Below the pieces are notes generated by a model. That model saw nothing but the letters and a program-made list of their open reading frames with translations, ran no database searches and had not been told where the DNA came from. A stretch of DNA of 64,000 nucleotides from Cystobacter fuscus. GTDB taxonomy: Bacteria; Myxococcota; Myxococcia; Myxococcales; Myxococcaceae. The stretch lies in the NCBI RefSeq assembly GCF_002305875.1, contig NZ_CP022098.1:7068001-7132000 (forward strand), read 5' to 3'. A program made the position numbers and the translations under genes. Below, piece after piece: positions 1 through 64,000 of this stretch (its first letter is position 1; each line of letters starts with the position of its first letter).

Positions 1-209
1 TCGGGCAGGCGGATCGCACCACGATCGGCCGGGCGCGCGTGTCGCCCGAGGCCCTCACGAAGCTCGGCCAGTACCCGGAGCTGGGCCGGCGCGCGGCGAA
101 GGCCTTCCCCCGCGCCACGCTCGTGGAGCTGCCCAACGTGGGACACATCCCCCACTTCGAGGCCCCCGAGAAGTGGCACGAGGCGCTGCTCGGGTTCCTC
201 GGCAAGTGA
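1..209 (+). CDS. alpha/beta hydrolase, C-terminal end (partial)
   Basis: Only the last 68 codons lie in the window; the frame is open to the left edge and stops with TGA at 207-209. The segment ADRTTIGRARV followed by PNVGHIPHFEAPEKWHEALL is the usual C-terminal end of alpha/beta-hydrolase-fold enzymes, and the His of GHIPH would be the catalytic-triad histidine. The nucleophile Ser and acid residue lie outside the window, so the substrate cannot be inferred. The gene converges on the copper-oxidase gene, with stops only 12 bases apart. Confidence 0.75.
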   Translation, partial: GQADRTTIGRARVSPEALTKLGQYPELGRRAAKAFPRATLVELPNVGHIPHFEAPEKWHEALLGFLGK

Positions 210-221
210 GGGGCTGGTGGC

Positions 222-1616
222 TCAGGCGCCGCCGTCGGTGACGCCGGGGTCTGCGTTCACGTCGATGCCGTCGCGCAGCAGCTCAGCCTTCTCGGCGTTG
301 CTCGCCAGGGTGGCCACCGGGTTGTCATACCAGCCCGGATCTCCGTAGCCCTCCAGGTGCTCGCGCACCTTGAGCACCGTGAACATGCCCCCCATGGTGA
401 TGCCTCCGTAGCGGCCCTTGCCGCCCACCATGGGGATGCTGTTGGCCGGCACCGCCATGCCCATGTCCTCCATCTCCCCCATGCCCGTGTGGCCCATCGT
501 CATGTAGTCCGGCAAGAGCTCGCGCACCTTCTCGTCGAAGCCCTCGGGCTCGAGGCCGATGAGGTTGGGCATCCCGTGACCCATCTGGTTCATCACGTGG
601 TGGGTCATGTGGCAGTGCATCGCCCAGTCGCCGGGCTCGTCCGCCACGAACTCGATGCCGCGCGTGCTGCCCACCGGCACCAGCACCGTGGTGTCCGACC
701 ATTGAGCGGACTCGGGGACGCGGCCTCCGTCCGTCTCGGTGATGCGGAACTGGTAGCCGTGCAGGTGGATGGGGTGATGGTCCATGGGGCCGAGGTTGCC
801 CAGCCGGATGCGCACCCGCTGTCCCTTCTTCACCACCAGCGGCGCCGTGCCCGGGAAGGCCTTGCCGTTGATCGTCAGCAGGTTGAAGTCCGTCATCTCG
901 TTGGCATTGGGCCGCCGGGCGCCCGGGTCCAGGCGCCACTCGTGCAGCATCAGCGCGAAGTCCCGGTCCACCCTCGGCCCTCGCGGCTGGCGGGGGTGGA
1001 CGATGAACATGCCCGTCATGCCCAGGGCGATCTGCGTCATCTCGTCGTGGTGCGAGTGGTACATCAGCGTGCCCGACTGGCGCAGGGTGAACTCGTACTT
1101 GAACGTCTCGCCGGGGGCGATGGCCTTCTGGTTGAGTCCCCCCACCCCATCCATGCCATTGGGCAGCAGCAGCCCGTGCCAGTGCACCGTGGTGGGCGCG
1201 GGCAGCCGGTTGGTGACGTAGAAGCGCACGCGGTCGCCTTCCACCGCCTCGATGACCGGGCCATGCACACGGCCGTTGTAGCCCCAGCACCGCGCCTGGA
1301 GCCCCGGCGCGAACTCGTGCTCCACCTCCTGGGCCACCATGTGGAAGACCTTCACGCCGTCCACCACCTTCCAGGGCAGCTTCGTCCCGTTGGGCACCAC
1401 CACCGGCGTGTAGTCCCGGCCGGGCCGCCCCGGGGGCAGGTGCTTGCCACTCGCCTGGGGCCTGCCCGTGTCCGCCGCCGAGCCCTCGCGCGCCGGAGTC
1501 CCGGAGAACGGCTCCTGGGCCCGCGCCCGCGTGGCCGACAACAGCGAGGTCCCGGCCATGCCCAGACCACCGGCGACGAGCAAGCGCCGCCGGCTCAATT
1601 CCTTCTTCTCGCTCAT
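222..1616 (-). CDS. multicopper oxidase, Tat-exported
   Basis: This 464-residue three-domain multicopper oxidase probably acts in the periplasm or at the cell surface, oxidising Cu(I) or a phenolic/metal substrate with reduction of O2 to water. The N-terminus carries a twin-arginine signal (SRRRLLV, residues 8-14) and an Ala-rich cleavage region near ARA-Q34. All copper motifs are visible: HWHG 145-148, YHSHH 186-190, HPIHLHGYQF 281-290 and HCHMTHH 334-340. The methionine-rich tail around 371-390 is a feature of copper-tolerance oxidases of the CopA/CueO type. It is the distal gene of a leftward cassette and overlaps the TolC-like gene by 4 bases (ATGA), so translation is coupled. Laccase activity on other substrates is possible. 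Confidence 0.9.
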   Translation of the reverse strand: MSEKKELSRRRLLVAGGLGMAGTSLLSATRARAQEPFSGTPAREGSAADTGRPQASGKHLPPGRPGRDYTPVVVPNGTKLPWKVVDGVKVFHMVAQEVEHEFAPGLQARCWGYNGRVHGPVIEAVEGDRVRFYVTNRLPAPTTVHWHGLLLPNGMDGVGGLNQKAIAPGETFKYEFTLRQSGTLMYHSHHDEMTQIALGMTGMFIVHPRQPRGPRVDRDFALMLHEWRLDPGARRPNANEMTDFNLLTINGKAFPGTAPLVVKKGQRVRIRLGNLGPMDHHPIHLHGYQFRITETDGGRVPESAQWSDTTVLVPVGSTRGIEFVADEPGDWAMHCHMTHHVMNQMGHGMPNLIGLEPEGFDEKVRELLPDYMTMGHTGMGEMEDMGMAVPANSIPMVGGKGRYGGITMGGMFTVLKVREHLEGYGDPGWYDNPVATLASNAEKAELLRDGIDVNADPGVTDGGA

Positions 1617-2983
1617 CGCGTCCCTCCCGCGTCATCCGTCAGCCGGCCACCCACCGCGTTCTCCAGGGCGTTCCGGGCGTTCCAGTAGTCCCGCAGCGTC
1701 TCCACGTACTCCCGATACGTCCGCACCTCCTCGCGCCGGGCCTCGAGGAGCTGGAACGGGCTCAACACCATGGCGTTGTATTGGAGCTGCGACTGCTCCA
1801 CGACCCGCCGCCGCAGGGGCAACAGCGTCGCCGAGTAGTGCTCCACCAACCGCCGCGCCGTCTGCAGCGCCGCCCGCCGCTGCCGCACCTCGGAGCGGGC
1901 ATCGACCGAGAGCCGTGTCAGCTTCCGCTCGGCCTGGCGCTCGCGCGCCTCCAGCCCCCCGATGAGCGCCTGCCGCTGGTTGAACAGGGGCAGCTCCAAC
2001 ACGAGGCTCGGGCCGATGAGGCGCAGCCCATCCGACTCGCGCTCGGCGTCCACGCCCACCTCCACCGTGCCGAAGAAGCGCGAGCCGCGCGCCAGGGAGA
2101 CGGCCTTCTCCATCAACGCCACGTCCTTGCGCGCGGCGTCGATGTCCAGGCGACGCTCGATCGCGAGCCGCTCCAGGTGCTCCAGGGAGGGCTCCTCTGC
2201 GGGCGGCTCGGGCAGGGGCTCGCTCACGGTCCACTCCGTGTCCTCGCCCCACAACCCGAGCATCCGGTTCAACCGCTCCCGGCTCTCCACGAGCGCCAGT
2301 TCCTCCCGGGCGAGGCCCACGCGGGCCTCCTGCCAGGCGGCGCGCGCGAGGGAGAGATCCAGCTCGGGGATGTTGCCCGCCTCATGTTGCATCCGCGCCA
2401 GCTCGGCCGCCGCCGAGAAGACGGCCACGAGCTGGGTCTGGTAGCGCAGCAGCGTGTCGGCCGCCTGGACCGCCGTATAGGCCTCGCGCGTCTCGGCCAC
2501 CACGGCCAGCGCCTCATGGGCGGTGCGCAGCACGTCCGCCTCGAACTGCTGCCGGGCGATCTGCTTGCGCGCCGGGAGCATGAAGAGATCGAGCACTTCC
2601 TGCACGAGGGAGAACTCGAGGCGGGGACCGGAGCCCGACACGTTGGGGAAGCCGATCGCCGCGCCCAGCGTGGGGTTGCGCAACAGCCCCGCCTCCACCA
2701 TGTCCGCCTGGGAGACGCCGAGCGACTCGTAGGAGGCCTGAAGCCCCGGGTTGTTCACGAGCGCCAGGCGCACAGCTTCCTCGCGCGCGAGTCCATCCTG
2801 GAGGAGGGCATGGACGCGCTCGCGCACGGCCTCGGCCGGAGGCGTGCCCTTCTCCCAACCGGTGGACACTTGCACCCGCTCCTGGACCAGGGCTCCGAGT
2901 TCCGCGTGTCCCCGCTCGGGAGACAGCGTCGCGCAGCCCATGGCGGACAGGCACACGGCCGCCGTGAGCAGGAGGCGGTTCAT
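1613..2983 (-). CDS. TolC/CusC-family outer-membrane efflux lipoprotein
   Basis: This 456-residue outer-membrane factor is the channel part of a tripartite efflux pump. It begins with a lipoprotein signal (AVCLSAMGC, lipidation Cys near residue 17). The rest shows the duplicated long alpha-helical pattern of the family, including REEAVRLALVNNPGLQASYE near 68-87 and heptad-rich helices near 160-240 and 350-440. It sits between a metal-binding lipoprotein (4-base overlap upstream) and a multicopper oxidase (4-base overlap downstream), which suggests heavy-metal, probably copper, efflux. The partner RND pump and membrane-fusion protein are not in this window, so the complex must use components encoded elsewhere. 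Confidence 0.88.
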   Translation of the reverse strand: MNRLLLTAAVCLSAMGCATLSPERGHAELGALVQERVQVSTGWEKGTPPAEAVRERVHALLQDGLAREEAVRLALVNNPGLQASYESLGVSQADMVEAGLLRNPTLGAAIGFPNVSGSGPRLEFSLVQEVLDLFMLPARKQIARQQFEADVLRTAHEALAVVAETREAYTAVQAADTLLRYQTQLVAVFSAAAELARMQHEAGNIPELDLSLARAAWQEARVGLAREELALVESRERLNRMLGLWGEDTEWTVSEPLPEPPAEEPSLEHLERLAIERRLDIDAARKDVALMEKAVSLARGSRFFGTVEVGVDAERESDGLRLIGPSLVLELPLFNQRQALIGGLEARERQAERKLTRLSVDARSEVRQRRAALQTARRLVEHYSATLLPLRRRVVEQSQLQYNAMVLSPFQLLEARREEVRTYREYVETLRDYWNARNALENAVGGRLTDDAGGTR

Positions 2984-3369
2984 GGCGAACCACCCTGCAT
3001 GGAGGACGCGCCCGGCGCCGGCTCCTCACGGGAGGCGCTCTCCTTGGGCGCGGGAGGGGCCTGGAGCACGAGCTTCATCCCGCACTTCGGGCAGCGTCCC
3101 GGCTCGTGCGAGGTGACGTCCCGATGCATGGGACACACGTAGAGGGCCGAGGAGGGCGTTCCGGCATCCGGAGGCTCGGCCTGGGACAACGTGGCGGGAG
3201 GAGCGGCGGCGGGCGAGCCGTGCAGGGCGAGCATGGCCCGCATGGGGGACTCGGAGGCCGCGGGGTTGGAGGGATCCAGCAAGGAAGGGACACGCTCCGC
3301 GGCGCCCAGGGCGCACGCGGACAGACCGAGCGCCAGGGCGCCGGTCAGCAGCTTCATCGAAAGAGACAT
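2980..3369 (-). CDS. heavy-metal-binding-domain lipoprotein
   Basis: This small lipoprotein (129 residues) has a signal ending GLSAC (lipidation at Cys19), an Ala/Pro-rich linker, and a C-terminal heavy-metal-binding domain. The motif is YVCPMHRDVTSHEPGRCPKC near residues 77-96, continuing into GMKLV. This CPMH...CPKCGM zinc-ribbon-like unit is found in periplasmic metal-efflux components such as CusB-type proteins; here it stands alone as a possible metal sensor or chaperone. The gene is translationally coupled to the TolC-like gene (ATGA overlap). The linker shows no other domain. Confidence 0.85.
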   Translation of the reverse strand: MSLSMKLLTGALALGLSACALGAAERVPSLLDPSNPAASESPMRAMLALHGSPAAAPPATLSQAEPPDAGTPSSALYVCPMHRDVTSHEPGRCPKCGMKLVLQAPPAPKESASREEPAPGASSMQGGSP

Positions 3370-3475
3370 GGAAGGTGTTCCGCGAAAGAGATGAGTTGAG
3401 CAACGGCTTCAGGACACACGCCTCGCGTATCCGGAGGGGAGAGAAGCCCTCACGGAGACGGAGTCGGAGACCGGC

Positions 3476-3856
3476 TCAAATCAGCCACTGACGCAGGGTC
3501 AGGAACAGCCGCTCGCGCGGAGGCGGGTCGTGCCCGGAGCGCAAGCGCGGTCCGGGCTGTTCGGGAGCCGAGGGAGCGACCCAGGAGATACCTTCGGGCA
3601 ATTCCACCCAGTGGACCTGGACCTGTGCGTCGACGGCGGGCAGGCGGCCAGCCATGTCCACGGGATGACCCTGGCGCAGCTCACAGCAGTCCTGGGCGAG
3701 CAGCCGGGCGTCCTGCACCTGCTTCTTGCCGGGACACGCCGCGCACGGGGCGACGCGACGGCCGGTGTAACGGCACACCCGCTCACTTCCGCCCGCGAGG
3801 GCGGCCTGCCCCGAGATGAGCAGGGCGAGGAGGAGTGCGGCGAACCGGGCAATCAC
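3476..3856 (-). CDS. secreted Cys-rich protein of unknown function
   Basis: I do not recognise this family. With a GTG start at 3856 (AGGAG lies just upstream but very close) the product is about 126 residues. It begins with a hydrophobic signal peptide (FAALLLALLISGQAALAGG). The mature N-terminus carries cysteines in VCRYTGRRVAPCAACPG, then a CC pair (QDCCELRQG), and a proline/arginine-rich C-terminus. The frame is open upstream to 4150, but that part would overlap the divergent transporter gene, so a start after 3913 is preferred. The position upstream of the copper cassette on the same strand suggests, without proof, a role in metal binding or as a secreted redox protein. Confidence 0.55.
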   Translation of the reverse strand: MIARFAALLLALLISGQAALAGGSERVCRYTGRRVAPCAACPGKKQVQDARLLAQDCCELRQGHPVDMAGRLPAVDAQVQVHWVELPEGISWVAPSAPEQPGPRLRSGHDPPPRERLFLTLRQWLI

Positions 3857-3947
3857 GCTCCTAGCTGTATCGCCCCCGCCAAGGCTTCGCAAGATGGGTG
3901 CCCCGCCGAGCATGGAAACGAGCAGAAGTGATAGGACGGGGGCGCCC

Positions 3948-5210
3948 ATGACCGCTCCCCTTGCATCCGGGGGCCCGCGCCGTGCCGCGTTGGCCTTCAT
4001 CTTCATCACCGTGCTGCTCGACATCCTGGCGATGGGGATGATCATCCCCGTGCTGCCCAAGCTCCTCGTCGGCTTCATGGACGGAGACACGAGCCGGGCG
4101 GCGCGGATGTTCGGCGTGTTCTCCACGGCCTGGGCGCTCATGCAGTTCATCTTCTCGCCGGTGCTCGGGGCGCTGTCGGACCGCTACGGCCGCCGCCGGG
4201 TCATCCTGTTGTCCAACGTGGGCATGGGGCTGGACTACATCCTCATGGCCTGGGCGCCCACGGTGGGCTGGCTGTTCGCGGGCCGCATCATCGCGGGCAT
4301 CACCGCGGCGAGCATCAGCACGGCGAGCGCCTACATCGCGGACGTGACGCCGAGCGACAAGCGCGCCGCGGGCTTCGGGATGCTCGGGGCGGCGTTCGGG
4401 GTGGGCTTCGTGTTGGGGCCCGGACTGGGCGGCCTGCTGGGGGGAATCGATCCGCGCCTGCCCTTCTGGGTGGCGGCCGGGTTGAGCCTGACCAATGCCC
4501 TGTATGGCCTGTTCGTCCTGCCCGAGTCCCTGCCGCCCGAGAAGCGCAAGCCCTTCCGCTGGAGCGGGGCCAATCCGGTGGGCGCCCTGCTGCGGCTGCG
4601 CGCCATGCCCGAGGTGCTGGGGCTGGTGAGCGTGCACTTCCTGAACAACCTGGCCCACATCGCGCTGCCCAGCGTCTTCGTGCTGTACGGCGGCTACCGC
4701 TTCGGCTGGGACGAGCGCGCCGTGGGGCTCGCGCTGGCGGGCTCGGGCCTGTGCTCGCTGGTGGTGCAGGGCGGCCTCGTGCGGCCCGTGGTCAAGCGCC
4801 TGGGCGAGCGGCGCACGTTGATGATGGGGCTGGTGTTCGGCGCGGTGGGCTTCTCCGTCTACGCGCTGGCCCCCACCCCCGCGCTCTTCTGTGGGCTCGG
4901 CATTCCGGTGATGGCCCTGTGGGGGTTCTTCTCGCCGGCGTCGCAGGGGCTGATGACCCGCCGCATCCCGCCCTCCGAGCAGGGCCAGTTCCAGGGCGCG
5001 CTCTCCAGCCTCCTGGGCATCGCGGGCCTCGTGGGCCCCGGGCTCTTCACGCAGACGTTCGCGTACGCCATCGCCCCCGAGCGCGGCGTCCATCAGCCCG
5101 GAGCGCCCTTCCTGTGCGCCGCGCTGCTGTTGATGTTCGCGCTGGCCGTGGCGGTACGGGTCACCCGCGAGCACCAGGAAGCCGTCCCGACGACCAGCCC
5201 CCTGGTGTGA
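3948..5210 (+). CDS. MFS transporter, TCR/Tet-like drug:proton antiporter
   Basis: This 420-residue 12-helix major facilitator resembles tetracycline-type exporters. The first helix (ALAFIFITVLLDILAMGMII) contains the conserved Asp typical of the group. The loop between helices 2 and 3 carries motif A as GALSDRYGRRRVILLS (residues about 85-100), and a glycine/proline-rich helix 5 with GPGLGGLLGG is the antiporter signature region. ATG at 3948 follows AGGACGGGGG and gives an N-terminus of normal length. It is divergent from the Cys-rich secreted protein, with the two starts about 90 bases apart, so one intergenic region likely serves both. The substrate is unknown. Confidence 0.85.
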   Translation: MTAPLASGGPRRAALAFIFITVLLDILAMGMIIPVLPKLLVGFMDGDTSRAARMFGVFSTAWALMQFIFSPVLGALSDRYGRRRVILLSNVGMGLDYILMAWAPTVGWLFAGRIIAGITAASISTASAYIADVTPSDKRAAGFGMLGAAFGVGFVLGPGLGGLLGGIDPRLPFWVAAGLSLTNALYGLFVLPESLPPEKRKPFRWSGANPVGALLRLRAMPEVLGLVSVHFLNNLAHIALPSVFVLYGGYRFGWDERAVGLALAGSGLCSLVVQGGLVRPVVKRLGERRTLMMGLVFGAVGFSVYALAPTPALFCGLGIPVMALWGFFSPASQGLMTRRIPPSEQGQFQGALSSLLGIAGLVGPGLFTQTFAYAIAPERGVHQPGAPFLCAALLLMFALAVAVRVTREHQEAVPTTSPLV

Positions 5211-5368
5211 GGACAGCAGGCGCTCGGCTTGCCCCCGACCGCGCCCCGCGGGGTGGGTAGCTCCCTGGCCAGGGGATGGTCAACGTAGCGGCACCACTCG
5301 CGCGTGTCGTCGCGGTTCCTGGGGAGGGCCCTTCCATTCGCACCGCCGTGACACAGGGAACACGGCCG

Positions 5369-7747
5369 ATGAAGCTGCCTCGAGGCAAGGTGGCGGAGGC
5401 GGTGGGCTTTACCCTGCTCTACATGGCCATCGCCCGGCTGAGCGTCCTCACCCTGGTCGAGGACGGAATCACCGTGATGTGGCCCGTGGCCGGGCTGTCG
5501 CTGGGGGTGCTGCTGCTCCGCGGACGGTGGCTGTGGATCTTCATCGTCCTGGGCGCCCTGGGAGCGAACCTGCTCGCTGGCCTCGACCCGCCCCTGGCGC
5601 TCTGTCTGGCCCTCGCCCACGGGCTGGAGATGTACCTGGCGGCGGTCCTGCTCTCCACGGGGGTGGACTTCAGCCCCTCCCTGCATCGGTTCAAGGACAT
5701 CCTCTTCCTGGGAATGGTGAGCCTGGGCACCACGGCCGTGGGCGCCACCCTGGCCGCCCTCTCCTTCTGGTGGGTAGGCCCTCCGGGAGTCTCTCCGTGG
5801 TGGGTGGCCAGGACATGGTGGTTGGCGGATCAGCTCAGCGTCTGGATCCTGACTCCCGTGGTGCTCATCCTGAGCCGCACGGGTCTCCCCCGGAAGACCA
5901 CCGGAGAGTGGCTCCTGCTCCTGGTGTTCCTGGCCCTGCTCGGGGTCATGGGCTGGCGGGTCTTCCTGACACCCTTCGAAGGCCACTGGCTCGACCTGCC
6001 CTACCTCACCTTCCCCATGCTGCTCTGGATTGCCCTGCGCTTCGGCCCCTTCGGCACCGTGCTCGGCAACCTCCTGGTGGGCACGGTGGCGATCGTGGGG
6101 ACCCTGAGCGGACGCGGCGTGTTCATGATCATGAGCGAGCCCAACCTCTCCCTCCAGCTGTACCTGGGCACGGCGCCCCTCACCAGCCTGCTCCTGGCGG
6201 TCATCACCGAGGATCGGCGCCGCAACGCGGAGCTGGCCCGGAGCAACCAGCAGTGGCTCCAAGCGACCCTGCGGGCGGCCCGCGCCGCGACCTGGGAGTG
6301 GGATGCGATCGGCGACCACATGACCCGCTCGGTGAACCATGATCTGCTCTTCGGCCTGCCGGAGACGCGCAGCGACTGGAACCGCGAGGACTTCCTGTGC
6401 CGCATCCACCCCGAGGATCGGCCCCGGGTGAGCGAGGAGCTGGAGCGAGCGCTGCGCGGGGACGGCTCCTATGAGGCCGAGTTCCGGGTGCCCCAGCCGG
6501 ATGGGAGTGTGCGCTGGCTCGCCTTCCGGGCCACGCCCCGGAGGCAGAAGGAACGATGCGTCGGCCTGAGCGGCGTGGTGCTGGACATCACCCAGCGCAA
6601 GCAGCAGGAGCAGGTGCTCTCCGAGAGCGAGCACCGCTTCCAGCGCCTGGCGGACACCGCCCCCGTGCTGCTCTGGATGTGGGCTCAAGACACGGGCTGC
6701 ACCTACCTCAACCGCCCATGGCTCGACTTCACCCGCCGCCCGCTCGCGGAGCAGCTCGGGGAGGGCTGGCTCGAGGATGTCCACCCCGAGGATCGGCTCC
6801 GGCGCCTCGCGGCCCTGCAAGAGGCCACCCGGGCCCGCCAGCCCTTCGAGGTGGAGTACCGGTTGCGCCACCACACGGGGGACTACCACTGGATGCTGGA
6901 GCAGGCCGTGCCCCGCTTCGCCGGGGAGTCCTTCCTGGGGTTCATCGGCGCGTGCGCGGACGTGCAGCGGCTCAAGGAGGCCGAGGGGCTCGTGCAGGAG
7001 CGCTCCAACCGCCTCGCGGAGCTCAACGCGGAGCTGGCGCGCTCCAACGCGGACCTGGAGCAGTTCGCCTACGTCACCTCGCATGATCTGCGCGAGCCCA
7101 TCCGCATGGTGGCCAGCTACGGCGAGCTGCTGGAGCGCCGGTATGGCGATCGGCTGGACGAGCGCGGCCACAAGTACCTGGGCTACATCATCGAGGGCGC
7201 GCTGCGGCTGCGCGACCTCGTGGATGATCTGCTGGCCTACTCGCGCGCGGGCCGGGGCGATCAACAGCCGGTGGAGAGCTCCGTGGAGCAGGTGCTCCAG
7301 CGCGTCCAGGTCACGCTGCACCAGGCCATCGAGGAGTCGGAGGCCCAGCTCCTCCACGGCGCGCTGCCCACCGTGGAGAGCCTCCCCAGCCAACTGGAGG
7401 TGTTGCTGCAGAACCTCATCGAGAACGCCATCAAATTCCGGAGCGCGGCCCCGCCCCGCATCACCGTGCTGGCCCGCGAGTGCCCGGACGGGTGGGAGTT
7501 CGAGGTGCAGGACAACGGAATTGGCATCGAGCCGCAGTACCTGGAGCGCATCTTCGGGCTGTTCCAGCGGCTGCACAGCCGGGAACAGTACCCCGGCACG
7601 GGCATGGGGCTGGCCATCTGCAAGCGCATCGTGGAGCGCCACGGCGGGCGCATCTGGGCCACCTCGGTACCGGGCCAGGGCACGTCCATCCACTTCACGC
7701 TCCGCCAGAAGCCCCGCCCGGCCGGCGGTCCGAGGGCCCTGGCATGA
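5369..7747 (+). CDS. MASE1-PAS-PAS sensor histidine kinase
   Basis: This is a 792-residue membrane sensor kinase. Residues 1-290 hold about eight hydrophobic helices matching a MASE1 sensor, including GITVMWPVAGLSLGVLLLRG. They are followed by two PAS/PAC units (about 310-425 and 430-545), a coiled linker, a HisKA helix with phospho-acceptor His572 (YVTSHDLREPIRMV) and a HATPase domain with NAIKF, DNGIGI and GTGMGLAI boxes. The phytochrome-like HisKA sequence usually pairs with Rcp1-type response regulators, and such a domain begins the next gene. ATG 5369 has GGGAA upstream. The stop codon overlaps the downstream ATG (ATGA at 7744-7747), so the pair is translationally coupled. Confidence 0.88.
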   Translation: MKLPRGKVAEAVGFTLLYMAIARLSVLTLVEDGITVMWPVAGLSLGVLLLRGRWLWIFIVLGALGANLLAGLDPPLALCLALAHGLEMYLAAVLLSTGVDFSPSLHRFKDILFLGMVSLGTTAVGATLAALSFWWVGPPGVSPWWVARTWWLADQLSVWILTPVVLILSRTGLPRKTTGEWLLLLVFLALLGVMGWRVFLTPFEGHWLDLPYLTFPMLLWIALRFGPFGTVLGNLLVGTVAIVGTLSGRGVFMIMSEPNLSLQLYLGTAPLTSLLLAVITEDRRRNAELARSNQQWLQATLRAARAATWEWDAIGDHMTRSVNHDLLFGLPETRSDWNREDFLCRIHPEDRPRVSEELERALRGDGSYEAEFRVPQPDGSVRWLAFRATPRRQKERCVGLSGVVLDITQRKQQEQVLSESEHRFQRLADTAPVLLWMWAQDTGCTYLNRPWLDFTRRPLAEQLGEGWLEDVHPEDRLRRLAALQEATRARQPFEVEYRLRHHTGDYHWMLEQAVPRFAGESFLGFIGACADVQRLKEAEGLVQERSNRLAELNAELARSNADLEQFAYVTSHDLREPIRMVASYGELLERRYGDRLDERGHKYLGYIIEGALRLRDLVDDLLAYSRAGRGDQQPVESSVEQVLQRVQVTLHQAIEESEAQLLHGALPTVESLPSQLEVLLQNLIENAIKFRSAAPPRITVLARECPDGWEFEVQDNGIGIEPQYLERIFGLFQRLHSREQYPGTGMGLAICKRIVERHGGRIWATSVPGQGTSIHFTLRQKPRPAGGPRALA

Positions 7748-9372
7748 TGCTCCCCATCGAGGTGCTGCTCGTCGAGGACAACCCGGCCGACGCGGACCTC
7801 ACCCGGGAGGCGCTGGCCGAGAGCAAGCTGCTGGTCAACCTGGAGGTGGTGGATGACGGGGAGAAGGCGGAGTCCTATCTGCTGCGGCTGCCTCCCTATG
7901 AGAAGGCCGTCCACCCGCACCTCGTGCTGCTGGACCTGAACCTGCCCCGTCGCAACGGGCGGGAGGTGCTGCGCACCATCCGCAGCACGCCCACGCTCAA
8001 GCACATCCCCGTGGTGGTGCTCAGCTCCTCCAACACGGAGATGGACGTGCTGAAGACCTACGGGCTGGGCGCCAACTGCTACGTGGTGAAGCCCGTGCGC
8101 TTCACGGACTTCTTCGAGATCGTCCGCATCGTGGGAGAGTTCTGGTTCACGGTGGTGCGCCTGCCCCCGCCCGAGCTTTGCACGGGAGAGCCGAGCACAC
8201 CGTCTCCGCTGCCGAAGCTGCCCGCCACGCCCATGGAGACCCCGCTCCAGGTGCTGCTGGTGGAGGACAACCCGGGGGACGCCGACCTGGTGCGCGAGTA
8301 CCTGGAGCCGCACCCGGCCTGGACACTGAGCGTCCGCGGCACGCTGCGCGAGGCGCTGGAGTTCGCCGCGGCCCAGCGCGTGGACGTGGTGCTGCTGGAC
8401 CTGGGCCTGCCGGACTGCCAGGGGCTGAACTCGCTGGAGCAGATGGTGGAGCAGCTGCCCACCACCCCCATCGTCGTGCTGACCGGCCACGAGGGCTCCA
8501 CACTGGGGCGGGTGATGGTGCGCGCCGGAGCCCAGGACTACCTGGAGAAGGACAGGCTGGACGGCAACCTGTTGACGCGCTCCATTGCCTACTCGGTGGA
8601 GCGGGCCTGGGCCAGCCGGGAACGGGATGCACTGCTGGCCCGTGCCAACGTGGCCCGGGAGCGCGCCGAGGACGCGGTGCTGCTCCGGGATGAGTTCCTC
8701 TCCGTGGCCTCCCATGAGCTGAAGACGCCGCTCACCACCTTGTTGCTGCAACAGCAGATGGTGGAGCGCGCGCTGGCGCAGGGCGGGAGGGCACCCGACC
8801 GGGACAGCCTGCAGCAGCGCACGTTGGCCATGCACAAGCAGTGCGAGCGGCTCTCCCGGCTGGTGGACTCCCTGCTGGACGTGTCCCGGCTCAGCACGGG
8901 GCGGATGATGCTGGAGCGGAGCCGGGTCGAGCTGACTCAGCTGGCCCGCGAGTGCATCGAGCGGCTGTCCCCCCAGGTGGAGGCCTCGGGTGGCACGGTG
9001 TCGCTGGAGGCGCCCACTCCCGTGGAGGGCAACTGGGACCGGTTCCGCCTGGAGCAGGTGGTGGTGAACCTGCTGACCAACGCCCTCAAATATGGAGAGG
9101 GCAAGCCCGTGGAACTCATCGTCCGCCGGGAGGGCGAGAGCGCCGTGCTGGTGGTGCGGGACCACGGCATGGGCATCCGGGAGGAGGACCAGCGGCGCAT
9201 CTTCGACCGCTTCGAGCGGGCGGCGCCGGCGCGGCACTTCGGCGGGGTGGGGCTGGGCCTCTACATCACCCGGCAGATCGTCAACGCCCACGCGGGGACC
9301 ATCGAGGTGACGAGCAAGCCGGGCGAGGGCTCCACCTTCAAGGTCCGCCTGCCGCTGCGGACCCAGGCCTGA
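7744..9372 (+). CDS. REC-REC-histidine kinase fusion
   Basis: A single open frame of 542 residues encodes a complete Rcp1-like receiver (1-150, phospho-Asp64 in LVLLDLNLP, Lys of VVKPVRF), then a Pro/Thr-rich linker. A second receiver follows (about 168-285, Asp219 in VLLDLGLP), then a HisKA helix with His324 (SVASHELKTPL) and a HATPase domain (NALKYGE, DHGMGI, GVGLGLYI). The first receiver is probably the target of the upstream coupled kinase. The second receiver plus kinase resembles proteins usually encoded separately. The internal ATG at 8233 has no ribosome binding site and there is no stop in the linker, so a genuine fusion is favoured. The family is soluble: no membrane segment is seen. 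Confidence 0.85.
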   Translation: MMLPIEVLLVEDNPADADLTREALAESKLLVNLEVVDDGEKAESYLLRLPPYEKAVHPHLVLLDLNLPRRNGREVLRTIRSTPTLKHIPVVVLSSSNTEMDVLKTYGLGANCYVVKPVRFTDFFEIVRIVGEFWFTVVRLPPPELCTGEPSTPSPLPKLPATPMETPLQVLLVEDNPGDADLVREYLEPHPAWTLSVRGTLREALEFAAAQRVDVVLLDLGLPDCQGLNSLEQMVEQLPTTPIVVLTGHEGSTLGRVMVRAGAQDYLEKDRLDGNLLTRSIAYSVERAWASRERDALLARANVARERAEDAVLLRDEFLSVASHELKTPLTTLLLQQQMVERALAQGGRAPDRDSLQQRTLAMHKQCERLSRLVDSLLDVSRLSTGRMMLERSRVELTQLARECIERLSPQVEASGGTVSLEAPTPVEGNWDRFRLEQVVVNLLTNALKYGEGKPVELIVRREGESAVLVVRDHGMGIREEDQRRIFDRFERAAPARHFGGVGLGLYITRQIVNAHAGTIEVTSKPGEGSTFKVRLPLRTQA

Positions 9373-9386
9373 GCGACGGCCTCAGG
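9368..9386. terminator. short inverted repeat between convergent stops
   Basis: CCTGAG (9368-9373) and CTCAGG (9381-9386) can form a 6-bp hairpin with a 7-base loop. It spans the stop codons of the convergent kinase and SDR genes, which are only 9 bases apart. It has no T tract, so function as a bidirectional terminator is only suggested. Confidence 0.3.
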
Positions 9387-10158
9387 ACTCGTGCAGGACG
9401 CGGCCTTCCATGCCGCCGGCCACGGTGATGACCTCTCCGGTGACATGGCCGGAGATGCGATCGGACGCGAGCGTCACCACCATCCGGGCCACGTCCTCCG
9501 GACGGCCCAGCTTGCGCAGGGGCATGGTGCGCGTCACGCGGTTGATGAACACCGGGTCGGTGAGCTTGTCCTGGTGGCGCTCCACCCCCGTCCACCCGGG
9601 GCACACGGTGTTCACCCGGCCGAGCGGAGCGATGCGCGTGAGCTCGTTCTTCAGGCTCTTGAGGAAGCCACTGGCCAGCGCGCCCTTGGCGGCCGCGTAG
9701 TCCGAGTGGCCCGCCTCGCCGAAGAGGCCCGCCGTGGAGGCGATGAGGATGATGTTGCCCGAGCCCGTCGTCTCCACGTGGCGCAGGAAGGCGCGGCAGC
9801 TCAGGAAGACACTGTCCAGGTTCTCCGCCAGGGTGCGGCGCCAGCGCGAGAGCGACATCTTCCACACGGGCTCGTCCGCGGGGGGCCACACGCCCGCGTT
9901 GGCCACCAGCACGTCCAGCCGGCCCAGGGCCTTCACCGCCGCGGGCACCAGCGCGTCCACGTCGGCTTCCGAGGTGAGATCCGCCCGGAGCGCCACGCCT
10001 CCGAGCTCCCGCGCCAGGGCCTCCGCCTTGTCCGCGCTCTGGTGGTAGTGCACCGCCACCTTCGCCTGCTCCTCCGCGAAGGCGCGCACCACCGCGCCGC
10101 CGATTCCACCCGCGCCCCCGGTGACGAGGACGCCCTTGCCCTGAAGCTCCGTGTCCAT
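9382..10158 (-). CDS. SDR family oxidoreductase
   Basis: This classical short-chain dehydrogenase/reductase has 258 residues. The Rossmann motif is VTGGAGGIGGAVV (about 12-24), NAGVW is at about 86-90, the catalytic Ser lies in ILIASTAGLFG, and the YxxxK pair is in YAAAKGA. The C-terminal segment ISGHVTGEVITVAGGMEGR is typical of FabG-like/3-oxoacyl or sugar-dehydrogenase members, so the substrate cannot be fixed. It is the last gene of a leftward series with gaps of 25-40 bases (uracil-DNA glycosylase, esterase, small secreted protein, SDR), consistent with one operon. Confidence 0.88.
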   Translation of the reverse strand: MDTELQGKGVLVTGGAGGIGGAVVRAFAEEQAKVAVHYHQSADKAEALARELGGVALRADLTSEADVDALVPAAVKALGRLDVLVANAGVWPPADEPVWKMSLSRWRRTLAENLDSVFLSCRAFLRHVETTGSGNIILIASTAGLFGEAGHSDYAAAKGALASGFLKSLKNELTRIAPLGRVNTVCPGWTGVERHQDKLTDPVFINRVTRTMPLRKLGRPEDVARMVVTLASDRISGHVTGEVITVAGGMEGRVLHES

Positions 10159-10183
10159 GCGCTGCCCCGCTCCCGCGTGAGGC

Positions 10184-10675
10184 CTACTTGCCCTTCTTCG
10201 TGGGCGCGGCCTTGGCGTAAGCGACGCTGCCCGCGATCTTCTCCACGAGCGGATCGAAGTGCTCCCGCTCCTTCCTGTCCATGTGGAAGACGAGCGACCA
10301 GGTGGTCTTCCCGTCGCACCCCACGTACGTCACCGTGCGCACCGACTCCGCCCCATCCGGGGTGGTGTCCGAGTCCACGCGCCGCGCCGCCGGGGCCTTG
10401 CCCAGCTTGAGCGGCTTCCAGCCCTCGCTCCCGCCCATGGCCGTGAGGATCTTCTCCAGGCACACCTGCGGCTTCATGCCCGCGGTCTGCACGGCACCCA
10501 CGTCCACCAGCACGTAGGCATCCCCCGACGGGTCGGCGAAGCGCTGGGTGCCATCCGCCTCGGACTGGTTCCAGTCGGAGGGCAGTTGCAGCGTGAGCGT
10601 CTTCACCTCGTGCTTCGTGAGCTCCGCCGGCTCCCCGGCCATGAGCACCGCCATCAACACCGAACCAAACATCAT
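10184..10675 (-). CDS. small exported protein of unknown function
   Basis: This 163-residue protein has a short hydrophobic N-terminus (MMFGSVLMAVLMAG) and a mature part containing LQLPSDWNQ...DPSGDAYVLVDVG. That layout resembles small periplasmic proteins that present a PsbP/Mog1-like fold, but the match is weak. A Lys-rich tail ends the protein. ATG at 10675 follows GGGAGGTACG, a good ribosome binding site. It lies within the leftward SDR/esterase series. I cannot assign a function. Confidence 0.7.
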   Translation of the reverse strand: MMFGSVLMAVLMAGEPAELTKHEVKTLTLQLPSDWNQSEADGTQRFADPSGDAYVLVDVGAVQTAGMKPQVCLEKILTAMGGSEGWKPLKLGKAPAARRVDSDTTPDGAESVRTVTYVGCDGKTTWSLVFHMDRKEREHFDPLVEKIAGSVAYAKAAPTKKGK

Positions 10676-10714
10676 CGTACCTCCCGCCTGTGCCGAGATG
10701 GATTGAGCGCGCCG

Positions 10715-11722
10715 CTAGTCGAGCACCAGCCGCTGGCCGATCACCGCCAGCGAGCGCTCGAAGCGGTAGTTGACGCCCGTGTGGCCGTCCTCGAACTCCT
10801 CGTGGGTCACCTCGACACCACCGTTCTTGAAGTCCTCGGCGACCATCCGCACGCCCCAGCGCAGGTTGAACTCGTCGCGCGTGCCGCAGTCGATGAAGAC
10901 GGTCTTCATCTTGCGGAACGCATCGATGAACTTGGGCACGAAGCGCACCGGATCGTGCACGAGCCAGCGGTTCCACACCTCCGGCCGCAACCGGCCCGTC
11001 TGCGTGTCGAAGGGCAGCTCCAGGTTGAGCGGCTCGCCCTTCTTGGGCGAGTAGGCGGCGGCCATGGCCAGCGCGCTGATGATGGTGAAGTCATCGCCGC
11101 GCGCCTTGGTCTCCCGGGAGCGCTGGACGAAGTCCGAGTACCAGGCCTCCACCCCACCCGCCTTGAGCAGCGCCGAGGCCGTCTTGGGCAGATCCGGCAG
11201 GTAGCAGTACTCGAAATAGGCGTCGGGCGACTGGGCGCTCAGGTGCGAGAAGAGATCCGGGTGGTAGCGGCCCATCACCAGCGCGCCATAGCCGCCCGAG
11301 CTGTGGCCCACCACCGCGCGGGAGAGCGCCTTGGGCAGCGTGCGGTACGTGCGGTCCACGAAGCCCAGCACGTCCTTGGCCAGGAAGTCACGGTAGCGGC
11401 CGATGGCGTCGCTGTTCACCCACTGGCTGCCGCCCAGCGACGTCCACCCGTCCGGGAACACGCCGATGACGGGCGGAAGGGTACCCGCCGCGATGAGCGC
11501 GTCCAGCCGCTCGGGCACGCTCCGCGAGAACGGCGAGAAGTTCGTCCACGTCCTGCCACTGCCACTGTAGGCGTTGAGGAAGTACACCGCCGGGTAGCGG
11601 CGCGTGCCCGCGGCATACCCGGGTGGCAGGTACACCGTCAGTGCCCGCCGCGCCGGATCTCCCAGCGGGTTGCCCTCCAGCGCCGGTGAGTGCATCTCCT
11701 GGGTCTCGAGTACTCCATTCAT
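10715..11722 (-). CDS. esterase-D/antigen-85-like alpha/beta hydrolase
   Basis: This 335-residue putative esterase (PF00756 type) starts after a GGAGGGG ribosome binding site. Residues 29-50 give the usual RRALTVYLPPGY...YPAVYFLN entrance. The nucleophile elbow is GHSSGGYGAL with Ser141, a likely acid lies in the region FIDCGTRDEFN, and a C-terminal His follows in EFEDGHTGVNYRF. No signal peptide is visible, so it probably acts in the cytoplasm on an ester or thioester; relatives include S-formylglutathione and enterochelin-type hydrolases. It is in the leftward operon with the downstream small protein and SDR. Confidence 0.82.
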   Translation of the reverse strand: MNGVLETQEMHSPALEGNPLGDPARRALTVYLPPGYAAGTRRYPAVYFLNAYSGSGRTWTNFSPFSRSVPERLDALIAAGTLPPVIGVFPDGWTSLGGSQWVNSDAIGRYRDFLAKDVLGFVDRTYRTLPKALSRAVVGHSSGGYGALVMGRYHPDLFSHLSAQSPDAYFEYCYLPDLPKTASALLKAGGVEAWYSDFVQRSRETKARGDDFTIISALAMAAAYSPKKGEPLNLELPFDTQTGRLRPEVWNRWLVHDPVRFVPKFIDAFRKMKTVFIDCGTRDEFNLRWGVRMVAEDFKNGGVEVTHEEFEDGHTGVNYRFERSLAVIGQRLVLD

Positions 11723-11755
11723 GTGCGTCCCCTCCCGGATGAGCCCATCCTGGGT

Positions 11756-12754
11756 TCAGCCGCGCTGCCCGGATGTCTTGCCGAAGAACTTCATGACCTG
11801 TTGGAGATCCTCCCAGGCCTTGCGCTTCTCCGCCGGTTGGCGCAGCAGGTAGGCCGGGTGGAAGGTGGGCATGAGCTGGATGCCCTCGTATTGACGCCAG
11901 GTGCCGCGCAGCCGGGTGATGGGCGTGCTGTCGCGCAGCAGCGTCTGCGCCGCGAACTTGCCCAGCGCCACGATGGCCTTGGGCTGGATGGCCTTGAGCT
12001 GCGCGCGGAGGAACGGCTCGCACGCCGCCACCTCGTCCGGCTCGGGGTTGCGGTTGCCCGGCGGCCGGCACTTCACCACGTTGCAGATGTAGATGTCGTC
12101 GCGGCGGTAGCCCATCGCCTCGATCATCTTCGTGAGCAACTGGCCCGCGGCGCCCACGAACGGCACGCCCTGCTGATCCTCGGTCTCGCCGGGACCCTCG
12201 CCCACGAACACCAGTTCGGCGTGGGGATTGCCCGAACCGAAGACGATGTTCTTGCGGCCCGTGCACAGCTTGCACCGGCGGCAGTCCCCCAGTTCGCGCC
12301 GGATGTCATCCAGGCGGGGCCGCTCACCCTCCACCACGCCCGGCAGCGAGCCCGCGTAGGGCCGCGCCTGCGCGGGCACCTCGAACAGCGCGGGCGCCGC
12401 GGGAGTCTGGGTCCGCGGAGCCGGGGGGCGCTCGGCCTGGGGTGCCGCCGCCCGGGGTGGCGGTGAAGGGACGGCCGCGCGAGGAGGCGGTGGAGGGGCC
12501 GCCGGGGGAGGCGCCTGGGGCGCGGGGGCGGGCTTGCTGACCACCGGGGGGCGCGCCAGGGCCGCTGGCCGGGGGAGACCCGCGGCACGGGCTTCCGCGG
12601 CCACACGTGCGTCCACCTGGAGGAACCGGCCACCCTCCTCTTGCTGCCAGAGGAGGTGACGGCGCAGATCCTCGAGGACTTCGCTCAACGCCTGCGAGGG
12701 ATGGGGGGCTTCGCTCACGAGGGTGGGTTTACGGTTCCGGGTTTCTGGATTCAA
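11756..12754 (-). CDS. uracil-DNA glycosylase, family 4 (Fe-S)
   Basis: The C-terminal 185 residues are a type-4/5 uracil-DNA glycosylase, which excises uracil from deaminated DNA. The Fe-S cysteines are Cys158/Cys161 (GDCRRCKLC) and Cys229/Cys245 separated by 15 residues. The GEGPGETEDQQGVPFVG box contains the catalytic and uracil-binding loop, and TFHPAYLLR is the DNA-intercalation motif. The first 145 residues are atypical: a short helical segment and then a long Pro/Ala-rich linker (about 60-130), seen in several proteobacterial members of this family. The start is TTG at 12754; later starts would only remove linker. It opens the leftward operon. Confidence 0.9.
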   Translation of the reverse strand: MNPETRNRKPTLVSEAPHPSQALSEVLEDLRRHLLWQQEEGGRFLQVDARVAAEARAAGLPRPAALARPPVVSKPAPAPQAPPPAAPPPPPRAAVPSPPPRAAAPQAERPPAPRTQTPAAPALFEVPAQARPYAGSLPGVVEGERPRLDDIRRELGDCRRCKLCTGRKNIVFGSGNPHAELVFVGEGPGETEDQQGVPFVGAAGQLLTKMIEAMGYRRDDIYICNVVKCRPPGNRNPEPDEVAACEPFLRAQLKAIQPKAIVALGKFAAQTLLRDSTPITRLRGTWRQYEGIQLMPTFHPAYLLRQPAEKRKAWEDLQQVMKFFGKTSGQRG

Positions 12755-12924
12755 CCGCCTACCGGGTAGGGTGCCCGCACGCTTACCCCATGGCCGGGGG
12801 CAGCGCCACCCTCAAGGTCTCCGCCCGGGTGCCACGGCGACTCCCCCGGCTTGAGGAGCCGGCATGACTCCACTCCAGGGCGGAGTCTGAACACGCTCGC
12901 CCCACCCCATCAGGACCCAATCCC

Positions 12925-14391
12925 ATGAACATCGAAGAAACGAAACGACTCCTGTCTGCCTGCTTCCTGCTCGTTCTGTCCGCTTGTGAGGAGGAAAGAA
13001 GCGAGGAGCAGCAGGTCCGAATCACGGTGACCTGCGCGGCGACCACTTTGGACATCATGAAAAGCACCCAATGTTCGGCGAACGCGACGGATCCGGACGG
13101 ACGCCCCGTGGAGGTCGGCTCCCTGTTCTGGAGCAGCAGCGATGGGGAACTGGCGGGAGTGGATTCGACGGGACGGGTGGAGACTCGCGCCAAGGGCACG
13201 GTCACCATCCGCGCGACGGCCTTCTCGACCAGCGATGACGTCCTCCCCGGTGAGGCCACGCTGAACATCCAGGGCCTCATCCATTCGGGACTCATCACCG
13301 CCCCGGAAACGTGGCGGGCAGCGGACAACCCCCACGTGGTGCGCTCCTCCCTGAGGGTGGCTGGCGCCAACGCTCCCCAACTGACCCTGGAAGCCGGCGT
13401 CGTGGTCCGCTTCCTGCCCGGCGTGGAACTGAGGGTGGGTGGACTGGAGGAGGATGGCACGGAAACCCCCGGGGTCCTCTCCGTGGAAGGAACCGAGGCG
13501 AGCCCCGTCCTGCTCACCTCCAATGACCCAGACACCACCTCTGAATCCGACTCCTGGGTGGGGATCCTGGTGTATCAAAACTCCTCCATCCGCCTCCATC
13601 ACGCCGTCATCGAAGGCGTGACTGCGCGTACGCAGGATGGCGCCTTGTCCGTGGCGGGCTCCCTCCTCTCCGACAATGTCACCGTGCGCCGGTGTCTCGG
13701 AGGTGTTCATCTGTTCGGTCATGGCACGTTCGCCCCCGGCTCCACGAAGCTCCGGGTGAATGGGTGCAGATATCCGCTCTTGAGCGTGACCAATGCGGTG
13801 AGCTCCATTCCCACGGACAGTGAATTCACGGGCAACGAGTCCAACGCGGTCTTCGTCTTTGGCTCCGTCAATCACAGTCAGACGTGGCCGAACCTGGGCG
13901 TGCCGTATGTCATGCGAAATGACCTCCTCGTGGGAGGATCCCAAGCCAGGCCGGTGCTCACCCTGGTCCCGGGGACCGAGATCCGGATGGCCCCGGACAC
14001 GGGAATCTGGGTTGACGAACAAGGGAGTCTCGTGGCCCAGGGCACCGCCACGCAGCCCATCCACTTCGTGGCGAACGCATCCACGCCCTCACCGGGCTTC
14101 TGGAAGGGTCTGACCTTCGGCGATGCCCGAGGCAGCAAGCTCGAGCATGTCTCCGTCTCCCATGCCGGCCCGGCGGCATTGACCATCCACCAGGAGCTGG
14201 GCGCCTTCGTGACCCGGAGCGAGTTCACCCACTCCTCCGGCTGCGGCCTCCTCCGCGCGCCCGAGGTGACCACGGACTTCACCCGCGCCGAGTACGGCAA
14301 CACCTTCTCCGACAACGCCCTGGACGCGCAGTGCCCACTGCAGGACGACCCGAGCACTCGCTCCCCTGCTCAGACCAGGGCGCGCTTGTAG
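12925..14391 (+). CDS. secreted lipoprotein with Ig-like and right-handed beta-helix domains
   Basis: This 488-residue exported protein starts with a lipoprotein signal (LSACFLLVLSAC, lipidation near Cys20). An Ig-like (Big_2-type) domain covers about 30-115 (VTCAATTLDIMKSTQC, then WSSSDGELAGVDSTG). From about 130 to 480 it has tandem beta-strand repeats typical of a right-handed parallel beta-helix, with recurring LEAGVVVRFLPG- and LVPGTEIRMAPD-type turns. Such proteins bind or cleave surface polysaccharide, but no catalytic motif is evident. ATG 12925 follows AGGAC. Its last 22 bases overlap the 3' end of the convergent dienelactone hydrolase gene. Confidence 0.8.
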   Translation: MNIEETKRLLSACFLLVLSACEEERSEEQQVRITVTCAATTLDIMKSTQCSANATDPDGRPVEVGSLFWSSSDGELAGVDSTGRVETRAKGTVTIRATAFSTSDDVLPGEATLNIQGLIHSGLITAPETWRAADNPHVVRSSLRVAGANAPQLTLEAGVVVRFLPGVELRVGGLEEDGTETPGVLSVEGTEASPVLLTSNDPDTTSESDSWVGILVYQNSSIRLHHAVIEGVTARTQDGALSVAGSLLSDNVTVRRCLGGVHLFGHGTFAPGSTKLRVNGCRYPLLSVTNAVSSIPTDSEFTGNESNAVFVFGSVNHSQTWPNLGVPYVMRNDLLVGGSQARPVLTLVPGTEIRMAPDTGIWVDEQGSLVAQGTATQPIHFVANASTPSPGFWKGLTFGDARGSKLEHVSVSHAGPAALTIHQELGAFVTRSEFTHSSGCGLLRAPEVTTDFTRAEYGNTFSDNALDAQCPLQDDPSTRSPAQTRARL

Positions 14392-15161
14392 AGCGCCAAC
14401 ACCTCGGCCCAGGCCTTCTCGGCCGCGGCCTCGTTGTAGATGCCGCTGGCCATGTCCTTCACGCACCAGCCGTGCTCGGCGCCGTTGTAGACCTCGATCT
14501 TGTTTTTCACCTTGGCGGTGTCGAACGCCTCCTTGAGCCTGACCTTGGCCTGCGGGTCGCGCGCGTCGTCGTTGGCGGCGACGGCGATCAGCAGCTCGGC
14601 CTTGATCTTCGGGGCCAACAGGTGGGGGCTGTCAGGCGCCTGGGTGACCAGGCCGCCGCCGTGGAACGAGGCGCCCGCGCCCACCCGCTCCGACAGCGAG
14701 GCGGTGCGGATGGTCAGCGGCCCTCCCATGCAGTAGCCCTGCACCCCGATCTTGGCGCGCTCATTCACCTGCGGCTGCTGGTCCAGCCATGCCAGGAAGG
14801 CGCCGCCGTCGGTGAAGGCGGTGTCCTGGTTCAGCGTGCCCACGACCTTCATGATCTCCTCGCGGTCGGCGGGGACGGCGAAGTCCATCGGCCGCGAGAA
14901 CACCGGCGCCTTGCGGGTGCGGTAGAAGGGGTTGGGCACGAGAACGGCATGACCCTCGGCCGCCAGCCGCCGGCCCATGTCGCGCATGGCGGGGCGCAGG
15001 CCGAAGGCATCCGGCCACAGCAGCACGCCCGGCCACGGGCCGTTGCCCGACGGGTGGAAGAAGGCGGCGTCGGCCGTGCCGGCAGGGGTCTTGATCTCGA
15101 CGTCGTGCTCGACCACGGCCCCGGCGGCCACGCCACCCGCGGAGTTCGAATAGTCGTCCAT
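14370..15161 (-). CDS. dienelactone hydrolase family protein
   Basis: This 263-residue alpha/beta hydrolase belongs to the dienelactone hydrolase family. The nucleophile is Cys144 in GYCMGG, the acid lies in AANDDARDP, and the His is in EHGWCVKD; the Cys-Asp-His triad is diagnostic. Family members open dienelactones or cleave related esters in the cytoplasm. ATG 15161 is preceded by AGGAGGAG, an excellent ribosome binding site; upstream in-frame codons are not needed. Its 3' end overlaps the convergent beta-helix gene. It is divergent from the aldo/keto reductase across a 307-base region. Confidence 0.88.
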   Translation of the reverse strand: MDDYSNSAGGVAAGAVVEHDVEIKTPAGTADAAFFHPSGNGPWPGVLLWPDAFGLRPAMRDMGRRLAAEGHAVLVPNPFYRTRKAPVFSRPMDFAVPADREEIMKVVGTLNQDTAFTDGGAFLAWLDQQPQVNERAKIGVQGYCMGGPLTIRTASLSERVGAGASFHGGGLVTQAPDSPHLLAPKIKAELLIAVAANDDARDPQAKVRLKEAFDTAKVKNKIEVYNGAEHGWCVKDMASGIYNEAAAEKAWAEVLALYKRALV

Positions 15162-15468
15162 GGTTCTCCTCCTCAGGAGCTGCGTTGAGGCCACCACTAT
15201 TCCCAAGACCCAGCCGCCGGCCAAGCCTTCGACGCATGAGAAGAGAACCAGTGCGCTCGAGCGTGGCCTTGGCACTGTCGAGCGCCGCCTGGACCAGACA
15301 TGAAGGAGCCCGGCAGCGCCTCCCTCCTCCACTGGATAGGGATTCGAGCGAATGAAGACCCGGTAGGGCGACGAGTCTACTGCCGTGCCCTGGAATCCTC
15401 CCCGTTCGCTTGGGTAACTTGGGGACCGCTCCGCACGAACGCGGGCCCCCAACAAGCAGGTCTCCTCC
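15162..15468. other. divergent intergenic region, 307 bases
   Basis: This region separates the divergent dienelactone hydrolase and aldo/keto reductase genes and must hold both promoters. Apart from the AGGAGGAG ribosome binding site at its left end I see no convincing operator, hairpin or reading frame in it. Confidence 0.6.
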
Positions 15469-16503
15469 ATGGAATTCAGACAACTCGGCGCATCGGGCTT
15501 CAAGGTTCCCGTCCTCAGTCTCGGCACGGGGACGTTCGGAGGCAGCAACGAGTTCTTCAAAGGCTTTGGCAGCAGCGACGTGAAGGAGGCCACCCAGCTC
15601 GTCGACATCTCACTCGACTGCGGGCTGAACATGTTCGACTCGGCCGACGTGTACTCGGGCGGAATGGCCGAGGAGATCCTTGGCCAGGCGATCAAGGGCC
15701 GCCGTGAGCGGGTGATCCTCTCCACCAAGGCCACCCTCCGCGCGGGCCCCGGTCCCAACGAAGTGGGCTCGTCGCGCTACCACCTGATCCGTGCGGTCGA
15801 GGGGAGCCTGCGCCGCCTGGGCACCGACTACATCGACCTCTTCCAGCTCCACGGCTTCGACCCCATCACCCCCGTCGAGGAGACACTCAACACGCTCGAT
15901 GATCTCGTGCGCGCCGGGAAGCTCCGCTACATCGGCTGCTCGAACTTCCCGGGCTGGCATCTCATGAAGTCGCTGGCCGTATCGGAGCGCCACAACCTCG
16001 CGCGCTACGTGGCCCACCAGGCGTACTACTCGCTCGTCGGGCGCGACTACGAGTGGGAGCTGATGCCTCTGGGGCTCGACCAGAAGGTCAGCGCGGTCGC
16101 CTGGAGCCCGCTGGGTTGGGGCCGGTTGACGGGCAGGATCCGCCGCGGCCAGCCCCTGCCCGAGGGCACCCGGCTCCAGAACTCCCAGACGGCCGCGGGC
16201 GGCCCCCAGATCCCCGAGGAGCACCTCTACCGGGTCGTGGATGCGCTCGACGAGGTGGCGGCGGAGACCGGCAAGACGGTGCCGCAGGTGGCCATCAACT
16301 GGGTGCTGCAGCGGCCGACGGTCGCCAACGTCATCATCGGCGCACGCAACGAGGAGCAACTGCGCCAGAACCTGGGCGCGCTCGGCTGGAACCTCACCCC
16401 GAAGCAGGTGGCGAAGCTCGACGCGGCGAGCGCCACGCCCCCCGCCTACCCCTTCTGGCACCATCAGCGGTTCAGCGAGAGCAACACCTTCCTGAACTCT
16501 TAG
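15469..16503 (+). CDS. aldo/keto reductase
   Basis: This 344-residue NADPH-dependent aldo/keto reductase of the YajO/AKR11-12 type has a TIM-barrel fold. The catalytic tetrad is visible: Asp and Tyr in [11 protein letters not shown], Lys in ILSTKAT and His in LFQLHGFD. The C-terminal NADPH-binding segment [20 protein letters not shown] is present. The product is probably a cytoplasmic aldehyde or ketone reductase of unknown substrate. It is divergent from the dienelactone hydrolase; both could detoxify reactive carbonyls or esters, but this is only inferred from position. Confidence 0.9.
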
Positions 16504-16713
16504 GAGTTCGTCGACCTGTTCCTGTTCCGGTACGAACCTCGCGGCCAGCGAGCTGATTCCGAGCATGCTGGCCGGCGGCGACTCAAACACCAAGGACTCC
16601 GCCCCCCGTGACGCATCTGCTGCTGTCCGCCCTTGCCGCGCTCAATGGATAGGTTCAAGTCATGGAACGAGGACTTCGGGCGGTTCCGGCAGCATGTCCC
16701 TACATGGGACTCA

Positions 16714-17124
16714 TCACGAGCAGGTCGCTTGGACGCAGGTGGTCCCCACGCAGGTGGAACCCGGGCATTCCGAGTTGAAGCTACAGCTCTGGTTGGCCTT
16801 GGAACCCGAGGCGCACCAACTGCCACAATTCGACACGGAGGCACAGCTCTGATTGGCCTTGGGACCCGAGGCACAGTACCTGCCGCACTCCACGTTGGAA
16901 TTGCAAGACGCGCCGGTCTTGTAGCCGTCGCGACAGACTCCAGCCAGGGCCTTCACATGGCCATCCACACCCTCTTCCGGTGCTGCACTCTCCTGGGAGA
17001 TGCCTGGGCTTGCGGTCTCCAGCTCGGCCTCATCCGGTGCATTGCACCCCGAGAAAGCGAGCGAGATGGCCAGGGAAATCCACGCAAACCCATTCACAGA
17101 TCCAATCACTTTCATGTTTTTCAT
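16714..17124 (-). CDS. Cys-rich repeat lipoprotein
   Basis: This small lipoprotein (about 136 residues from ATG 17124; ATG 17115 is also possible) has a lipobox SLAFSGC and an acidic linker. Its second half is Cys-rich: an imperfect repeat of about 20 residues built on CASG.KANQSC occurs as CASGPKANQSC and CASGSKANQSC, with CRDGYKTGASC before and CVGTTCVQATC after. Such short Cys-rich repeats are common in myxobacterial surface proteins and probably form stacked disulfide loops. No good ribosome binding site is seen; the upstream DNA is AT-rich. The function is unknown. Confidence 0.7.
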   Translation of the reverse strand: MKNMKVIGSVNGFAWISLAISLAFSGCNAPDEAELETASPGISQESAAPEEGVDGHVKALAGVCRDGYKTGASCNSNVECGRYCASGPKANQSCASVSNCGSWCASGSKANQSCSFNSECPGSTCVGTTCVQATCS

Positions 17125-17678
17125 GAAAGTGAAACTAAGAAAGAAAAACAGAGGTGTCAAGATGAAAAGGGGCGTCCACTGCTGAATCCATTCGAGCGAG
17201 CCGTCACAGTCCTGGCGAAGTCCAAGCCGCCGTTTGCAAGGCGGGCTTGATCCGGTTGCGTGGCTCTCCCGCCCTTCGAGCAGTGAGCCCGATCGGTGGA
17301 GAGGCCGCACAGCCCCTTGAGGTACACGCCTGCACAGGCCACGCGCCCCTCATGGGCGAGACAGGGAGCTTGGGCTTGTGGGCAATTGCGGCATGGCGCT
17401 CAACTCCCACCAAGCAGCGGTGACCCTCGCGCCGTGTCCGCTTCGAAGGCCACGTGGGTCGTCCAAGCACTCCAAGCTCGCGCGCACCTCAGCGGCTGCC
17501 GTCAGGGATGCCAGACCTGGCGCCTGCCACCTCTCAACGCCAGCCTCGGCGGGTAGTTTGAGAGGATGAACTGCGGGAAATTGAACAAAATTGGCCAATT
17601 TTTTTGTTTCCAGCACCAAGGTCTCAACCCGCTTCTGTAATTTCTCGGACCTGGTCGGCACTCAGTCGTCTGGATGGC
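17125..17678. other. 554-base stretch with no intact gene
   Basis: The right end of this gap becomes AT-rich (for example the T run near 17600) and leads into the toxin island. The left end contains the promoter region of the Cys-rich lipoprotein. Between about 17363 and 17510 there is a possible degraded transposase fragment, listed separately. No complete reading frame with a ribosome binding site was found. Confidence 0.5.
17363..17510 (-). pseudogene. possible ISAs1-like transposase remnant
   Basis: Two frames on the minus strand give pieces that resemble the N-terminal region of ISAs1-type transposases: RASLECLDDPRG in one frame (about 17425-17508) and REGHRCLVGVERHAAIAH in another (about 17363-17430). 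Read together they would need a frameshift and an internal deletion. No terminal inverted repeats or DDE domain were seen. The assignment is weak, but a mobile-element scar at the edge of an AT-rich island would be expected. Confidence 0.22.
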
Positions 17679-18077
17679 ATGATGCGATTCCGTCGAGAGC
17701 AACTACGCAAAATGGCCGGTGGCAGCGAAACGCTGCTGCAGTATGCCATTGCGACTCAGGTGATTGAAGAGCACTCCTACATAGTGCACAATTTACCGAA
17801 AGACCTCTTGAACGACATGATCAGATCCGGACTGAACACCGCACGAGGTTTTGGACTGTCGGCACCAAACGATCTATCCGCCTTTGTTCTGTTGATGTTT
17901 GAAGTGGGCCCTGAATTTCACCGCCACCCAAGCGTGCTGAGGGTGCTTGAGGATCCAGCAGTGGAACCTGCCAAGAAGCTATCGACATTGTTTGAGCGTG
18001 TACCCGATACCGTTTGGGACGACATCGAGGCAACCATCGATCGCCAAACGTGGTTTCCCGACTCGTCAACCACGTGA
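17679..18077 (+). CDS. T6SS effector-associated accessory protein (adaptor-like)
   Basis: This 132-residue cytoplasmic protein, starting MMRFRREQLRKM, resembles the small proteins encoded directly upstream of PAAR- or VgrG-linked toxins in proteobacteria. They share an N-terminal MRxRxEQL segment, a helical middle, and a region like GLNTARGFGLSAPNDL followed by LLMFEVGPEFHRHP. Its role is presumed to be effector loading or stabilisation; this is by similarity recalled from memory. It is the first of four same-strand genes in an AT-richer segment, and the toxin gene follows after 18 bases. The frame is open upstream to 17604, but that part looks non-coding. Confidence 0.6.
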   Translation: MMRFRREQLRKMAGGSETLLQYAIATQVIEEHSYIVHNLPKDLLNDMIRSGLNTARGFGLSAPNDLSAFVLLMFEVGPEFHRHPSVLRVLEDPAVEPAKKLSTLFERVPDTVWDDIEATIDRQTWFPDSSTT

Positions 18078-18095
18078 GTCCTGGATTCGTGAACC

Positions 18096-18977
18096 ATGGG
18101 TGCAAGCCTTCAGAATCCAGACATCAAGAACCAACTGGACAAGCTCCAAAACGATACAGTTAAAGCAAGTTCGGATTTGAAGTGGGAGTTGGCTCAATCT
18201 GCCGTGGACGCTGCCGGACTCGTCGATCCGACGCCGATCAGCGATGCCATTGGTGCAGTCATGAGCGCCGCGCGGGGCGATTGGTTCGGCGCCGGCATGT
18301 CTCTGGTGTCCATGCTTCCGTACGCGGGCGATGCAATCGGCAAAACCGCCAAGGGTGCAAAGGTGCTGGCGCGCATTGCCACCTTGCGCAAGCGAATCGC
18401 CGACAATGTCGTGCGAGGTCGGCAAATCGTTGCCAATGCATTAAAACAGGATGCGGCGGCGATCCGTGCCAAACGGGCTTTGAAAAAAAGCGAAAAGATT
18501 GAGGAGGGCATTGTCAAGGGCTGTCCGGTTGGGGGTAACCGTTTTGGCACGCAAAGCCCCAAGGAAGGCTGGATTAGCGGCGAGCGAGGCGATGGCAAAT
18601 GGGATCCGTCGAAGTCTGGCCTGAACAAGGACAGTATCGATGATATTGAATCAGTCACCGGGGGCAAGCCAATCCAGTGGAAGGATGGCAACCCGGAGTT
18701 TTCCGAGTATACCTACAAGGCCAAAGGTCCAGAGGGTGAACTGATCGACGCGAAGGTGGAGATCCAACTCAGTCCCACGGGCGACCGCAACGCCGACTTC
18801 ATCAACGCCAGGCAGGCCATGGCCGAAAAGCTTGGCCAGGACAAGTTCAAAGAGCCGGATGGATGGACTTGGCATCACAAGGAAGACGGTACCACCATGG
18901 AGTTGATTCCGTCGGATCTTCACAACAATGTGCCCCACTCTGGTGGGGTGTCAATAGCCAAGGACCCCTCTTACTAA
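18096..18977 (+). CDS. polymorphic toxin with WHH/HNH-EndoVII nuclease domain
   Basis: This 293-residue toxin has residues 40-95 (DPTPISDAIGAVMSAARGDW...SMLPYAGDAIGK) matching the hydrophobic pre-toxin region common between trafficking and toxin domains. The middle is helical and Lys/Arg-rich, and the C-terminus is an HNH/EndoVII-fold nuclease of the WHH type: Trp259-His260-His261 in WTWHHKEDGTTMELIP, then His276 and His281 in DLHNNVPHSGG. Family members degrade nucleic acid in competitor cells. It lacks a PAAR, VgrG or RHS domain, so delivery probably depends on the upstream adaptor-like protein. No strong ribosome binding site precedes ATG 18096. An SMI1/KNR4 immunity gene follows after 31 bases. 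Confidence 0.85.
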   Translation: MGASLQNPDIKNQLDKLQNDTVKASSDLKWELAQSAVDAAGLVDPTPISDAIGAVMSAARGDWFGAGMSLVSMLPYAGDAIGKTAKGAKVLARIATLRKRIADNVVRGRQIVANALKQDAAAIRAKRALKKSEKIEEGIVKGCPVGGNRFGTQSPKEGWISGERGDGKWDPSKSGLNKDSIDDIESVTGGKPIQWKDGNPEFSEYTYKAKGPEGELIDAKVEIQLSPTGDRNADFINARQAMAEKLGQDKFKEPDGWTWHHKEDGTTMELIPSDLHNNVPHSGGVSIAKDPSY

Positions 18978-19008
18978 ACCCTTCCCGCGCACCCAAACTG
19001 GAGGCGTC

Positions 19009-19485
19009 ATGAGCGTCATCATCAGCGAAAGTAAGGCCCCCCTGTCGGCCAACGATCTTGCCAACGTCGAGCGCGAACTCGGCGTCGTCCTTCCGGACGA
19101 TTACAAATCATTCATGCTCCAGCACAACGGCGGAACCACCGAGCCAGACGGCTTCGCCATCAGGTGGCGCGAAGGTCAGAAAGGGGCCGATGACTGGAAG
19201 ACTTCGACGCTTTCACGTTTATACTACGTCTGGAACGAGCGACTGTCCAATCTGGTTCGCAACAACAAGACGACCTTCAAGGACAGAATCCCCTCGGATA
19301 CCATCACGGTGGGCGCGGACGCCGGCGGCAATCAAATACTGTTGGTGGTCTCAGGACTCAACAAGGGCAAAGTACTGTTCTGGGTCAAGGATTACGAAGC
19401 CAGTGATGGCGATACGTCTGGGTACGACAACGTAGGCGTGTTGGCCGACAGCTTCGAAGAATTCATCAACCACAAACTCTTCTGA
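19009..19485 (+). CDS. SMI1/KNR4-family immunity protein
   Basis: This 158-residue SMI1/KNR4 (SUKH-type) protein has the N-terminal block LSANDLANVERELGVVLPDD, then YKSFMLQHNGG, the family hallmark. It continues into the usual GGNQILLVVSG strand and a C-terminal FEEFINHKLF. SUKH proteins are the commonest immunity proteins for polymorphic nuclease toxins and bind the cognate toxin in the cytoplasm. The position directly after the WHH toxin and the GGAGG ribosome binding site 4 bases before ATG 19009 strongly support that pairing. Confidence 0.88.
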   Translation: MSVIISESKAPLSANDLANVERELGVVLPDDYKSFMLQHNGGTTEPDGFAIRWREGQKGADDWKTSTLSRLYYVWNERLSNLVRNNKTTFKDRIPSDTITVGADAGGNQILLVVSGLNKGKVLFWVKDYEASDGDTSGYDNVGVLADSFEEFINHKLF

Positions 19486-19489
19486 CAAA

Positions 19490-20212
19490 TTGACAACTTT
19501 CTCCTCGACCTGGATTGAGAACTGGCCAGAAAGCGTAAGGTGTCTATCCTTCCGACAGCAAGGAATTCGCCTCGATTTCGAGGAGGTCCGCGCGATTGGG
19601 CGGCGCAATGGATTGTACCCTCATCTGTTCGAATCGTTGAATGTCGGGGACGTGCTGACCGCACTGTCTCGACGATTGGACTGCGCACTGGTCGAGTTTT
19701 CCGGCGGCGCCTTCGTCCGCCTCGGGTCCCGAAGCCCCAAAGACACGCCGCTCGCCATTCTCACCGGATGCCGAGCGGAACGCGGCCAGGACGTCATCCG
19801 CTTATTGACCGATGGCTCACGGCGCATCTTCCATGACCTGTGGATTGCTTTACGCAACAACCATCAGCCCTGGATTTTCCTGCGTGAATGGCATGACATC
19901 GCCTGGACTCGCGAGTGGCGATGCTTTCTTCGGGACGGCAGGCTGGTAGGTATCAGCCAGTACCATCTCAAATGGACCATCGATGCGAACGATCGCGAAC
20001 GCCTTCAACAAAGCCTGCCATCCATTCAGCGGATCATGATGACTCTAGATCGTGAAATGGGCAGAGAACCCATGGTGTTCGACGTGGGCCTGGACATCGA
20101 AAGCACTCGGTCCGTCACACTGATCGAATTGAACCCCTGGGGTCCCCCGACTGAGGCGGGTCTTTTCAGCTGGGCCGCCAACGATTTCGATGGTTCGGTG
20201 CGCACACGTTGA
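19490..20212 (+). CDS. CDC123/D123-like ATP-grasp protein
   Basis: This 240-residue protein resembles CDC123/D123 (PF07065). It shows PWIFLREWHDIAWTREWRCF (a lysine/arginine ATP-binding strand region), the VGISQYH strand, VFDVGLDIE, and LIELNPWGPPTEAGLFSW, which matches the metal-binding D/E-x-NPWG...FSW block of the family. CDC123 proteins have an ATP-grasp fold; the eukaryotic member acts on eIF2gamma assembly. A bacterial copy behind a toxin-immunity pair may be a second immunity or a protein-modifying enzyme (inference). The start is TTG at 19490, 4 bases after the immunity stop, so coupling is likely. No upstream ATG exists in frame. Confidence 0.65.
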   Translation: MTTFSSTWIENWPESVRCLSFRQQGIRLDFEEVRAIGRRNGLYPHLFESLNVGDVLTALSRRLDCALVEFSGGAFVRLGSRSPKDTPLAILTGCRAERGQDVIRLLTDGSRRIFHDLWIALRNNHQPWIFLREWHDIAWTREWRCFLRDGRLVGISQYHLKWTIDANDRERLQQSLPSIQRIMMTLDREMGREPMVFDVGLDIESTRSVTLIELNPWGPPTEAGLFSWAANDFDGSVRTR

Positions 20213-20343
20213 ACTGAGCTGATGCTGGAGCGTTTGAATGGACGACGGCCTTGGGCTGTGAACCCGGTCGATGGACAGGTCGCGCAGTCCCTTAGCGCCG
20301 AGCACGACGCGTCGCGTCGGCGGGCGGTTCCCCGGACCGCGGC

Positions 20344-21219
20344 TCAGTCCACCGATCCTTGGATGGCCGCCATCAACGACTCCGCCACCGTGCGGACACG
20401 CGCGGTCCCGCGCAGATCCGGATGAGTGACCAACCAGACCTCGTAGTCCGCCTTGCGGGTGCGGCCGGGCCAGATCCGCACCAGGCCTTCCTTCTCGCCC
20501 ATGTAGACCGGCATCTCGCCGATGCCGAGCCCGGCGGCGACGGCGCGCCTCACCAGCAGACTGGAATTGAGCGCCGCCGCGATGCGGCCCTGACGCGCTG
20601 GTTCATCGAGCAGCGTGAGCCCCTTGCCGCCCTCCAGGTAGCCCTTGTAGGCGACCAGGTCATGCCCGGCGAACTCGGTGTTCGGCGCCGGCTCGCCGCG
20701 CGCCGCCAGATAACCCTCGCTGGCGAAGAGCGCCACCGGCCATCGTGTGATCCGGCGGACGAACAGATCCGGGTTCTCCGGCTTCATGTTGCGGATGGCG
20801 ATGTCCGCCTGTCGCCGCGTCAGGTTGAGCATCTGGGTCGAGACTTCGAGGTCGACGCGGATGCCGGGCTGAGCCTCGTGCAGCGCCGCGAGCGCCGGGA
20901 TGAGGAAGTCGATCGCGATCGAGTCGGTGCAGGTGACCCGCACCGTGCCGCTGAGCGCCTCGTCCTGGCCGTCGACCTTGGCCTGCAACTCCAGCGCGGC
21001 GCTTTCCATCCGGCGGGCGGCGGCGAGCGCGGACTCGCCGGCCGGCGTGAGCAGATAGCCGTCGGACGCGCGCAGGAACAGCCTGGCGCCGAGGTCCCGT
21101 TCCATCGCGGCGATGCGGCGCCCGACGGTCGCCTGGTCCACGCCCAGGGCGCGCGCGGCGCCGCGCAGGCTGGCCTCGCGGCTCAGGGCGAGAAAGATGC
21201 GGGTGTCGTCCCAGTTCAT
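20344..21219 (-). CDS. LysR-family transcriptional regulator
   Basis: This 291-residue LysR regulator has an N-terminal winged helix-turn-helix (residues 4-62: TRIFLALSREASLRGAARAL then QATVGRRIAAMERDLG). The effector domain covers 90-290, including GTVRVTCTDSIAIDFLIPAL and a short YLEGGKGLTLL segment of the periplasmic-binding-like fold. It is divergent from the MFS transporter gene, and the 144-base region between them carries a perfect 8-bp inverted repeat at 21249-21268. The usual arrangement would be autorepression and inducer-dependent control of the transporter. Base composition is high-GC, like the host backbone. Confidence 0.92.
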   Translation of the reverse strand: MNWDDTRIFLALSREASLRGAARALGVDQATVGRRIAAMERDLGARLFLRASDGYLLTPAGESALAAARRMESAALELQAKVDGQDEALSGTVRVTCTDSIAIDFLIPALAALHEAQPGIRVDLEVSTQMLNLTRRQADIAIRNMKPENPDLFVRRITRWPVALFASEGYLAARGEPAPNTEFAGHDLVAYKGYLEGGKGLTLLDEPARQGRIAAALNSSLLVRRAVAAGLGIGEMPVYMGEKEGLVRIWPGRTRKADYEVWLVTHPDLRGTARVRTVAESLMAAIQGSVD

Positions 21220-21248
21220 CCGGCGGTCCTCGGTCTGCCCTCGATGGG

Positions 21249-21268
21249 GTGATGCATGACTGCATCAC
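21249..21268. promoter_or_regulatory. palindrome, candidate LysR operator
   Basis: GTGATGCA (21249-21256) and TGCATCAC (21261-21268) form a perfect inverted repeat with a 4-base spacer TGAC. It lies 30 bases upstream of the regulator start and about 95 bases upstream of the transporter start. Dyads of this size between a LysR gene and its divergent target are the usual recognition site. Confidence 0.65.
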
Positions 21269-21363
21269 ATGGATGAGAAGGTGCAGCGACTCTACAACGC
21301 CTCGACGCCCTAACCTCGCGCCCCGCGTGTCCGCGCTCGATGCGGACCGGGAAGGGACAAGAC

Positions 21364-22602
21364 ATGACCATCCATCGCTCCACCACCGGCGCCAGCGCGG
21401 GCGCCACCGCCAGGACCCCGTGGGCCATCTTCGCGGGCCTGTCCGCCAGCCTCGTCGGCATCGGCCTGGCGCGCTTCGCCTACACGCCGCTGCTGCCGCC
21501 GATGATCCAGCAGCACTGGTTCGCGGCCTCCAGCGTGGCGTCGCTGGGCGCGGCCAACCTCGCCGGCTACCTCATCGGCGCACTCAGCGGACGCGGCCTG
21601 GCGCGCCACGGGTCACCGGTGGCGGTGATTCGGCTGATGATGCTGCTGACCTCGGTGTCCTTCCTCGCCTGCGCGTTTCCGCTCTCGGAGGTCTGGTTCT
21701 TCTGCTGGCGCCTGCTCTCCGGCGTGTCCGGCGGCGCGATCATGGTGCTGGTGTCCGGCGTGGTGCTGCATCAGGTGCCGGCCGGGAAGCGCGGCCTGGC
21801 CAGCGGCGCGATCTTTCTCGGCATCGGCCTGGGCGTGGCGCTCTCCGGCACGCTGGTGCCATTGATGCTGACCGTCAGCCTGCGCGCCGCCTGGCTCACC
21901 CTGGGCGTCGCCGCGCTGCTGCTGACCTTCGCGAGCTGGGGCGCCTGGCCGGCACAGGACGGCGCACACAAGGTGCCGACGCTGGCGTCGCCGCGGCGCG
22001 GCCGCATGTCGCGGCCGATGCGGCTGCTGATGGCGCAATACGCGCTGATGGCGGTGGGTCTGGTGCCGGAGATGATGTTCCTGGTGGACTACATCGGCCG
22101 CGCGCTCGGCAAGGGCGGTGGCCTGGGTGCGGCGGCCTGGGTGGCCTACGGCGTCGGCGCGATGGCCGGCCCGGTGCTCTACGGCCTGGCCGCGGACCGA
22201 TGGGGCGCGCGCGCCGCGATCCGGCTGGCGCTGGCGGCCCAGGTGCTCGCGGTGCTCGGTCTGATGGCCGCGACAGACAATGCCGCGCTGATCGCGCTGG
22301 CGGCGGTGATCGGCTCCTTCCCCGCCGGCGTGGTGCCGCTGGCGCTCGGTCGGGTGCATGAGCTGATGGAGGACCCTCACGCCCGCCAGGCGATGTGGAG
22401 CCGGGCGACCGTCTCCTTCGCGCTATCGCAGGCAATCAGTGGCTATGCCTGTTCGGCGGTCTATGGCCTGACCGGCGGCCATCACCTGGTGCTCTTCGGG
22501 TTGGGCGCCAGCGCGTTGCTGATTGCCTTCGCAATCGATGCGCGCGGGCAGGATGCGCGCCATCGGCCGGCCGTGGCCCACGCGGCGCACCGAGCCGCAT
22601 GA
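21364..22602 (+). CDS. MFS transporter, YbfB/YjiJ family
   Basis: This 412-residue 12-helix transporter of the YbfB/YjiJ type has a first helix with GLSASLVGIGLARFAYTPLLP, containing the family LARFAYTPLLP motif. Ten further hydrophobic helices follow, with a charged cytoplasmic loop at about 200-225 and a His/Ala-rich tail. ATG 21364 follows AAGGGA and is preferred over an in-frame start 24 bases earlier. It is divergent from the LysR regulator, which probably controls it. Small-molecule export is likely; the substrate is unknown. Confidence 0.88.
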   Translation: MTIHRSTTGASAGATARTPWAIFAGLSASLVGIGLARFAYTPLLPPMIQQHWFAASSVASLGAANLAGYLIGALSGRGLARHGSPVAVIRLMMLLTSVSFLACAFPLSEVWFFCWRLLSGVSGGAIMVLVSGVVLHQVPAGKRGLASGAIFLGIGLGVALSGTLVPLMLTVSLRAAWLTLGVAALLLTFASWGAWPAQDGAHKVPTLASPRRGRMSRPMRLLMAQYALMAVGLVPEMMFLVDYIGRALGKGGGLGAAAWVAYGVGAMAGPVLYGLAADRWGARAAIRLALAAQVLAVLGLMAATDNAALIALAAVIGSFPAGVVPLALGRVHELMEDPHARQAMWSRATVSFALSQAISGYACSAVYGLTGGHHLVLFGLGASALLIAFAIDARGQDARHRPAVAHAAHRAA

Positions 22603-22620
22603 CTCCGAGGGCTGGCGGAT

Positions 22621-22637
22621 GTTGCTCCGGAAGCAAC
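22621..22637 (+). terminator. hairpin after the MFS gene
   Basis: GTTGCT (22621-22626) pairs with AGCAAC (22632-22637) around a 5-base loop. The stem starts 19 bases after the transporter stop; a T run follows 16 bases further on (about 22653-22657) rather than directly, so termination is only probable. Confidence 0.35.
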
Positions 22638-22746
22638 AACGGCCGTGAGCCTGTTTTTCCAGCGCTCGCCTTGCTTCAATGTCTGACTCGCATTCATGCT
22701 CTCCCGGCTCGACGGCATGCCGCCGTCGATGGGGAGGAAAACCTGG

Positions 22747-24645
22747 ATGCGTACCCGGATGCTCGCAGCTTGTGTCACGTTCGCGCTCACTGCTTGTGAC
22801 ACGGAACCGCTGGACCTTACAGCCGGTGAGGCAAAGGTCGACGCCACCGACCTCGGCTCCACCCAGGACATCCAGACGGCCCTCGCCGCCTTCCCCTCGA
22901 CGCAGGTGCTCGGCACGCACGAGAACGGCGTTCCATACATGGTTCGCGGTAACTTCGGCTCGACCCACCTGTCGCCTCGGGGGCTCGTGGCCCGGGATGC
23001 CCACGCGCTCGTCAGCTCGGCCCTGGCCGGCATCGCTCCCATGTTCCGCCTGAATGCCTCGGATCTCGTCGCGCGCCAGCTCTCCGTGGACGAACAAGGC
23101 CATACCCATCTCCGCTATGCCCAGACGAAGAACGGGCTGCCGGTCGTGGGCCACGAGCTGGTCGTCCACGTGGATGACGAGGGCCGCATCTACGCCGCCA
23201 ATGGCTCGGCCCGCGACGGCGAGCCGCTCACCTCCCGCGCCCGGATCTCCTCCGAGGCCGCGCGCGTCGTGGCGCTCGAGAGCACTCCCGGGGGCGGCTC
23301 CACGGAGACGCCGCGACTCGTCTACGTGCGTTCCCGTGCGGATGGGCGGTTGAAGCTGGTCTTCGAGACCCTCGTGATGGGCGGGCACGCGGGCAAACCC
23401 GTGAAGGACCACGTCTTCGTCAATGCCCTCGACGGCTCCGTCGTGGAGCGCACCTCGGACATCCACGACGCGCTCAACCGCTCCGTGTACTCGGCCAACA
23501 ACGGCACCTCGCTGCCCGGCATCCTCAAACGCAGCGAGGGCCAGGCGCCCACCGGTGACGCCATCGTGGACAAGGTCTATGACAACCTTGGAATCTTCTA
23601 CAACTGCTTCTATGACAACTTCGGGCGCGATGGGATCACGGGTACGCAGGTACGCGCCACCGTCCACTACGGCAGCAACTACGCGGGTGCCTTCTGGGAT
23701 GGCAACCACCTCGTCTGCGGTGACGGAGATGGCGTCAACAGTGGTCCGTTGTGCATCGATCCGGATGTCATCGTCCACGAGCTCACCCACGGCGTGACGG
23801 AGGCCGATTCCGGCCTCACCTACTCGGGCGAGTCCGGTGGCCTCAACGAGGGCCTGAGCGACATCTTCGCCGCCTATTGCGAGAGCTGGACGCGCAACTG
23901 GTCCACGGACCTGGACGTGTGGAAGATTGGCGAGGACGTCTGGACGCCCGCCACCGCGGGTGACGCGGTCCGCTACATGTACGATCCGGCGCTGGACGGT
24001 GCCTCGCTCGACTTCTGGACGAGCTCCGCCGGCGGCAACGACGTGCACTACAGCTCGGGCATCGCCAACCTGGCGTTCAAGCTGCTGTCCACGGGCGGCA
24101 CGCACCCGCGCGGCAAGTCGACCCTCGTCGTACCGGGCATTGGAGTGCAGAAGGCGGGCGCCATCCTCTACACGGCCAACAGGGACCTCTTCACGGCGTC
24201 CACCAGCTTCGCCCAGGCGAAGACCTACACCGAGTATACCGCGACGGCGCTCTACGGGACCGGTGCGACCGAGGTGACGGCGGTGACGGCGGCCTGGTCC
24301 GCGGTGGGAGTGGGCGTGCCGGCGCCTCCCCCGGCGGCCAGCCCGCTGACCAACGGCGTGGCGAAGACGGGCCTGTCGGGCGCCTCGGGCTCGGAGACCT
24401 ACTACTACCTGGACGTCCCGGCCGGCATGGCTTCGACCTTCGTCCTCAGCGGCGGCACGGGTGACGCGGACCTGTATGTGAAGGCTGGCTCCGCGCCGAC
24501 CAAGACCTCGTATGACTGCCGTCCATACCAGAGCGGCAACAACGAGACATGCAACATCGCCGCGAGGACCACGGCCACCCGTATCTACGTGCTGCTGCGC
24601 GGCTACAGCACGTATGCGAGCGCCTCGCTCAAGGGCAGCTACTAA
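22747..24645 (+). CDS. secreted M4 (thermolysin-like) metalloprotease with PPC domain
   Basis: This 632-residue exported zinc endopeptidase has a lipoprotein-like signal (ACVTFALTAC). An FTP/PepSY propeptide covers about 30-230, with LRYAQTKNGLPVVGHELVVHV. The M4 catalytic domain has HELTH at 344-348 and the third ligand Glu368 in GGLNEGLSD, which is exactly 20 residues after His348, as in thermolysin. A C-terminal pre-peptidase (PPC) domain follows (YYYLDVPAGMASTFVLSGG...DADLYVK). ATG 22747 has GGGGAGGAAAA upstream. It is likely autoprocessed and released for predation or nutrient scavenging. It stands alone, followed by a cyclase-family gene 85 bases downstream. Confidence 0.93.
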   Translation: MRTRMLAACVTFALTACDTEPLDLTAGEAKVDATDLGSTQDIQTALAAFPSTQVLGTHENGVPYMVRGNFGSTHLSPRGLVARDAHALVSSALAGIAPMFRLNASDLVARQLSVDEQGHTHLRYAQTKNGLPVVGHELVVHVDDEGRIYAANGSARDGEPLTSRARISSEAARVVALESTPGGGSTETPRLVYVRSRADGRLKLVFETLVMGGHAGKPVKDHVFVNALDGSVVERTSDIHDALNRSVYSANNGTSLPGILKRSEGQAPTGDAIVDKVYDNLGIFYNCFYDNFGRDGITGTQVRATVHYGSNYAGAFWDGNHLVCGDGDGVNSGPLCIDPDVIVHELTHGVTEADSGLTYSGESGGLNEGLSDIFAAYCESWTRNWSTDLDVWKIGEDVWTPATAGDAVRYMYDPALDGASLDFWTSSAGGNDVHYSSGIANLAFKLLSTGGTHPRGKSTLVVPGIGVQKAGAILYTANRDLFTASTSFAQAKTYTEYTATALYGTGATEVTAVTAAWSAVGVGVPAPPPAASPLTNGVAKTGLSGASGSETYYYLDVPAGMASTFVLSGGTGDADLYVKAGSAPTKTSYDCRPYQSGNNETCNIAARTTATRIYVLLRGYSTYASASLKGSY

Positions 24646-24730
24646 GCTGCGCCTTGATGACATGGGGGGTGAAATCGCCACGGGAGCATTCTCGGTGGGC
24701 GACAGACCCTCCTGGCGTTATGAGGGCGCC

Positions 24731-25723
24731 ATGAACCTGCTCAAGACCGTTGTCATCACGGGCGCACTGCTGTGGACGCTGCCGAGCGCGGCCCAGAACA
24801 GCGCCGTCGCCACGCCCTTCGCGACCGCGAAGGACATCGACACCTGGATGGAGAAGAACCGGAACTGGCGACGCTGGGGTCCCGAGGATCAGCTCGGCGC
24901 CGTGAATCTGATCTCCGCCGCCAAGCGCAAGGACGCCGCGCGGCTCGTCCGGGAAGGCGTCTCCGTCTCCCTCGCACATCCGCTGGAGACCCAGAAGGCC
25001 GAGGATGTCCCGTACCCGCTCGGCCACGACATGCTCTTCACAGGTGAGTCCCCGGACTCCACGTACAGCGCCGACTCCCTGTCCATCGGGTTCCATGGCT
25101 TCTCGCACACACACCTCGATGCGCTCTGCCACATCTTCCATCAGGGCAAGATGTTCAACGGGTACGATCAGAATCTCGTCACCGCGAAGGGTTGCGCCAC
25201 GCTCGCCGTGAGCGCGCTCAAGGACGGGATCCTGACACGCGGAGTGCTCATCGACCTGCCGGCCTTCCAGGGCGTCCCCTATCTGGAGCCAGGCACCGCC
25301 ATCCACGCGAAGGATCTCGAGGCCTGGGAGAAGAAGACGAAGGTCCGCGTGACCAGTGGTGACGCCGTCATCATCCGCACGGGCCGCTGGGCCCGCCGCG
25401 CCGCCGTGGGACCCTGGGATGTGTCGAAGCAAGCCGCGGGACTGCACGCCTCCACCGCCGACTGGTTCAAGAAGCGGGGGGTCGCCGTCGTCGCCACGGA
25501 TGTCGGTCTGGATGTGATTCCCTCCGGCGTGGAGGGCTCTTTTCTTCCGGTGCATGTGATGCTGATCAACGCCCTGGGCATCCACGTCATCGACAACGCC
25601 GACCCCGAGGCGCTGAGCAAGGCCGCCGCCGAGCGCAAGCGCCATGACTTCCTGCTCGGCATCGCCCCCTTGAACGTGGAAGGCGGCACGGGCTCTCCCG
25701 TCAACCCCATCGCGGTCTTCTGA
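24731..25723 (+). CDS. exported cyclase-family (kynurenine formamidase-like) hydrolase
   Basis: This 330-residue metal-dependent hydrolase of the cyclase family (PF04199) has an N-terminal signal peptide (TVVITGALLWTLPSAAQ). The metal-binding motif appears as FHGFSHTHLDALCHI, corresponding to HxxTHxDxxxH, with Asp and His residues further on (DVIPSGVEGSF, PVHVMLINALG). Relatives hydrolyse N-formylkynurenine or lactam and ester substrates. An exported member is less common. ATG 24731 is chosen because it begins the signal peptide. No operon partner is evident. Confidence 0.85.
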   Translation: MNLLKTVVITGALLWTLPSAAQNSAVATPFATAKDIDTWMEKNRNWRRWGPEDQLGAVNLISAAKRKDAARLVREGVSVSLAHPLETQKAEDVPYPLGHDMLFTGESPDSTYSADSLSIGFHGFSHTHLDALCHIFHQGKMFNGYDQNLVTAKGCATLAVSALKDGILTRGVLIDLPAFQGVPYLEPGTAIHAKDLEAWEKKTKVRVTSGDAVIIRTGRWARRAAVGPWDVSKQAAGLHASTADWFKKRGVAVVATDVGLDVIPSGVEGSFLPVHVMLINALGIHVIDNADPEALSKAAAERKRHDFLLGIAPLNVEGGTGSPVNPIAVF

Positions 25724-25923
25724 GGTTCAGGCGATCGGGGCGTGGACTTCCCGCGAGGGCCGTCCCGCCCCCGGGGGGCTCAGCTCCACCACGCGGCCGG
25801 GCATCTTCACCAGCTCCAGGATTATCATTGAGGTCCGGGCTGACCCGGAATACCATGTAATCTCCTCCAAAGAGAGATGGGGATACGGGAGCGAGCGTGC
25901 TCCCATGATCCCAGGAGCCATCC

Positions 25924-27330
25924 ATGTCCAAGCGTTGCATGCTGTCGCTGGCGCTCGCCGGCGTGTCGCTCGCCGTGTCCCCGGCGGTCGCGCAGACCGT
26001 CGGCGACCCACAGAACCCGATCTTCCGCAACATGTACACCGCCGATCCCTCGGCGCATGTCTGGGCCGACGGACGGCTCTATGTCTATCCATCGCATGAC
26101 ATCGCCCCACCGCGCGGTGCCGACCTCATGGACGAGTACCATGTCTACTCGACCAACGACATGGTCAACTGGGTCGATCACGGCGAGATCCTGCGCGCCT
26201 CCAACGTGCCCTGGGGAAGGCCGGAGGGCGGCTTCATGTGGGCGCCCGATGTGGCCTACAAGAACGGTATCTATTACTTCTACTTCCCCCATCCCAGTGG
26301 AACGGACTGGAACAACACCTGGAAGATCGGCGTGGCGACGAGCACACAGCCGGCGGCGAACTTCACCGTGCAGGGATACATCCAGGGACTGGAATCGCTG
26401 ATCGATCCCGCGGTGTTCGTCGATGACGATGGCCAAGCGTATCTGTATTACGGTGGGGGAGGCATCGCCAAGGGGGGCAAGCTCAAGGCCAACATGATGG
26501 AGATCGACGGCCAGATGCAGACCATGCAGGGTCTGGTCGACTTCCACGAGGCCTCGTGGGTGCACAAGCGCAACGGGCTCTACTACCTGTCGTACGCGGA
26601 CAACTACGACCAGAATGGCGACCACAACCGCATGCGCTACGCCACGAGCACGAGCCCGCTCGGTCCGTGGACGTATCGTGGCGTCTACATCGACTCCACG
26701 GACAGCTATACGAACCACGGCTCGATCGTGCAGTACAAGGGGCAGTGGTATGCCTTCTACCACACGAGCATGCTGTCGGGGAATGATTGGCTTCGCTCGG
26801 TCAGCGTCGACAAGCTGTATTACAACAGCGACGGCACGATCCAGTTGGTCAATCAGACGAAGCAGCACGGCACGCCACACTTCGCCACCCCGCTGGCGAT
26901 TCCGGGACAGATCCAGGCGGAGGACTACGACAACGGTGCACAAGGCGTGGCGTACAGCGATGGCAGTCCGCAGAACGAAGGCGGCGCGTACCGGCCGAAC
27001 GAAGGCGTCGATGTCGGCACGATTCCCAGCGGAGGCTTCCACGTCGGTTGGGTGAGCTCCTCGGAGTGGGTGGAGTACACGGTGAACGTGGCGACGAGCG
27101 GCACGTATACCGTGTCCGCCCGGGTCGCGACGCAGACGACCAATGGCAGCTCGTTGCGCATCCTGTTCGACGGAAAGAAGGTGGGCACCCTCACCGTGCC
27201 GAACACCGGAGAGTGGCAGACCTATACGACGGTGAGCACGCAGGTGAACCTGGAGGCTGGCAAGCACATCATCCAGCTGCGTTTTGGTGACGCGCTCAAT
27301 CTGGATCACTTGACGTTCACGAAGCAGTAA
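25924..27330 (+). CDS. secreted GH43 glycosidase with CBM6
   Basis: This 468-residue secreted carbohydrase has a signal peptide (LSLALAGVSLAVSPAVAQ). A five-bladed GH43 domain covers about 30-325; the base Asp is in TADPSAHVWADGRLYVYPSH and the acid-region blades include MWAPDVAYKNGIYYFYFP and DPAVFVDDDGQAYLYYGG. A C-terminal CBM6 domain covers about 335-468 (QIQAEDYDNGAQGVAYSD...SEWVEYTVNVATSG...IQLRFGDALNLDHLTF). GH43 enzymes act mainly on arabinan or xylan side chains, and CBM6 binds xylan or beta-glucan. ATG 25924 is preceded by AGGAGCC. A short hairpin lies downstream. Confidence 0.92.
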   Translation: MSKRCMLSLALAGVSLAVSPAVAQTVGDPQNPIFRNMYTADPSAHVWADGRLYVYPSHDIAPPRGADLMDEYHVYSTNDMVNWVDHGEILRASNVPWGRPEGGFMWAPDVAYKNGIYYFYFPHPSGTDWNNTWKIGVATSTQPAANFTVQGYIQGLESLIDPAVFVDDDGQAYLYYGGGGIAKGGKLKANMMEIDGQMQTMQGLVDFHEASWVHKRNGLYYLSYADNYDQNGDHNRMRYATSTSPLGPWTYRGVYIDSTDSYTNHGSIVQYKGQWYAFYHTSMLSGNDWLRSVSVDKLYYNSDGTIQLVNQTKQHGTPHFATPLAIPGQIQAEDYDNGAQGVAYSDGSPQNEGGAYRPNEGVDVGTIPSGGFHVGWVSSSEWVEYTVNVATSGTYTVSARVATQTTNGSSLRILFDGKKVGTLTVPNTGEWQTYTTVSTQVNLEAGKHIIQLRFGDALNLDHLTFTKQ

Positions 27331-27362
27331 CGAGGTGTGGAGGTCCCCGGGCTTCCCCCTTC

Positions 27363-27384
27363 AGGGGGCTGGTCCGGGCCCCCT
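27363..27384 (+). terminator. GC-rich hairpin after the GH43 gene
   Basis: AGGGGGC (27363-27369) pairs with GCCCCCT (27378-27384) with an 8-base loop, 32 bases after the GH43 stop. No T tract follows, so its strength as a terminator is uncertain. Confidence 0.35.
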
Positions 27385-27486
27385 CCGTCGTGCCCATGGA
27401 GGACCGGGCTCCCCCTCTCCACTGCTCGTGAAGGGAAGTTCTCCGGTAGAGTCCCCCGCCCTCTCCGCCCGCGCGATCTGGAGCCC

Positions 27487-29895
27487 ATGTCCTCCGTCTC
27501 CCCAGAGCCCCCCCGGCCCGAAGCCTCTCCGCCCCGATGGCTCGTCCCCACCCTGGGCGTGGGACTCACCCTCCTCTTCTTCCATCGGGCCGTCTTCTCC
27601 GCCAACGTCTTCTTCCTGCGCGACGTGCAGCAAGTCTACGTACCGCTGTGGGAATACTGGCGCGAGCGGGTGCTCGGGGGGGAGTTTCCCCAGTGGTATC
27701 CCTTCGATGGGCTCGGGCAGCCCTACGTGGGCATGGTCGTCTCCGGCGCCTTCCACCCGGCCCAGGTGCTGTCGCTGGTGCTACCCGGGGCGCAGGGCCT
27801 CAAGTGGCTCATGCTGCTGTGCTTCCCGGTGGCGTTCCTCGGCATGAGCGCGCTGGGGCGGCGGCTCGGGTGGGGGCTCGGGGCCGCGCTGCTCGCGGCG
27901 ATGAGCTACACCTTCAGCGGCTACCTCGTCAGCATCACCAACAACACCCTGTACCTCCTGGCGGCCGTCACCGTGCCCTGGGTGTTCTGGGCGCTGGAGG
28001 GCTTTCTCAGGGCACCCACGGTGGGACGGGGGCTCGGGGTCGCCGTGCTGCTCGGGCTCGTGCTGCTCGCCGGCGACGTGCAGGGCTACGCGGTCTGTCT
28101 GGGCGGGGCCCTGCTGTGGAGCGTGAGCCGCCCGGCGTCCGGAGGCACGCCCCGCGCGCTGCTGGGGATGCTGGGAGTGGGGGTCGTCTCCCTGCTGCTG
28201 TGCGCGGTGCAGATCCTCCCGACGCTGGCGGGGCTGGGCGAGGTGCGCGCCTCGAATCAGACGCTGGCGCAGGCGACGGAGTGGTCCGTCCATCCCATGC
28301 GGCTGGTGGAGCTGGTGCTCGGGCCCCTGTTCGCGGGCGATTCCGGCGAGCCCGTCCAGGTGGCCATCAGTGCGTGGCTGCTGTCCACGTCGAGGACCGA
28401 GCTGTGGGCGGACTCGTTCTATCTCGGCGCGCCCGCGCTCGTGCTGGCGGGCGTGGCGGTGACCCGGGTGCGGGGGCCGCGCGCGGCCTTGCTGCTCGCC
28501 GCCGCCCTGGGGGTGGTGCTGCTGGCGCTCGGCAAGCACACGCCGCTCTACGGCTGGGTGTTCGATTGGGTGCCGCCGTGGCGGGCCTTCCGCTACCCCG
28601 AGAAGCTGATGACGTTCGTCACCTTCACGGTGTGCCTGGCGGCGGGCGTGGGGTGGGAGCGGCTCGAGCACGCGCCCGACGTCCGGCGCCGGATGGGGCA
28701 CGGCGTGCTCGGGCTGGGCGGACTGGTGCTCGCGGTGGGCGGCGCGGAGTGGCTCGGCCACGTGTTCTCCGAGGGGATGTTGTCCGGCCTGTGGATGGGG
28801 CCGCCATGGCCCGAGGCCCAGCGGCGCATCGGCGAGCACTTCGTGCTGGGCTGTGGGCTGGCGGGCGGGAGCCTGCTCGCGTTGGGGGGCATCCTCGGCG
28901 GGGTGCGCTCGGCGGAGGCGCGGGCCGGGCTCGTGGGGGTGGTGGGCTTCGGGGGGCTGCTGCTGGCCAATGGCGACATCTACAAGGTGGGAGAGCCGGA
29001 GCTGTTCGACGAGCCAACGCCCTTCGTCCTGCGCATCCAGGAGGAGCTGCGCGAGCAGTTCGGTCCGCCGCCTCGGGTGTACCGGCTGTTGGGCCGCTAC
29101 TACACGCCGCACCCCTTGCCACTGCCCACCTTGGCGGAGACGAACGCGCTCATCATGGGCGCCTCACTGATGCCGCTCGTGCCAGCGCTCTTCGGCCTGG
29201 AGAGCTCGAGCGCGTACATGCCCGCCGTGTCGCGACGGGTGGCGGACGTGCAGGCGGAGACGAGATCCTGGGTGCGTCGCACCGCGGGCCTGTTCCACAC
29301 GCGCTACTTCATCCTCTCGAGCGAGTCGAGCGAGGTCACCGCACTGGTGGCGGAGCCGCTCCGGGTGCTGGAGCGGCTGGACGCCTTCGGGCTGTGGCTG
29401 GTGGAGGACTCGAACGCGCTGCCACGCGCGTACCTCGCCCACCCGCGCTGTGTGACGGCTCCGAGAGAGGCGCTGCGGCGGCTCGGGAGCATCCAGGCCC
29501 CGCGCGAGGTGGTGGTGGAGTGCGCGGCGCCCCTGCCCGAGCCGCCGCTGGAGGCACCCCGGGGCGAGGTCACCGCCGTCCGATCCCTACCGGAGCGGGT
29601 GGAGGTGGAGGTGCAGGCGCGGGGCGGAGAGGTGCTGGTGCTCAACGACGCCTACTACGGAGGATGGACGGCGAGCGTGGACGGGGAGCCGGTGCCCATC
29701 CTGCCCGCCAATGGGGCGGTGCGCGCGGTGGCGGTGCCCCCGGGGGCGCATCAGGTGGTCTTCCGCTACCGCACGCCCGGGCTGGCCGTGGGCGCCGGGG
29801 TGAGCCTGGGCACGCTGCTCGTGCTGCTCGGCGTGGATGGAGTGCTACGGCGGCGGCTCACGCCAAGGGCCGGGAGAACAACGAGTTTCTCGTGA
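27487..29895 (+). CDS. YfhO-like polytopic membrane protein
   Basis: This 802-residue integral membrane protein has about 12 hydrophobic helices from 18 to 520 and a soluble extracytoplasmic part from about 520 to 770. The first loop contains FFLRDVQQVYVPLWEYWRER and WYPFDGLGQPYVG. The later helix WVPPWRAFRYPEKLMTF matches YfhO-family proteins, which belong to the GT-C glycosyltransferase-like superfamily. The C-terminal domain ends VLNDAYYGGWTASVDGEPV and VFRYRTPGLAVGAGVSL, also typical of YfhO. YfhO itself is linked to glycosylation of surface polymers. The start at 27487 is chosen over a frame open further upstream because it precedes the first helix directly. Confidence 0.8.
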   Translation: MSSVSPEPPRPEASPPRWLVPTLGVGLTLLFFHRAVFSANVFFLRDVQQVYVPLWEYWRERVLGGEFPQWYPFDGLGQPYVGMVVSGAFHPAQVLSLVLPGAQGLKWLMLLCFPVAFLGMSALGRRLGWGLGAALLAAMSYTFSGYLVSITNNTLYLLAAVTVPWVFWALEGFLRAPTVGRGLGVAVLLGLVLLAGDVQGYAVCLGGALLWSVSRPASGGTPRALLGMLGVGVVSLLLCAVQILPTLAGLGEVRASNQTLAQATEWSVHPMRLVELVLGPLFAGDSGEPVQVAISAWLLSTSRTELWADSFYLGAPALVLAGVAVTRVRGPRAALLLAAALGVVLLALGKHTPLYGWVFDWVPPWRAFRYPEKLMTFVTFTVCLAAGVGWERLEHAPDVRRRMGHGVLGLGGLVLAVGGAEWLGHVFSEGMLSGLWMGPPWPEAQRRIGEHFVLGCGLAGGSLLALGGILGGVRSAEARAGLVGVVGFGGLLLANGDIYKVGEPELFDEPTPFVLRIQEELREQFGPPPRVYRLLGRYYTPHPLPLPTLAETNALIMGASLMPLVPALFGLESSSAYMPAVSRRVADVQAETRSWVRRTAGLFHTRYFILSSESSEVTALVAEPLRVLERLDAFGLWLVEDSNALPRAYLAHPRCVTAPREALRRLGSIQAPREVVVECAAPLPEPPLEAPRGEVTAVRSLPERVEVEVQARGGEVLVLNDAYYGGWTASVDGEPVPILPANGAVRAVAVPPGAHQVVFRYRTPGLAVGAGVSLGTLLVLLGVDGVLRRRLTPRAGRTTSFS

Positions 29896-29905
29896 GCCCC
29901 GAGAG

Positions 29906-29928
29906 GCGGCCGGAGGGCGCCTGGCCGC
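29906..29928 (+). terminator. hairpin after the YfhO-like gene
   Basis: GCGGCC (29906-29911) and GGCCGC (29923-29928) form a 6-bp stem, 11 bases beyond the stop of the membrane-protein gene. It separates that gene from the peptide locus. It has no T tract. Confidence 0.3.
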
Positions 29929-30110
29929 TTGCGTCCGGCGGACAAGCGAGACCCGGGGCCTGGCGAAGGAGACCGTCGGCGTGGCCCTGGATGCCCGCGA
30001 ACTGGAAGCCGATCACAAAGCCGGACTCGGTTCTCCATCCATTTGGGCCGGTTTTCCAAATCCTCCCTACCGGAGGAGCCGGAGCCCGAATCACCCACAT
30101 GGAGGCCGTC

Positions 30111-30161
30111 ATGAAGAACCGTCGCAAGAATGGTGAGTACCTCGGCAGTCTGCTGGGCTGA
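30111..30161 (+). CDS. 16-residue peptide gene (precursor or leader peptide candidate)
   Basis: A 17-codon frame encodes MKNRRKNGEYLGSLLG. GGAGG at 30101-30105 is 5 bases before ATG 30111, one of the best ribosome binding sites in the region. An in-frame ATG at 30099 lacks such a site. The peptide has a basic N-terminal half (KNRRK) and a small hydrophobic C-terminal half with three Leu and three Gly. Fourteen bases after the stop is a perfect intrinsic terminator, followed by an M29-like hydrolase and AzlC/AzlD exporter genes. Two readings are possible: a ribosomal precursor peptide whose own terminator makes it more abundant than its enzymes, or a leader peptide of a translation-controlled attenuator. 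I know no family for it. Confidence 0.5.
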   Translation: MKNRRKNGEYLGSLLG

Positions 30162-30163
30162 AG

Positions 30164-30179
30164 CTGGCTATCAGGCCAG
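30164..30179 (+). promoter_or_regulatory. alternative stem overlapping the terminator
   Basis: CTGGC at 30164-30168 can pair with GCCAG at 30175-30179 (6-base loop). The same GCCAG is the 5' arm of the terminator, whose 3' arm ends in another CTGGC (30193-30197). The two structures are mutually exclusive, which is the layout of an attenuator. The stem starts 3 bases after the peptide stop, where a ribosome stalled at the end of the peptide would cover it. Confidence 0.35.
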
Positions 30180-30207
30180 GGGGATGTTCCCCCTGGCTTG
30201 TTTATTT
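30175..30207 (+). terminator. intrinsic terminator downstream of the peptide gene
   Basis: GCCAGGGGGA (30175-30184) and TCCCCCTGGC (30188-30197) form a perfect 10-bp stem with a 3-base loop. It is followed directly by the T-rich tail TTGTTTATTT (30198-30207). It is the most canonical rho-independent terminator noticed in the window. It stands between the 16-residue peptide gene and the M29-like gene, so it must be leaky or regulated if all are one transcript. Confidence 0.8.
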
Positions 30208-30241
30208 CCAGTGGCCTTGTTTTTCCCTGAAGGAACTCGTC

Positions 30242-31330
30242 ATGAAGCCAGCCTCCATCTCTCCAGCCCGAATTCGTCAGTTTGGCGATCCAGAAGATGC
30301 CGCCTTCTGTCTTGTGACAAACAGGGAGTTCATCAGCCAGATCCACCTGGAACGAGAGGGCGGATATAGCGACTACCTCATTCTCGAGTATGAGAATGGG
30401 GATCGGTTCAGTGAATTGCTCGCGAAGAAAATCCCGGAGCATGCGCACATTCTGGTGATCTCCCCCAATGCGTTCTTCCAGTCTCCTCGCGCCGAGGAGT
30501 TGGGCAGTCGGCGCAAGTTACTCGCCATGGCCTGCAACTCGACACCCACCGCATGGGACATGATCCCCCGCTTCCTGAAGATCGTCGAGGATACCGATCC
30601 GGAAGAGCAGCAGCGCTTCACGGACCGTTTCTTCGCGATGGGAGAGGCCTCCGCCTATCTGGAGTTCGTCGACGAGCGGTATGGCACGCGAGCCAGGCTC
30701 GAACATCTCGACGAGCGCTACTTGTGGAACGAGCAGGCGGGTCTGCTCAACTGGGGCGGCCAGCAGCTCGCCCCCTCGGGAGAGATCAGCGTCCTGCCGC
30801 TCCACATCTGGGACTTCGATTCCAACCTCTACTTGAAGTTCAATGGCACCATCGCCATCCAGGGCTACCCCATCCTGCACAATGGCACGCCCAGCTTCCT
30901 GCGTGCCGATCAGGCCCGTATCCATGGGCAGCTCGCCTGCCTCTCACGGGAGGCGCTCATCGCGACGGTGGAGAACGGCAGGATCGTCGATCTCAAGGCA
31001 GCGGGGCCCGAGGCACAGCCCGCACATGACATGATGACCGCGATGTTCGAGGTCGATTCCCGCTACCGCATCATCTGGGAACTGGGCTTCGCCATCAACA
31101 CACACTCGACCATCGTGCCAGGCAATTTCGCGATGAACGAGGTCTTCGGCGCGGAGAATGGCACGATCCACTTCGGCCTCGGCTTGACCCCCCACACCCA
31201 GTACCACCTCGACCTCATCTGCCCTGGCCTCACGGTACTCACCGACAAGGGCCAGGTCGTGCTCGGCCGCCGCGGGCCCGTCGGCGCCATGCCACGTGTG
31301 CGCGCAGAGGGTTGTGCGTGCCTGGAGTGA
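30242..31330 (+). CDS. M29-aminopeptidase-like metalloprotein
   Basis: This 362-residue cytoplasmic protein has a C-terminal 100 residues that match the M29 (aminopeptidase T)/NicX fold. WELGFAINTHSTIVPGN supplies a Glu, FAMNEVFGAENGTIHFGLG a Glu and a His, and YHLDLICPG a His and an Asp, so all expected metal ligands are present. The N-terminal half (about 1-200) is divergent from true aminopeptidases and I do not recognise it. M29 enzymes release N-terminal residues from peptides; the related NicX is an iron dioxygenase. ATG 30242 follows AAGGA. It is coupled to azlC by a TGATG overlap. Given the tiny peptide gene just upstream, peptide trimming is a reasonable guess. Confidence 0.6.
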   Translation: MKPASISPARIRQFGDPEDAAFCLVTNREFISQIHLEREGGYSDYLILEYENGDRFSELLAKKIPEHAHILVISPNAFFQSPRAEELGSRRKLLAMACNSTPTAWDMIPRFLKIVEDTDPEEQQRFTDRFFAMGEASAYLEFVDERYGTRARLEHLDERYLWNEQAGLLNWGGQQLAPSGEISVLPLHIWDFDSNLYLKFNGTIAIQGYPILHNGTPSFLRADQARIHGQLACLSREALIATVENGRIVDLKAAGPEAQPAHDMMTAMFEVDSRYRIIWELGFAINTHSTIVPGNFAMNEVFGAENGTIHFGLGLTPHTQYHLDLICPGLTVLTDKGQVVLGRRGPVGAMPRVRAEGCACLE

Positions 31331-32019
31331 TGCTCCAGAGCCGGACGGGACTGGCGCGCTCGATCTCCGTCGGGCTCGCGCTGTTTCCGGTGGGACTGTT
31401 GTTCGGGTTGACCGCCGCACAAAATGGCTGGCGGCCAATGGAAGTCTTCGCGCTCAGCGCGATCGGCTTCACGGGGAGCGGCCAGTTCGCCCTGCTGGCG
31501 CTGACCAAGGAGGGAGTTGCTCCCCTGCTGATCTTCTTGATCATCCTGCTGATCAACCTGCGCTATGTGCCCATGGCGTTCACCGCCGCCAGAGGCATGG
31601 ACGGGGCCGTGGGCAAGCGGGCGACGTTGGCTCACTTCGTCAGCGACGAGTCCTATGCGGTCGAGCAGATCGCCGACCCGCCCGCCGTGCGCGCGTCGAT
31701 CCGGCTCTGGATCGCCCTCTTCTGGGTCGCGTCCACTACCGCCGGGGCCCTCGTCGCCATGTTGCTGCCGGCGCATTGGGCGGGCTCCATCGGCGCGGTC
31801 ACCTTTCCAGCCAACGCGTTGCTCATCCTGCTGGCGCTGCTGCGCGTGCGAGCCTTCGTGGAGCGCCTGGGCCGGCGCGGCCTGGCGGCGATCCTGGCAA
31901 GTCTCCCCATCGCGCTCGGCATCCGGATCCTTCTGGGCAGCAAGCTGTTCTGGCTGCCCAGCATCCTCCTGGTCGGGCTCACCATCCATTGGATCTGCAA
32001 AGCGAGGGACGCGTCGTGA
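31330..32019 (+). CDS. azlC: AzlC-family branched-chain amino-acid exporter subunit
   Basis: This 229-residue integral membrane protein of the AzlC family has about six helices, with the family segment IGFTGSGQFALLALTKEG and LRYVPMAFTAAR near residues 40-90. Together with AzlD it exports branched-chain amino acids or their analogues. ATG 31330 overlaps the stop of the M29-like gene (TGATG), and the stop overlaps the GTG start of azlD, so the three genes are translationally coupled. The family is usually found as azlCD alone or with a regulator. Linkage to an M29-like protein and a tiny peptide is unusual and may mean that the exported compound is the product of this locus. Confidence 0.88.
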   Translation: MLQSRTGLARSISVGLALFPVGLLFGLTAAQNGWRPMEVFALSAIGFTGSGQFALLALTKEGVAPLLIFLIILLINLRYVPMAFTAARGMDGAVGKRATLAHFVSDESYAVEQIADPPAVRASIRLWIALFWVASTTAGALVAMLLPAHWAGSIGAVTFPANALLILLALLRVRAFVERLGRRGLAAILASLPIALGIRILLGSKLFWLPSILLVGLTIHWICKARDAS

Positions 32020-32333
32020 CGACCACGGCCTGGATCGGTATCACCCTCTTGCTGGGTGTCAGCCTGGTCGTCCGCGTCTTTCCGGCCTTGCTGCGCCCGC
32101 CCCTCTCCCAGGCCACGCTGGAGCAGATCGAGACCATCCTGCCCATTGCCGTGCTGATCAACCTGGCCATCTTCTCCGCGAGCAGCGAGATAGCGGCGGC
32201 GCCTGGCCCGGCGCTGCTGGGGCTGGGGATCCTGGGCGTGTTGACGTTCGCAGCGCGTACCGTTCCCATCCTGGTGACGCTGATCGCGTCCACCACCGCT
32301 TTCCTCCTGCTCCTCACGGCGCTGAATCGCTGA
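32016..32333 (+). CDS. azlD: AzlD-family exporter subunit
   Basis: This 105-residue, four-helix protein of the AzlD family starts with GTG at 32016 inside the end of azlC (4-base GTGA overlap). It shows the conserved RVFPALLR and ILPIAVLINLAIFS segments and ends in a hydrophobic helix. AzlD is the obligate small partner of AzlC. A weak inverted repeat follows the gene at 32357-32379, after which the AfsA-like operon starts. Confidence 0.87.
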   Translation: MTTTAWIGITLLLGVSLVVRVFPALLRPPLSQATLEQIETILPIAVLINLAIFSASSEIAAAPGPALLGLGILGVLTFAARTVPILVTLIASTTAFLLLLTALNR

Positions 32334-32356
32334 GGCCTGGGGCATCGGCACCGCAC

Positions 32357-32379
32357 AGCTCCAGGAGGACCAGGGAGCT
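32357..32379 (+). terminator. weak hairpin after azlD
   Basis: AGCTCC (32357-32362) pairs with GGAGCT (32374-32379) around an 11-base loop, 24 bases after the azlD stop. No T tract follows. If active it would separate the exporter operon from the AfsA-like operon that starts at 32491. Confidence 0.22.
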
Positions 32380-32490
32380 CGCCTCCGCCGGGCCATCCGT
32401 CACATCAGATCGCAGCCGTGTCCATCCAGTTGGCCCCGGGATGCGCTGGGCCGATCCCGCGAATGGACCACGCTGACGGATGGTGTCTGT

Positions 32491-33141
32491 ATGCAAGAGG
32501 CAATGCTCATCGAAGATGGGGTTGACGGCCGGGACACTCCGGGAGTGGTGGACGAGGTTCCCGCCGGAGTGCTCGAGAAGCTGAAGGAGTGGGTGAAGAC
32601 GTTCGACCCTTCCGCCCGACTCCAGCTTCCACGGCACCTGGTCCACAAGAGCGATCCACGCAACGTCTTCATCGCCCGGCTCGAGCGCGTCTCGGAGGCA
32701 CGGCCAGACGAACTCGCGGCGCAGCTCATCTTCGACCCAACCCATCCGTACCACTTCGAGCACCCGCAGGACCACGTCCCGGGAATGATGCTCATGGAGG
32801 CAGGTCGGCAACTCGGGCTGGCGGTGACGCACCTGTTCTACGGGGTAGCGCTGGACGCCATGTTCGTGCTCAACGACGTGAAGGCCCGCTTCCGCCGCTT
32901 CGCGGAGCTGGGCGAGCCCGTCTTCGTGTACTCGGCCGTGCACGAGAAGGAGTACCGGCGGGGGCGCCTCATCTCGATGCGCCAGGCGGGGCTCTTCATC
33001 CAGCGGGGCGAGTTCCTCGGCTCGATGGAGGGAAGCTGGAGCGTGTACGACCGGCGGCTCATGGAGCGGCTCCGGCGCCGACCGCGGCCGGGGGATGGAT
33101 CGGCCACTTCCCGCCCGATGACGGCCCCTGCCACGGAGTGA
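32491..33141 (+). CDS. AfsA-type hotdog-domain protein (single domain)
   Basis: This 216-residue protein has one A-factor-biosynthesis hotdog domain (PF03756). It shows LVHKSDPRNVFIARLERV (50-67) and HPYHFEHPQDHVPGMMLMEA (85-104), followed by GRQ. The His91, Asp94-His95 and Glu103...Arg106-Gln107 pattern is the AfsA active-site signature. AfsA makes gamma-butyrolactone precursors by joining a beta-ketoacyl chain to dihydroxyacetone phosphate; AfsA has two such domains, this protein only one. It opens an operon of four further genes with overlaps or very short gaps. It may act on an acyl thioester in making a small lipid-like molecule (inference). Confidence 0.78.
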   Translation: MQEAMLIEDGVDGRDTPGVVDEVPAGVLEKLKEWVKTFDPSARLQLPRHLVHKSDPRNVFIARLERVSEARPDELAAQLIFDPTHPYHFEHPQDHVPGMMLMEAGRQLGLAVTHLFYGVALDAMFVLNDVKARFRRFAELGEPVFVYSAVHEKEYRRGRLISMRQAGLFIQRGEFLGSMEGSWSVYDRRLMERLRRRPRPGDGSATSRPMTAPATE

Positions 33142-33146
33142 TGCCC

Positions 33147-34448
33147 ATGACGAAACACTATGTGGTGGTGGGGGGCGGTGTGTCCGGCATCGCCGCGGCG
33201 CACTACCTCCGGGAGGCGGGGGCCGAGGTGGAGCTCGTCGAGCAGGAGGACACGCTGGGCGGGCGCGTGGCGCCAGCGTTGCTCGACGGCCAGCCCATCG
33301 AGCTGGGGGGCAAGAACATCGGCCGACGCTACCTCCTCTTCCGCGAGTTCGCGCGGAAGATGGGGCAGACGGACTTCGAGCCTTTCGGCATCAACTCCTC
33401 GCGCGTGCGGCCCGACGGCCGGCTGATGACCGTGGACAGCTCGCACCGATGGCGCGGCGTGCGGGAACTGATGCGGGCCTGTCCTTCCTCGGACCTGCTC
33501 CGCTTCGCCACGCTCTGCGCGCGCGCGATCTCCCGCCCGGAGAACGGCTACCTGGGCTCCGTCCGCTTCGATGCCCTCGGAGAGCACCGGGATGACCGCC
33601 CGCTGAGCGCGTACTTCAGCCAGGCCTTCAGCGAGGCCGTGCTCCGCCCCATGGTGGTCCGGATGAATGGCGCCGAGCCGGACGAGGTCTTCCCCGGCAA
33701 CGTCGGCACCAACCTCCGGATGCTCCTGGACACGTACGAGCAGCCGAAGCGCGGCATGCGGGCCCTCTTCGATCGCTTCGCGAGGACCGTGCGGGTGACG
33801 CGAGGCACTCGCGCCCGAGGGTTGGTGGTGCGGGGCGGGCGGGTAGCGGCCCTGGAACTGGAGGGGCCCGGGGGCGCCCGCGAGGAGCGCACGTGTGATG
33901 GGGTGCTGCTCGCCCTGCCCGCGCACCCCAGCGCCGCGCTGCTGGCTCCGCACGCGCCGGGTCTGGCCCTGGCGCTCGGCCACGTGCGCTACTTCCCGGT
34001 GCTGGTGGTGGTGGCCCGGTACGCGCGGAAGGTCTTCTCCCCCTCCACCCGCGCGCTCGTCTTCGGCCCGGAGCACCCGCTGAGCAACGCGGGGGCGTAC
34101 GGCATCAACGCCCTGGACGTGGTGCGCTACACGTTCAGCGGGCGCACCGCACGCCGGGCCCTGGCGGCCGGGACGGACGTGGAGGCGCTGCTGCGCGTGG
34201 GAGAGAAACTGCTCGGCCACCACTTCCCCGTCCACCCCGCCGAGCGGGTGGCCTCCGTCGCGCGGCGCTTCGAGCCGGGACTGTGCGCCTACACGCCCCA
34301 CCATGCCCGCCTGCGGCGCGAGCTGAACGCTGGCCTGGGGAGGCTCCACGGCCTCCAGCTCGCCGGGGACTACCTGCGGGGCGCCTCCATCGAGGCCTGC
34401 TTCCGCGCGGCGAAGGAATCCGCGGGGCGGATGCTGAGGAACCGATGA
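33147..34448 (+). CDS. FAD-dependent amine-oxidase/desaturase-like oxidoreductase
   Basis: This 433-residue flavoprotein of the amine oxidase/protoporphyrinogen oxidase/phytoene desaturase superfamily has the FAD-binding motif VVVGGGVSGIAAAHYLREAG, a Glu at the strand end (VELVEQEDTLGGRV), and a C-terminal LAGDYLRGASIEACFRAAK that closes the FAD site. The middle is the substrate domain, with no signal peptide. ATG 33147 lies 8 bases after GGAG, which spans the previous stop (another ATG at 33141 overlaps the TGA). The protein would oxidise or desaturate the intermediate handled by its neighbours. The next start codon overlaps its stop or lies 50 bases later. Confidence 0.83.
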   Translation: MTKHYVVVGGGVSGIAAAHYLREAGAEVELVEQEDTLGGRVAPALLDGQPIELGGKNIGRRYLLFREFARKMGQTDFEPFGINSSRVRPDGRLMTVDSSHRWRGVRELMRACPSSDLLRFATLCARAISRPENGYLGSVRFDALGEHRDDRPLSAYFSQAFSEAVLRPMVVRMNGAEPDEVFPGNVGTNLRMLLDTYEQPKRGMRALFDRFARTVRVTRGTRARGLVVRGGRVAALELEGPGGAREERTCDGVLLALPAHPSAALLAPHAPGLALALGHVRYFPVLVVVARYARKVFSPSTRALVFGPEHPLSNAGAYGINALDVVRYTFSGRTARRALAAGTDVEALLRVGEKLLGHHFPVHPAERVASVARRFEPGLCAYTPHHARLRRELNAGLGRLHGLQLAGDYLRGASIEACFRAAKESAGRMLRNR

Positions 34449-34495
34449 GCGGCGCTGACTCGCCACCTGACGAGTGCAAGCAAAGGAGAGAACGG

Positions 34496-35971
34496 ATGCG
34501 GAAATACTATCTGGGGCCGGAGGCCAGCCATGAAGTGCCGTTCAAGAGGCTCCTGGCGATCTCCCACTACATCATGCCCAACTTCGGCACTCTGGAGTGG
34601 GATCGGGTCTCGCGCGAGCAGGTGGACAAGAACCTGCGCTCGCTGCAGGACCCGGGAGGGGCGCTGAACGACGAGCTGATGATGTACATCCACGTGCCGT
34701 ACTGCCAGTCGTTCTGCCATTACTGCAACTTCAACAAGAACCACTATCCCTGGCAGGACGAGGAGCGGCTCCAGCGCTACACGGACTACCTCATCAAGGA
34801 GATCGACTACTACCTGTCGCTCCCCTACGTGCAGGCGCGGAGATTCACGGCCATCTACATCGGGGGAGGAAGCCCTTCCACGCTCCCGGTCTCGGCAGTG
34901 GAGCGGCTGTTCGCGCACCTCGCGAAGGTAGCGCCGGGGTTCGACACCCTCGAGAAGACGTTCACGGGCGAGCCGCGCACGCTGCGCAAGCCGGAGCTGC
35001 TGAAGGTACTCCACGACTACGGCTTCGACCGCGTGACGTTCGGCATCGAGACGCTCAACCCGGAGATCCACAAGAAGATAGGCCGGTGGGACTCTCCGAG
35101 CGACGTGGACGCGGTGTTCGAGGGGCTGGAGAAGCTGGGGTACGAGGGCGACCGCTGCGTCGACCTCATGTATGACCTGCCGGGGCAATCGCTGGTGGGC
35201 TTCCAGGAGGAGCTGGCGACACTGGTGGAGCACTACCGACCGGACGAGATCGACGCGTTCGGGACCGTGTACCTGCCGTACCGGCCGCTGCACAAGCTCA
35301 TCCTCGACGGACGGGTGCCACAACCTGGGAGCATCTGGCAGCTCCTGCGGATGCGCGAGCACCTGTATGACTACCTGCTGGAGAACGACTACCACAACAC
35401 CATCGCCGAGACGTACTCGCGCAAGCCCCAGCGCAGCATGTACCAGACGGCGCACTGCGCGCGGCAGGACATCATCGGCATCGGCTGCGCGGCACGCAGC
35501 AACATCAAGGACATGGTGTCCATCAACCCGGACAAGGTCGATGTCTGGATGAACAACATCGATCAGTACGGGGTGTCCACGCAGACACTGCAGAGCATCG
35601 GGCGGAGCGGAGTGCTGGACCGGATCATGGTGATGTTCCCGCGCTACAAGGAACTCTCCAAGGAGTTGCTCGACCGCTACTCGGACGTGGAGCACTTCGA
35701 GCAGGTGGAGGACGTCCTGCGCTCGCATCTCGAGGTGGGGTGCGTGGAGGAGCAGGAGGGCCGGTACGTCGTCAACAAGCTGGGCGTCATCTGGCACGGC
35801 AACCTGCAGACGGACTACATGGAGCGTTCGCTGAACCTGCAGGGAAAGGTCCTCCTGAAGGTCATCTCGGAGAAGGAGAGCCACTTCGATCGAGAGGAGC
35901 GCTTCAAGGTGAACAAGGCGACCCGGTTCATCGCGAAGCACATCGACAAGTACCCGAAGCTGATGAAGTAG
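34496..35971 (+). CDS. HemN/HemW-like radical SAM protein
   Basis: This 491-residue radical SAM enzyme has cluster cysteines Cys70, Cys74 and Cys77 in CQSFCHYC, preceded by the HemN-type YIHVPY. The SAM-binding GGGSPSTL follows at about 123. The coproporphyrinogen-oxidase-like C-terminal region includes IGIGCAARSNI and a long helical tail. Enzymes of this subfamily perform oxidative decarboxylation, methyl transfer or cyclopropanation. Nothing here suggests haem synthesis. The strong AAAGGAG at 34482-34488, 7 bases before ATG 34496, fixes this start, although an overlapping ATG at 34445 is also in frame. It follows the FAD gene directly in the operon. Confidence 0.83.
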   Translation: MRKYYLGPEASHEVPFKRLLAISHYIMPNFGTLEWDRVSREQVDKNLRSLQDPGGALNDELMMYIHVPYCQSFCHYCNFNKNHYPWQDEERLQRYTDYLIKEIDYYLSLPYVQARRFTAIYIGGGSPSTLPVSAVERLFAHLAKVAPGFDTLEKTFTGEPRTLRKPELLKVLHDYGFDRVTFGIETLNPEIHKKIGRWDSPSDVDAVFEGLEKLGYEGDRCVDLMYDLPGQSLVGFQEELATLVEHYRPDEIDAFGTVYLPYRPLHKLILDGRVPQPGSIWQLLRMREHLYDYLLENDYHNTIAETYSRKPQRSMYQTAHCARQDIIGIGCAARSNIKDMVSINPDKVDVWMNNIDQYGVSTQTLQSIGRSGVLDRIMVMFPRYKELSKELLDRYSDVEHFEQVEDVLRSHLEVGCVEEQEGRYVVNKLGVIWHGNLQTDYMERSLNLQGKVLLKVISEKESHFDREERFKVNKATRFIAKHIDKYPKLMK

Positions 35972-35990
35972 CCCGGGAAGGGGGCACCCG

Positions 35991-36902
35991 ATGGTCGACG
36001 TGGTGCGCAGGCGCGAGCTCGTACCGGTGGAGGATGGTACGCGGCTGGAACTGGAGGTCTTCGAGCAGGTGGAGGAAAGGAAGGCACCGGTTCTCCTGTG
36101 CCTGCCAGCGATGGGAGTCCCGGCGAGGTACTACGAGCCGTTCGCGCTCGAGTTGCACCGGCGGGGTTTCCACGTCGTCACGAGCGACCTGCGCGGGCAC
36201 GGGGCGAGCTCCGTACGAGTGGGCCGGGGGACGGACTTCGGCTACTACGAGATGGTGGCGCGAGACCTGAAGGCGGTGGTGCGGGCGGTGCGCGCTGCCT
36301 TCCAGGACAGCCCGCTGTTCCTGCTGGGGCACAGCCTGGGTGGGCAGCTCGGCTCGCTCTACCTGGGCCTGGAGGGTGAGGGAATACGAGGGCTCGTCCT
36401 CGTGGCGGCCTCTTCGGTGTACTACCGGAACTACGGGGCGCTGGGCGGTGTGAAGGTGCTGCTCGGCACGCAGCTCGCGGCGGTCATCGCCACGGTGTGG
36501 GGGTACTTCCCGGGGCGGAGGCTACGGTTCGCGGACAACGAGTCGACCCGGGTGATGCGGGACTGGGCGCGCCAGGCGAGGAGGGGGCGCTACGTGCTCT
36601 CCGGGGCCGCGCAGGACTTCGAGGCGCTGCTCGCCCGGGTGGAGCGGCCGGTGCTGGCCATCTCGGTGGAGGGGGATTCGCTGGCGCCACCGGCCGCGGT
36701 GGAGCACCTGTACGGGAAGATGCCTCGGGCCCGGGTGGTGCGGTGGCACTTCACGCGGTCCGATGCCGGGGGAGCGCACCTGGATCACTTCCGCTGGGTA
36801 CGCCACGGTGCTTCCGTGGCGGCGCGCATCGCGGGATGGGTGGGAGAGGTGCTCGCGGGAGAGATAGGCTCCGGCCAAGACCCGCAAAGAGGTGAAACAT
36901 GA
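35991..36902 (+). CDS. alpha/beta hydrolase (serine-aminopeptidase/monoglyceride-lipase-like)
   Basis: This 303-residue alpha/beta hydrolase has nucleophile Ser115 in LLGHSLGGQL, an oxyanion/entry motif LCLPAMGVPARYYEPFALEL, the DLRGHGASS loop, an acid in ISVEGDSLAPP, and a His near the end (AHLDHFRWV). There is no signal peptide. ATG 35991 follows AAGGGGGC, 19 bases after the radical SAM stop, and its stop overlaps the lipoprotein start (ATGA). It probably hydrolyses a thioester or ester product of the operon (inference from context). Confidence 0.85.
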   Translation: MVDVVRRRELVPVEDGTRLELEVFEQVEERKAPVLLCLPAMGVPARYYEPFALELHRRGFHVVTSDLRGHGASSVRVGRGTDFGYYEMVARDLKAVVRAVRAAFQDSPLFLLGHSLGGQLGSLYLGLEGEGIRGLVLVAASSVYYRNYGALGGVKVLLGTQLAAVIATVWGYFPGRRLRFADNESTRVMRDWARQARRGRYVLSGAAQDFEALLARVERPVLAISVEGDSLAPPAAVEHLYGKMPRARVVRWHFTRSDAGGAHLDHFRWVRHGASVAARIAGWVGEVLAGEIGSGQDPQRGET

Positions 36903-38311
36903 GCGCAGTCCGTCTGGGCCGACGTTCGTCATCTTCGATTCTCTTCCTATCGCTCTCTGTCGTGGGCATGCTCGCTGGCTGCAGTTCGCCGTCGGAGGGC
37001 CCGTCTGACGGGACTCCTCCACCCGATGAAGGGACTCCGCCTTCGTTCACCTGGGGCACCGGCACGGACACCGGCACGCTCGCGGGCGACGTGTGGACTC
37101 CTGGGCGTGACGCGACGGGACTCGTGAACGCGGCGTCGTGGGCGCTCGTCCCCAAGGGGCGGTGGATCGAGGTCGCCGGAACACCGCTCACCTCGCTGGA
37201 CGCGGAGGTCAAGGCGGCGCTTCCTGGCTTCCGGGATCTCGGCTCCGGGGGGATCGCCGCGGTCATCAACGCCTACTCCGGCGTGGCGGTCGACGCGCCT
37301 CGCGCCCGCTGGTGGGCCTTCGGCGGCGGACACGCCGACAGCTCCAACAACGGCCTCTACCGCTTCGACATGGCGAAGATGCGCTGGAGCATCGAGCAGC
37401 TCCCCGACAACCCAGCGAACTGGACGAAGGTCGTCTATGGGAACACGTACAGCTCCTACCCGCCCGCCGGGGAGTACTCCAAGGCCCACCCGGACAGCGA
37501 CGTCTACTCGGATGAGTTCTTCGATCCGGACCGGCCCGCCGCGTCGACCGGCCACCCGGTGGCCCGCCACACGTACAACGGGCTCGTCTACAACCCGGAC
37601 CTCCAGGAAGTGGCCTTTGGCGTCCGGCGGATGTGGCGCTACAGCCTGACCACCCACACCTGGAAGCGCCACAACCCCTTCAACACCCCGGGGGCCACCT
37701 ACGACGGCGCGACGGGATACGGCGGCGCGGCCGGCTGGACGTTCTGGGACGAGGTGAAACACCGCTACCTCTTTGGTCCCACGGAGAACTACAACTATTC
37801 GAGGTGGTGGTCCTTCGACACCGACGACCAGTCCTGGAACTGGGAGGTCATCACGCCCCCCGCGTGGCATTTCGCCCAGATGGCCAGGGTCGAGCGCAAG
37901 CTGGTGAGCTTCCCCTACCCGGACTCGCAACACCAGACCTTCCCTCCGCGACTGGTCACGGTCGACATGGACACGGGCAAGTGGGAGTTCCTGGAGCTGG
38001 AGCACGACCTCGAGCTGTCACGCGTCTACACCCAGGACTTCGAGGGGATGATCTTCACCTACGTGCCACCGCTCAATCGCTACATCGCCGCGTTCCCGTA
38101 CGACCGCGACGGCGATGGGCGCTTCGAGTACCGGACCTTCGAGGTCGACCCGACGACCCACAAGCTCAGCGAGGCGCCGCGGTGGGAGGCCGGCGCCTTC
38201 GGCGGGTGGCACGATCTCGTCAAGAACCGCTTCTTCTACCTGGCGACGCACGACGCCCTCGTCTACGTGCGCAAGGGAGAAGAGAACCTGCGCGTGTTCC
38301 GGCTTCCCTGA
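36899..38311 (+). CDS. lipoprotein with beta-propeller-like repeats
   Basis: This 470-residue lipoprotein has a signal ending VVGMLAGCSS (lipidation near Cys27), a Pro/Gly/Ser-rich linker (PSDGTPPPDEGTPPSFTWG), and a domain with repeated Trp/Tyr-rich strands such as WWAFGGGHADSSNNGLYRFD, YNGLVYNPDLQEVAFG, and WWSFDTDDQSWNWEV. This looks like a six- or seven-bladed propeller of kelch type. The function is unknown. The 4-base overlap with the hydrolase gene places it in the AfsA-like operon as the last gene; strong hairpins follow. Confidence 0.75.
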   Translation: MSAVRLGRRSSSSILFLSLSVVGMLAGCSSPSEGPSDGTPPPDEGTPPSFTWGTGTDTGTLAGDVWTPGRDATGLVNAASWALVPKGRWIEVAGTPLTSLDAEVKAALPGFRDLGSGGIAAVINAYSGVAVDAPRARWWAFGGGHADSSNNGLYRFDMAKMRWSIEQLPDNPANWTKVVYGNTYSSYPPAGEYSKAHPDSDVYSDEFFDPDRPAASTGHPVARHTYNGLVYNPDLQEVAFGVRRMWRYSLTTHTWKRHNPFNTPGATYDGATGYGGAAGWTFWDEVKHRYLFGPTENYNYSRWWSFDTDDQSWNWEVITPPAWHFAQMARVERKLVSFPYPDSQHQTFPPRLVTVDMDTGKWEFLELEHDLELSRVYTQDFEGMIFTYVPPLNRYIAAFPYDRDGDGRFEYRTFEVDPTTHKLSEAPRWEAGAFGGWHDLVKNRFFYLATHDALVYVRKGEENLRVFRLP

Positions 38312-38329
38312 GCCAGCACCGCCTTCACA

Positions 38330-38386
38330 CCGCCGGCTCCCAGGGGCCGGCGGGCAGGCGCGGGCGGAGGCGTGACTCCGCCCGCG
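38330..38386. terminator. two tandem hairpins between convergent genes
   Basis: CCGCCGGC (38330-38337) pairs with GCCGGCGG (38346-38353). CGCGGGCGGAG (38359-38369) pairs perfectly with CTCCGCCCGCG (38376-38386) around a 6-base loop. They lie between the lipoprotein and lipoxygenase stops, which are 93 bases apart, and probably end transcription from both sides. Confidence 0.6.
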
Positions 38387-38404
38387 GCCCCCTCCCCCCG
38401 TGGC

Positions 38405-40462
38405 TCAGATGTTGATGCTCTGGGGAATGGCCGAGGGCAGGAGCGTCGCGTAGGGCGTGCGCCCTCCCACGGTATTGGCCGCCTGGATGTGCTTCTGGAT
38501 GGACTGCAATGCGCGCTGGAACTTGCCCAGCACCAGGAGCGCCCGGGGATCGGACAGCTGGCCCCCGTACTGACCGAGCACCGTGTAATAGACATTGCCC
38601 AGGCCCGCCAACACCGCCTGCTGGAGGATGGACTGGTTGAGCGGCGGCAGCAGATCCAACAACTGCGTCGCCTCGGCGCCCGAAGTGGCCGGGCCCGGGA
38701 ACGGTGCATAGCCGGCGAGCGGGATGGCCGGCGTGTAGCTCATGGCGGTGCGCTGCGGGAAGTTCACCGCCGCGTGCTCCACGCTCGCGGTGAAGATGAT
38801 CTGGGTGAGCAGCTTGCGCAGGTAGTCGAGCGTGGAGATGCACGGCGTCCCATCGGGCCCCCCCTCGCCGATGTCCTGCAGGTGCCCGGCGCTCACCAGT
38901 TCCTGCACCCAGGCTTGCAGCTCGTAGTCGCCCACCACGTCCGCTTCCCCGGAGTAGTAGATCGCGGTGTAATCCGACACCCAACCATGGATGGCATTCC
39001 AGAGGGCCAGCGCATCATCACGGTAGGGGTAGTCGGGCAGTTCCTCCGGTGAGCCGATGCCCTGACGGGCGAGCTTCTCGGGGAAGAACGACTCGTTGTA
39101 GCGCACCGCCTTCACGGCGTTGGCGGCCACCTGGTTGGACGAGTCGATGGTACCCGCCAGGAGCTTGTCCACCGGCCCTCCCGGGGTGATGAGCGAGGTC
39201 GCCGCGCTGTAATTGATGAACAGCGTGCCCGCGAAGTGAGGGGTGAGCAGGACGTAGAGCGGATGCTGTGGATCCAACTGCCGCTCGGTGGCGAGCACGA
39301 ACGGCTCGGTGAGCAGGTGCGTGAGCCCCAGGTGGCTGATGAGCTCGTGGTAGTTGCCGTCCGCGATGTTGACGCACGTCTTGGCGAGCGTCCACGCGAG
39401 CCCTCCGTCCGGGTAGAAGACGGGGCTGCTCGCGTCCTGACCGATCTGGATGGACACGGGGCGCAGCGAGCCCCGGCTCCCTCCCAGACGCGGCACATAG
39501 AAGAGGGCCTTGGGCGCGAACACATACTTCTGCTGGGGCGTGGTGCCCGGCACCAGTTGCGTGAGCGCCTTGTAGTCCACGAGGTAGAAGTGCCCGGCGT
39601 CCACGGCCTGCTCGCGCGTCCACCCCGTCTCTCCCGTGATGCGCTGGAACAGCGCGTCCGAGGGCAGCAGTTGCGAGAGATCCGCGAGGGTCGCCCGCTG
39701 GAGGATGCCCGCGTTGGGGCCGGCGACACGCAGCGCGGCGAACTCCTCGTCCGTGAGGAACACGCCCGCGGTCCACGGCAGCACCACCTTGCGGAACTGT
39801 GCGTCGTAGTCCTGCAGATCCGTGGCGCGCCCGTAGAGGCCCGCCTTCGTCAGCACGAAGTCGAGCACGGACTTGACCAGCTGGGACAGCCAGGACTCGA
39901 TGCTCTTGGCATCCTGCCCGGGAGTCTTGTCGAGCATCGGCGCCCCCGCGAGAGCGGGTGTGTCGAGCACCCCGTTGCCACCCGGCGGAAGCGTGACCTT
40001 GCGTGCATGCGCGTTCTGGGCGAGCCCCGCCAGATCCTTGCGCGCATCGCTCAGCTGGGCCTGGAAGGCCAGGATGTCGCGCTTGTCGAACTCCCGGTTC
40101 TTCAGCGAGGCGTCGAACACGCTCGCCTCCGGGGGGGCCGCCTTGGTGTAGATGGCGGCCGTGGTCGCGCTCGATTTCCCCTGGCCGAGCTCGACGGGGA
40201 TCTCCACGTCGAAGCTGAAGAGGTTGGGCAGCAGCGCATCCACGAAGTTCTCCCCCAGCAGGATGGCCGTCTCGGCGATCTGGATGGCCCAGTTGAGCGA
40301 GATGTCCACGGGGACGGGCGCCGCCGCCATGGGCAGCCCGGCGACGATGGCCGGGTAGTCGTACACGTACTGGGTCTGCTTCTGGGCCAGGATTCGCGCT
40401 CGGCTCGCGCGGTTGTCCGGGGTGTCGTTCTGCGGCAACGTGGGAGGAGAGGACAGGCTCAT
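38405..40462 (-). CDS. bacterial lipoxygenase
   Basis: This 685-residue lipoxygenase adds O2 to polyunsaturated fatty acids with a non-haem iron. The iron ligands are visible: His pair in LISHLGLTHLL (HxxxxH), the HPLYVLLTPHF segment, the third His in ASVEHAAVNFP, and the obligatory C-terminal isoleucine (...SINI). No signal peptide or PLAT domain is seen. The ATG is at 40462; the DUF1501-type gene ends 90 bases upstream on the same strand. Bacterial lipoxygenases occur in myxobacteria, Pseudomonas and Cyanobacteria, and may make signalling oxylipins or modify host and prey lipids. Confidence 0.93.
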   Translation of the reverse strand: MSLSSPPTLPQNDTPDNRASRARILAQKQTQYVYDYPAIVAGLPMAAAPVPVDISLNWAIQIAETAILLGENFVDALLPNLFSFDVEIPVELGQGKSSATTAAIYTKAAPPEASVFDASLKNREFDKRDILAFQAQLSDARKDLAGLAQNAHARKVTLPPGGNGVLDTPALAGAPMLDKTPGQDAKSIESWLSQLVKSVLDFVLTKAGLYGRATDLQDYDAQFRKVVLPWTAGVFLTDEEFAALRVAGPNAGILQRATLADLSQLLPSDALFQRITGETGWTREQAVDAGHFYLVDYKALTQLVPGTTPQQKYVFAPKALFYVPRLGGSRGSLRPVSIQIGQDASSPVFYPDGGLAWTLAKTCVNIADGNYHELISHLGLTHLLTEPFVLATERQLDPQHPLYVLLTPHFAGTLFINYSAATSLITPGGPVDKLLAGTIDSSNQVAANAVKAVRYNESFFPEKLARQGIGSPEELPDYPYRDDALALWNAIHGWVSDYTAIYYSGEADVVGDYELQAWVQELVSAGHLQDIGEGGPDGTPCISTLDYLRKLLTQIIFTASVEHAAVNFPQRTAMSYTPAIPLAGYAPFPGPATSGAEATQLLDLLPPLNQSILQQAVLAGLGNVYYTVLGQYGGQLSDPRALLVLGKFQRALQSIQKHIQAANTVGGRTPYATLLPSAIPQSINI

Positions 40463-40552
40463 GGACAGCTCCCTGGAAGGGTGGAAGGTGGCAGACCCCT
40501 TCTAATCCCACCCAGCCAATCTGTGAACCCATCCGCACTCCGGGTCTTCAGA

Positions 40553-42130
40553 CTACGCCTTCCGGAGCCCCACGACTTCTCCGTAGCCGCCGGGAATGAA
40601 GAAGTCGTTCAGCTCCATGCCCATGATCCGCAGCGCGGTGGCGACGGCATCCGCGGATCGAGGCACGCGCCTGGAGGGCTGGCCGCTCTCCTCGACGATG
40701 TCCACCGGGACGCCGAGCCCGCGCGGGGTGTACGAGCCCACCTGCCGGTTGGCCGCCACGTTGCCGCCCGCGAAGCAGACCGAGGTATAGGGGTGGTGGT
40801 CATCCGGCAGGACGTAGCTGCCATCGCTCGCGCGGTAGGCCCAGCTCCGGCCGAATTCACTCATCACCAGCACCAGCGTGTCATCCAGCAGCGTCTTGCC
40901 CGGCTTGCCCGGAGCCGGCGAGTTCTTGAGCTCGCCCAGGAAGCGCGCCACGCAGTCCATCAGTCCGCGGCCGTGCGCGCAGCTGAAGCCATGGCCCTGG
41001 GCGTTGTGGGTGTCGAAGTCGAGCTGCAGCGAGACGTGCACCGAGGTGCAGAGATCCGACTTGAGCAGGCGCAGCGCGAGATCCATCCGGGGGTCGAGCC
41101 CGGTGAGGTGGAAGTTCGCGTTACCGAAGGTGTACGTGAACGACTCGTTCAGGTAGCTCGACAGGTAGGCGGGACGGTTCGTCTTCAGCTTGTCGATGCC
41201 CTTGGTGCCCTCCAGCACGGACACGACATCCGTGGCGAGCACGCGAGAGACCGAAGACAGCGAGCCATGCAGGCCTTCGAGGTAGTTGTCCACCTTCGCC
41301 GTCGAGCGGCGCAGCAGTTGCTGGGCGCGCGTGAGCGAGAAGCGCTCCACCGTGGTCGTCTTCAGGGAGCTCCCGGTGGGCTGGCCGTGCGCGTCCAGCT
41401 CGGGGCCTTCGGTGCGCGCATCCAGCCCCTTCCACCAGGCATTGTCCGAGGGCTTCGCGGAGAGCATCGGCTTGAGCGCTTCGACGGACGGAACGCGCAC
41501 GGGCGAGGCGTGCGAGGGCAGCCCCATCCCCTGCGGTGTGCCGCGGTCACCGGAGACGACCACGAACGGCAGCGGCCTGCTCTCGCGGTACTTCTCGTAC
41601 AGGTGATTGGCGATCACCGAATGAACGGCGGGCGCCCGGTAGTCCGCACCGGCCACCCCGCACATCGCGGAGATGAACGCACTCGCGTGGTCGTTGGTGC
41701 CCTGGTCGATGCCATGCAGCACGCTCAGTTGCTCATGCAGCGCGAAGTGCGAGAAGCCGTACATGAGCGGGCTGTAGCTGCCACGCGCCGCGGGATCCGC
41801 GGGGTTCCACGACCGCCAGGTCCGCAGCGGTTTGTAGGGGCCGTTGGCGGGCGCGAGGTTCACCAGTTGGCTCGCCTCGAAGTAGGTGGGCTCGCTGTTG
41901 AAGCCCGCGGGCGCTGGGATGCAGAGCGGAACGTCCGCGTCTTCCAGCGGGGTGAAGCAGTACACCGGCCGGTAACCCCCGGGGATGTAGAGCACCGCGA
42001 GCCGCGAGGGCGCGTCGTTGTCCGCGGCGTGCGCGGTGCTCGAACCGAGGAGTCCCGCGCGCTCGAGCAGCGCGAACTGTCCGGCTCCCAGAGCCCACTT
42101 GAGCAAGGTGCGGCGAGAAGTGTTCGTCAT
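40553..42130 (-). CDS. Tat-exported DUF1501-type protein
   Basis: This 525-residue protein has a twin-arginine signal (TSRRTLLKWALG, residues 4-15; cleavage after AHA). The body shows features of the DUF1501/alkaline-phosphatase-like superfamily: LAVLYIPGGYRPVYCF, DQGTNDHASAF, LVLVMSEFGRSW and HHPYTSVCFAGGNVA. The enzyme activity is unknown. It is coupled by a 12-base gap to an upstream c-type cytochrome lipoprotein. In planctomycetes and myxobacteria, such proteins are consistently encoded beside large CxxCH proteins, and the pair is thought to work together in the periplasm. Confidence 0.82.
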   Translation of the reverse strand: MTNTSRRTLLKWALGAGQFALLERAGLLGSSTAHAADNDAPSRLAVLYIPGGYRPVYCFTPLEDADVPLCIPAPAGFNSEPTYFEASQLVNLAPANGPYKPLRTWRSWNPADPAARGSYSPLMYGFSHFALHEQLSVLHGIDQGTNDHASAFISAMCGVAGADYRAPAVHSVIANHLYEKYRESRPLPFVVVSGDRGTPQGMGLPSHASPVRVPSVEALKPMLSAKPSDNAWWKGLDARTEGPELDAHGQPTGSSLKTTTVERFSLTRAQQLLRRSTAKVDNYLEGLHGSLSSVSRVLATDVVSVLEGTKGIDKLKTNRPAYLSSYLNESFTYTFGNANFHLTGLDPRMDLALRLLKSDLCTSVHVSLQLDFDTHNAQGHGFSCAHGRGLMDCVARFLGELKNSPAPGKPGKTLLDDTLVLVMSEFGRSWAYRASDGSYVLPDDHHPYTSVCFAGGNVAANRQVGSYTPRGLGVPVDIVEESGQPSRRVPRSADAVATALRIMGMELNDFFIPGGYGEVVGLRKA

Positions 42131-42142
42131 GGTGTCCTCGGC

Positions 42143-43159
42143 TCAGTAGGTCAGCCACAGCGGGTGACGGACGAGCGCCGCGCAGACGCCAATCCAGGCC
42201 AGGCGCGTGTTCTGCGCCTCGAGCGGGAGATAGATCTGCTCGTACAGCGCCTTCGCTTCCTCTTCCGAGGGCGGCTGTCCGAGCATGCGCAGGTAGAGCG
42301 CGCGCAGGTTCTTCTGCACCGCGTCCGGGTTGTTGGTGGAGGTGTTGGTGAGCGTCACGTAGCGCAACACCGCCTTGTTGCCCGCCTTGTCCACCGCACG
42401 CGAACACCAGGCCTGCGACATCTGGACCAGCGCCTGCGCGGCGGAGGGACCGAAGCTCACGTCCCGCTTGCGGTACATGAGCGGGTTGCCGCCTCCGAGG
42501 GCCTCGAACCGCTCGCCGGTGCGGGAGTCGGAGATGTACTGGCCCGAGATGCCGGGCGACCAATCCCCGGGCCACACGAAGAACCTGCCGCCATTGACGA
42601 TGTACGCGCTGTTGCGCCAGTTGGGATCGCTGGTGCTGACGAAGTCCTCGAGCGTGAGTCCGAGCTGATCCATCAAGCTCACGACCATCTCCTCGGCCGT
42701 CAGCCGGCGGACGTTGAACTCCCCCGGAGCCGGAGCCTCCAACTGCGCGGGCGGAGGTGGCAGATCGCGGATCCAGGCCTCCACCTGCTCGAGGCTCAGC
42801 GTGACACGGCCGCTGGTGACGAGTTCATTGTAGGTCTCGCCCAGCGGCATCTGGGGATAGCTTCCGGGGGCGACGCCCTTGAGCAGCTGGATCAACACGC
42901 TGTTCTCGGGATCCCCACGCTTGACGTACTTCTCGTTGTACACGAGCCCGCTCTCGAACGCGCTGAGCGAGGCGAAGAACGGCTTGTTGCCGGTGAGGTG
43001 GCAGCCCTGGCACGCGGGCGCGAGCGCGAGGCGGACCTCGTCGTTCTTGTTCACGGCCTCGCACTTGTCGCCGTCCGTGGGCTTCGGGCAGCCCCCCATG
43101 GTGAGGCCGAGGAGGATCAGCGCGGCGGCTCCCAGCCATGTACGCCATGTTCTCATCAC
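42143..43159 (-). CDS. CxxCH (c-type haem) lipoprotein
   Basis: This 338-residue periplasmic lipoprotein has a signal ending MGGC (lipidation Cys24), one haem-c motif CQGCH at 50-54, and a soluble remainder containing YPQMPLGETYNELVTSG and a WIRDLPPP segment typical of the cytochrome domain N-terminal to planctomycete-type DUF1592-like proteins. The rest (about 155-338) is unassigned. It overlaps the upstream gene by 4 bases (ATGA) and is followed by the DUF1501-type gene. It is likely an electron-transfer or metal-binding partner of that protein. Confidence 0.8.
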   Translation of the reverse strand: MMRTWRTWLGAAALILLGLTMGGCPKPTDGDKCEAVNKNDEVRLALAPACQGCHLTGNKPFFASLSAFESGLVYNEKYVKRGDPENSVLIQLLKGVAPGSYPQMPLGETYNELVTSGRVTLSLEQVEAWIRDLPPPPAQLEAPAPGEFNVRRLTAEEMVVSLMDQLGLTLEDFVSTSDPNWRNSAYIVNGGRFFVWPGDWSPGISGQYISDSRTGERFEALGGGNPLMYRKRDVSFGPSAAQALVQMSQAWCSRAVDKAGNKAVLRYVTLTNTSTNNPDAVQKNLRALYLRMLGQPPSEEEAKALYEQIYLPLEAQNTRLAWIGVCAALVRHPLWLTY

Positions 43160-45006
43160 AGGCCCCTCCGCAACTCGGACTGCTCGAAAAGGTAGCGCAG
43201 GAAGGGCCGGAGCTTGCGGTCGCGTGCAACGAACTCCCTGGCGAGCTTGTCGATGAAGACCTTCTCGGTGGCCGGATTCAGCTCCCGGCCGATGAACATC
43301 GCGTAGAGCCTGCGCGAGGCGCAGCGATCGAACTCGCCGGAGCGCACCAGGAGCTTGGCGAACCCGAGCGGGCCCATGGTGCCATCGCCATGCTCACCGA
43401 GCAGCGTGTACGTCTCGGGCATCGTGTCGAGCATCACCGCTTCCGGATTGGCGGTGAGCTGCGCGGGGGTGACCGGCGTCAACACGGTGTTGGGGAGGAA
43501 CGCGTTCCTCCAGCGATTTCCCGGCGTGGTGCCGCTGTGCGGATACTGCCCGGACAGCCACTCCTTGGTGATGCGGTAGCGGCCCATGCCCGGGATGAAG
43601 GGCCAGGGGACGTAGTAGCTCGGGGTCGGATTGAAGTCCCAGCGCTTGAAGAAGATCGCCGCGGGATCGAGCGTCTTGTGGCAGTGCTGGCACGTTCCGC
43701 CGGTCGCGGGATCGGTCTCGAGGGGAGGAAAGTGCACGTCCGCGGGGGGCGGCGAGAAGCTCTGGCAGGCGAACATCTCCAGGAAGCGCGCGGCCCGGAC
43801 GCGCTCGCGCGGGAACGAGGACATCGCGCCCATCATGGTGAGCACCCCGGCGGTGGGCAGGCCCTGGGGCGCGTCCTTGGTGGTGCGCGGATCGAAGCGG
43901 TAGGTGCGATCGAGACTGCCGGAGCGCTCCCGGCCGTTGGAGAGCGCGAGGTGGAAGGGCTCCAGTTCCTCGACCACGAACTCGCGCCACGCCTGCGGAT
44001 CATTCGGTGTCGGGTGCATCGGGTCACGCGGTGCGTTGCCCACGTTCGGGCGCCACCACGTGGTGTTCGCGTCCACCGCGCTGCTGCCCATCTGCCGGCC
44101 CAGGCGCACGTACAGCGCGCGCAGCCAGTTGGTTCCCACCGAGTAGTTGCCAAGGACGAGGTCCGAGAGCGGCCGGTCGTGCCACGCCAGGTGCGCGAAG
44201 AGGCGCGCGGGCTCCTCGTAGGGGTGGCGGCGTTGGACGTTGAGATCGGTGACGCTCAGGGTGTTCAAGCCGACGAGCGGCGCGCACCACACCAGGTTGG
44301 GCCCGCAGCCGCACCCCGAGGGCAGCACGGGATCATAGTAGCCACCGTAGGCCACGCCACAGTCGACCGTCTTCCCCTGGGAATCGATGATCTGGGTGAC
44401 GGAGGAGCCGGCCTTGCCGAGCACCTCGACGGTCGTTCCCGGCGCCCACCAGGGCTCGATCGCATGCACCTCGGGCGTCGCGGGATTGCCGTTTCCATCC
44501 TGGTTCGTGCACTGCTTGCCCGAGCCGTCCTGCTGCTGGAACTCGTTCGCGTGGTAGTACGCGCCCGGGTGCTGGGTGTTGCTGGGGCACCTGTGGAGGT
44601 GGCCCGACATGTCGCCCTGGTACGCGTCACCGGCGGCGCCAGCGGTGTACGCGCCCACCGCGAGCCACTCGTGGCCATAGCGCAGCATGCGCTCGTAGAA
44701 CTTCGGCGACGCGAGCGCATCCTCGAGCGCCGAGCGCAGGATGGTTTCCCGCGCTTCCGGTGTGGCCGCGTCCACCATCGCCTCGTACTGCTCGACGGTG
44801 GGCGTGGTCCCCGTGAGCCCGAGCATGACGCGCCGCAAGATCCGCGTCGCGCTCATCTGGTCGTTGAGATTCTGGGGCTCTTCAGGCGCCTCGGGGCCAC
44901 ATTGCTGGGCGTACGCCTCGCTCCCGAGGAATCCTGACATGGCGAACAGCACGGTCAGAATGGCCACGCGCTTCCGATGCAAGTGCCAGTGCATCCTCGG
45001 GAGCAT
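43156..45006 (-). CDS. large exported planctomycete-type cytochrome protein (DUF1592/DUF1588/DUF1585-like)
   Basis: This 616-residue exported protein has a signal peptide (RKRVAILTVLFAMSGFLGSEAYAQ). It shows a segment like RILRRVMLGLTGTTPTVEQ, which matches the DUF1592/1595 core, and one CQHCH haem motif at 439-443 followed by KTLDPAAIFFKRWD, typical of the DUF1588 domain. The C-terminal VRSGEFDRCASRRLYAMFIG and FLRYLFEQSELRRGL match DUF1585. The start could be 45006 or 44994. It heads a leftward operon with the CxxCH lipoprotein and DUF1501-type protein. The function of these modules is unknown. Confidence 0.78.
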   Translation of the reverse strand: MLPRMHWHLHRKRVAILTVLFAMSGFLGSEAYAQQCGPEAPEEPQNLNDQMSATRILRRVMLGLTGTTPTVEQYEAMVDAATPEARETILRSALEDALASPKFYERMLRYGHEWLAVGAYTAGAAGDAYQGDMSGHLHRCPSNTQHPGAYYHANEFQQQDGSGKQCTNQDGNGNPATPEVHAIEPWWAPGTTVEVLGKAGSSVTQIIDSQGKTVDCGVAYGGYYDPVLPSGCGCGPNLVWCAPLVGLNTLSVTDLNVQRRHPYEEPARLFAHLAWHDRPLSDLVLGNYSVGTNWLRALYVRLGRQMGSSAVDANTTWWRPNVGNAPRDPMHPTPNDPQAWREFVVEELEPFHLALSNGRERSGSLDRTYRFDPRTTKDAPQGLPTAGVLTMMGAMSSFPRERVRAARFLEMFACQSFSPPPADVHFPPLETDPATGGTCQHCHKTLDPAAIFFKRWDFNPTPSYYVPWPFIPGMGRYRITKEWLSGQYPHSGTTPGNRWRNAFLPNTVLTPVTPAQLTANPEAVMLDTMPETYTLLGEHGDGTMGPLGFAKLLVRSGEFDRCASRRLYAMFIGRELNPATEKVFIDKLAREFVARDRKLRPFLRYLFEQSELRRGL

Positions 45007-45250
45007 ACCGAGCGGCGTGTTTCGCTGCAAAAGGATTAACCGGCAGGGGATGTATTTCGTGCTCAAGCCGAAATCCTGAGCAACGACCCCCGCGGCCCCG
45101 GCGGCAGCCGGCAGGAGGCTCCCATCCCCCCAAATGGTGCTGGCGACGTCGTGGTGGGCGCTCAGGGGGAACCCGCGCAGCTCGGCTGGCCCTGCACCCT
45201 CAAGATCACCTCGGCCGCTGTGAAGCGAAACCGGAAGCGGACACAGCCCC

Positions 45251-45700
45251 CTATGAGGTGAGAGTACAGACAAAACCTAGCAGCTCTGCCCCCTCACAGC
45301 ATCGAAGGGCACACTCCCGATCATCGCTCTCCACTGCTGTTTCACCCGAGCCAACCAGTCGGTCAACCAGGCGGCCTGCCTCATCCACCGCGAGGCCACC
45401 ATCCTCCGAGAGCAAGTGAACCAGAGATTCCCGACTCGCGTTGGGTCTCAGGCCAGTGAAATAGATCTTCGGTCCCTTCACGGCAGCATATAGTCCGATA
45501 CCTGCACCGAGTTCGCGCACCCGTTTCGCGACCATTTCATTGGAGACCTCGACCATCTCCACTGGCCGAGCGACAATAGAATCCACGATCCGCTTGGAAA
45601 CACCAAGCGATAGCTTGAGTTCACGACGAAGAAGATGAACGAGATCCACCGAGCGCGGATCGTCCTTCCAGCCCGAGAATACGAGTTGAATGGCGCTCAT
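45251..45700 (-). CDS. candidate SitI-type immunity protein
   Basis: This 149-residue cytoplasmic protein starts with MSAIQLVFSGWKDDPRSVDL and has an alpha/beta layout (HLLRRELKLSLGVSKRIVDSI) like ribosomal L7/L12 or ClpS-fold domains; the match is weak. It overlaps the SitA-type toxin gene by 4 bases (ATGA at 45697-45700), so expression is coupled, as for SitA/SitI pairs. I assign immunity from position only. The C-terminal third (about 120-149) contains Cys132, Cys136, Cys137 and Cys145. Codon use is less GC-biased than in neighbouring operons. Confidence 0.55.
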   Translation of the reverse strand: MSAIQLVFSGWKDDPRSVDLVHLLRRELKLSLGVSKRIVDSIVARPVEMVEVSNEMVAKRVRELGAGIGLYAAVKGPKIYFTGLRPNASRESLVHLLSEDGGLAVDEAGRLVDRLVGSGETAVESDDRECALRCCEGAELLGFVCTLTS

Positions 45701-46509
45701 TTCACCCTGACTCGAATTGGACGAGGCGTGTGACCGGGGCGCGCTCCGGTCGTTCGCGTCGCACCTTGAATGATGACTTCGCTTGCACCACGTGATCGCC
45801 CGAACTCACGGATAATCTCACCCATTTCCATCAAACCGCTTGTTCCCGCGCCCTGACCTTGAATATGGGTCTGATCAAGCGTGATCGTCCCCCCACTGGC
45901 TTCGATGTTGCCCATGATTCGAATTTCGCCATTCTCGCCTTCCGCAACGATCTCAATCACCCCTTCCCCTTCCGTGACCTCAGTAATCCTCGATCCAGTC
46001 TTCGCATCTTCCTGCTCCTTGGTGTTCTCATTGAACAGCGACGTGAACGATTCCGTTTCAGGTACGGGCTTCGTTTCAGGCGCGGGCCTCACTTTCTCGG
46101 GATCGCCCCAGCTCAGCTCATACGCATCCAGGGCCTCTTTGATGGCGAAGCCCACCACGACAACGCCCGCCACAATTACAGCCCCCACGACGATCTCCGG
46201 CGCCGCGAGGACGCAGACGCCAAGCCCCATGGCCGCGGCACCCGCAGAGGCAACGGCGCATCGTCCCGTGAGGTCGTGAAACTCGATCCGGTCATGGTCG
46301 AGGGCATGAAAGCATCGCTCCGCCAGCACGGGCCAGGTCTCGGAAGCCGATTGGACGGCGCACCGCCCCCCGTCCGTCCAGGGCAGCGTCGCCGCTCGCT
46401 GGAGATTGACGAGCCGCGGGTCTCGGGCCGATGGCTCTCTGGGGCTCGGCGCTGACGTAGCGCAGGCGGAGAGATAGAACAGAAGTGCGATGCACGCGCG
46501 GAAACGCAT
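45697..46509 (-). CDS. SitA-like (SitA5-type) polymorphic lipoprotein toxin
   Basis: This 270-residue lipoprotein has lipobox LSAC (Cys16). The N-terminal 120 residues (RLVNLQRAATLPWTDGGRCA, AERCFHALDHDRIEFHDLTG, and the hydrophobic stretch VGAVIVAGVVVVGFAIKEAL) match the family of SitA5-type lipoproteins in Myxococcus and relatives. The linker is Pro/Thr/Glu-rich. The C-terminal domain (about 180-270) contains LDQTHIQGQGAGTSGLMEMG and SEVIIQGATRTTGARPGHTP, a module repeatedly seen at the ends of bacterial toxins; its activity is unknown. SitA proteins pass between cells by TraA/TraB outer-membrane exchange and kill siblings lacking the immunity gene. ATG 46509 follows GGAGGAC. Confidence 0.72.
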   Translation of the reverse strand: MRFRACIALLFYLSACATSAPSPREPSARDPRLVNLQRAATLPWTDGGRCAVQSASETWPVLAERCFHALDHDRIEFHDLTGRCAVASAGAAAMGLGVCVLAAPEIVVGAVIVAGVVVVGFAIKEALDAYELSWGDPEKVRPAPETKPVPETESFTSLFNENTKEQEDAKTGSRITEVTEGEGVIEIVAEGENGEIRIMGNIEASGGTITLDQTHIQGQGAGTSGLMEMGEIIREFGRSRGASEVIIQGATRTTGARPGHTPRPIRVRVK

Positions 46510-46647
46510 GGCCACGTCCTCCAATCGAGTCAGGACCTGAAAGATCCTGGTGGGTCCGTTCGGAGTATGCTGGCGCGCCCCTCCAGGGGGGTAGAGGTGC
46601 ACACGGGGGAACGGCGTGGGACGGGACGGGAGGAATCAGGCACCAGT

Positions 46648-46682
46648 TTAAGTCAATTGACTTTTTCAGTCATTCGACTTAA
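46648..46682. promoter_or_regulatory. 35-bp imperfect inverted repeat, candidate TetR operator
   Basis: Two 15-base boxes face each other: 46648-46662 (TTAAGTCAATTGACT) and the reverse complement of 46668-46682 (TTAAGTCGAATGACT); they match at 13 of 15 positions. The spacer is 5 bases. The left box contains a perfect 14-base palindrome at 46650-46663. The element starts 40 bases upstream of the TetR gene start, the usual site for autoregulation. Confidence 0.6.
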
Positions 46683-46721
46683 TCCCCCTCGCATGGGGTT
46701 GAGAAAGGTTCTGGTGCGCGG

Positions 46722-47366
46722 GTGAGTCCGAGCAAATCCGACCGGGGCGGTGAGACACGCGAATTGCTCCTCGTCACCGCGGAGCGGCTGTTCGCCGAGC
46801 ACGGCGTGGAGGCGGTCTCCAACCGTCAGGTGAGCGAGGCGGCCGGCCAGTCGAACAACTTCGCCGTCGGCTACCACTTCGGCTCCAAGGAGGACCTCGT
46901 GGTGGCGATCGTGCGCCGACACTCCGAGTCCATCGAACGGCGGCGTACCGAGATGCTCGCGGAGATCGCCGGCTCGCCCGACCTGCGCGACTGGGCGTCC
47001 TGCCTCGTGCGGCCGATCACCGAGCACCTCGCCTCGCTGGGCAGCCCCTCCTGGTACGCGCGGTTCGTCGCCCAGGTGACCACCCATCCCTCCTTCCGGG
47101 AGTTGGTGACAAACGAGGCGCTCTCCTCGCGATCGATGCAGCAAAACGTCGAGGGCATGTTCCGGCTGGTTCCGCGGCTCCCCGAGGAGGTGCAGCAGGA
47201 GCGTGGCTACATGAGCCGGTTGATGATCGTGCACATGTGCGCCGAGCGCGAGCGCGCGCTGCACGAGGGCACCACCCCGCCCGGCTCGACGTGGGAGTCC
47301 ACCGCGGCCGGACTGGTCGACGCGCTCGTCGGAGTGTGGCTGGCCCCTGTCACCGCCCGGCGGTGA
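46722..47366 (+). CDS. TetR-family transcriptional regulator
   Basis: This 214-residue TetR regulator has an N-terminal helix-turn-helix (residues about 8-55: RELLLVTAERLFAEHGVEAV, then SNRQVSEAAGQSNNFAVGYHF) and a helical ligand domain. The start is GTG at 46722; upstream residues are not supported. A 35-bp inverted repeat just upstream is a likely operator. The SDR gene follows after 80 bases on the same strand and may be the regulated target. Confidence 0.88.
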   Translation: MSPSKSDRGGETRELLLVTAERLFAEHGVEAVSNRQVSEAAGQSNNFAVGYHFGSKEDLVVAIVRRHSESIERRRTEMLAEIAGSPDLRDWASCLVRPITEHLASLGSPSWYARFVAQVTTHPSFRELVTNEALSSRSMQQNVEGMFRLVPRLPEEVQQERGYMSRLMIVHMCAERERALHEGTTPPGSTWESTAAGLVDALVGVWLAPVTARR

Positions 47367-47446
47367 GAGTGAACCCGAAACCCATCATGCAGTGCGCAGT
47401 CCGCATCAAGTCGTTGTCCTGAACCCTCCTCCACGGGAACTCCTCC

Positions 47447-48214
47447 ATGAAGAAACTCGAAGGCAAGGTCTCCATCGTCACGGGCGCGGCCTCGGGCCTG
47501 GGCCGCTCCATCGCCCGGCTCTTCGCCGCCGAAGGCAGCCGCGTGGTCGCCACCGACATCAACCCGGCGGGGCTCGAGTCCCTGGCCGGAGAAATCCGGG
47601 ACGCGGGCGGAGTCGTGACGCCGCTGCGCGTCGACATCTCCCAGCAGGCGGACCTCGACAAGATGTTCGAGACGACCCTGAGCACCCACGGCACCCTGGA
47701 CATCCTGGTGAACAACGCGGGCGTCATGGATGACTTCAGCCCGGTGGGCGACGTGACGGACGCGATGTGGGAGCGCCTCATGAGCATCAACCTGACGGCG
47801 CCCTTCCGCGCCATGAGGAGCGCCCTGCGCATCATGGTCGAGAAGAAGACGGGCAACATCATCAACATCGCGTCCGTGGGCGGCCTGCAGGGCGCGCGCG
47901 CTGGAGCCGCCTACACCGCGAGCAAGCACGCGGTGATTGGCCTCACCAAGAACACCGGGTTCTTCTACGCCAAGGCCGGCATCCGCTGTAACGCCATCGC
48001 TCCCGGAGGCATGATGACCAACATCGCCGCCGGCCTGGACATGAGCAAGGTGCCCGCGGCGGTGATGGAGCGGATGGGGCCCGGCCTGGCGCTCAATGTC
48101 CGCAACTCCCACCCGGACGAGGTGGCCCGGGTCGCCTTGTTCCTCGCCTCGGACGAGTCGTCCTTCGTCAACGGCACGGTCGTGACGGCGGACGGAGGCT
48201 GGAGCGCCTACTGA
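47447..48214 (+). CDS. SDR family oxidoreductase
   Basis: This 255-residue short-chain dehydrogenase has the Rossmann motif VTGAASGLGRSIARLFAAEG (12-31), NNAGVMDDF, catalytic Ser in NIASVGGL, YTASKHA for Tyr-x3-Lys, and the C-terminal FVNGTVVTADGGWSAY. The substrate is unknown; the sequence resembles 3-oxoacyl-reductase and steroid dehydrogenase types. It probably lies downstream of, and under, the adjacent TetR regulator. Its stop overlaps the 3' end of the convergent coaBC by 7 bases. Confidence 0.9.
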   Translation: MKKLEGKVSIVTGAASGLGRSIARLFAAEGSRVVATDINPAGLESLAGEIRDAGGVVTPLRVDISQQADLDKMFETTLSTHGTLDILVNNAGVMDDFSPVGDVTDAMWERLMSINLTAPFRAMRSALRIMVEKKTGNIINIASVGGLQGARAGAAYTASKHAVIGLTKNTGFFYAKAGIRCNAIAPGGMMTNIAAGLDMSKVPAAVMERMGPGLALNVRNSHPDEVARVALFLASDESSFVNGTVVTADGGWSAY

Positions 48215-49434
48215 GGCAGCGCGGGCAGGTAGCCGCGCACCAGCTCCAACAGGGCGCGAGCCACCTCGTGCTTGGTGCCGGACAGCGCGTGCTCGCCCCC
48301 GTCCCGGGTGAGCACCGTCACCTGGTTGGTGTCCACGCCGAAGCCCGCGCCCGGCGCGGTGACGTCATTGGCCACGATGGCGTCCAGCCCCTTGCGCTGG
48401 AGCTTCTCGCGCGCGTACTCCACCACCCGCTGCGTCTCCGCCGCGAAGCCCACCAGCGCGGGCCTCCGCGCCCGCCCCGCCACCCGCCGCGAGGCCTCGG
48501 CGAGCACGTCCGGCGTGCGCACCAGCGTCAGCGTCTCCGGCCCCTCGGTCTTCTTCACCTTGTGCTCCGCGCGCGTCTGGGGCTTCCAGTCGCTCACCGC
48601 CGCGGACGCGATGAAGAGGTCCACGTCCTCCACCCGGGCGAGCACCTCGCGCGCCATGTCCTCCGCGCCCACCACGTCCACCACCTCCAGGCCCGCCCGC
48701 GCCACCTCCCCCACCGGACCGAGCACCACCGTGACGTGCGCCCCGAGGCTCCGCGCCGCCTGCGCCACCGCCATCCCCATCTTCCCCGTCGAGGGGTTGG
48801 AGATGAAGCGCACCGGATCCAGGTACTCGCGCGTGGGCCCCGCGGTGAGCAGCACCCGCCGGCCCGCGAGCGGCCCCGGAGCGAAGAGGGCCTTGGCCGC
48901 CGCGACGATGTCCCCCACCTCGGCGAGCCGGCCCGCGCCCACGTCTCCGCACGCGAGCATTCCCGCGCCAGGGCCCACGAAGTGGAAGCGCGGCGAGGCG
49001 CGCAGCGCGGCGAGGTTCTCCTGGGTCCGCTCGTTGTCCCACATGGCCACGTTCATCGCGGGCGCGAGCAGCACCGGTCCCCGGAAGGCGAGCAGCGACG
49101 TGGTCACCGCGTCGCCGCCGAGTCCCGCGCGGATGCGCGCCATCAGGTCCGCCGTCGCCGGGGCCACCACGTACAGGTCCGCCCAGCGCGCCAGGTCCAG
49201 GTGGCCGAAGTTGCCCTCCTGGGAGGGATCGAAATAGTCCGTGAGCACCGGGTGGCCGCTGAGCGCCTGGAAGGTGAGCGGCGTGACGAACTGCTGGGCC
49301 GCCTCCGTCATGGCCACGCGCACCTGGGCCCCGGCGCGTCCCAGCTCGCGCACCAGCTCGCACGCCTTGTAAGCCGCGATGCCGCCGCCCACTCCGACGA
49401 TCACCCGGCGCCCCTGCAATGCCGACGCGTTCAT
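48208..49434 (-). CDS. coaBC: bifunctional phosphopantothenoylcysteine decarboxylase / phosphopantothenate-cysteine ligase
   Basis: This 408-residue CoaBC joins cysteine to 4'-phosphopantothenate and decarboxylates the product, two steps of coenzyme A synthesis. The N-terminal CoaC domain shows VIVGVGGGIAAYKACELVRE, the flavin site APAMNVAMWDN, and the PXMNXXMW motif, plus a Cys in GMLACGDVGAGR, the proton donor. The CoaB domain shows VLLTAGPTREYLDPVRFISN and NPSTGKMG, then ASAAVSDWKP, and VGFAAETQR. ATG 49434 (MNASALQG) starts the flavoprotein fold; the frame is open further upstream but without any domain. This is a housekeeping gene. Confidence 0.97.
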   Translation of the reverse strand: MNASALQGRRVIVGVGGGIAAYKACELVRELGRAGAQVRVAMTEAAQQFVTPLTFQALSGHPVLTDYFDPSQEGNFGHLDLARWADLYVVAPATADLMARIRAGLGGDAVTTSLLAFRGPVLLAPAMNVAMWDNERTQENLAALRASPRFHFVGPGAGMLACGDVGAGRLAEVGDIVAAAKALFAPGPLAGRRVLLTAGPTREYLDPVRFISNPSTGKMGMAVAQAARSLGAHVTVVLGPVGEVARAGLEVVDVVGAEDMAREVLARVEDVDLFIASAAVSDWKPQTRAEHKVKKTEGPETLTLVRTPDVLAEASRRVAGRARRPALVGFAAETQRVVEYAREKLQRKGLDAIVANDVTAPGAGFGVDTNQVTVLTRDGGEHALSGTKHEVARALLELVRGYLPALPQ

Positions 49435-49552
49435 GCCGCGTTCCTTACGCGTCACGGCCCGGGCTCGCAACCTTTCGGTGACCCCAAGGGCCCCCACCCG
49501 GGCCATGCTCATTTTCGTTGTCGACCAAACACATCGAGGCATAGCCTGCTCC

Positions 49553-49876
49553 ATGGCCAAGAACATCAATCCCAAGCAAAAAGAAATCGAACGTTTGTTC
49601 AAAGCGGCGGCAAGTCACGAAGAAACACTTCTCGATCTCGATGAAGATGATCCCGAGCTGGACGGCATCCTCGAGGACCTCGAAATCGTTTTCAGGGAAA
49701 TCATCAAACTCGATCCGAAAAACATCGAAGCCCTGACTCGCCTGGGTGAGTTCTTCCTGGAGCGCGGAGGAGCTGAAGACGAAGCCTTGATTCATCTGGA
49801 GCAAGCGCTTCAGCTCGATCCCAAGAACAAGAAACTTCAAAAGCTCATCAAGAACGCCAAGGCGGCCCTGGACTGA
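49553..49876 (+). CDS. small TPR-like protein
   Basis: This 107-residue protein is acidic and helical, with two or three tetratricopeptide-like units: IIKLDPKNIEALTRLGEFFL and EALIHLEQALQLDPKNKKLQ. It has no signal peptide, so it is cytoplasmic. It is relatively AT-rich for this genome and rich in Glu/Lys. TPR proteins mediate protein-protein contacts; the partner is unknown. ATG 49553 is used, as upstream in-frame sequence is non-coding in appearance. It is divergent from coaBC. Confidence 0.72.
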   Translation: MAKNINPKQKEIERLFKAAASHEETLLDLDEDDPELDGILEDLEIVFREIIKLDPKNIEALTRLGEFFLERGGAEDEALIHLEQALQLDPKNKKLQKLIKNAKAALD

Positions 49877-49928
49877 ACGGACTCCGCCTGAAGTCCGCCC
49901 GCCCCGCGCCTCCGTGGCGCCAGAGGAC

Positions 49929-50975
49929 TCAGCGCGTGGCAGTAGGGGCTCGCCGGTTCAGCAGCTCATCCCGGAGGGGCACGACCTGGGTGGTGGACAG
50001 GTCCACGGGCGTCTTGAAGTCCGAGGCCAGGCTCTGTTGACGCAGTTGCTCCAGGTGTTTGAGCAACCGGACCCGCCGCTCCGTCTTCGCCGGATGGGGC
50101 GTGGAGAGCCCTCCCCGCTCCGGCAGCTTCGCCAGGAAGGACACGTACTCGTCGGGCGCGTAGCCGGCCGCCGCCATGAGCTCCACCGCCTGGAGATCCG
50201 CGGCGAACTCGTCCTCCTGCCGGAAGCCCTGGCGGTTGATGCGCTCGATGAAGCCCCGGGTGACGGCGCGGATGAACTCCCGGCCCGACTGGTCGAAGTC
50301 GAAGCCCTTGACCTTGCTGCCCGCCCGCGCGAAGGCCTCTCGCAAGGTACTCGCCGGAAGCGCCTGGGACAGGTTCTGGAACTGCTGTCCCAGCCGCTGC
50401 CCGGCATTGGAGACCACCTGCGCCGTCGCCTCCTGGTAGGCGCTCCCCTCCTCGACCTTCGCCGAGTTCTCGCACTGGCCCACGAGATAGTCCTGGTACT
50501 CGTCCAGGGCGTGCTTGCCCGTGATGTGGGCGATCTCATGCGCCAGCACGCCCGCGAGCTGGGCCTCGTTGTCCAGCCGCGCGAGCAACCCCTCGGACAC
50601 GAAGACGTAGCCTCCCGGGCCGCTCACCGCGTTGACGCCCTCGGACTGGAGCACGCCGAACACCCAGGGCAGATGTGGCCGGCTGGATTGAGCCGCGAGG
50701 TTCCTGCCTATCTTGTTGAGTTGCACATGCAGCGCCTCGGCATCGCCCTGGGTGGTCAGGCCCCCGCCCTCGCTCACCCACTGGGCGCTCACCGCGTCTC
50801 CAAACGAGCGCTCCTCCTCGAAGGTGATGACCCGCTCGCGCAGGGCCTCGCACTCCTGGCGCATCTCGCTCGCGCGGAGTTTCGCCTGCTGGTCCGCCTG
50901 GATGAAGCGGGTGCAGGAGCCAAAGCCGCACAGCGGCAGACAGACGGCGACGAGCATCAGGTGGCGGCGCATCAC
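49929..50975 (-). CDS. M48-family metalloprotease lipoprotein
   Basis: This 348-residue periplasmic zinc protease of the M48 (BepA/YggG-like) family has a signal ending CGFGSC (lipidation Cys21), the zinc motif HEIAH at 146-150 in LAGVLAHEIAHITGKHALDE, and the third ligand Glu probably in EDEFAADLQAVELMAAAGY. These proteases check outer-membrane or envelope proteins. It is the third of a leftward group and overlaps the SH3-domain gene by 4 bases. The surrounding envelope genes are consistent with cell-surface quality control. Confidence 0.87.
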   Translation of the reverse strand: MMRRHLMLVAVCLPLCGFGSCTRFIQADQQAKLRASEMRQECEALRERVITFEEERSFGDAVSAQWVSEGGGLTTQGDAEALHVQLNKIGRNLAAQSSRPHLPWVFGVLQSEGVNAVSGPGGYVFVSEGLLARLDNEAQLAGVLAHEIAHITGKHALDEYQDYLVGQCENSAKVEEGSAYQEATAQVVSNAGQRLGQQFQNLSQALPASTLREAFARAGSKVKGFDFDQSGREFIRAVTRGFIERINRQGFRQEDEFAADLQAVELMAAAGYAPDEYVSFLAKLPERGGLSTPHPAKTERRVRLLKHLEQLRQQSLASDFKTPVDLSTTQVVPLRDELLNRRAPTATR

Positions 50976-51556
50976 TTCTTCCCCTTGCGCTTCTTGTTCT
51001 GGGTCTTGGCCGGCCGCGGCGGAGTCACCTGGCCCGAGCCCACCACCTCGGGCAGCCCGGCCGCACGGGCGTACGCGGCCACGTCGGCGTCCCGCACCTC
51101 ACTGGCCAGCTCGGACAGGTGGATGAGTTGTTGGACGCTCTCGGCGTGCTCCAGCGTCTTGCCGAACTCGATGGTGCCGGGGCCGATCGCCTTGATGGCC
51201 GCGCCCGAGGACGCGAAGGCCTCGGGGGACAGGGGCTTGCGCGGATCCTTGCTGAGGACCTCCAGCGCGGGAGGTGAGGAGGAGAGGTTGGCCTGGTAGA
51301 TGAAGCCCTGGAGCGAGCCCTGGTCGGCCGCCACCGACACGCGGTGCCAGGGCGTGGAGCCCTCGCGTCCGAGGTAGCTCACCGGATGGCCCGGTTGCAG
51401 CACCCGGAGGGTGTCCGCGGTGGGACTGCCCGAGGCCTTCAGGTGGGTGTTCTTCGCCTTGACGTACAGCGTGCGAGCGGGCTCGTCGGCCAGGGCCGGG
51501 CCGCCGAGGGACAGACCCACCAGGGCCAGCCAGAAGGAGAGTCGTTGGGGCCTCAC
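50972..51556 (-). CDS. exported SH3b-domain protein
   Basis: This 194-residue exported protein has a signal peptide (LSFWLALVGLSLGGPALA). A bacterial SH3-like domain covers about 27-90 (ARTLYVKAKNTHLKASGSP...PGHPVSYLGREGSTPWHRVSV), followed by a helical segment, LSELASEVRDADVAAYARAAG, and a Lys/Arg-rich tail. Bacterial SH3 domains bind peptidoglycan or other ligands. It overlaps the M48 protease gene, and its start lies 1 base from the end of the upstream CHASE2 cyclase gene, so the three form one tight unit. Confidence 0.8.
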   Translation of the reverse strand: MRPQRLSFWLALVGLSLGGPALADEPARTLYVKAKNTHLKASGSPTADTLRVLQPGHPVSYLGREGSTPWHRVSVAADQGSLQGFIYQANLSSSPPALEVLSKDPRKPLSPEAFASSGAAIKAIGPGTIEFGKTLEHAESVQQLIHLSELASEVRDADVAAYARAAGLPEVVGSGQVTPPRPAKTQNKKRKGKK

Positions 51557-51557
51557 G

Positions 51558-53921
51558 TCACTTCTCCAGGTTCGTCACGCCCTCGAAGGGCATGGCAGGG
51601 GGATGGGACACATGATGCGCGCAGCGCGCGAGGAGCGCCCGGCTGGGGCCATCCTCCGGGTCCGCCGCGAGCGCCGCCTCCAGCACGCGCATCGCCGGCT
51701 CGAAGCAGGCGGCGCGGTAGAGCGCGAGCGCCTCGGCGTAGCGCTCCACGGTGGCGCGCCGGGCCGCGGGCAACGCGCCCTTGCGCGCGAGCAATTCGTA
51801 GAGGGTGACCACCTCCGCCTTGCCCGCCACCCGTACCCGATCCAGCTCGCGCGCCTCGATGTGCTCGCGCGCCAGGGCGTAGGTGCGCGGGCCGATGAGG
51901 ATGACCGTGTCGTACGCCTTGTTGGCGCCCTCCAGCCGGGCGGCCAGGTTCATCCCATCGCCGATGGCGGTGTAGTCCAGCAGGTGCTCGCTGCCGAAGT
52001 TGCCCACGAACATCTCCGCGGAGTTGAGACCCATACGGGTGTAGACGTCGGGCAGGCCCTCCTGGCGCAGCTCGGCGCGCAGGGCGTCCACCTCGTCGCG
52101 CACGGCGAGCGCCGCGTGGCAGGCGCGCACCGCGTGGTCCGCCATGTCCAGGGGAGCGCCGAAGAGGCACACCACCGCGTCGCCGATGTACTTGTCCAGG
52201 CAGGCCCCGTGCGCCATGAGCACCGAGCTCACACGGGTGAGGTAGCGGTTGAGCAGCGCCACCAGGGCCCGGGGATCGTCCTTGAAGCGCTCGCTGAAGG
52301 TGGAGAAGCCGCGGATGTCGGAGAAGAAGGCGGTGATCTCCCGCGTCTCTCCTTCCAACGAGGGCAGCCGCTGCTGCTCGACGAGCTGATCCACCAGCGT
52401 CTTGTCCAGGAAGCGGTTGAAGGCCTGACGCAGCCGCTCGCGCTCGCGGTTGGCGAACATGTGGTTGAAGGCCACCGACGCCAGGGAGGCGAACACGCCC
52501 GCGTAGATGGGCATGGCGCTGAGCACATGCACCCGTCCGTGCTCGAGGAACATGCCGGTGAAGAGGAAGAAGCCGAAGCTGAGCGCCAGCGGCCAGACGA
52601 TCTCCAGGAGGGGCGAGCGCGCGAGCGTGAGCAGCGCCACGGACAGGAGCGCCACGGCGCAGGTGAGCAGCAGCGACAGCGCGAAGGGCGCCTGGGTGAT
52701 GAAGCCCCCGGACAGCAGCGCCTCGAGCACCACCGCCTGCTTGACGAGCCCGGGTGCCTCGCTCTGGAAGGGAGTCGCCTTCACGTCGCCGGTGCCCACC
52801 GACAAGCCGCCCACGACGATCACCTTGTCGCGGAACGTGCCCTCGGGGAGCACGGGGACGAAGGGCGTGCCCCGCTCGCGATGCTCCCGGCGGCGCGCCC
52901 AGTCCTCCAGCACCGCGTAGACGCTGATCGCCTGGAAGCGCTCCTGCCACGGGCCGCCGAAGTCCAGCTCCGCCGTGCCGTCCAGGTTGATGGGCAGCTC
53001 CCGGGCGCCGACGCGCAGCCGGCCCGGCGCGAGCTCCACCCGCTCGGCGCCGAGGAGATCCACCGCCGCGGCCAGCGGCAGCGTGGCGTACGTGTTCGCC
53101 CCGTCCGAGTACGCGAAGCGCGTGCGGCGCAGCTTCCCGTCCGTGTCCTCCTCCATCGCCACGAGCCCGAAGCCCGGCACGGTGGGCACCAGCATGGGCA
53201 GGGGCGGCACGGGGTGCAGCGGGAGTCGGGGTCCAGTGCCCCCCGGCTTCTGGATCAGCGCGGGCAGGACGAGGCCGGGATGATCCACGGGAAGCGCGAG
53301 CGCCCGCGCCACGTCCTCGGGGGCGAGCGGTGGAGGCTCTTGCGGCTCGGCGAAGGGATCCGGGGCCAGCTCGGCCACGGGGAGCGAGGGAGGCGGGCCC
53401 TCGCGGGCGGGAAGCCGGGGGAAGCGGTTGACGGGCTCCACCCGGGGCAGGGACGGCTGGCCCGCGTTGACGGTGAAGCCCAGGGTGAGCGAAATGCCGC
53501 GCTCCTCCAGGACCTGGACCAGCGCCAGGTCGTTGCTCTCGTCGGTGCCCCGCTCGTCCATCACCCCGTCGAAGACGATGGCGCGGGCCCCCTCGTCCAT
53601 GAGGTGCTCGAAGACGCGGGCCCACAGGTTGCGCGAGTACGGATAGACGCCGTAGTTGCGCACGTAGCGCGCGTTGTCGCGGATGCCCTGCAACGTCCGA
53701 TCGTCGATGCCGACGATGAGCACGTCCCGCGAGCGCGCATGGCCCCGGGTGAAGAAGGTGAGTCCCTGATCATAGGCGGCGAGCTCGGCGTCATGAATCC
53801 GCAGCCAGCCGTGGCGTTGGCAGAGCGCCGCGCCCACGGTGGCGAGCGCCGTCACCAGCAGGATGAACTTCCAGCGGTTGCGCAGCCGCAGGGCATGGAC
53901 GCGCGAGAGGGGCGGGCGCAT
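51558..53921 (-). CDS. CHASE2-domain adenylate/guanylate cyclase
   Basis: This 787-residue membrane-bound class III nucleotidyl cyclase has an N-terminal transmembrane segment (NRWKFILLVTALATVGAALC) and an extracytoplasmic CHASE2 sensor (about 35-395, YDQGLTFFTRGHARSRDVLI). Three transmembrane helices follow at about 415-500, then a cytoplasmic cyclase domain from about 530. Its metal-binding Asp residues are in ITAFFSDIRGFSTFSERF and KYIGDAVVCLFG, and substrate-contact residues in YTAIGDGMNLAARLEGANKA. The product is probably cAMP or cGMP. A PP2C phosphatase with a cyclic-nucleotide-binding domain is encoded 3 kb upstream on the same strand and is a candidate target. Confidence 0.92.
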   Translation of the reverse strand: MRPPLSRVHALRLRNRWKFILLVTALATVGAALCQRHGWLRIHDAELAAYDQGLTFFTRGHARSRDVLIVGIDDRTLQGIRDNARYVRNYGVYPYSRNLWARVFEHLMDEGARAIVFDGVMDERGTDESNDLALVQVLEERGISLTLGFTVNAGQPSLPRVEPVNRFPRLPAREGPPPSLPVAELAPDPFAEPQEPPPLAPEDVARALALPVDHPGLVLPALIQKPGGTGPRLPLHPVPPLPMLVPTVPGFGLVAMEEDTDGKLRRTRFAYSDGANTYATLPLAAAVDLLGAERVELAPGRLRVGARELPINLDGTAELDFGGPWQERFQAISVYAVLEDWARRREHRERGTPFVPVLPEGTFRDKVIVVGGLSVGTGDVKATPFQSEAPGLVKQAVVLEALLSGGFITQAPFALSLLLTCAVALLSVALLTLARSPLLEIVWPLALSFGFFLFTGMFLEHGRVHVLSAMPIYAGVFASLASVAFNHMFANRERERLRQAFNRFLDKTLVDQLVEQQRLPSLEGETREITAFFSDIRGFSTFSERFKDDPRALVALLNRYLTRVSSVLMAHGACLDKYIGDAVVCLFGAPLDMADHAVRACHAALAVRDEVDALRAELRQEGLPDVYTRMGLNSAEMFVGNFGSEHLLDYTAIGDGMNLAARLEGANKAYDTVILIGPRTYALAREHIEARELDRVRVAGKAEVVTLYELLARKGALPAARRATVERYAEALALYRAACFEPAMRVLEAALAADPEDGPSRALLARCAHHVSHPPAMPFEGVTNLEK

Positions 53922-53943
53922 GCCACCGACGCTAGCACTTCAC

Positions 53944-56913
53944 TCAGGGAGTGAGGACAACCTCCGCCGAGGAAGGCAGATCCACCGTGCGCACCACGGG
54001 GGGCTCCTCTTCGGTGTGCAGACTCGCCCAGATCACGGTGTAGCGCCCCGGAGGGAGGCCCTGCAGGAGGACGCGCTCGCTCGTCGGCTGGAAGATGACC
54101 TGCCCGTAGGCCACCCGGGCCAGCTCCTGCTGGGGACGGGTCACCCCGCGCATGTCCCCGGCGACGACCCAGAGCACCCGGCTCCGTCCGGGCTGCAGCA
54201 CCAGCGTCAACGGGTGCGTGCCGGGAGCGGGCCCGAAATTCACCTGCTGCTCGCCCTCCCCCACCTGGATGAGCAGCACGGTCTGGCCGGAGAACTCGCG
54301 CCCCGCGCCCATCATGAAGCGGTAGCTGCCCGGGGCCACGTCCACGGAGTAGCGCCCGTCCGGCCCGGTGACGATGCTCAGCGGCTCCGAGCGCTCCGTG
54401 TTGATGGCCTCGACCTGGATGCCCGCGGCGGGCGTGCCGTTGGCCTGGTACACCGTGCCGGACAGCCGTGTGGCCCGCTTGAGCACCAGCTCCAGCGGGC
54501 GGCGCTCCTCGGTCGAGAACGGTGCCGAGGCGCTCAAGCGCCCCTTGCGCGCGGAGACGTTGAACTTCTTCACGAAGGAGGGACTGGCCAGGGTGAAGCC
54601 GCCGTCCGGCCCCGTCATCACCGAGTCATCGCACGCGTCACACCCCACCACCGCGTCCGCCACGGGCCCTCCCCCCTCGTCGATCACCCGACCCGTCACC
54701 TGGGCCGCGCGCTGCAGCACCAGATCGCCCAGATCATTGGGCTGCGCCGGCTTGTCCACCGTCAGCGGCACGAAGCCCGGCGCCTCCAGGGACACGATGA
54801 CGCGCTCCTCCACGACGGACAGCGCCACCTCGAAGCGCCCGTCCGCGCTCGTCACCTCGTGCTCTTCCAGTTGGAAGTGGCGCACGGGCTCGCCGTCCTC
54901 GGCCAGCACGCGGCCGCGGAACAGGGTACGCGCATCCATCACCAACCGCACCGGCTCGCCCCCGGCCGAGCCCTGCACGCGCTCGCGCTGGTCGTACGCC
55001 GGGTGCCGTGCCTCCACGAGGTAGGGGCGCCCTGGGTTGAGGGCGCGCATCTCGAACTGCCCCTGGGCATCGGTCGTCACCGCCTCGGACGCGCGGGGCA
55101 GCACCGACACCGTCGCGCCCGCGATGGGCGCGCCCTGGGTGTCCACCACCTCGCCGCGCAGCACGGCCCCGGGCTCGAGCGACACCGTCACGCGCTGCGT
55201 CTGCCCGTCCTCCACCACCACGTTCTGCCGGGGCGAGGGCAGGTAGTCCGGGTGCGTGGCCACCAGCGCGTAGGTGCCCGAGGGCAGGCCGCGCATGGGC
55301 ACCACGCCATCGGAGCCCGAGGTGGAGTCACTGCGGAAGACGCCCTCGCTCTCCACCCACAACATCACGTCCGCGCCCTCCACCCGGCGCCCCTCGGACG
55401 TCACCGTCACCTCCAGCGCCGCCCGCGGCTCCAGCTCCAGCCGCACTCCCTCCGCCGGAGCCGTCGCCTTCACCTGTCCACCGCCCCACTCGGAGTGGTG
55501 CGCGTGCAGCGCGTAGAGGCCCGGCGTGGGCACGGGTACCGAGAAGTGGCCCTCCTCGTCCGCGAGCACCGCGTCCCCGGTGGGCTGCACCAGCACCGAC
55601 ACGTTGGGCGCGGGCCGGCCGTACTGATCCAACACCTGGCCGGAGATGAGCGTGGCGCGCGACATCTCCAGCTCCAGCGTCGTCTCGCCCGGCTTGACGC
55701 GGGCGGGCAGCCGCGCGTCCTGGTAGCCCTGGGCCTTGCCCTCCAGCACGTAGTCTCCCACGGCCAGGGGGCCGAACTGCACCAGCGCGCCCGTTTGCGG
55801 CTTCTGCGTGTGGATGGGCAGGGGGCCACGGGAGGTGCGCAGCACCAGGGTCGGCGAGGGCACCGGCTGCCCGGCCTCGTCCACCACGGTGACGAGCAGC
55901 GTGCCGGCCTCTTCCAGCTCGAGCGTCACCCGCGTGAGGCGCTCGCCGAGCGTCAGGGTGCGCGGCTCGGCCCCGAGCGCTCCCGCCTCGGCGGACACCA
56001 CGAGCGAGTCCGGGTACAGGTCCTCGAAGCGCACCACGCCGCGCTCGGCGCGCGCCTCGCGGGCGAGGTGATCCGCCCGCAACCGCACCGTGGCCTCCAC
56101 CGGCCGGCCCTGATGGGTGACGTGCACCTCCAGGGTGCGCGAGGGCTCCAGGCGCAAGCGCACGGGGCGCGGGCCCGCCTCCACCTGGTGCTCCACCGAG
56201 GGCAGGAAGCCCCGGGCCGAGGCCACGACATAGAAGGGCCCCTCGCCGAGCCCCGACAGGGTGAAGGAGCCGTCCGGACCCGTCACCGCCTCGGACGGCA
56301 CGGGCACCTTGCGCGACACCGCGTACACCCGGGCACCCGGCAGGCCCCGGCCCGCGTCGTCCACCACCTGCCCGCCGATGCTCCGGGGCGAGGACAGGTA
56401 CAGCTCCACCGGCTCTCCCGGGGCCGCGCGCTCGCGCAGGGCGGCACCGAACCCCCCGGCCCGGGCCCACACGGAGAAGGACACGCCGGCGAGGTGATCG
56501 AAGCGGAAGCGGCCCTGCGCGTCCGTGCGCGTGCTGGCCCGGGCCTGGAGAAAACCCCGGGCCTGCTCGAAGAAGGCCCAGGCGTGAATGCCACTCTCGC
56601 GCGCCGGACAGGCCAGCAGCGCCTGTCCACACTCGTCACAGCGCACCGAGGTGAGCGTCTTCTGCGCGCTCGCGGCGAGCGACACCTCCGCGTCCGGCAC
56701 GGGCCGGCCGGAGGGATCCAACACCCGCCCGGTGAGGGTGAGCCCCTCGGACGCGCCGGAGGACACCTCCACCGACTCGAACTCGGGCAGCGCGCGGTCC
56801 GCGGGAGCCCCCGCGCCGCCGGTGGATGCCGGGACGCCGGAGCGGGGCCACAACACCGCCACCGCCACCGACAGCATGGCGAAGGCCAGACCTATGACGA
56901 GCCATTTGCGCAT
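53944..56913 (-). CDS. carboxypeptidase-regulatory-like repeat protein
   Basis: This large protein (about 989 residues from ATG 56913) has an N-terminal membrane anchor (WLVIGLAFAMLSVAVAVLW) and about ten tandem carboxypeptidase-regulatory-like/Ig-type units of 80-95 residues. The recurring GxVxDxxGxPVxxAxV motif appears as GRVLDPSGRPVPDAEVSL, GQVLDQYGRPAPNVSVL, GEVVDTQGAPIAGATVSV and GRVIDEGGGPVADAVVG. Cysteine pairs CDECGQALLACPA in the first unit and CDACDD later could form disulfides or bind metal. There is no catalytic domain. It is probably a periplasmic or surface scaffold. An alternative GTG start at 56943 is possible. The CHASE2 cyclase gene follows 22 bases downstream. Confidence 0.85.
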   Translation of the reverse strand: MRKWLVIGLAFAMLSVAVAVLWPRSGVPASTGGAGAPADRALPEFESVEVSSGASEGLTLTGRVLDPSGRPVPDAEVSLAASAQKTLTSVRCDECGQALLACPARESGIHAWAFFEQARGFLQARASTRTDAQGRFRFDHLAGVSFSVWARAGGFGAALRERAAPGEPVELYLSSPRSIGGQVVDDAGRGLPGARVYAVSRKVPVPSEAVTGPDGSFTLSGLGEGPFYVVASARGFLPSVEHQVEAGPRPVRLRLEPSRTLEVHVTHQGRPVEATVRLRADHLAREARAERGVVRFEDLYPDSLVVSAEAGALGAEPRTLTLGERLTRVTLELEEAGTLLVTVVDEAGQPVPSPTLVLRTSRGPLPIHTQKPQTGALVQFGPLAVGDYVLEGKAQGYQDARLPARVKPGETTLELEMSRATLISGQVLDQYGRPAPNVSVLVQPTGDAVLADEEGHFSVPVPTPGLYALHAHHSEWGGGQVKATAPAEGVRLELEPRAALEVTVTSEGRRVEGADVMLWVESEGVFRSDSTSGSDGVVPMRGLPSGTYALVATHPDYLPSPRQNVVVEDGQTQRVTVSLEPGAVLRGEVVDTQGAPIAGATVSVLPRASEAVTTDAQGQFEMRALNPGRPYLVEARHPAYDQRERVQGSAGGEPVRLVMDARTLFRGRVLAEDGEPVRHFQLEEHEVTSADGRFEVALSVVEERVIVSLEAPGFVPLTVDKPAQPNDLGDLVLQRAAQVTGRVIDEGGGPVADAVVGCDACDDSVMTGPDGGFTLASPSFVKKFNVSARKGRLSASAPFSTEERRPLELVLKRATRLSGTVYQANGTPAAGIQVEAINTERSEPLSIVTGPDGRYSVDVAPGSYRFMMGAGREFSGQTVLLIQVGEGEQQVNFGPAPGTHPLTLVLQPGRSRVLWVVAGDMRGVTRPQQELARVAYGQVIFQPTSERVLLQGLPPGRYTVIWASLHTEEEPPVVRTVDLPSSAEVVLTP

Positions 56914-57009
56914 GGTGTGGGCGGACGGCGCGGGGACGTTCACCCCGCGACCGGCCTGCCAACGGACATTCCGGGCCTTTCATTCCGGCCCGGAGTTGTC
57001 CCGGAGGCC

Positions 57010-58281
57010 CTATTCCTCGGCGAAGGGCTGGATGGCCTGGGCCACCGCCAGTTCCTGCCGGGCCTCGCTCAGCTCCGAGTTGGTGGCCCGCAGACGATCC
57101 GACAGCACCTGCACGAAGCTCCAGAGCATCTTCACCGCCAGGATGGACTCGCGCTTCATCAGCCCCATGAGATCCGAGCGGGAGATGACCATGGTGCGGG
57201 TGGGCTCGACCGCTCGCACGGTGGCCGAGCGGGGGGCGTTGTCGATGAGGCCCATCTCCCCGAAGTGCCCGCCCGGGCGCAGCTCGGCGATCTCCACCCC
57301 GCTCTTCTCGATGACCACCCGGCCGCGGATGACCACGAAGAGCTCCTCGCCCGGCTGGCCCTCCACGACGATCTCCCGACCGGCAGGGAAGGTGCGCGTG
57401 GTGGCGATGGACAACACCGCCGTCTGCTCCTTGTAGGTGAGGTGGCGGAAGAGCGGAATCTTGCGCAGCGCCTCCATGCGGCTCTGCGCCTCGCTCGTCT
57501 CCGCTTCCAGGGTGCCCTCGCCGGACACCTTCACCACCACGGCGGTGATGTTGTCCTTGCCCCCGCGCTCGTTGGCCAGATCCACGAAGCGCTTGGGCAG
57601 GTCCACCGGGGTGGAGCCCTGCACGAGCGGCAACACCTCGTCATCGTCCAGGTAGCCGTGCAGGCCGTCCGAGCACAGCAGGAAGAGGTCGCCCGGGAAG
57701 AGATCGACGATGAGGGTGTCGACCTGGACGGACTCCTGGATGCCCACCGCGCGGGTGATGACGTTGCGGTACTGGGAGGTGGCGGCCTGTTCCTTGGTGA
57801 TGGTGCCGGCCTTGAGCTGGGCGGCCACCAGGGTGTGATCCTCGGTGAGCCGGTGGCACTGGCCATGGCGCACCAGGTAGATGCGCGAGTCACCCACGTG
57901 GCCGATGACGCCCTTGTTGCCGCTCACCGCGAGGCACACGAAGGTGGTGCCCATGCCGCGCTTGGAGGGGTCCGACAGGGCCATGCGGAAGATGTCCGCG
58001 CACGCGCGCTGGATGGCCACCTCCATGAGCGCCTGGGCCGCGTTGCGCGCGTCCTGGCTCGTGTTGGTGCTCAAGTCCTTGAGCAGATGGCGGTTGGACA
58101 CCATGTGCTGGCGCACCACCTCGGTGGCGCGCGAGCTGGCCACCTCGCCCGCCGCGTGGCCTCCCATGCCATCGGCCACGATGAACAGGCCCAGCGGGGA
58201 GTCCACGAGCATCGCATCTTCATTGTGCTGCCGCTTCCGGCCCACATCCGTCAGGCCGAACGCCTCTGTCGTCAATGGCAC
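57010..58281 (-). CDS. PP2C phosphatase fused to a cyclic-nucleotide-binding domain
   Basis: This 423-residue protein has a PP2C Ser/Thr phosphatase domain (1-255) with metal-binding Asp residues in FIVADGMGGHAAGE, GHVGDSRIYLVRHGQCHRLT, LLCSDGLHGYL and ERGGKDNITAVVV. A C-terminal cyclic-nucleotide-binding domain follows (about 275-400): LFRHLTYKEQTAVLSIATTR, EGQPGEELFVVIRGRVVIEK, HFGEMGLIDNAPRSATVRA (the phosphate-binding cassette). Binding of cAMP or cGMP would regulate dephosphorylation. The tail after the domain is helical. A FHA gene lies upstream and a cyclase gene 3 kb downstream on the same strand, which suggests one signalling route. Confidence 0.9.
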   Translation of the reverse strand: MPLTTEAFGLTDVGRKRQHNEDAMLVDSPLGLFIVADGMGGHAAGEVASSRATEVVRQHMVSNRHLLKDLSTNTSQDARNAAQALMEVAIQRACADIFRMALSDPSKRGMGTTFVCLAVSGNKGVIGHVGDSRIYLVRHGQCHRLTEDHTLVAAQLKAGTITKEQAATSQYRNVITRAVGIQESVQVDTLIVDLFPGDLFLLCSDGLHGYLDDDEVLPLVQGSTPVDLPKRFVDLANERGGKDNITAVVVKVSGEGTLEAETSEAQSRMEALRKIPLFRHLTYKEQTAVLSIATTRTFPAGREIVVEGQPGEELFVVIRGRVVIEKSGVEIAELRPGGHFGEMGLIDNAPRSATVRAVEPTRTMVISRSDLMGLMKRESILAVKMLWSFVQVLSDRLRATNSELSEARQELAVAQAIQPFAEE

Positions 58282-58353
58282 CGCGAACGCTCCCTGCTCC
58301 CTCGTCGAGGGGTCCCATCTTACGTTACGAAGCCCCCGCGAGGGCTGACAAGC

Positions 58354-58869
58354 TCACAGACCCAGCCGCCGCGCGAGCACCTTCGTGAAGCCACTGGCCA
58401 GATAGAACGTCAGCTCCACATGACCGAAGCGCACGCGCGCTCCGTCGTTCAGGGCACACGCGCGCCGTGGCAGCAGGCGCACCCCCTCCACGAACGTGCC
58501 GTTCTTCGAGCCCGCGTCGGTGAGCAGATAGCCCCCCTGGCTCTCACGCTGGAACCACGCGTGGAAGCGCGACACCGTACCATCTTCGAGCACCACGTCG
58601 TTGTTGCCCGTTCGTCCCACGGTAATGCCACGGCCGAACGCATTCTCCCGCGTCTTGATCACCGGGAACACCACCGGCTCGCCCACCCCCATCATGGGCT
58701 TGGACACATGGCTGAGGGTGCGGAATTGACGGTCCGAGTCGGCATCGTCCGGAATCCGATCCGCCCCGATCGCGGGCGTGAACACCAGCAGCGCCGGGGG
58801 CAGCGTCCGCTCGTACTCCGTCCGCTCCCGATGGAATCGGCCGATATGCAGGCTGAGAGGCTCGAGCAT
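58354..58869 (-). CDS. FHA-domain protein
   Basis: This 171-residue cytoplasmic protein has a forkhead-associated phosphothreonine-binding domain at about 75-155: ITVGRTGNNDVVLEDGTVSR, the FHAWF strand, and TDAGSKNGTFVEG with the conserved Ser-Arg...His...Asn-Gly-Thr residues. The first 70 residues are a divergent N-terminal extension. ATG 58869 is chosen; a GTG at 58902 would add 11 residues. The gene is upstream of and on the same strand as the PP2C gene, with a 72-base gap; kinase, phosphatase and FHA proteins often work together. Confidence 0.88.
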   Translation of the reverse strand: MLEPLSLHIGRFHRERTEYERTLPPALLVFTPAIGADRIPDDADSDRQFRTLSHVSKPMMGVGEPVVFPVIKTRENAFGRGITVGRTGNNDVVLEDGTVSRFHAWFQRESQGGYLLTDAGSKNGTFVEGVRLLPRRACALNDGARVRFGHVELTFYLASGFTKVLARRLGL

Positions 58870-58917
58870 CTTCAGTACACACTTCACCCCGCCAGGGGGC
58901 ACAGGATCCAGTGGGGC

Positions 58918-59520
58918 CTAGCGCCAGTCCGCGTACAGACCCAGCTGCAGGCCCCCGATGAACGGCCGGGAACGGCTCGAACGTTTGTAGTTGTAGGGAT
59001 CACCATACCCTACCGTGATACCCGAGCCAACGGTACCGAAGCGGTAGCCGATCCGCGCGCGGCCTTCCAACAGGCCCATCCAGGCAGACTCCCGGGCAGG
59101 CGAGGTGGTGAAGCGCCCCCGGGTCCAGGTGGGACCCGTGCTCACCTGGAAGCCCCACTCCAGGCCGGACTCGGTGCGGTTGGTGTACCCCACGCCGAAC
59201 AGGAGCGAGTAGAGCTGGAGCGAGGTGAGCGCGCCGCTGGCGTCCGGGATGGAAGCGGGCCTGGCGGCGGCGAAGGCCACCGAGGGCTCGATGAGCAACC
59301 CGAGCGAGTCCTTCCGGCTGCGGAAGAACAGCAACTGCCACTGCACGCGGGCCTCGGGCAGCACCGCGCCCTCGCGCAGGGACACGCTCAGCGAGGCGGC
59401 CCGGGGAAACCAGGGCGGAGTGGTCGAGGCCGACAGCTCGGCGGGACGGGAGGTCTGGGCGCTCGCCGTCGTGCAGAGACAGAGAGTGAACACCAGGACG
59501 GTGACGACGCGGCGATTCAT
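58918..59520 (-). CDS. small exported beta-strand-rich protein
   Basis: This 200-residue exported protein has a signal peptide (VVTVLVFTLCLCTTASA) and a body with alternating hydrophobic strands (LQLYSLLFGVGYTNRTES, EWGFQVSTGPTWTRGRF, IGYRFGTVGSGITVGY, FIGGLQLGLYADW), ending in Trp-Arg. The pattern suggests an eight-stranded outer-membrane beta-barrel. I do not recognise the family. It is followed on the minus strand by the FHA gene 48 bases downstream. Confidence 0.7.
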   Translation of the reverse strand: MNRRVVTVLVFTLCLCTTASAQTSRPAELSASTTPPWFPRAASLSVSLREGAVLPEARVQWQLLFFRSRKDSLGLLIEPSVAFAAARPASIPDASGALTSLQLYSLLFGVGYTNRTESGLEWGFQVSTGPTWTRGRFTTSPARESAWMGLLEGRARIGYRFGTVGSGITVGYGDPYNYKRSSRSRPFIGGLQLGLYADWR

Positions 59521-59612
59521 GACGCTTCCTTACCTCGTTTCCAGGCAGGGCATGTCAAGCGCTTGTCAACGAAGTCCTCCGTTGGCTATAGCACGGGACC
59601 CCCCCCTCCCTG

Positions 59613-59855
59613 ATGGGCGGGTTCAAGGAGTCATCAACCCCCATGCCCAGTGCGTCCGTACGTACAGGCAACACCAAGAAGCGCCCCCTGAGAGCAGATC
59701 CCCTGGTCCGCAAGGCGGCCGCGGCGGCCACCGGCCTGCTGGACCACAGCGAGCGCGTGCTGGTCGTCTACGACGAGGGAGGGGCGACCCTCTATTACGA
59801 GTCGGACGACGCGGAGGATGGAATAGCCCGCCGCACGCTGCCCCGCGCTTCCTGA
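59613..59855 (+). CDS. small hypothetical protein
   Basis: This 80-residue frame has a basic first half (NTKKRPLRADPLVRKAAAAA) and an acidic second half (YDEGGATLYYESDDAEDGIA). It has no signal peptide or known motif. It lies 19 bases before the ketoreductase gene on the same strand. The ribosome binding site is weak: ATG 59613 or 59643 is possible (AAGGAG is 12 bases before the latter). It may be a real small gene, as its codon bias fits the genome. Confidence 0.45.
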   Translation: MGGFKESSTPMPSASVRTGNTKKRPLRADPLVRKAAAAATGLLDHSERVLVVYDEGGATLYYESDDAEDGIARRTLPRAS

Positions 59856-59874
59856 GCGCGTTCCCTCCGCCACC

Positions 59875-61830
59875 ATGGATGCCGAGCAGGACATGCCAGG
59901 GGGCTTCTCGCTTCCCTCGTGGCGGCCCACTCTCGCCCCCTCGGCGGCGTGGGACACCCACCGGGCATGCTGGTGGTTGCTGTTGCCCGAGCCCCCCGGG
60001 CCGGAGGGAATCGGGGCCCGGCTGAAGCAGCGCCTCGAGGAGGCCGGTCAGCGCGTCATCCTGCTCACCCCCGGTCCCCGCCTCGCCCAGCTCGGTGAAC
60101 ACCACTGGTCGCTCCAGCCCGCGGAGGCGACGGACTACGAGTTGCTGCTGCGCTTGCTGCTCCCCCAGGGGCTCGCGCCCGACCGGGTGCTGCACCTCTG
60201 GAGCCTGCTTCCCCCTCGGAGCTCCGGAGAGCTGGAGGCGGCCTTCGAGCCGGCCCAGGAAGGGGGCTTCCAGTCCCTCCTGTTCCTGCTCCAGGCCCTC
60301 GGGCGCCAGGAGCCCCGGCCCCTGTCACTCGTGGTGCTCACCCACCGCATGCAGGCCCTGGGTGAGGAGACCCCCTGCCCCGAACGGGCCACGGTGCTCG
60401 GGGCCGTGCGCGCCGCGTCCCGCGAGTTCCCGCACGTCGCCTGCCGCTCGGTGGATGTGAACCTCCCGGCGCCCGGGAGCTGGCAGGAGGCCCGGCTCAC
60501 CGCCTGGCTCCTGTCCGAGTGCGCCGCGGCCTCGTCCAGCGAGGACGTCGTGTACCGCGGCCTGCAGCGCCACGTGCGTGCCTTCGCGCCCATCGGGTTC
60601 CCCACCGCCACCCGGTCCTCCGCGCGCGTGCCGGGCCCGCTGTCCCCGCGCGAGCGGGGGGTCTACCTCGTGCTCGGAGGCTTCGGCACCCTCGGCTCCA
60701 GCCACGCCGAGGCCCTCGCGCGGCACGCCCGGGCACGGCTCGTGCTCGTCAGCCGCTCCTTGATGCCCGAGCGCCTCCACTGGGATGACTGGCTGGCGGC
60801 CCACGACGCGAGCGATCCCCTCTCGCGGCGGATCCTCCAGGTGCGGGCACTCGAGGCCCTGGGCGCCGAGGTGCGGGTGATCAGCGCGGACGTGGGGGAT
60901 CGGGATCAGCTCCGGACCGCCATCGAGGAGACACTCGCCCACTTCGGCGCGCTCCACGGGGTGGTGTTCTGCGTGGGCTCGATGAACCCCTCGCTCTCGC
61001 GTCCCCTGGCGGACCTGACGCCCGATGACGTGCGCGTCCTCTTCCAGAGCCGGGTGCGTGGCCTGTACGCGCTCGAGGAGGTGCTGCGAGGCCGGCCACT
61101 CGACTTCTGCCTGCTGGCCTCGTCGCTCGCGGCGGTGCACGGGCGGGGGGCGAGCGCCGCCTATGCCGCGGCCATGAACTTCATGGACGCGTTCGCCCTG
61201 CGCCAGGCGCAGCGCTCGCCGGTGCCGTGGGTGAGTGTGGACTGGGACGGCTGGGCCCACGACGCGGACGCGCTCCCCTCGACCGTGCCCCCCCTGGGCT
61301 CGCGGCCCATCACGGCGGCCGAGGGCGCCGAGCTGTTCACCGGCGTGCTCTCGCTCGACGGCGTGGCCCGGGTGGCCGTCACCCCGCGAGGCCCGTCCGC
61401 CCCCGCCATGCCCCAGCCACCGCCGCGCCCCCCGGAGCACGGCACGCCCCGGGCCGAGCCCGCCGCCTCCGATCCGAGCGTCGCGCGCAAGGCGTCCCGG
61501 CCCGCCCTGGAGACCGCCTATGTGGCTCCGCGCGACGCGGTGGAGGAGTCCATCGCGAAGGTGTGGGAGTCGATGCTGGGCATCACCGGGGTGGGCATCT
61601 ACGACAACTTCTTCGAGCTGGGGGGCGACTGGCGCACCGGAATGACGGTGATGACCCAGGTGCGTGAGAAGACGGGGATCCCCCTGCCTCCCGTGTGCCT
61701 CCAGGAAGGGCCGACGGTGGAGCTGCTGGCCCAGCGGCTCCGGGCCGCGTCCGAGGGGCTTCCAGACACGTCCTTCGATCGTCCCGTCGTCCCCTCCTCC
61801 GCCGTGAAGCCCTCCGGCGAGGAGAACTGA
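59875..61830 (+). CDS. PKS-type ketoreductase fused to a serine-less carrier domain
   Basis: This 651-residue protein resembles the KR region of a type I polyketide synthase without KS or AT domains. Residues about 20-235 are a structural KR subdomain. The catalytic SDR domain starts with GGFGTLG (268-274) and has Ser417 and Tyr430 at the expected 13-residue spacing; the usual catalytic Asn at Tyr+4 is Met434, with Asn435 next to it. Residues 545-635 form a carrier-protein-like domain (IYDNFFELGGDWRTGMTVM); the phosphopantetheine serine of GGxS is replaced by Trp586, so it cannot be loaded normally. Either it is a docking or regulatory module, or the carrier is decayed. CysQ is encoded 10 bases downstream. 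Confidence 0.8.
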   Translation: MDAEQDMPGGFSLPSWRPTLAPSAAWDTHRACWWLLLPEPPGPEGIGARLKQRLEEAGQRVILLTPGPRLAQLGEHHWSLQPAEATDYELLLRLLLPQGLAPDRVLHLWSLLPPRSSGELEAAFEPAQEGGFQSLLFLLQALGRQEPRPLSLVVLTHRMQALGEETPCPERATVLGAVRAASREFPHVACRSVDVNLPAPGSWQEARLTAWLLSECAAASSSEDVVYRGLQRHVRAFAPIGFPTATRSSARVPGPLSPRERGVYLVLGGFGTLGSSHAEALARHARARLVLVSRSLMPERLHWDDWLAAHDASDPLSRRILQVRALEALGAEVRVISADVGDRDQLRTAIEETLAHFGALHGVVFCVGSMNPSLSRPLADLTPDDVRVLFQSRVRGLYALEEVLRGRPLDFCLLASSLAAVHGRGASAAYAAAMNFMDAFALRQAQRSPVPWVSVDWDGWAHDADALPSTVPPLGSRPITAAEGAELFTGVLSLDGVARVAVTPRGPSAPAMPQPPPRPPEHGTPRAEPAASDPSVARKASRPALETAYVAPRDAVEESIAKVWESMLGITGVGIYDNFFELGGDWRTGMTVMTQVREKTGIPLPPVCLQEGPTVELLAQRLRAASEGLPDTSFDRPVVPSSAVKPSGEEN

Positions 61831-61840
61831 GGGAGCGCGC

Positions 61841-62653
61841 ATGAGCCGGACAGACGAAGCGTTGGTGGCCGCGGTGTGCGACGTGGCCCGCGAGGCGGGG
61901 CGCGCCACGCTGCGGTTCCATGGGGGGCCGTTGGACGTCGAGCGCAAGGCGGACGACTCCCCGCTCACGGCGGCGGACAAGGCCGCGCACACCCTCATCG
62001 TCGGAGCCCTGCGGCGGCTGACGCCCGAGCTGCCGGTGCTCTCCGAGGAATCCGACGAGCGGGAGCTGGCCGAGCGGCGCCAGTGGAGCACCTACTGGTT
62101 GGTGGATCCGCTCGATGGCACCAAGGAGTTCATCAAGGGCAGCGGCGAGTTCACCGTCAACATCGCCCTCGTCTCCGGGACGGAGCCCGTGCTGGGGGTG
62201 GTGCATGTGCCAGTCACGGGCGTGACGTACTGGGGGCGGCGGGGCCAGGGCGCCTTCCGGGCGGACGCGGGCCAGGCGCCGGTGGAGCTGCACACGCGGC
62301 CCGCCGATCCCGAGCGGCTGGTCATCGTGGCGAGCCGGGATCACGCGGGACCGCGCGTGGAGGCGCTGCTCGCGCGGCTGCCCACCGCGAGGACGGCCAA
62401 CATGGGCAGCTCGCTCAAGTTCTGCCTCATCGCGGAGGGCAAGGCGGACTTCTATCCCCGGTTCCAGCCCACCAGCGAGTGGGACACGGCGGCGGCGCAG
62501 TGCGTACTGGAAGCGGCGGGCGGCGCGGTGACGGACACCGCGGGCCGCCGGCTGGCCTACAACAAGGAGCGGCTCACCAACCCGTCCTTCCTCGCCTTCG
62601 GGGACGCGCGTCGGGACTGGCTGGCGCTGCTGGAGGAACGAGGCGGCGGGTAG
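61841..62653 (+). CDS. cysQ: 3'(2'),5'-bisphosphate nucleotidase CysQ
   Basis: This 270-residue Li+-sensitive phosphatase of the inositol monophosphatase superfamily hydrolyses 3'-phosphoadenosine 5'-phosphate (PAP) to AMP. It shows SPLTAADKAAH, LSEESDERE, the metal-binding WLVDPLDGTKEFIKGSGEFT, and the C-terminal WDTAAAQCVLEAAGG. PAP arises from sulfate transfer and from loading of carrier proteins by phosphopantetheinyl transferases, which may explain its position beside a carrier-domain protein, although that carrier lacks its serine. ATG 61841 is 10 bases after the previous stop. Confidence 0.93.
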   Translation: MSRTDEALVAAVCDVAREAGRATLRFHGGPLDVERKADDSPLTAADKAAHTLIVGALRRLTPELPVLSEESDERELAERRQWSTYWLVDPLDGTKEFIKGSGEFTVNIALVSGTEPVLGVVHVPVTGVTYWGRRGQGAFRADAGQAPVELHTRPADPERLVIVASRDHAGPRVEALLARLPTARTANMGSSLKFCLIAEGKADFYPRFQPTSEWDTAAAQCVLEAAGGAVTDTAGRRLAYNKERLTNPSFLAFGDARRDWLALLEERGGG

Positions 62654-62654
62654 A

Positions 62655-62957
62655 TCACGGGCACTGCGCCATCCCCGCCTCCAGCCGCCCCGCCCTCACG
62701 AACAACCCGAGCGCGATCGCGCGGCCATGGCCGAAGCCTTGCGACTCGAGTCTGTCCACGACGGATTCGAAGGACGCATCCTTGTCGAGTTCCACACACG
62801 ACGGCCCCATTCCTCCATCCACCGTTCCACCTCCGCCACCCGTCGGGTAGTCGAAACCACCCTCGACATTGGCGCCATTCTGTCTGACGGTATGTTCAGC
62901 ACACCCCGTCAGACAGACACCCAGGGACAACACCAGGAGAGTCCAGCATCCCGTCAT
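62655..62957 (-). CDS. small lipoprotein
   Basis: This 100-residue lipoprotein has a signal ending VCLTGC (lipidation near Cys19), a Gly-rich linker (YPTGGGGGTVDGGMG), and a small C-terminal domain with two Cys (PSCVELDKDASFESVVD...MAQCP). The start is ATG 62957, with AAGGAG 8 bases upstream. It converges with cysQ (1-base gap). I recognise no family. The incomplete gene upstream at 63006 may be an operon partner. Confidence 0.65.
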   Translation of the reverse strand: MTGCWTLLVLSLGVCLTGCAEHTVRQNGANVEGGFDYPTGGGGGTVDGGMGPSCVELDKDASFESVVDRLESQGFGHGRAIALGLFVRAGRLEAGMAQCP

Positions 62958-63005
62958 CACTCCCACTCCTTGTGGGCGCTTCGCTTGGGATCGCGGTTCT
63001 CCAGC

Positions 63006-64000
63006 TCAAGGATTCAGGAAAGGTTCGAACCCGGTGTGTTCATTCTGAAGCCGTGTCAGGAAAACCTCGATACTCCTGCTAATCTTTGCCTTCTCCCGTG
63101 CGGATGTGAAGTAACCGTTGATGAAAATTTCCATATCGCTCCGGTATCCAACGACCGGGTTGTAGCCTGGCCAATCCTGTCCAAGGAGTTTCAGGTTCTG
63201 GACGTGGACGTCGTCGAGTGTCACCTTCCGAGCCAAGGGGTCATACGTGAAGCCCAGATGGATGCTGTAGCTCACGGGGACACGGTACTTCCGCCCGCGC
63301 GCCGAGAACATCAACTGGGTCTCTCCCCGCATGTGAGAGCCCGACGCGAGCGCGATCTTCCGCCCCCTCCAGGACAAGGCATTTCCCTGGATGTCGAAGC
63401 GCCAGCGATGCAGGCCCTCCCCCGGATTGACGAACGGAAGAGCGGAACGGATGTTTCTCACGGAGTTCTCGAGTACGAACTCCTGCTCCAGCTTCTGGCG
63501 GAGTCTCTCGAAATCGAACTTCGAGTTGAGCTGACGGAGACCGAAATGCGCGCCCTCCACCAGGAAGCCCTCTCCGTCCTCGAAGGACTCCTCCGGGTAG
63601 AGCCGCCGCCCCAACCCCATGATCGCCCCACCCAAGGAGGCGTGCGAAGCACCGGAGTAACGGCGTGCGAGGAGGCAGGCCTCCCGATGCCACTCGAGCT
63701 CCACCTGCTCGCAGTTTCCGCCTGCCCAGTAGCGCGACCGGACAATGTCGGAGAAGGCCTCGGAGAGATACGGCGTCGACGTCATCATGAGCTGCGTGGC
63801 ATAGGCACGAAGATAGACGTAGTGCGCCCTGGGCAGATTCTCCGCGGGATTCATCCGTACGGCCCGCGGGTTGATGAGCGGAATGCGCTTGATTTCCGCA
63901 TCGCACTGCGGGCTCACCATGGTTCCGAGACAGATGACCCGGCCATCCACGGTTCCAAGCGAGGCCGGGAAGGTCAGCGCCTCACGGATTTGACTGACGT
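63006..64000 (-). CDS. protein of unknown function (partial, N-terminus outside window)
   Basis: The minus-strand frame runs out of the right edge: it is open from 64000 to its stop at 63006, so at least 331 residues are present and the start lies outside the window. Visible features are YVYLRAYATQLMMTSTPYLS, a Cys/His region (WAGGNCEQVELEWHREACLL), GRKYRVPVSYSIHLGFTYDP and a C-terminal IEVFLTRLQNEHTGFEPFLN. No motif was recognised. It is AT-richer than its neighbours. Confidence 0.6.
   Translation of the reverse strand, partial: VSQIREALTFPASLGTVDGRVICLGTMVSPQCDAEIKRIPLINPRAVRMNPAENLPRAHYVYLRAYATQLMMTSTPYLSEAFSDIVRSRYWAGGNCEQVELEWHREACLLARRYSGASHASLGGAIMGLGRRLYPEESFEDGEGFLVEGAHFGLRQLNSKFDFERLRQKLEQEFVLENSVRNIRSALPFVNPGEGLHRWRFDIQGNALSWRGRKIALASGSHMRGETQLMFSARGRKYRVPVSYSIHLGFTYDPLARKVTLDDVHVQNLKLLGQDWPGYNPVVGYRSDMEIFINGYFTSAREKAKISRSIEVFLTRLQNEHTGFEPFLNP

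Follow-up and report, generated by a model that had tools for sequence, protein, structure and literature searches.

In the crocagin pathway of Chondromyces crocatus, the precursor bound by the proteins CgnB and CgnE has 21 residues and a basic leader, and the excerpts of that report considered here list dinuclear Zn ligands for CgnB and state that aminopeptidase activity was not observed for either protein (PMC10070186). As far as the same excerpts go, CgnB/CgnE homologues and candidate precursors have already been reported in general by Adam et al. 2023 (PMC10070186). Another system for comparison is the gvg cluster of Pseudomonas fluorescens WH6, whose product, 4-formylaminooxyvinylglycine, is a non-proteinogenic amino acid; the excerpts describe small frames, one of them lysine-rich, that are required for the product, together with amino-acid exporters (PMC8067088, PMC8064604).

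We analysed a stretch of 64,000 nucleotides from Cystobacter fuscus, referred to as the window, in which a short peptide gene, a terminator, an M29-like hydrolase and an exporter pair had been predicted to form a peptide-derived product system. As in crocagin, a protein with the CgnB/CgnE fold and the dinuclear ligand positions is encoded beside a short precursor with a basic leader. The core differs, being YLG[T/S]LLG in the window family (YLGSLLG in the window) and IYW in crocagin, and the conserved Tyr-Trp is absent here. The window cassette also has an AzlCD exporter, and no CgnC-type dioxygenase was detected in Pfam scans of 19 frames (25924-36899) and no methyltransferase was found among the frames scanned near the cassette. 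With the gvg cluster the set has small frames and amino-acid exporters in common, but the gvg enzymes described in those excerpts (esterase-like, haem-oxygenase-like, carbamoyltransferase) are different, and the likeness is one of description. The string YLGTLLG occurred in no paper of the literature searched, and some of the peptides described here may already be listed in the supplement to Adam et al.; AzlC combined with M29 or RiPP terms gave nothing relevant in that literature. The original prediction knew of no described family with this set, and the literature searched does not contradict it, but crocagin already provides a known family in which proteins of this kind go with short, basic precursors, as its excerpted report makes clear (PMC10070186).

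Conservation of the peptide

The predicted 16-residue peptide gene was confirmed, with the start, stop and ribosome-binding site given in Table 1. Its N-terminal half is basic, and its C-terminal core is almost invariant.

Table 1 Features of the cassette in the window
Feature	Position	Strand	Remarks
Ribosome-binding site GGAGG	30101-30105	+	Sequence; five bases 5' of the peptide ATG
Precursor-like peptide MKNRRKNGEYLGSLLG, 16 residues	ATG 30111 - TGA 30161	+	C-terminus KNxxYLG[T/S]LLG conserved
Intrinsic-terminator-like hairpin	30172-30210	+	Stem 30172-30200, T-rich tail; between peptide and CgnB-like gene
CgnB/CgnE-fold (M29/NicX superfamily) protein, 362 aa	30242-31330	+	Six conserved ligand positions; C-terminal CxC tail
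AzlC-type amino-acid exporter large subunit	GTG 31327 (or ATG 31330) - 32019	+	PF03591
AzlD-type exporter small subunit	GTG 32016 - 32333	+	Not matched by PF05437; four of six proteins at this position are

A single-sequence scan of the genome collection found no relatives, and the 39 relatives' loci came from a scan with an alignment including distant Streptomyces plasmid homologues. A short frame with the end KNxxYLGTLLG adjoins the M29-like gene in 32 of these 39 loci, and a frame with the same end lies beside the M29-like gene on a Paraburkholderia plasmid, so that the peptide was found to be kept in relatives when checked as the original prediction had proposed. Across the 32 loci, the Paraburkholderia locus and the window, all 40 core-bearing copies (40/40) end in KNxxYLG[T/S]LLG. 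The core DNA (seven codons and the stop) occurs in 22 distinct versions, and the Leu codons vary freely among the copies. The proposed comparison of the C-terminal half with synonymous change gave 913 synonymous and 21 non-synonymous core codon differences in pairwise counting, in which the pairs are not independent; all 21 derive from the single Ser (for Thr) of the window peptide. Two Acinetobacter loci each have four tandem copies of the peptide, every copy with its own ribosome-binding site.

Searching its own 12.35-Mb genome with the pattern Y-L-G-[T/S]-L-L-G-stop gave one match and the reversed control none, and the peptide was found beside the same CgnB/M29-like gene in other phyla as well; taken together, these results place the peptide beyond chance. 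The reversed core pattern had no match in the 15 genomes or records searched. When 119 Acinetobacter genomes were searched, the core pattern matched in nine, including the seed genome G196, and the reversed control in five. The matches in the eight non-seed genomes read other peptides (with Phe, Trp, Arg or an internal stop) and were set aside on that ground, YLGSLFG accounting for four of the eight. In the divergent relative L045 the core reads YVGYLIR, in which Tyr occupies the Thr position. Every core seen contains a Tyr, that of L045 included. No such peptide was found beside the CgnB-like gene of L044. One genome of the same genus has only decayed versions of the peptide, the CgnB-like gene and the exporter genes.

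The CgnB-like protein

The protein encoded after the hairpin had been described as an M29-like hydrolase with all metal ligands. The ligands are indeed there (E181, E280, E300, H310, H322 and D324), and the six positions correspond to the dinuclear ligands E,E,E,H,H,D of CgnB, matched by order and letter and not by superposition. The identity as an M29-like hydrolase did not hold, and the protein is no recognisable aminopeptidase. It scored 13.7 bits against Pfam M29 (PF02073), whose gathering cut-off is 27, and only 1 of 36 family members reached an E value of 0.1 or better. The predicted structure (mean pLDDT 90.9) was closest in fold to CgnE (Z 22.3 over 293 residues, rmsd 3.6) and CgnB (Z 21.8 over 288 residues, rmsd 3.5), with NicX near them (Z 20.8 and 20.7) and first among the Foldseek matches (E 1.8e-11). 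The M29 aminopeptidases PepS, AmpT and AmpS share the superfamily fold and the kept ligand positions with the window protein, but at lower Z (13.7-15.5); by the Pfam score and the fold search, the plain reading as an M29 aminopeptidase was rejected. NicX, a 2,5-dihydroxypyridine dioxygenase, is unlike the window protein in being a catabolic enzyme for a small aromatic, and it is not known to have a peptide partner.

CgnB and CgnE both have PDB entries, which the fold search retrieved. Against PDB sequences, the family profile A3 (E up to 10) returned no CgnB or CgnE chain and profile A2 (E up to 1) no match at all, so the kinship to CgnB/CgnE is one of fold alone, across which identity is 13-14%. 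With a net charge of -14, the window protein is acidic. Its own genome gave one CgnB-like match at E up to 0.001, and thus no second, metal-less copy of the kind that CgnE represents in crocagin. In the family, the ligand positions are intact where the CgnB-like gene is single, and the second copy loses ligands where it is duplicated.

Hairpin and exporter genes

The predicted intrinsic terminator was recovered as the stem and T-rich tail of Table 1. The region 29850-30300 has two terminator-like sites, one nested in the other, compared with a mean of 0.4 in shuffles, and no sigma-70-type promoter match was found in it. Downstream of the peptide, 24 of 34 loci have a hairpin with z < -3, and the window is one of them (z = -4.05); among control stretches the count was 4 of 203. 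The other ten loci missed this value, and L013, L019, L025 and L030 were even above -1. Between the tandem Acinetobacter copies the spacers are unfolded (0 to -0.3 kcal/mol), and a hairpin is found after the last copy only (-18.6 and -19.8).

The AzlC protein passed PF03591 with 92.9 bits (cut-off 32.1). The window AzlD was not matched by PF05437, which matches four of the six proteins at the AzlD position (best 2.1e-8). The last three genes are coupled as had been described: azlC overlaps the CgnB-like frame by 4 bases from GTG 31327 or by 1 base from ATG 31330, and azlC and azlD overlap by 4 bases.

Two architectures and their distribution

Six loci, the window among them, have a minimal architecture of the peptide, one CgnB-fold protein, AzlC and AzlD. 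The extended architecture has two CgnB-like paralogues with the peptide between their genes, a haem-oxygenase-like oxidase and a GNAT-fold protein, and the ligand set and the CxC tail are divided between the two paralogues. AzlC and AzlD occur together beside the CgnB-like gene in the six minimal loci only, among the loci examined, and the extended-type loci yielded no AzlC/AzlD relative. The six minimal loci formed one clade (SH-aLRT 97) in a quick tree built without three incomplete proteins, one from L043 (121-498) and two that are pieces of L047.

Neighbours of the minimal loci were compared pairwise, since clustering had merged many families into two giant clusters. Beyond the CgnB-like gene, AzlC, AzlD and shadow frames, the comparison gave one extra pair (L009 17492-17971 and L022 7239-7526), and two closely related Acinetobacter minimal loci had 8 further pairs between them; no neighbour common to all minimal loci was found besides those three genes, and neither a releasing hydrolase nor a CgnC-like oxygenase common to the minimal cassettes was found. 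A haem-oxygenase-like partner, searched with profile A5 (E up to 0.001), was absent from the window's own genome. In the Acinetobacter genome G196 the same profile yielded a single divergent match, interrupted by two in-frame stops; G199 and the Paraburkholderia plasmid, the other minimal-type records searched, had none. The distribution of the family is sparse: a draw of 398 Pseudomonadota genomes gave one weak partial match besides the seed genome, and a draw of 244 Cyanobacteria genomes gave no match. Around the window cassette, frames on the + strand at 32.8-35.9 kb encode an amine-oxidase-type (FAD) protein and a radical SAM protein.

Proposed pathway and alternatives

The locus is probably a minimal RiPP-type cassette, with a CgnB-type protein and a precursor peptide, that leads by putative chemistry to a small amino-acid-like product. 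Of the peptide-derived product system first proposed, the conserved peptide gene and the RiPP-type look of the set remain, and the hydrolase gives way to a protein of the CgnB/CgnE/NicX fold. The hairpin would provide an excess of peptide. The acidic CgnB-like protein may bind the basic leader and act on the C-terminal core, after which a small amino-acid-like product would be released and leave the cell through AzlCD. The chemistry that we tend to favour is the one proposed for CgnB, an elimination or cyclisation that depends on the metal, and the downstream radical SAM, amine-oxidase-type and hydrolase genes of the window could contribute steps. In a specific version, which we regard as rather doubtful, the reaction would use the beta-hydroxyl that the Thr or Ser of the core naturally carries; this would explain the lack of an oxygenase common to the minimal cassettes, but the Tyr at the Thr position of L045 would count against it if the L045 peptide is a true homologue.

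A variant of this explanation with other chemistry, although an unlikely one, keeps the peptide as substrate and makes the CgnB-like protein a NicX-like oxygenase that uses Fe(II) and O2 to modify the core, at its conserved Tyr or elsewhere. The rank of NicX in the fold searches, the Tyr in every core and the absence of a separate oxygenase common to the minimal loci agree with this, whereas the six positions fit the dinuclear Zn ligands of CgnB in order and letter, a comparison made with the ligands listed in the excerpts for CgnB (PMC10070186). It is improbable that the protein simply works as an M29 peptidase, breaking down this peptide or others, while AzlCD exports surplus amino acids. 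The common fold and the six kept ligand positions would suit such an enzyme, but the Pfam M29 score is far under the cut-off, strict conservation of a 16-mer is unexpected under bulk degradation, and its structural kin CgnB and CgnE had no observed aminopeptidase activity, according to the excerpts (PMC10070186).

The other readings concern the peptide. The original prediction had offered as its alternative an attenuator leader, in which the ribosome senses leucine at the three Leu codons of YLGSLLG and the exporter genes are under the control of the hairpin; this we consider very improbable. A terminator-like stem does begin ten bases past the stop, close to these codons, AzlCD-type proteins are amino-acid exporters, and the coding region pairs with the 5' arm of the terminator somewhat more strongly than it does when recoded synonymously at random, where 4.8% of the versions pair as strongly. 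However, KN, Y and G, which are unrelated to Leu, are invariant in 40/40 copies and the Leu codons are free to vary, indicating that the peptide is conserved rather than regulatory codons. Moreover, a single hairpin follows four tandem copies in Acinetobacter, the extended-type peptide lies between two CgnB-like genes where no AzlC/AzlD relative was found, and the best fold of 30100-30210 (-47.1 kcal/mol) is 17.6 better than that with the 3' arm of the terminator blocked (-29.5 kcal/mol). Least credible of all is a peptide signal with the CgnB-like protein as its receptor: a short peptide does adjoin a peptide-binding fold, but AzlC and AzlD are the sole genes common beside the CgnB-like gene in minimal loci, which therefore have no common regulator or peptide exporter, and the extended-type members of the family stand among biosynthetic enzymes.

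Implications of the minimal cassette

Returning to the RiPP-type reading, we tentatively suggest, as something less than an even prospect, that a single CgnB-fold metalloprotein without a dedicated oxygenase acts on a 16-residue peptide and turns its YLG[T/S]LLG core into an amino-acid-sized product, which AzlCD then exports. This would be a near-minimal ribosomal pathway across phyla, and the ancestor or a reduced form of the larger oxidase-containing pathway of Actinobacteria. The crocagin work, in its excerpted parts, leaves open what CgnB-type proteins do by themselves (PMC10070186). Here such a protein is accompanied by one candidate substrate of 16 residues and by an exporter, with no other common neighbour, and because the minimal loci have so few common parts, a two-gene reconstitution could answer what its role is. 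Annotation can easily overlook precursor frames as short as these. In the extended type, the split of the ligand set and the CxC tail between paralogues offers a ready test of the role of each part.

Composition of the cassette

As listed in the table, the 16-residue peptide gene, the terminator, the M29-like gene and the AzlCD pair lay where the original prediction had placed them, and the last three genes were joined by stop/start codon overlaps. GC content was 0.55-0.63 across the peptide and the 362-residue gene versus 0.70-0.75 in the 2 kb upstream, a drop in composition that would fit acquisition from elsewhere. Behind the cassette, AfsA-type, FAD amine-oxidase-type, radical SAM and alpha/beta hydrolase genes formed a same-strand run (32491-36902). 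None of the four was common to the other minimal loci (see below) in a neighbour comparison, and the run could contribute to the peptide's pathway or form a pathway of its own.

Features of the cassette and of the genes behind it
Feature	Position	Strand	Remark
16-residue peptide frame MKNRRKNGEYLGSLLG	30111-30161	+	GGAGG upstream
Terminator-like hairpin	30172-30200	+	3' of peptide frame
362-residue CgnB-fold protein	30242-31330	+	
AzlC	31327-32019	+	
AzlD	32016-32333	+	
AfsA-type gene	32491-33141	+	
FAD amine-oxidase-type frame	within 32589-34448	+	
Radical SAM frame	within 34283-35971	+	
Alpha/beta hydrolase	35991-36902	+	

Distribution and two architectures

Among 195 genomes of the phylum, a protein search detected the 362-residue protein in only 2, the source genome and one of the same genus (G092), with no match in two further genomes of that genus. 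The G092 cassette copy (L005, reverse strand) was decayed and its flanks rearranged: the peptide frame had six residues in common and then read on into downstream sequence, the large gene carried deletions and a frame shift, and the exporter genes had large deletions. A tblastn search of plasmids turned up a relative at 58% in Paraburkholderia largidicola, where MKNRKKNAEYLGTLLG, a hairpin, AzlC and AzlD are arranged as in the window, and distant relatives (about 26%) on 8 Streptomyces plasmids. Genome-collection contigs were scanned with an alignment of the window and plasmid relatives, which yielded 39 loci from Pseudomonadota, Actinomycetota, Cyanobacteriota, Chloroflexota and Acidobacteriota. 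Matches were found in 17 of 246 genomes of a Streptomyces draw (seed counted, branches mixed); 398 Pseudomonadota genomes gave the seed and 1 weak partial match, and 244 Cyanobacteria nothing beyond the seed. On the two Streptomyces plasmids examined (L010, L011; six others also belong to the distant branch), the CgnB-like gene was preceded by a frame of 40-46 residues with YGKYDRLEG at its end and by a hairpin; GntD-like and NRPS genes lay nearby, and in L010 also a radical SAM gene. In Acinetobacter calcoaceticus (L015:3927-7163), the cassette lay directly behind a type I-F Cas3 gene.

The minimal type, with the peptide, one CgnB-fold protein, AzlC and AzlD, was present in 6 loci (window, L009, L012, L015, L017, L022), which formed one clade (SH-aLRT 97, in a quick tree with several long branches). 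In the extended type, present in 26 loci (e.g. L038:7968-13086), two CgnB-like paralogues accompanied the YLGTLLG peptide, together with haem-oxygenase-like and GNAT-fold proteins. The haem-oxygenase-like protein of S. noursei reached 23.9 bits for PF14518, under the cut-off of 28.9; the family profile matched the alkyne-forming MboA of mangotoxin (E 2.6e-27) and nothing in the Cystobacter fuscus genome at E up to 0.001. DUF2817 occurred in 24 of the 26 extended loci, and relatives of an S. noursei amino-acid ligase, which is dapdiamide-synthase-like with a score far under that model's cut-off, in 12. A Nostoc locus (L018) had two paralogues and no oxidase or GNAT-fold match within its 7.9 kb.

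Fold and metal ligands of the CgnB-like protein

The 362-residue protein fell below the Pfam M29 cut-off. Its AlphaFold2 model (mean pLDDT 90.9) was closest to CgnE (Z 22.3), CgnB (Z 21.8) and NicX (Z 20.8; the top Foldseek match), with M29 aminopeptidases lower (Z 13.7-15.5), and the label of M29-like hydrolase was therefore dropped. In crocagin biosynthesis, the 21-residue precursor CgnA is bound by CgnB and CgnE; CgnB coordinates two Zn through E,E,E,H,H,D, with elimination proposed as the catalysed step, and CgnE has lost ligands (PMC10070186). Like CgnB, the window protein has all six ligand positions, identical in letters and order, as the original prediction of a full set of metal ligands required.

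With three partial proteins left out of the counts, the six ligands occurred together with a C-terminal CxC tail in 8/8 single-copy main-branch proteins, and without the tail in three distant proteins (L048-L050). In two-copy loci, first copies kept the ligands and had no tail (28/28, including L014, whose second copy is not seen). All 28 second copies had lost the H322 and D324 positions, and 27 carried the tail, the exception being Nostoc. Adam et al. report that the metal site is lost in second copies of CgnB/CgnE homologues (PMC10070186), and the present family shows this tendency on a distant branch.

Conservation of the peptide and its hairpin

A YLGTLLG-stop frame adjoined the CgnB-like gene in 32 of the 39 loci; the peptide recurs beside this gene in relatives. 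The other loci were L014, whose contig stops shortly past the gene; L047, from a genome whose contig L043 carries such a frame; L044, where no such peptide was found beside the gene; L045, with a variant ending YVGYLIR; and the distant L048-L050, where the frame was longer and had YGKYDRLQG or YGKYDRLEG at its end. In L045 (7860-7990, a Holophagaceae MAG), MHRNTNNAYVGYLIR and a hairpin lay 5' of a CgnB-like protein at 43%; about 4 kb off, on the opposite strand, was an AzlC relative (27% identity), and no AzlD match was found. The peptide-less Calothrix gene (L044:9119-10483) overlapped a 454-residue frame, which by eye we take to resemble glutamate-cysteine ligase.

KNxxYLG[T/S]LLG was present in 40/40 copies (32 loci, Paraburkholderia and the window). 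Among 22 DNA versions of the core (seven codons and stop), 913 synonymous and 21 non-synonymous pairwise codon differences were counted, a descriptive ratio given the common ancestry of the pairs; all 21 stemmed from the window's Ser. This is the comparison against synonymous change that had been suggested for the C-terminal half. Of 15 genomes or records searched, 9 contained the core pattern, and a reversed control had 0 matches. Elsewhere the core pattern picked up a YLGSLFG-stop frame end common to four Acinetobacter genomes (L065, L067, L068, L072). The 70 bases 3' of the peptide folded with z < -3 in 24/34 loci versus 4/203 control stretches (mean z -3.6 versus -0.3). Two Acinetobacter loci had four tandem peptide copies at intervals of about 99 bases; every copy had its own ribosome-binding site, and the hairpin stood only behind the last.

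Proposed mechanism and relation to crocagin

The peptide could in principle be the leucine leader of an attenuator, as had been offered as an alternative. This reading is disfavoured by the conservation of the peptide's sequence, its tandem copies and its position in extended clusters, and no clear antiterminator emerged from tests of pairing. We propose instead that the peptide would be the substrate of the CgnB-like protein; its leader is basic, and the window protein is acidic (net -14). The hairpin and extra gene copies would give an excess of peptide, the CgnB-like protein would modify the invariant C-terminal core, an amino-acid-sized product would be released, and AzlCD, judging from its family, would export it. 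In crocagin, the proposed CgnB step eliminates a beta-hydroxyl put on by an oxygenase (PMC10070186). Here the natural beta-hydroxyl of the core Thr (Ser in the window) would be the group eliminated, so that an oxygenase would be unnecessary. The Tyr of the L045 variant core would count against Thr/Ser elimination if that peptide is homologous, and NicX-like oxygenation of the core Tyr would be the main alternative.

CgnB/CgnE homologues, single copies included, have already been reported in about 100 genomes, and RiPPER-derived candidate precursors for them have been published (PMC10070186). A literature search for the string YLGTLLG, whose scope ended short of the PMC10070186 supplement, found no mention, and an AzlC literature search found no report of such a gene set; the view that no family with this set had been described was not contradicted. 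Unlike crocagin, the window system has a different peptide core and no metal-less second copy; because both features were looked for and found to differ, the cassette was not filed as a crocagin member. We file it as a variant related to the published CgnB/CgnE systems, outside crocagin itself.
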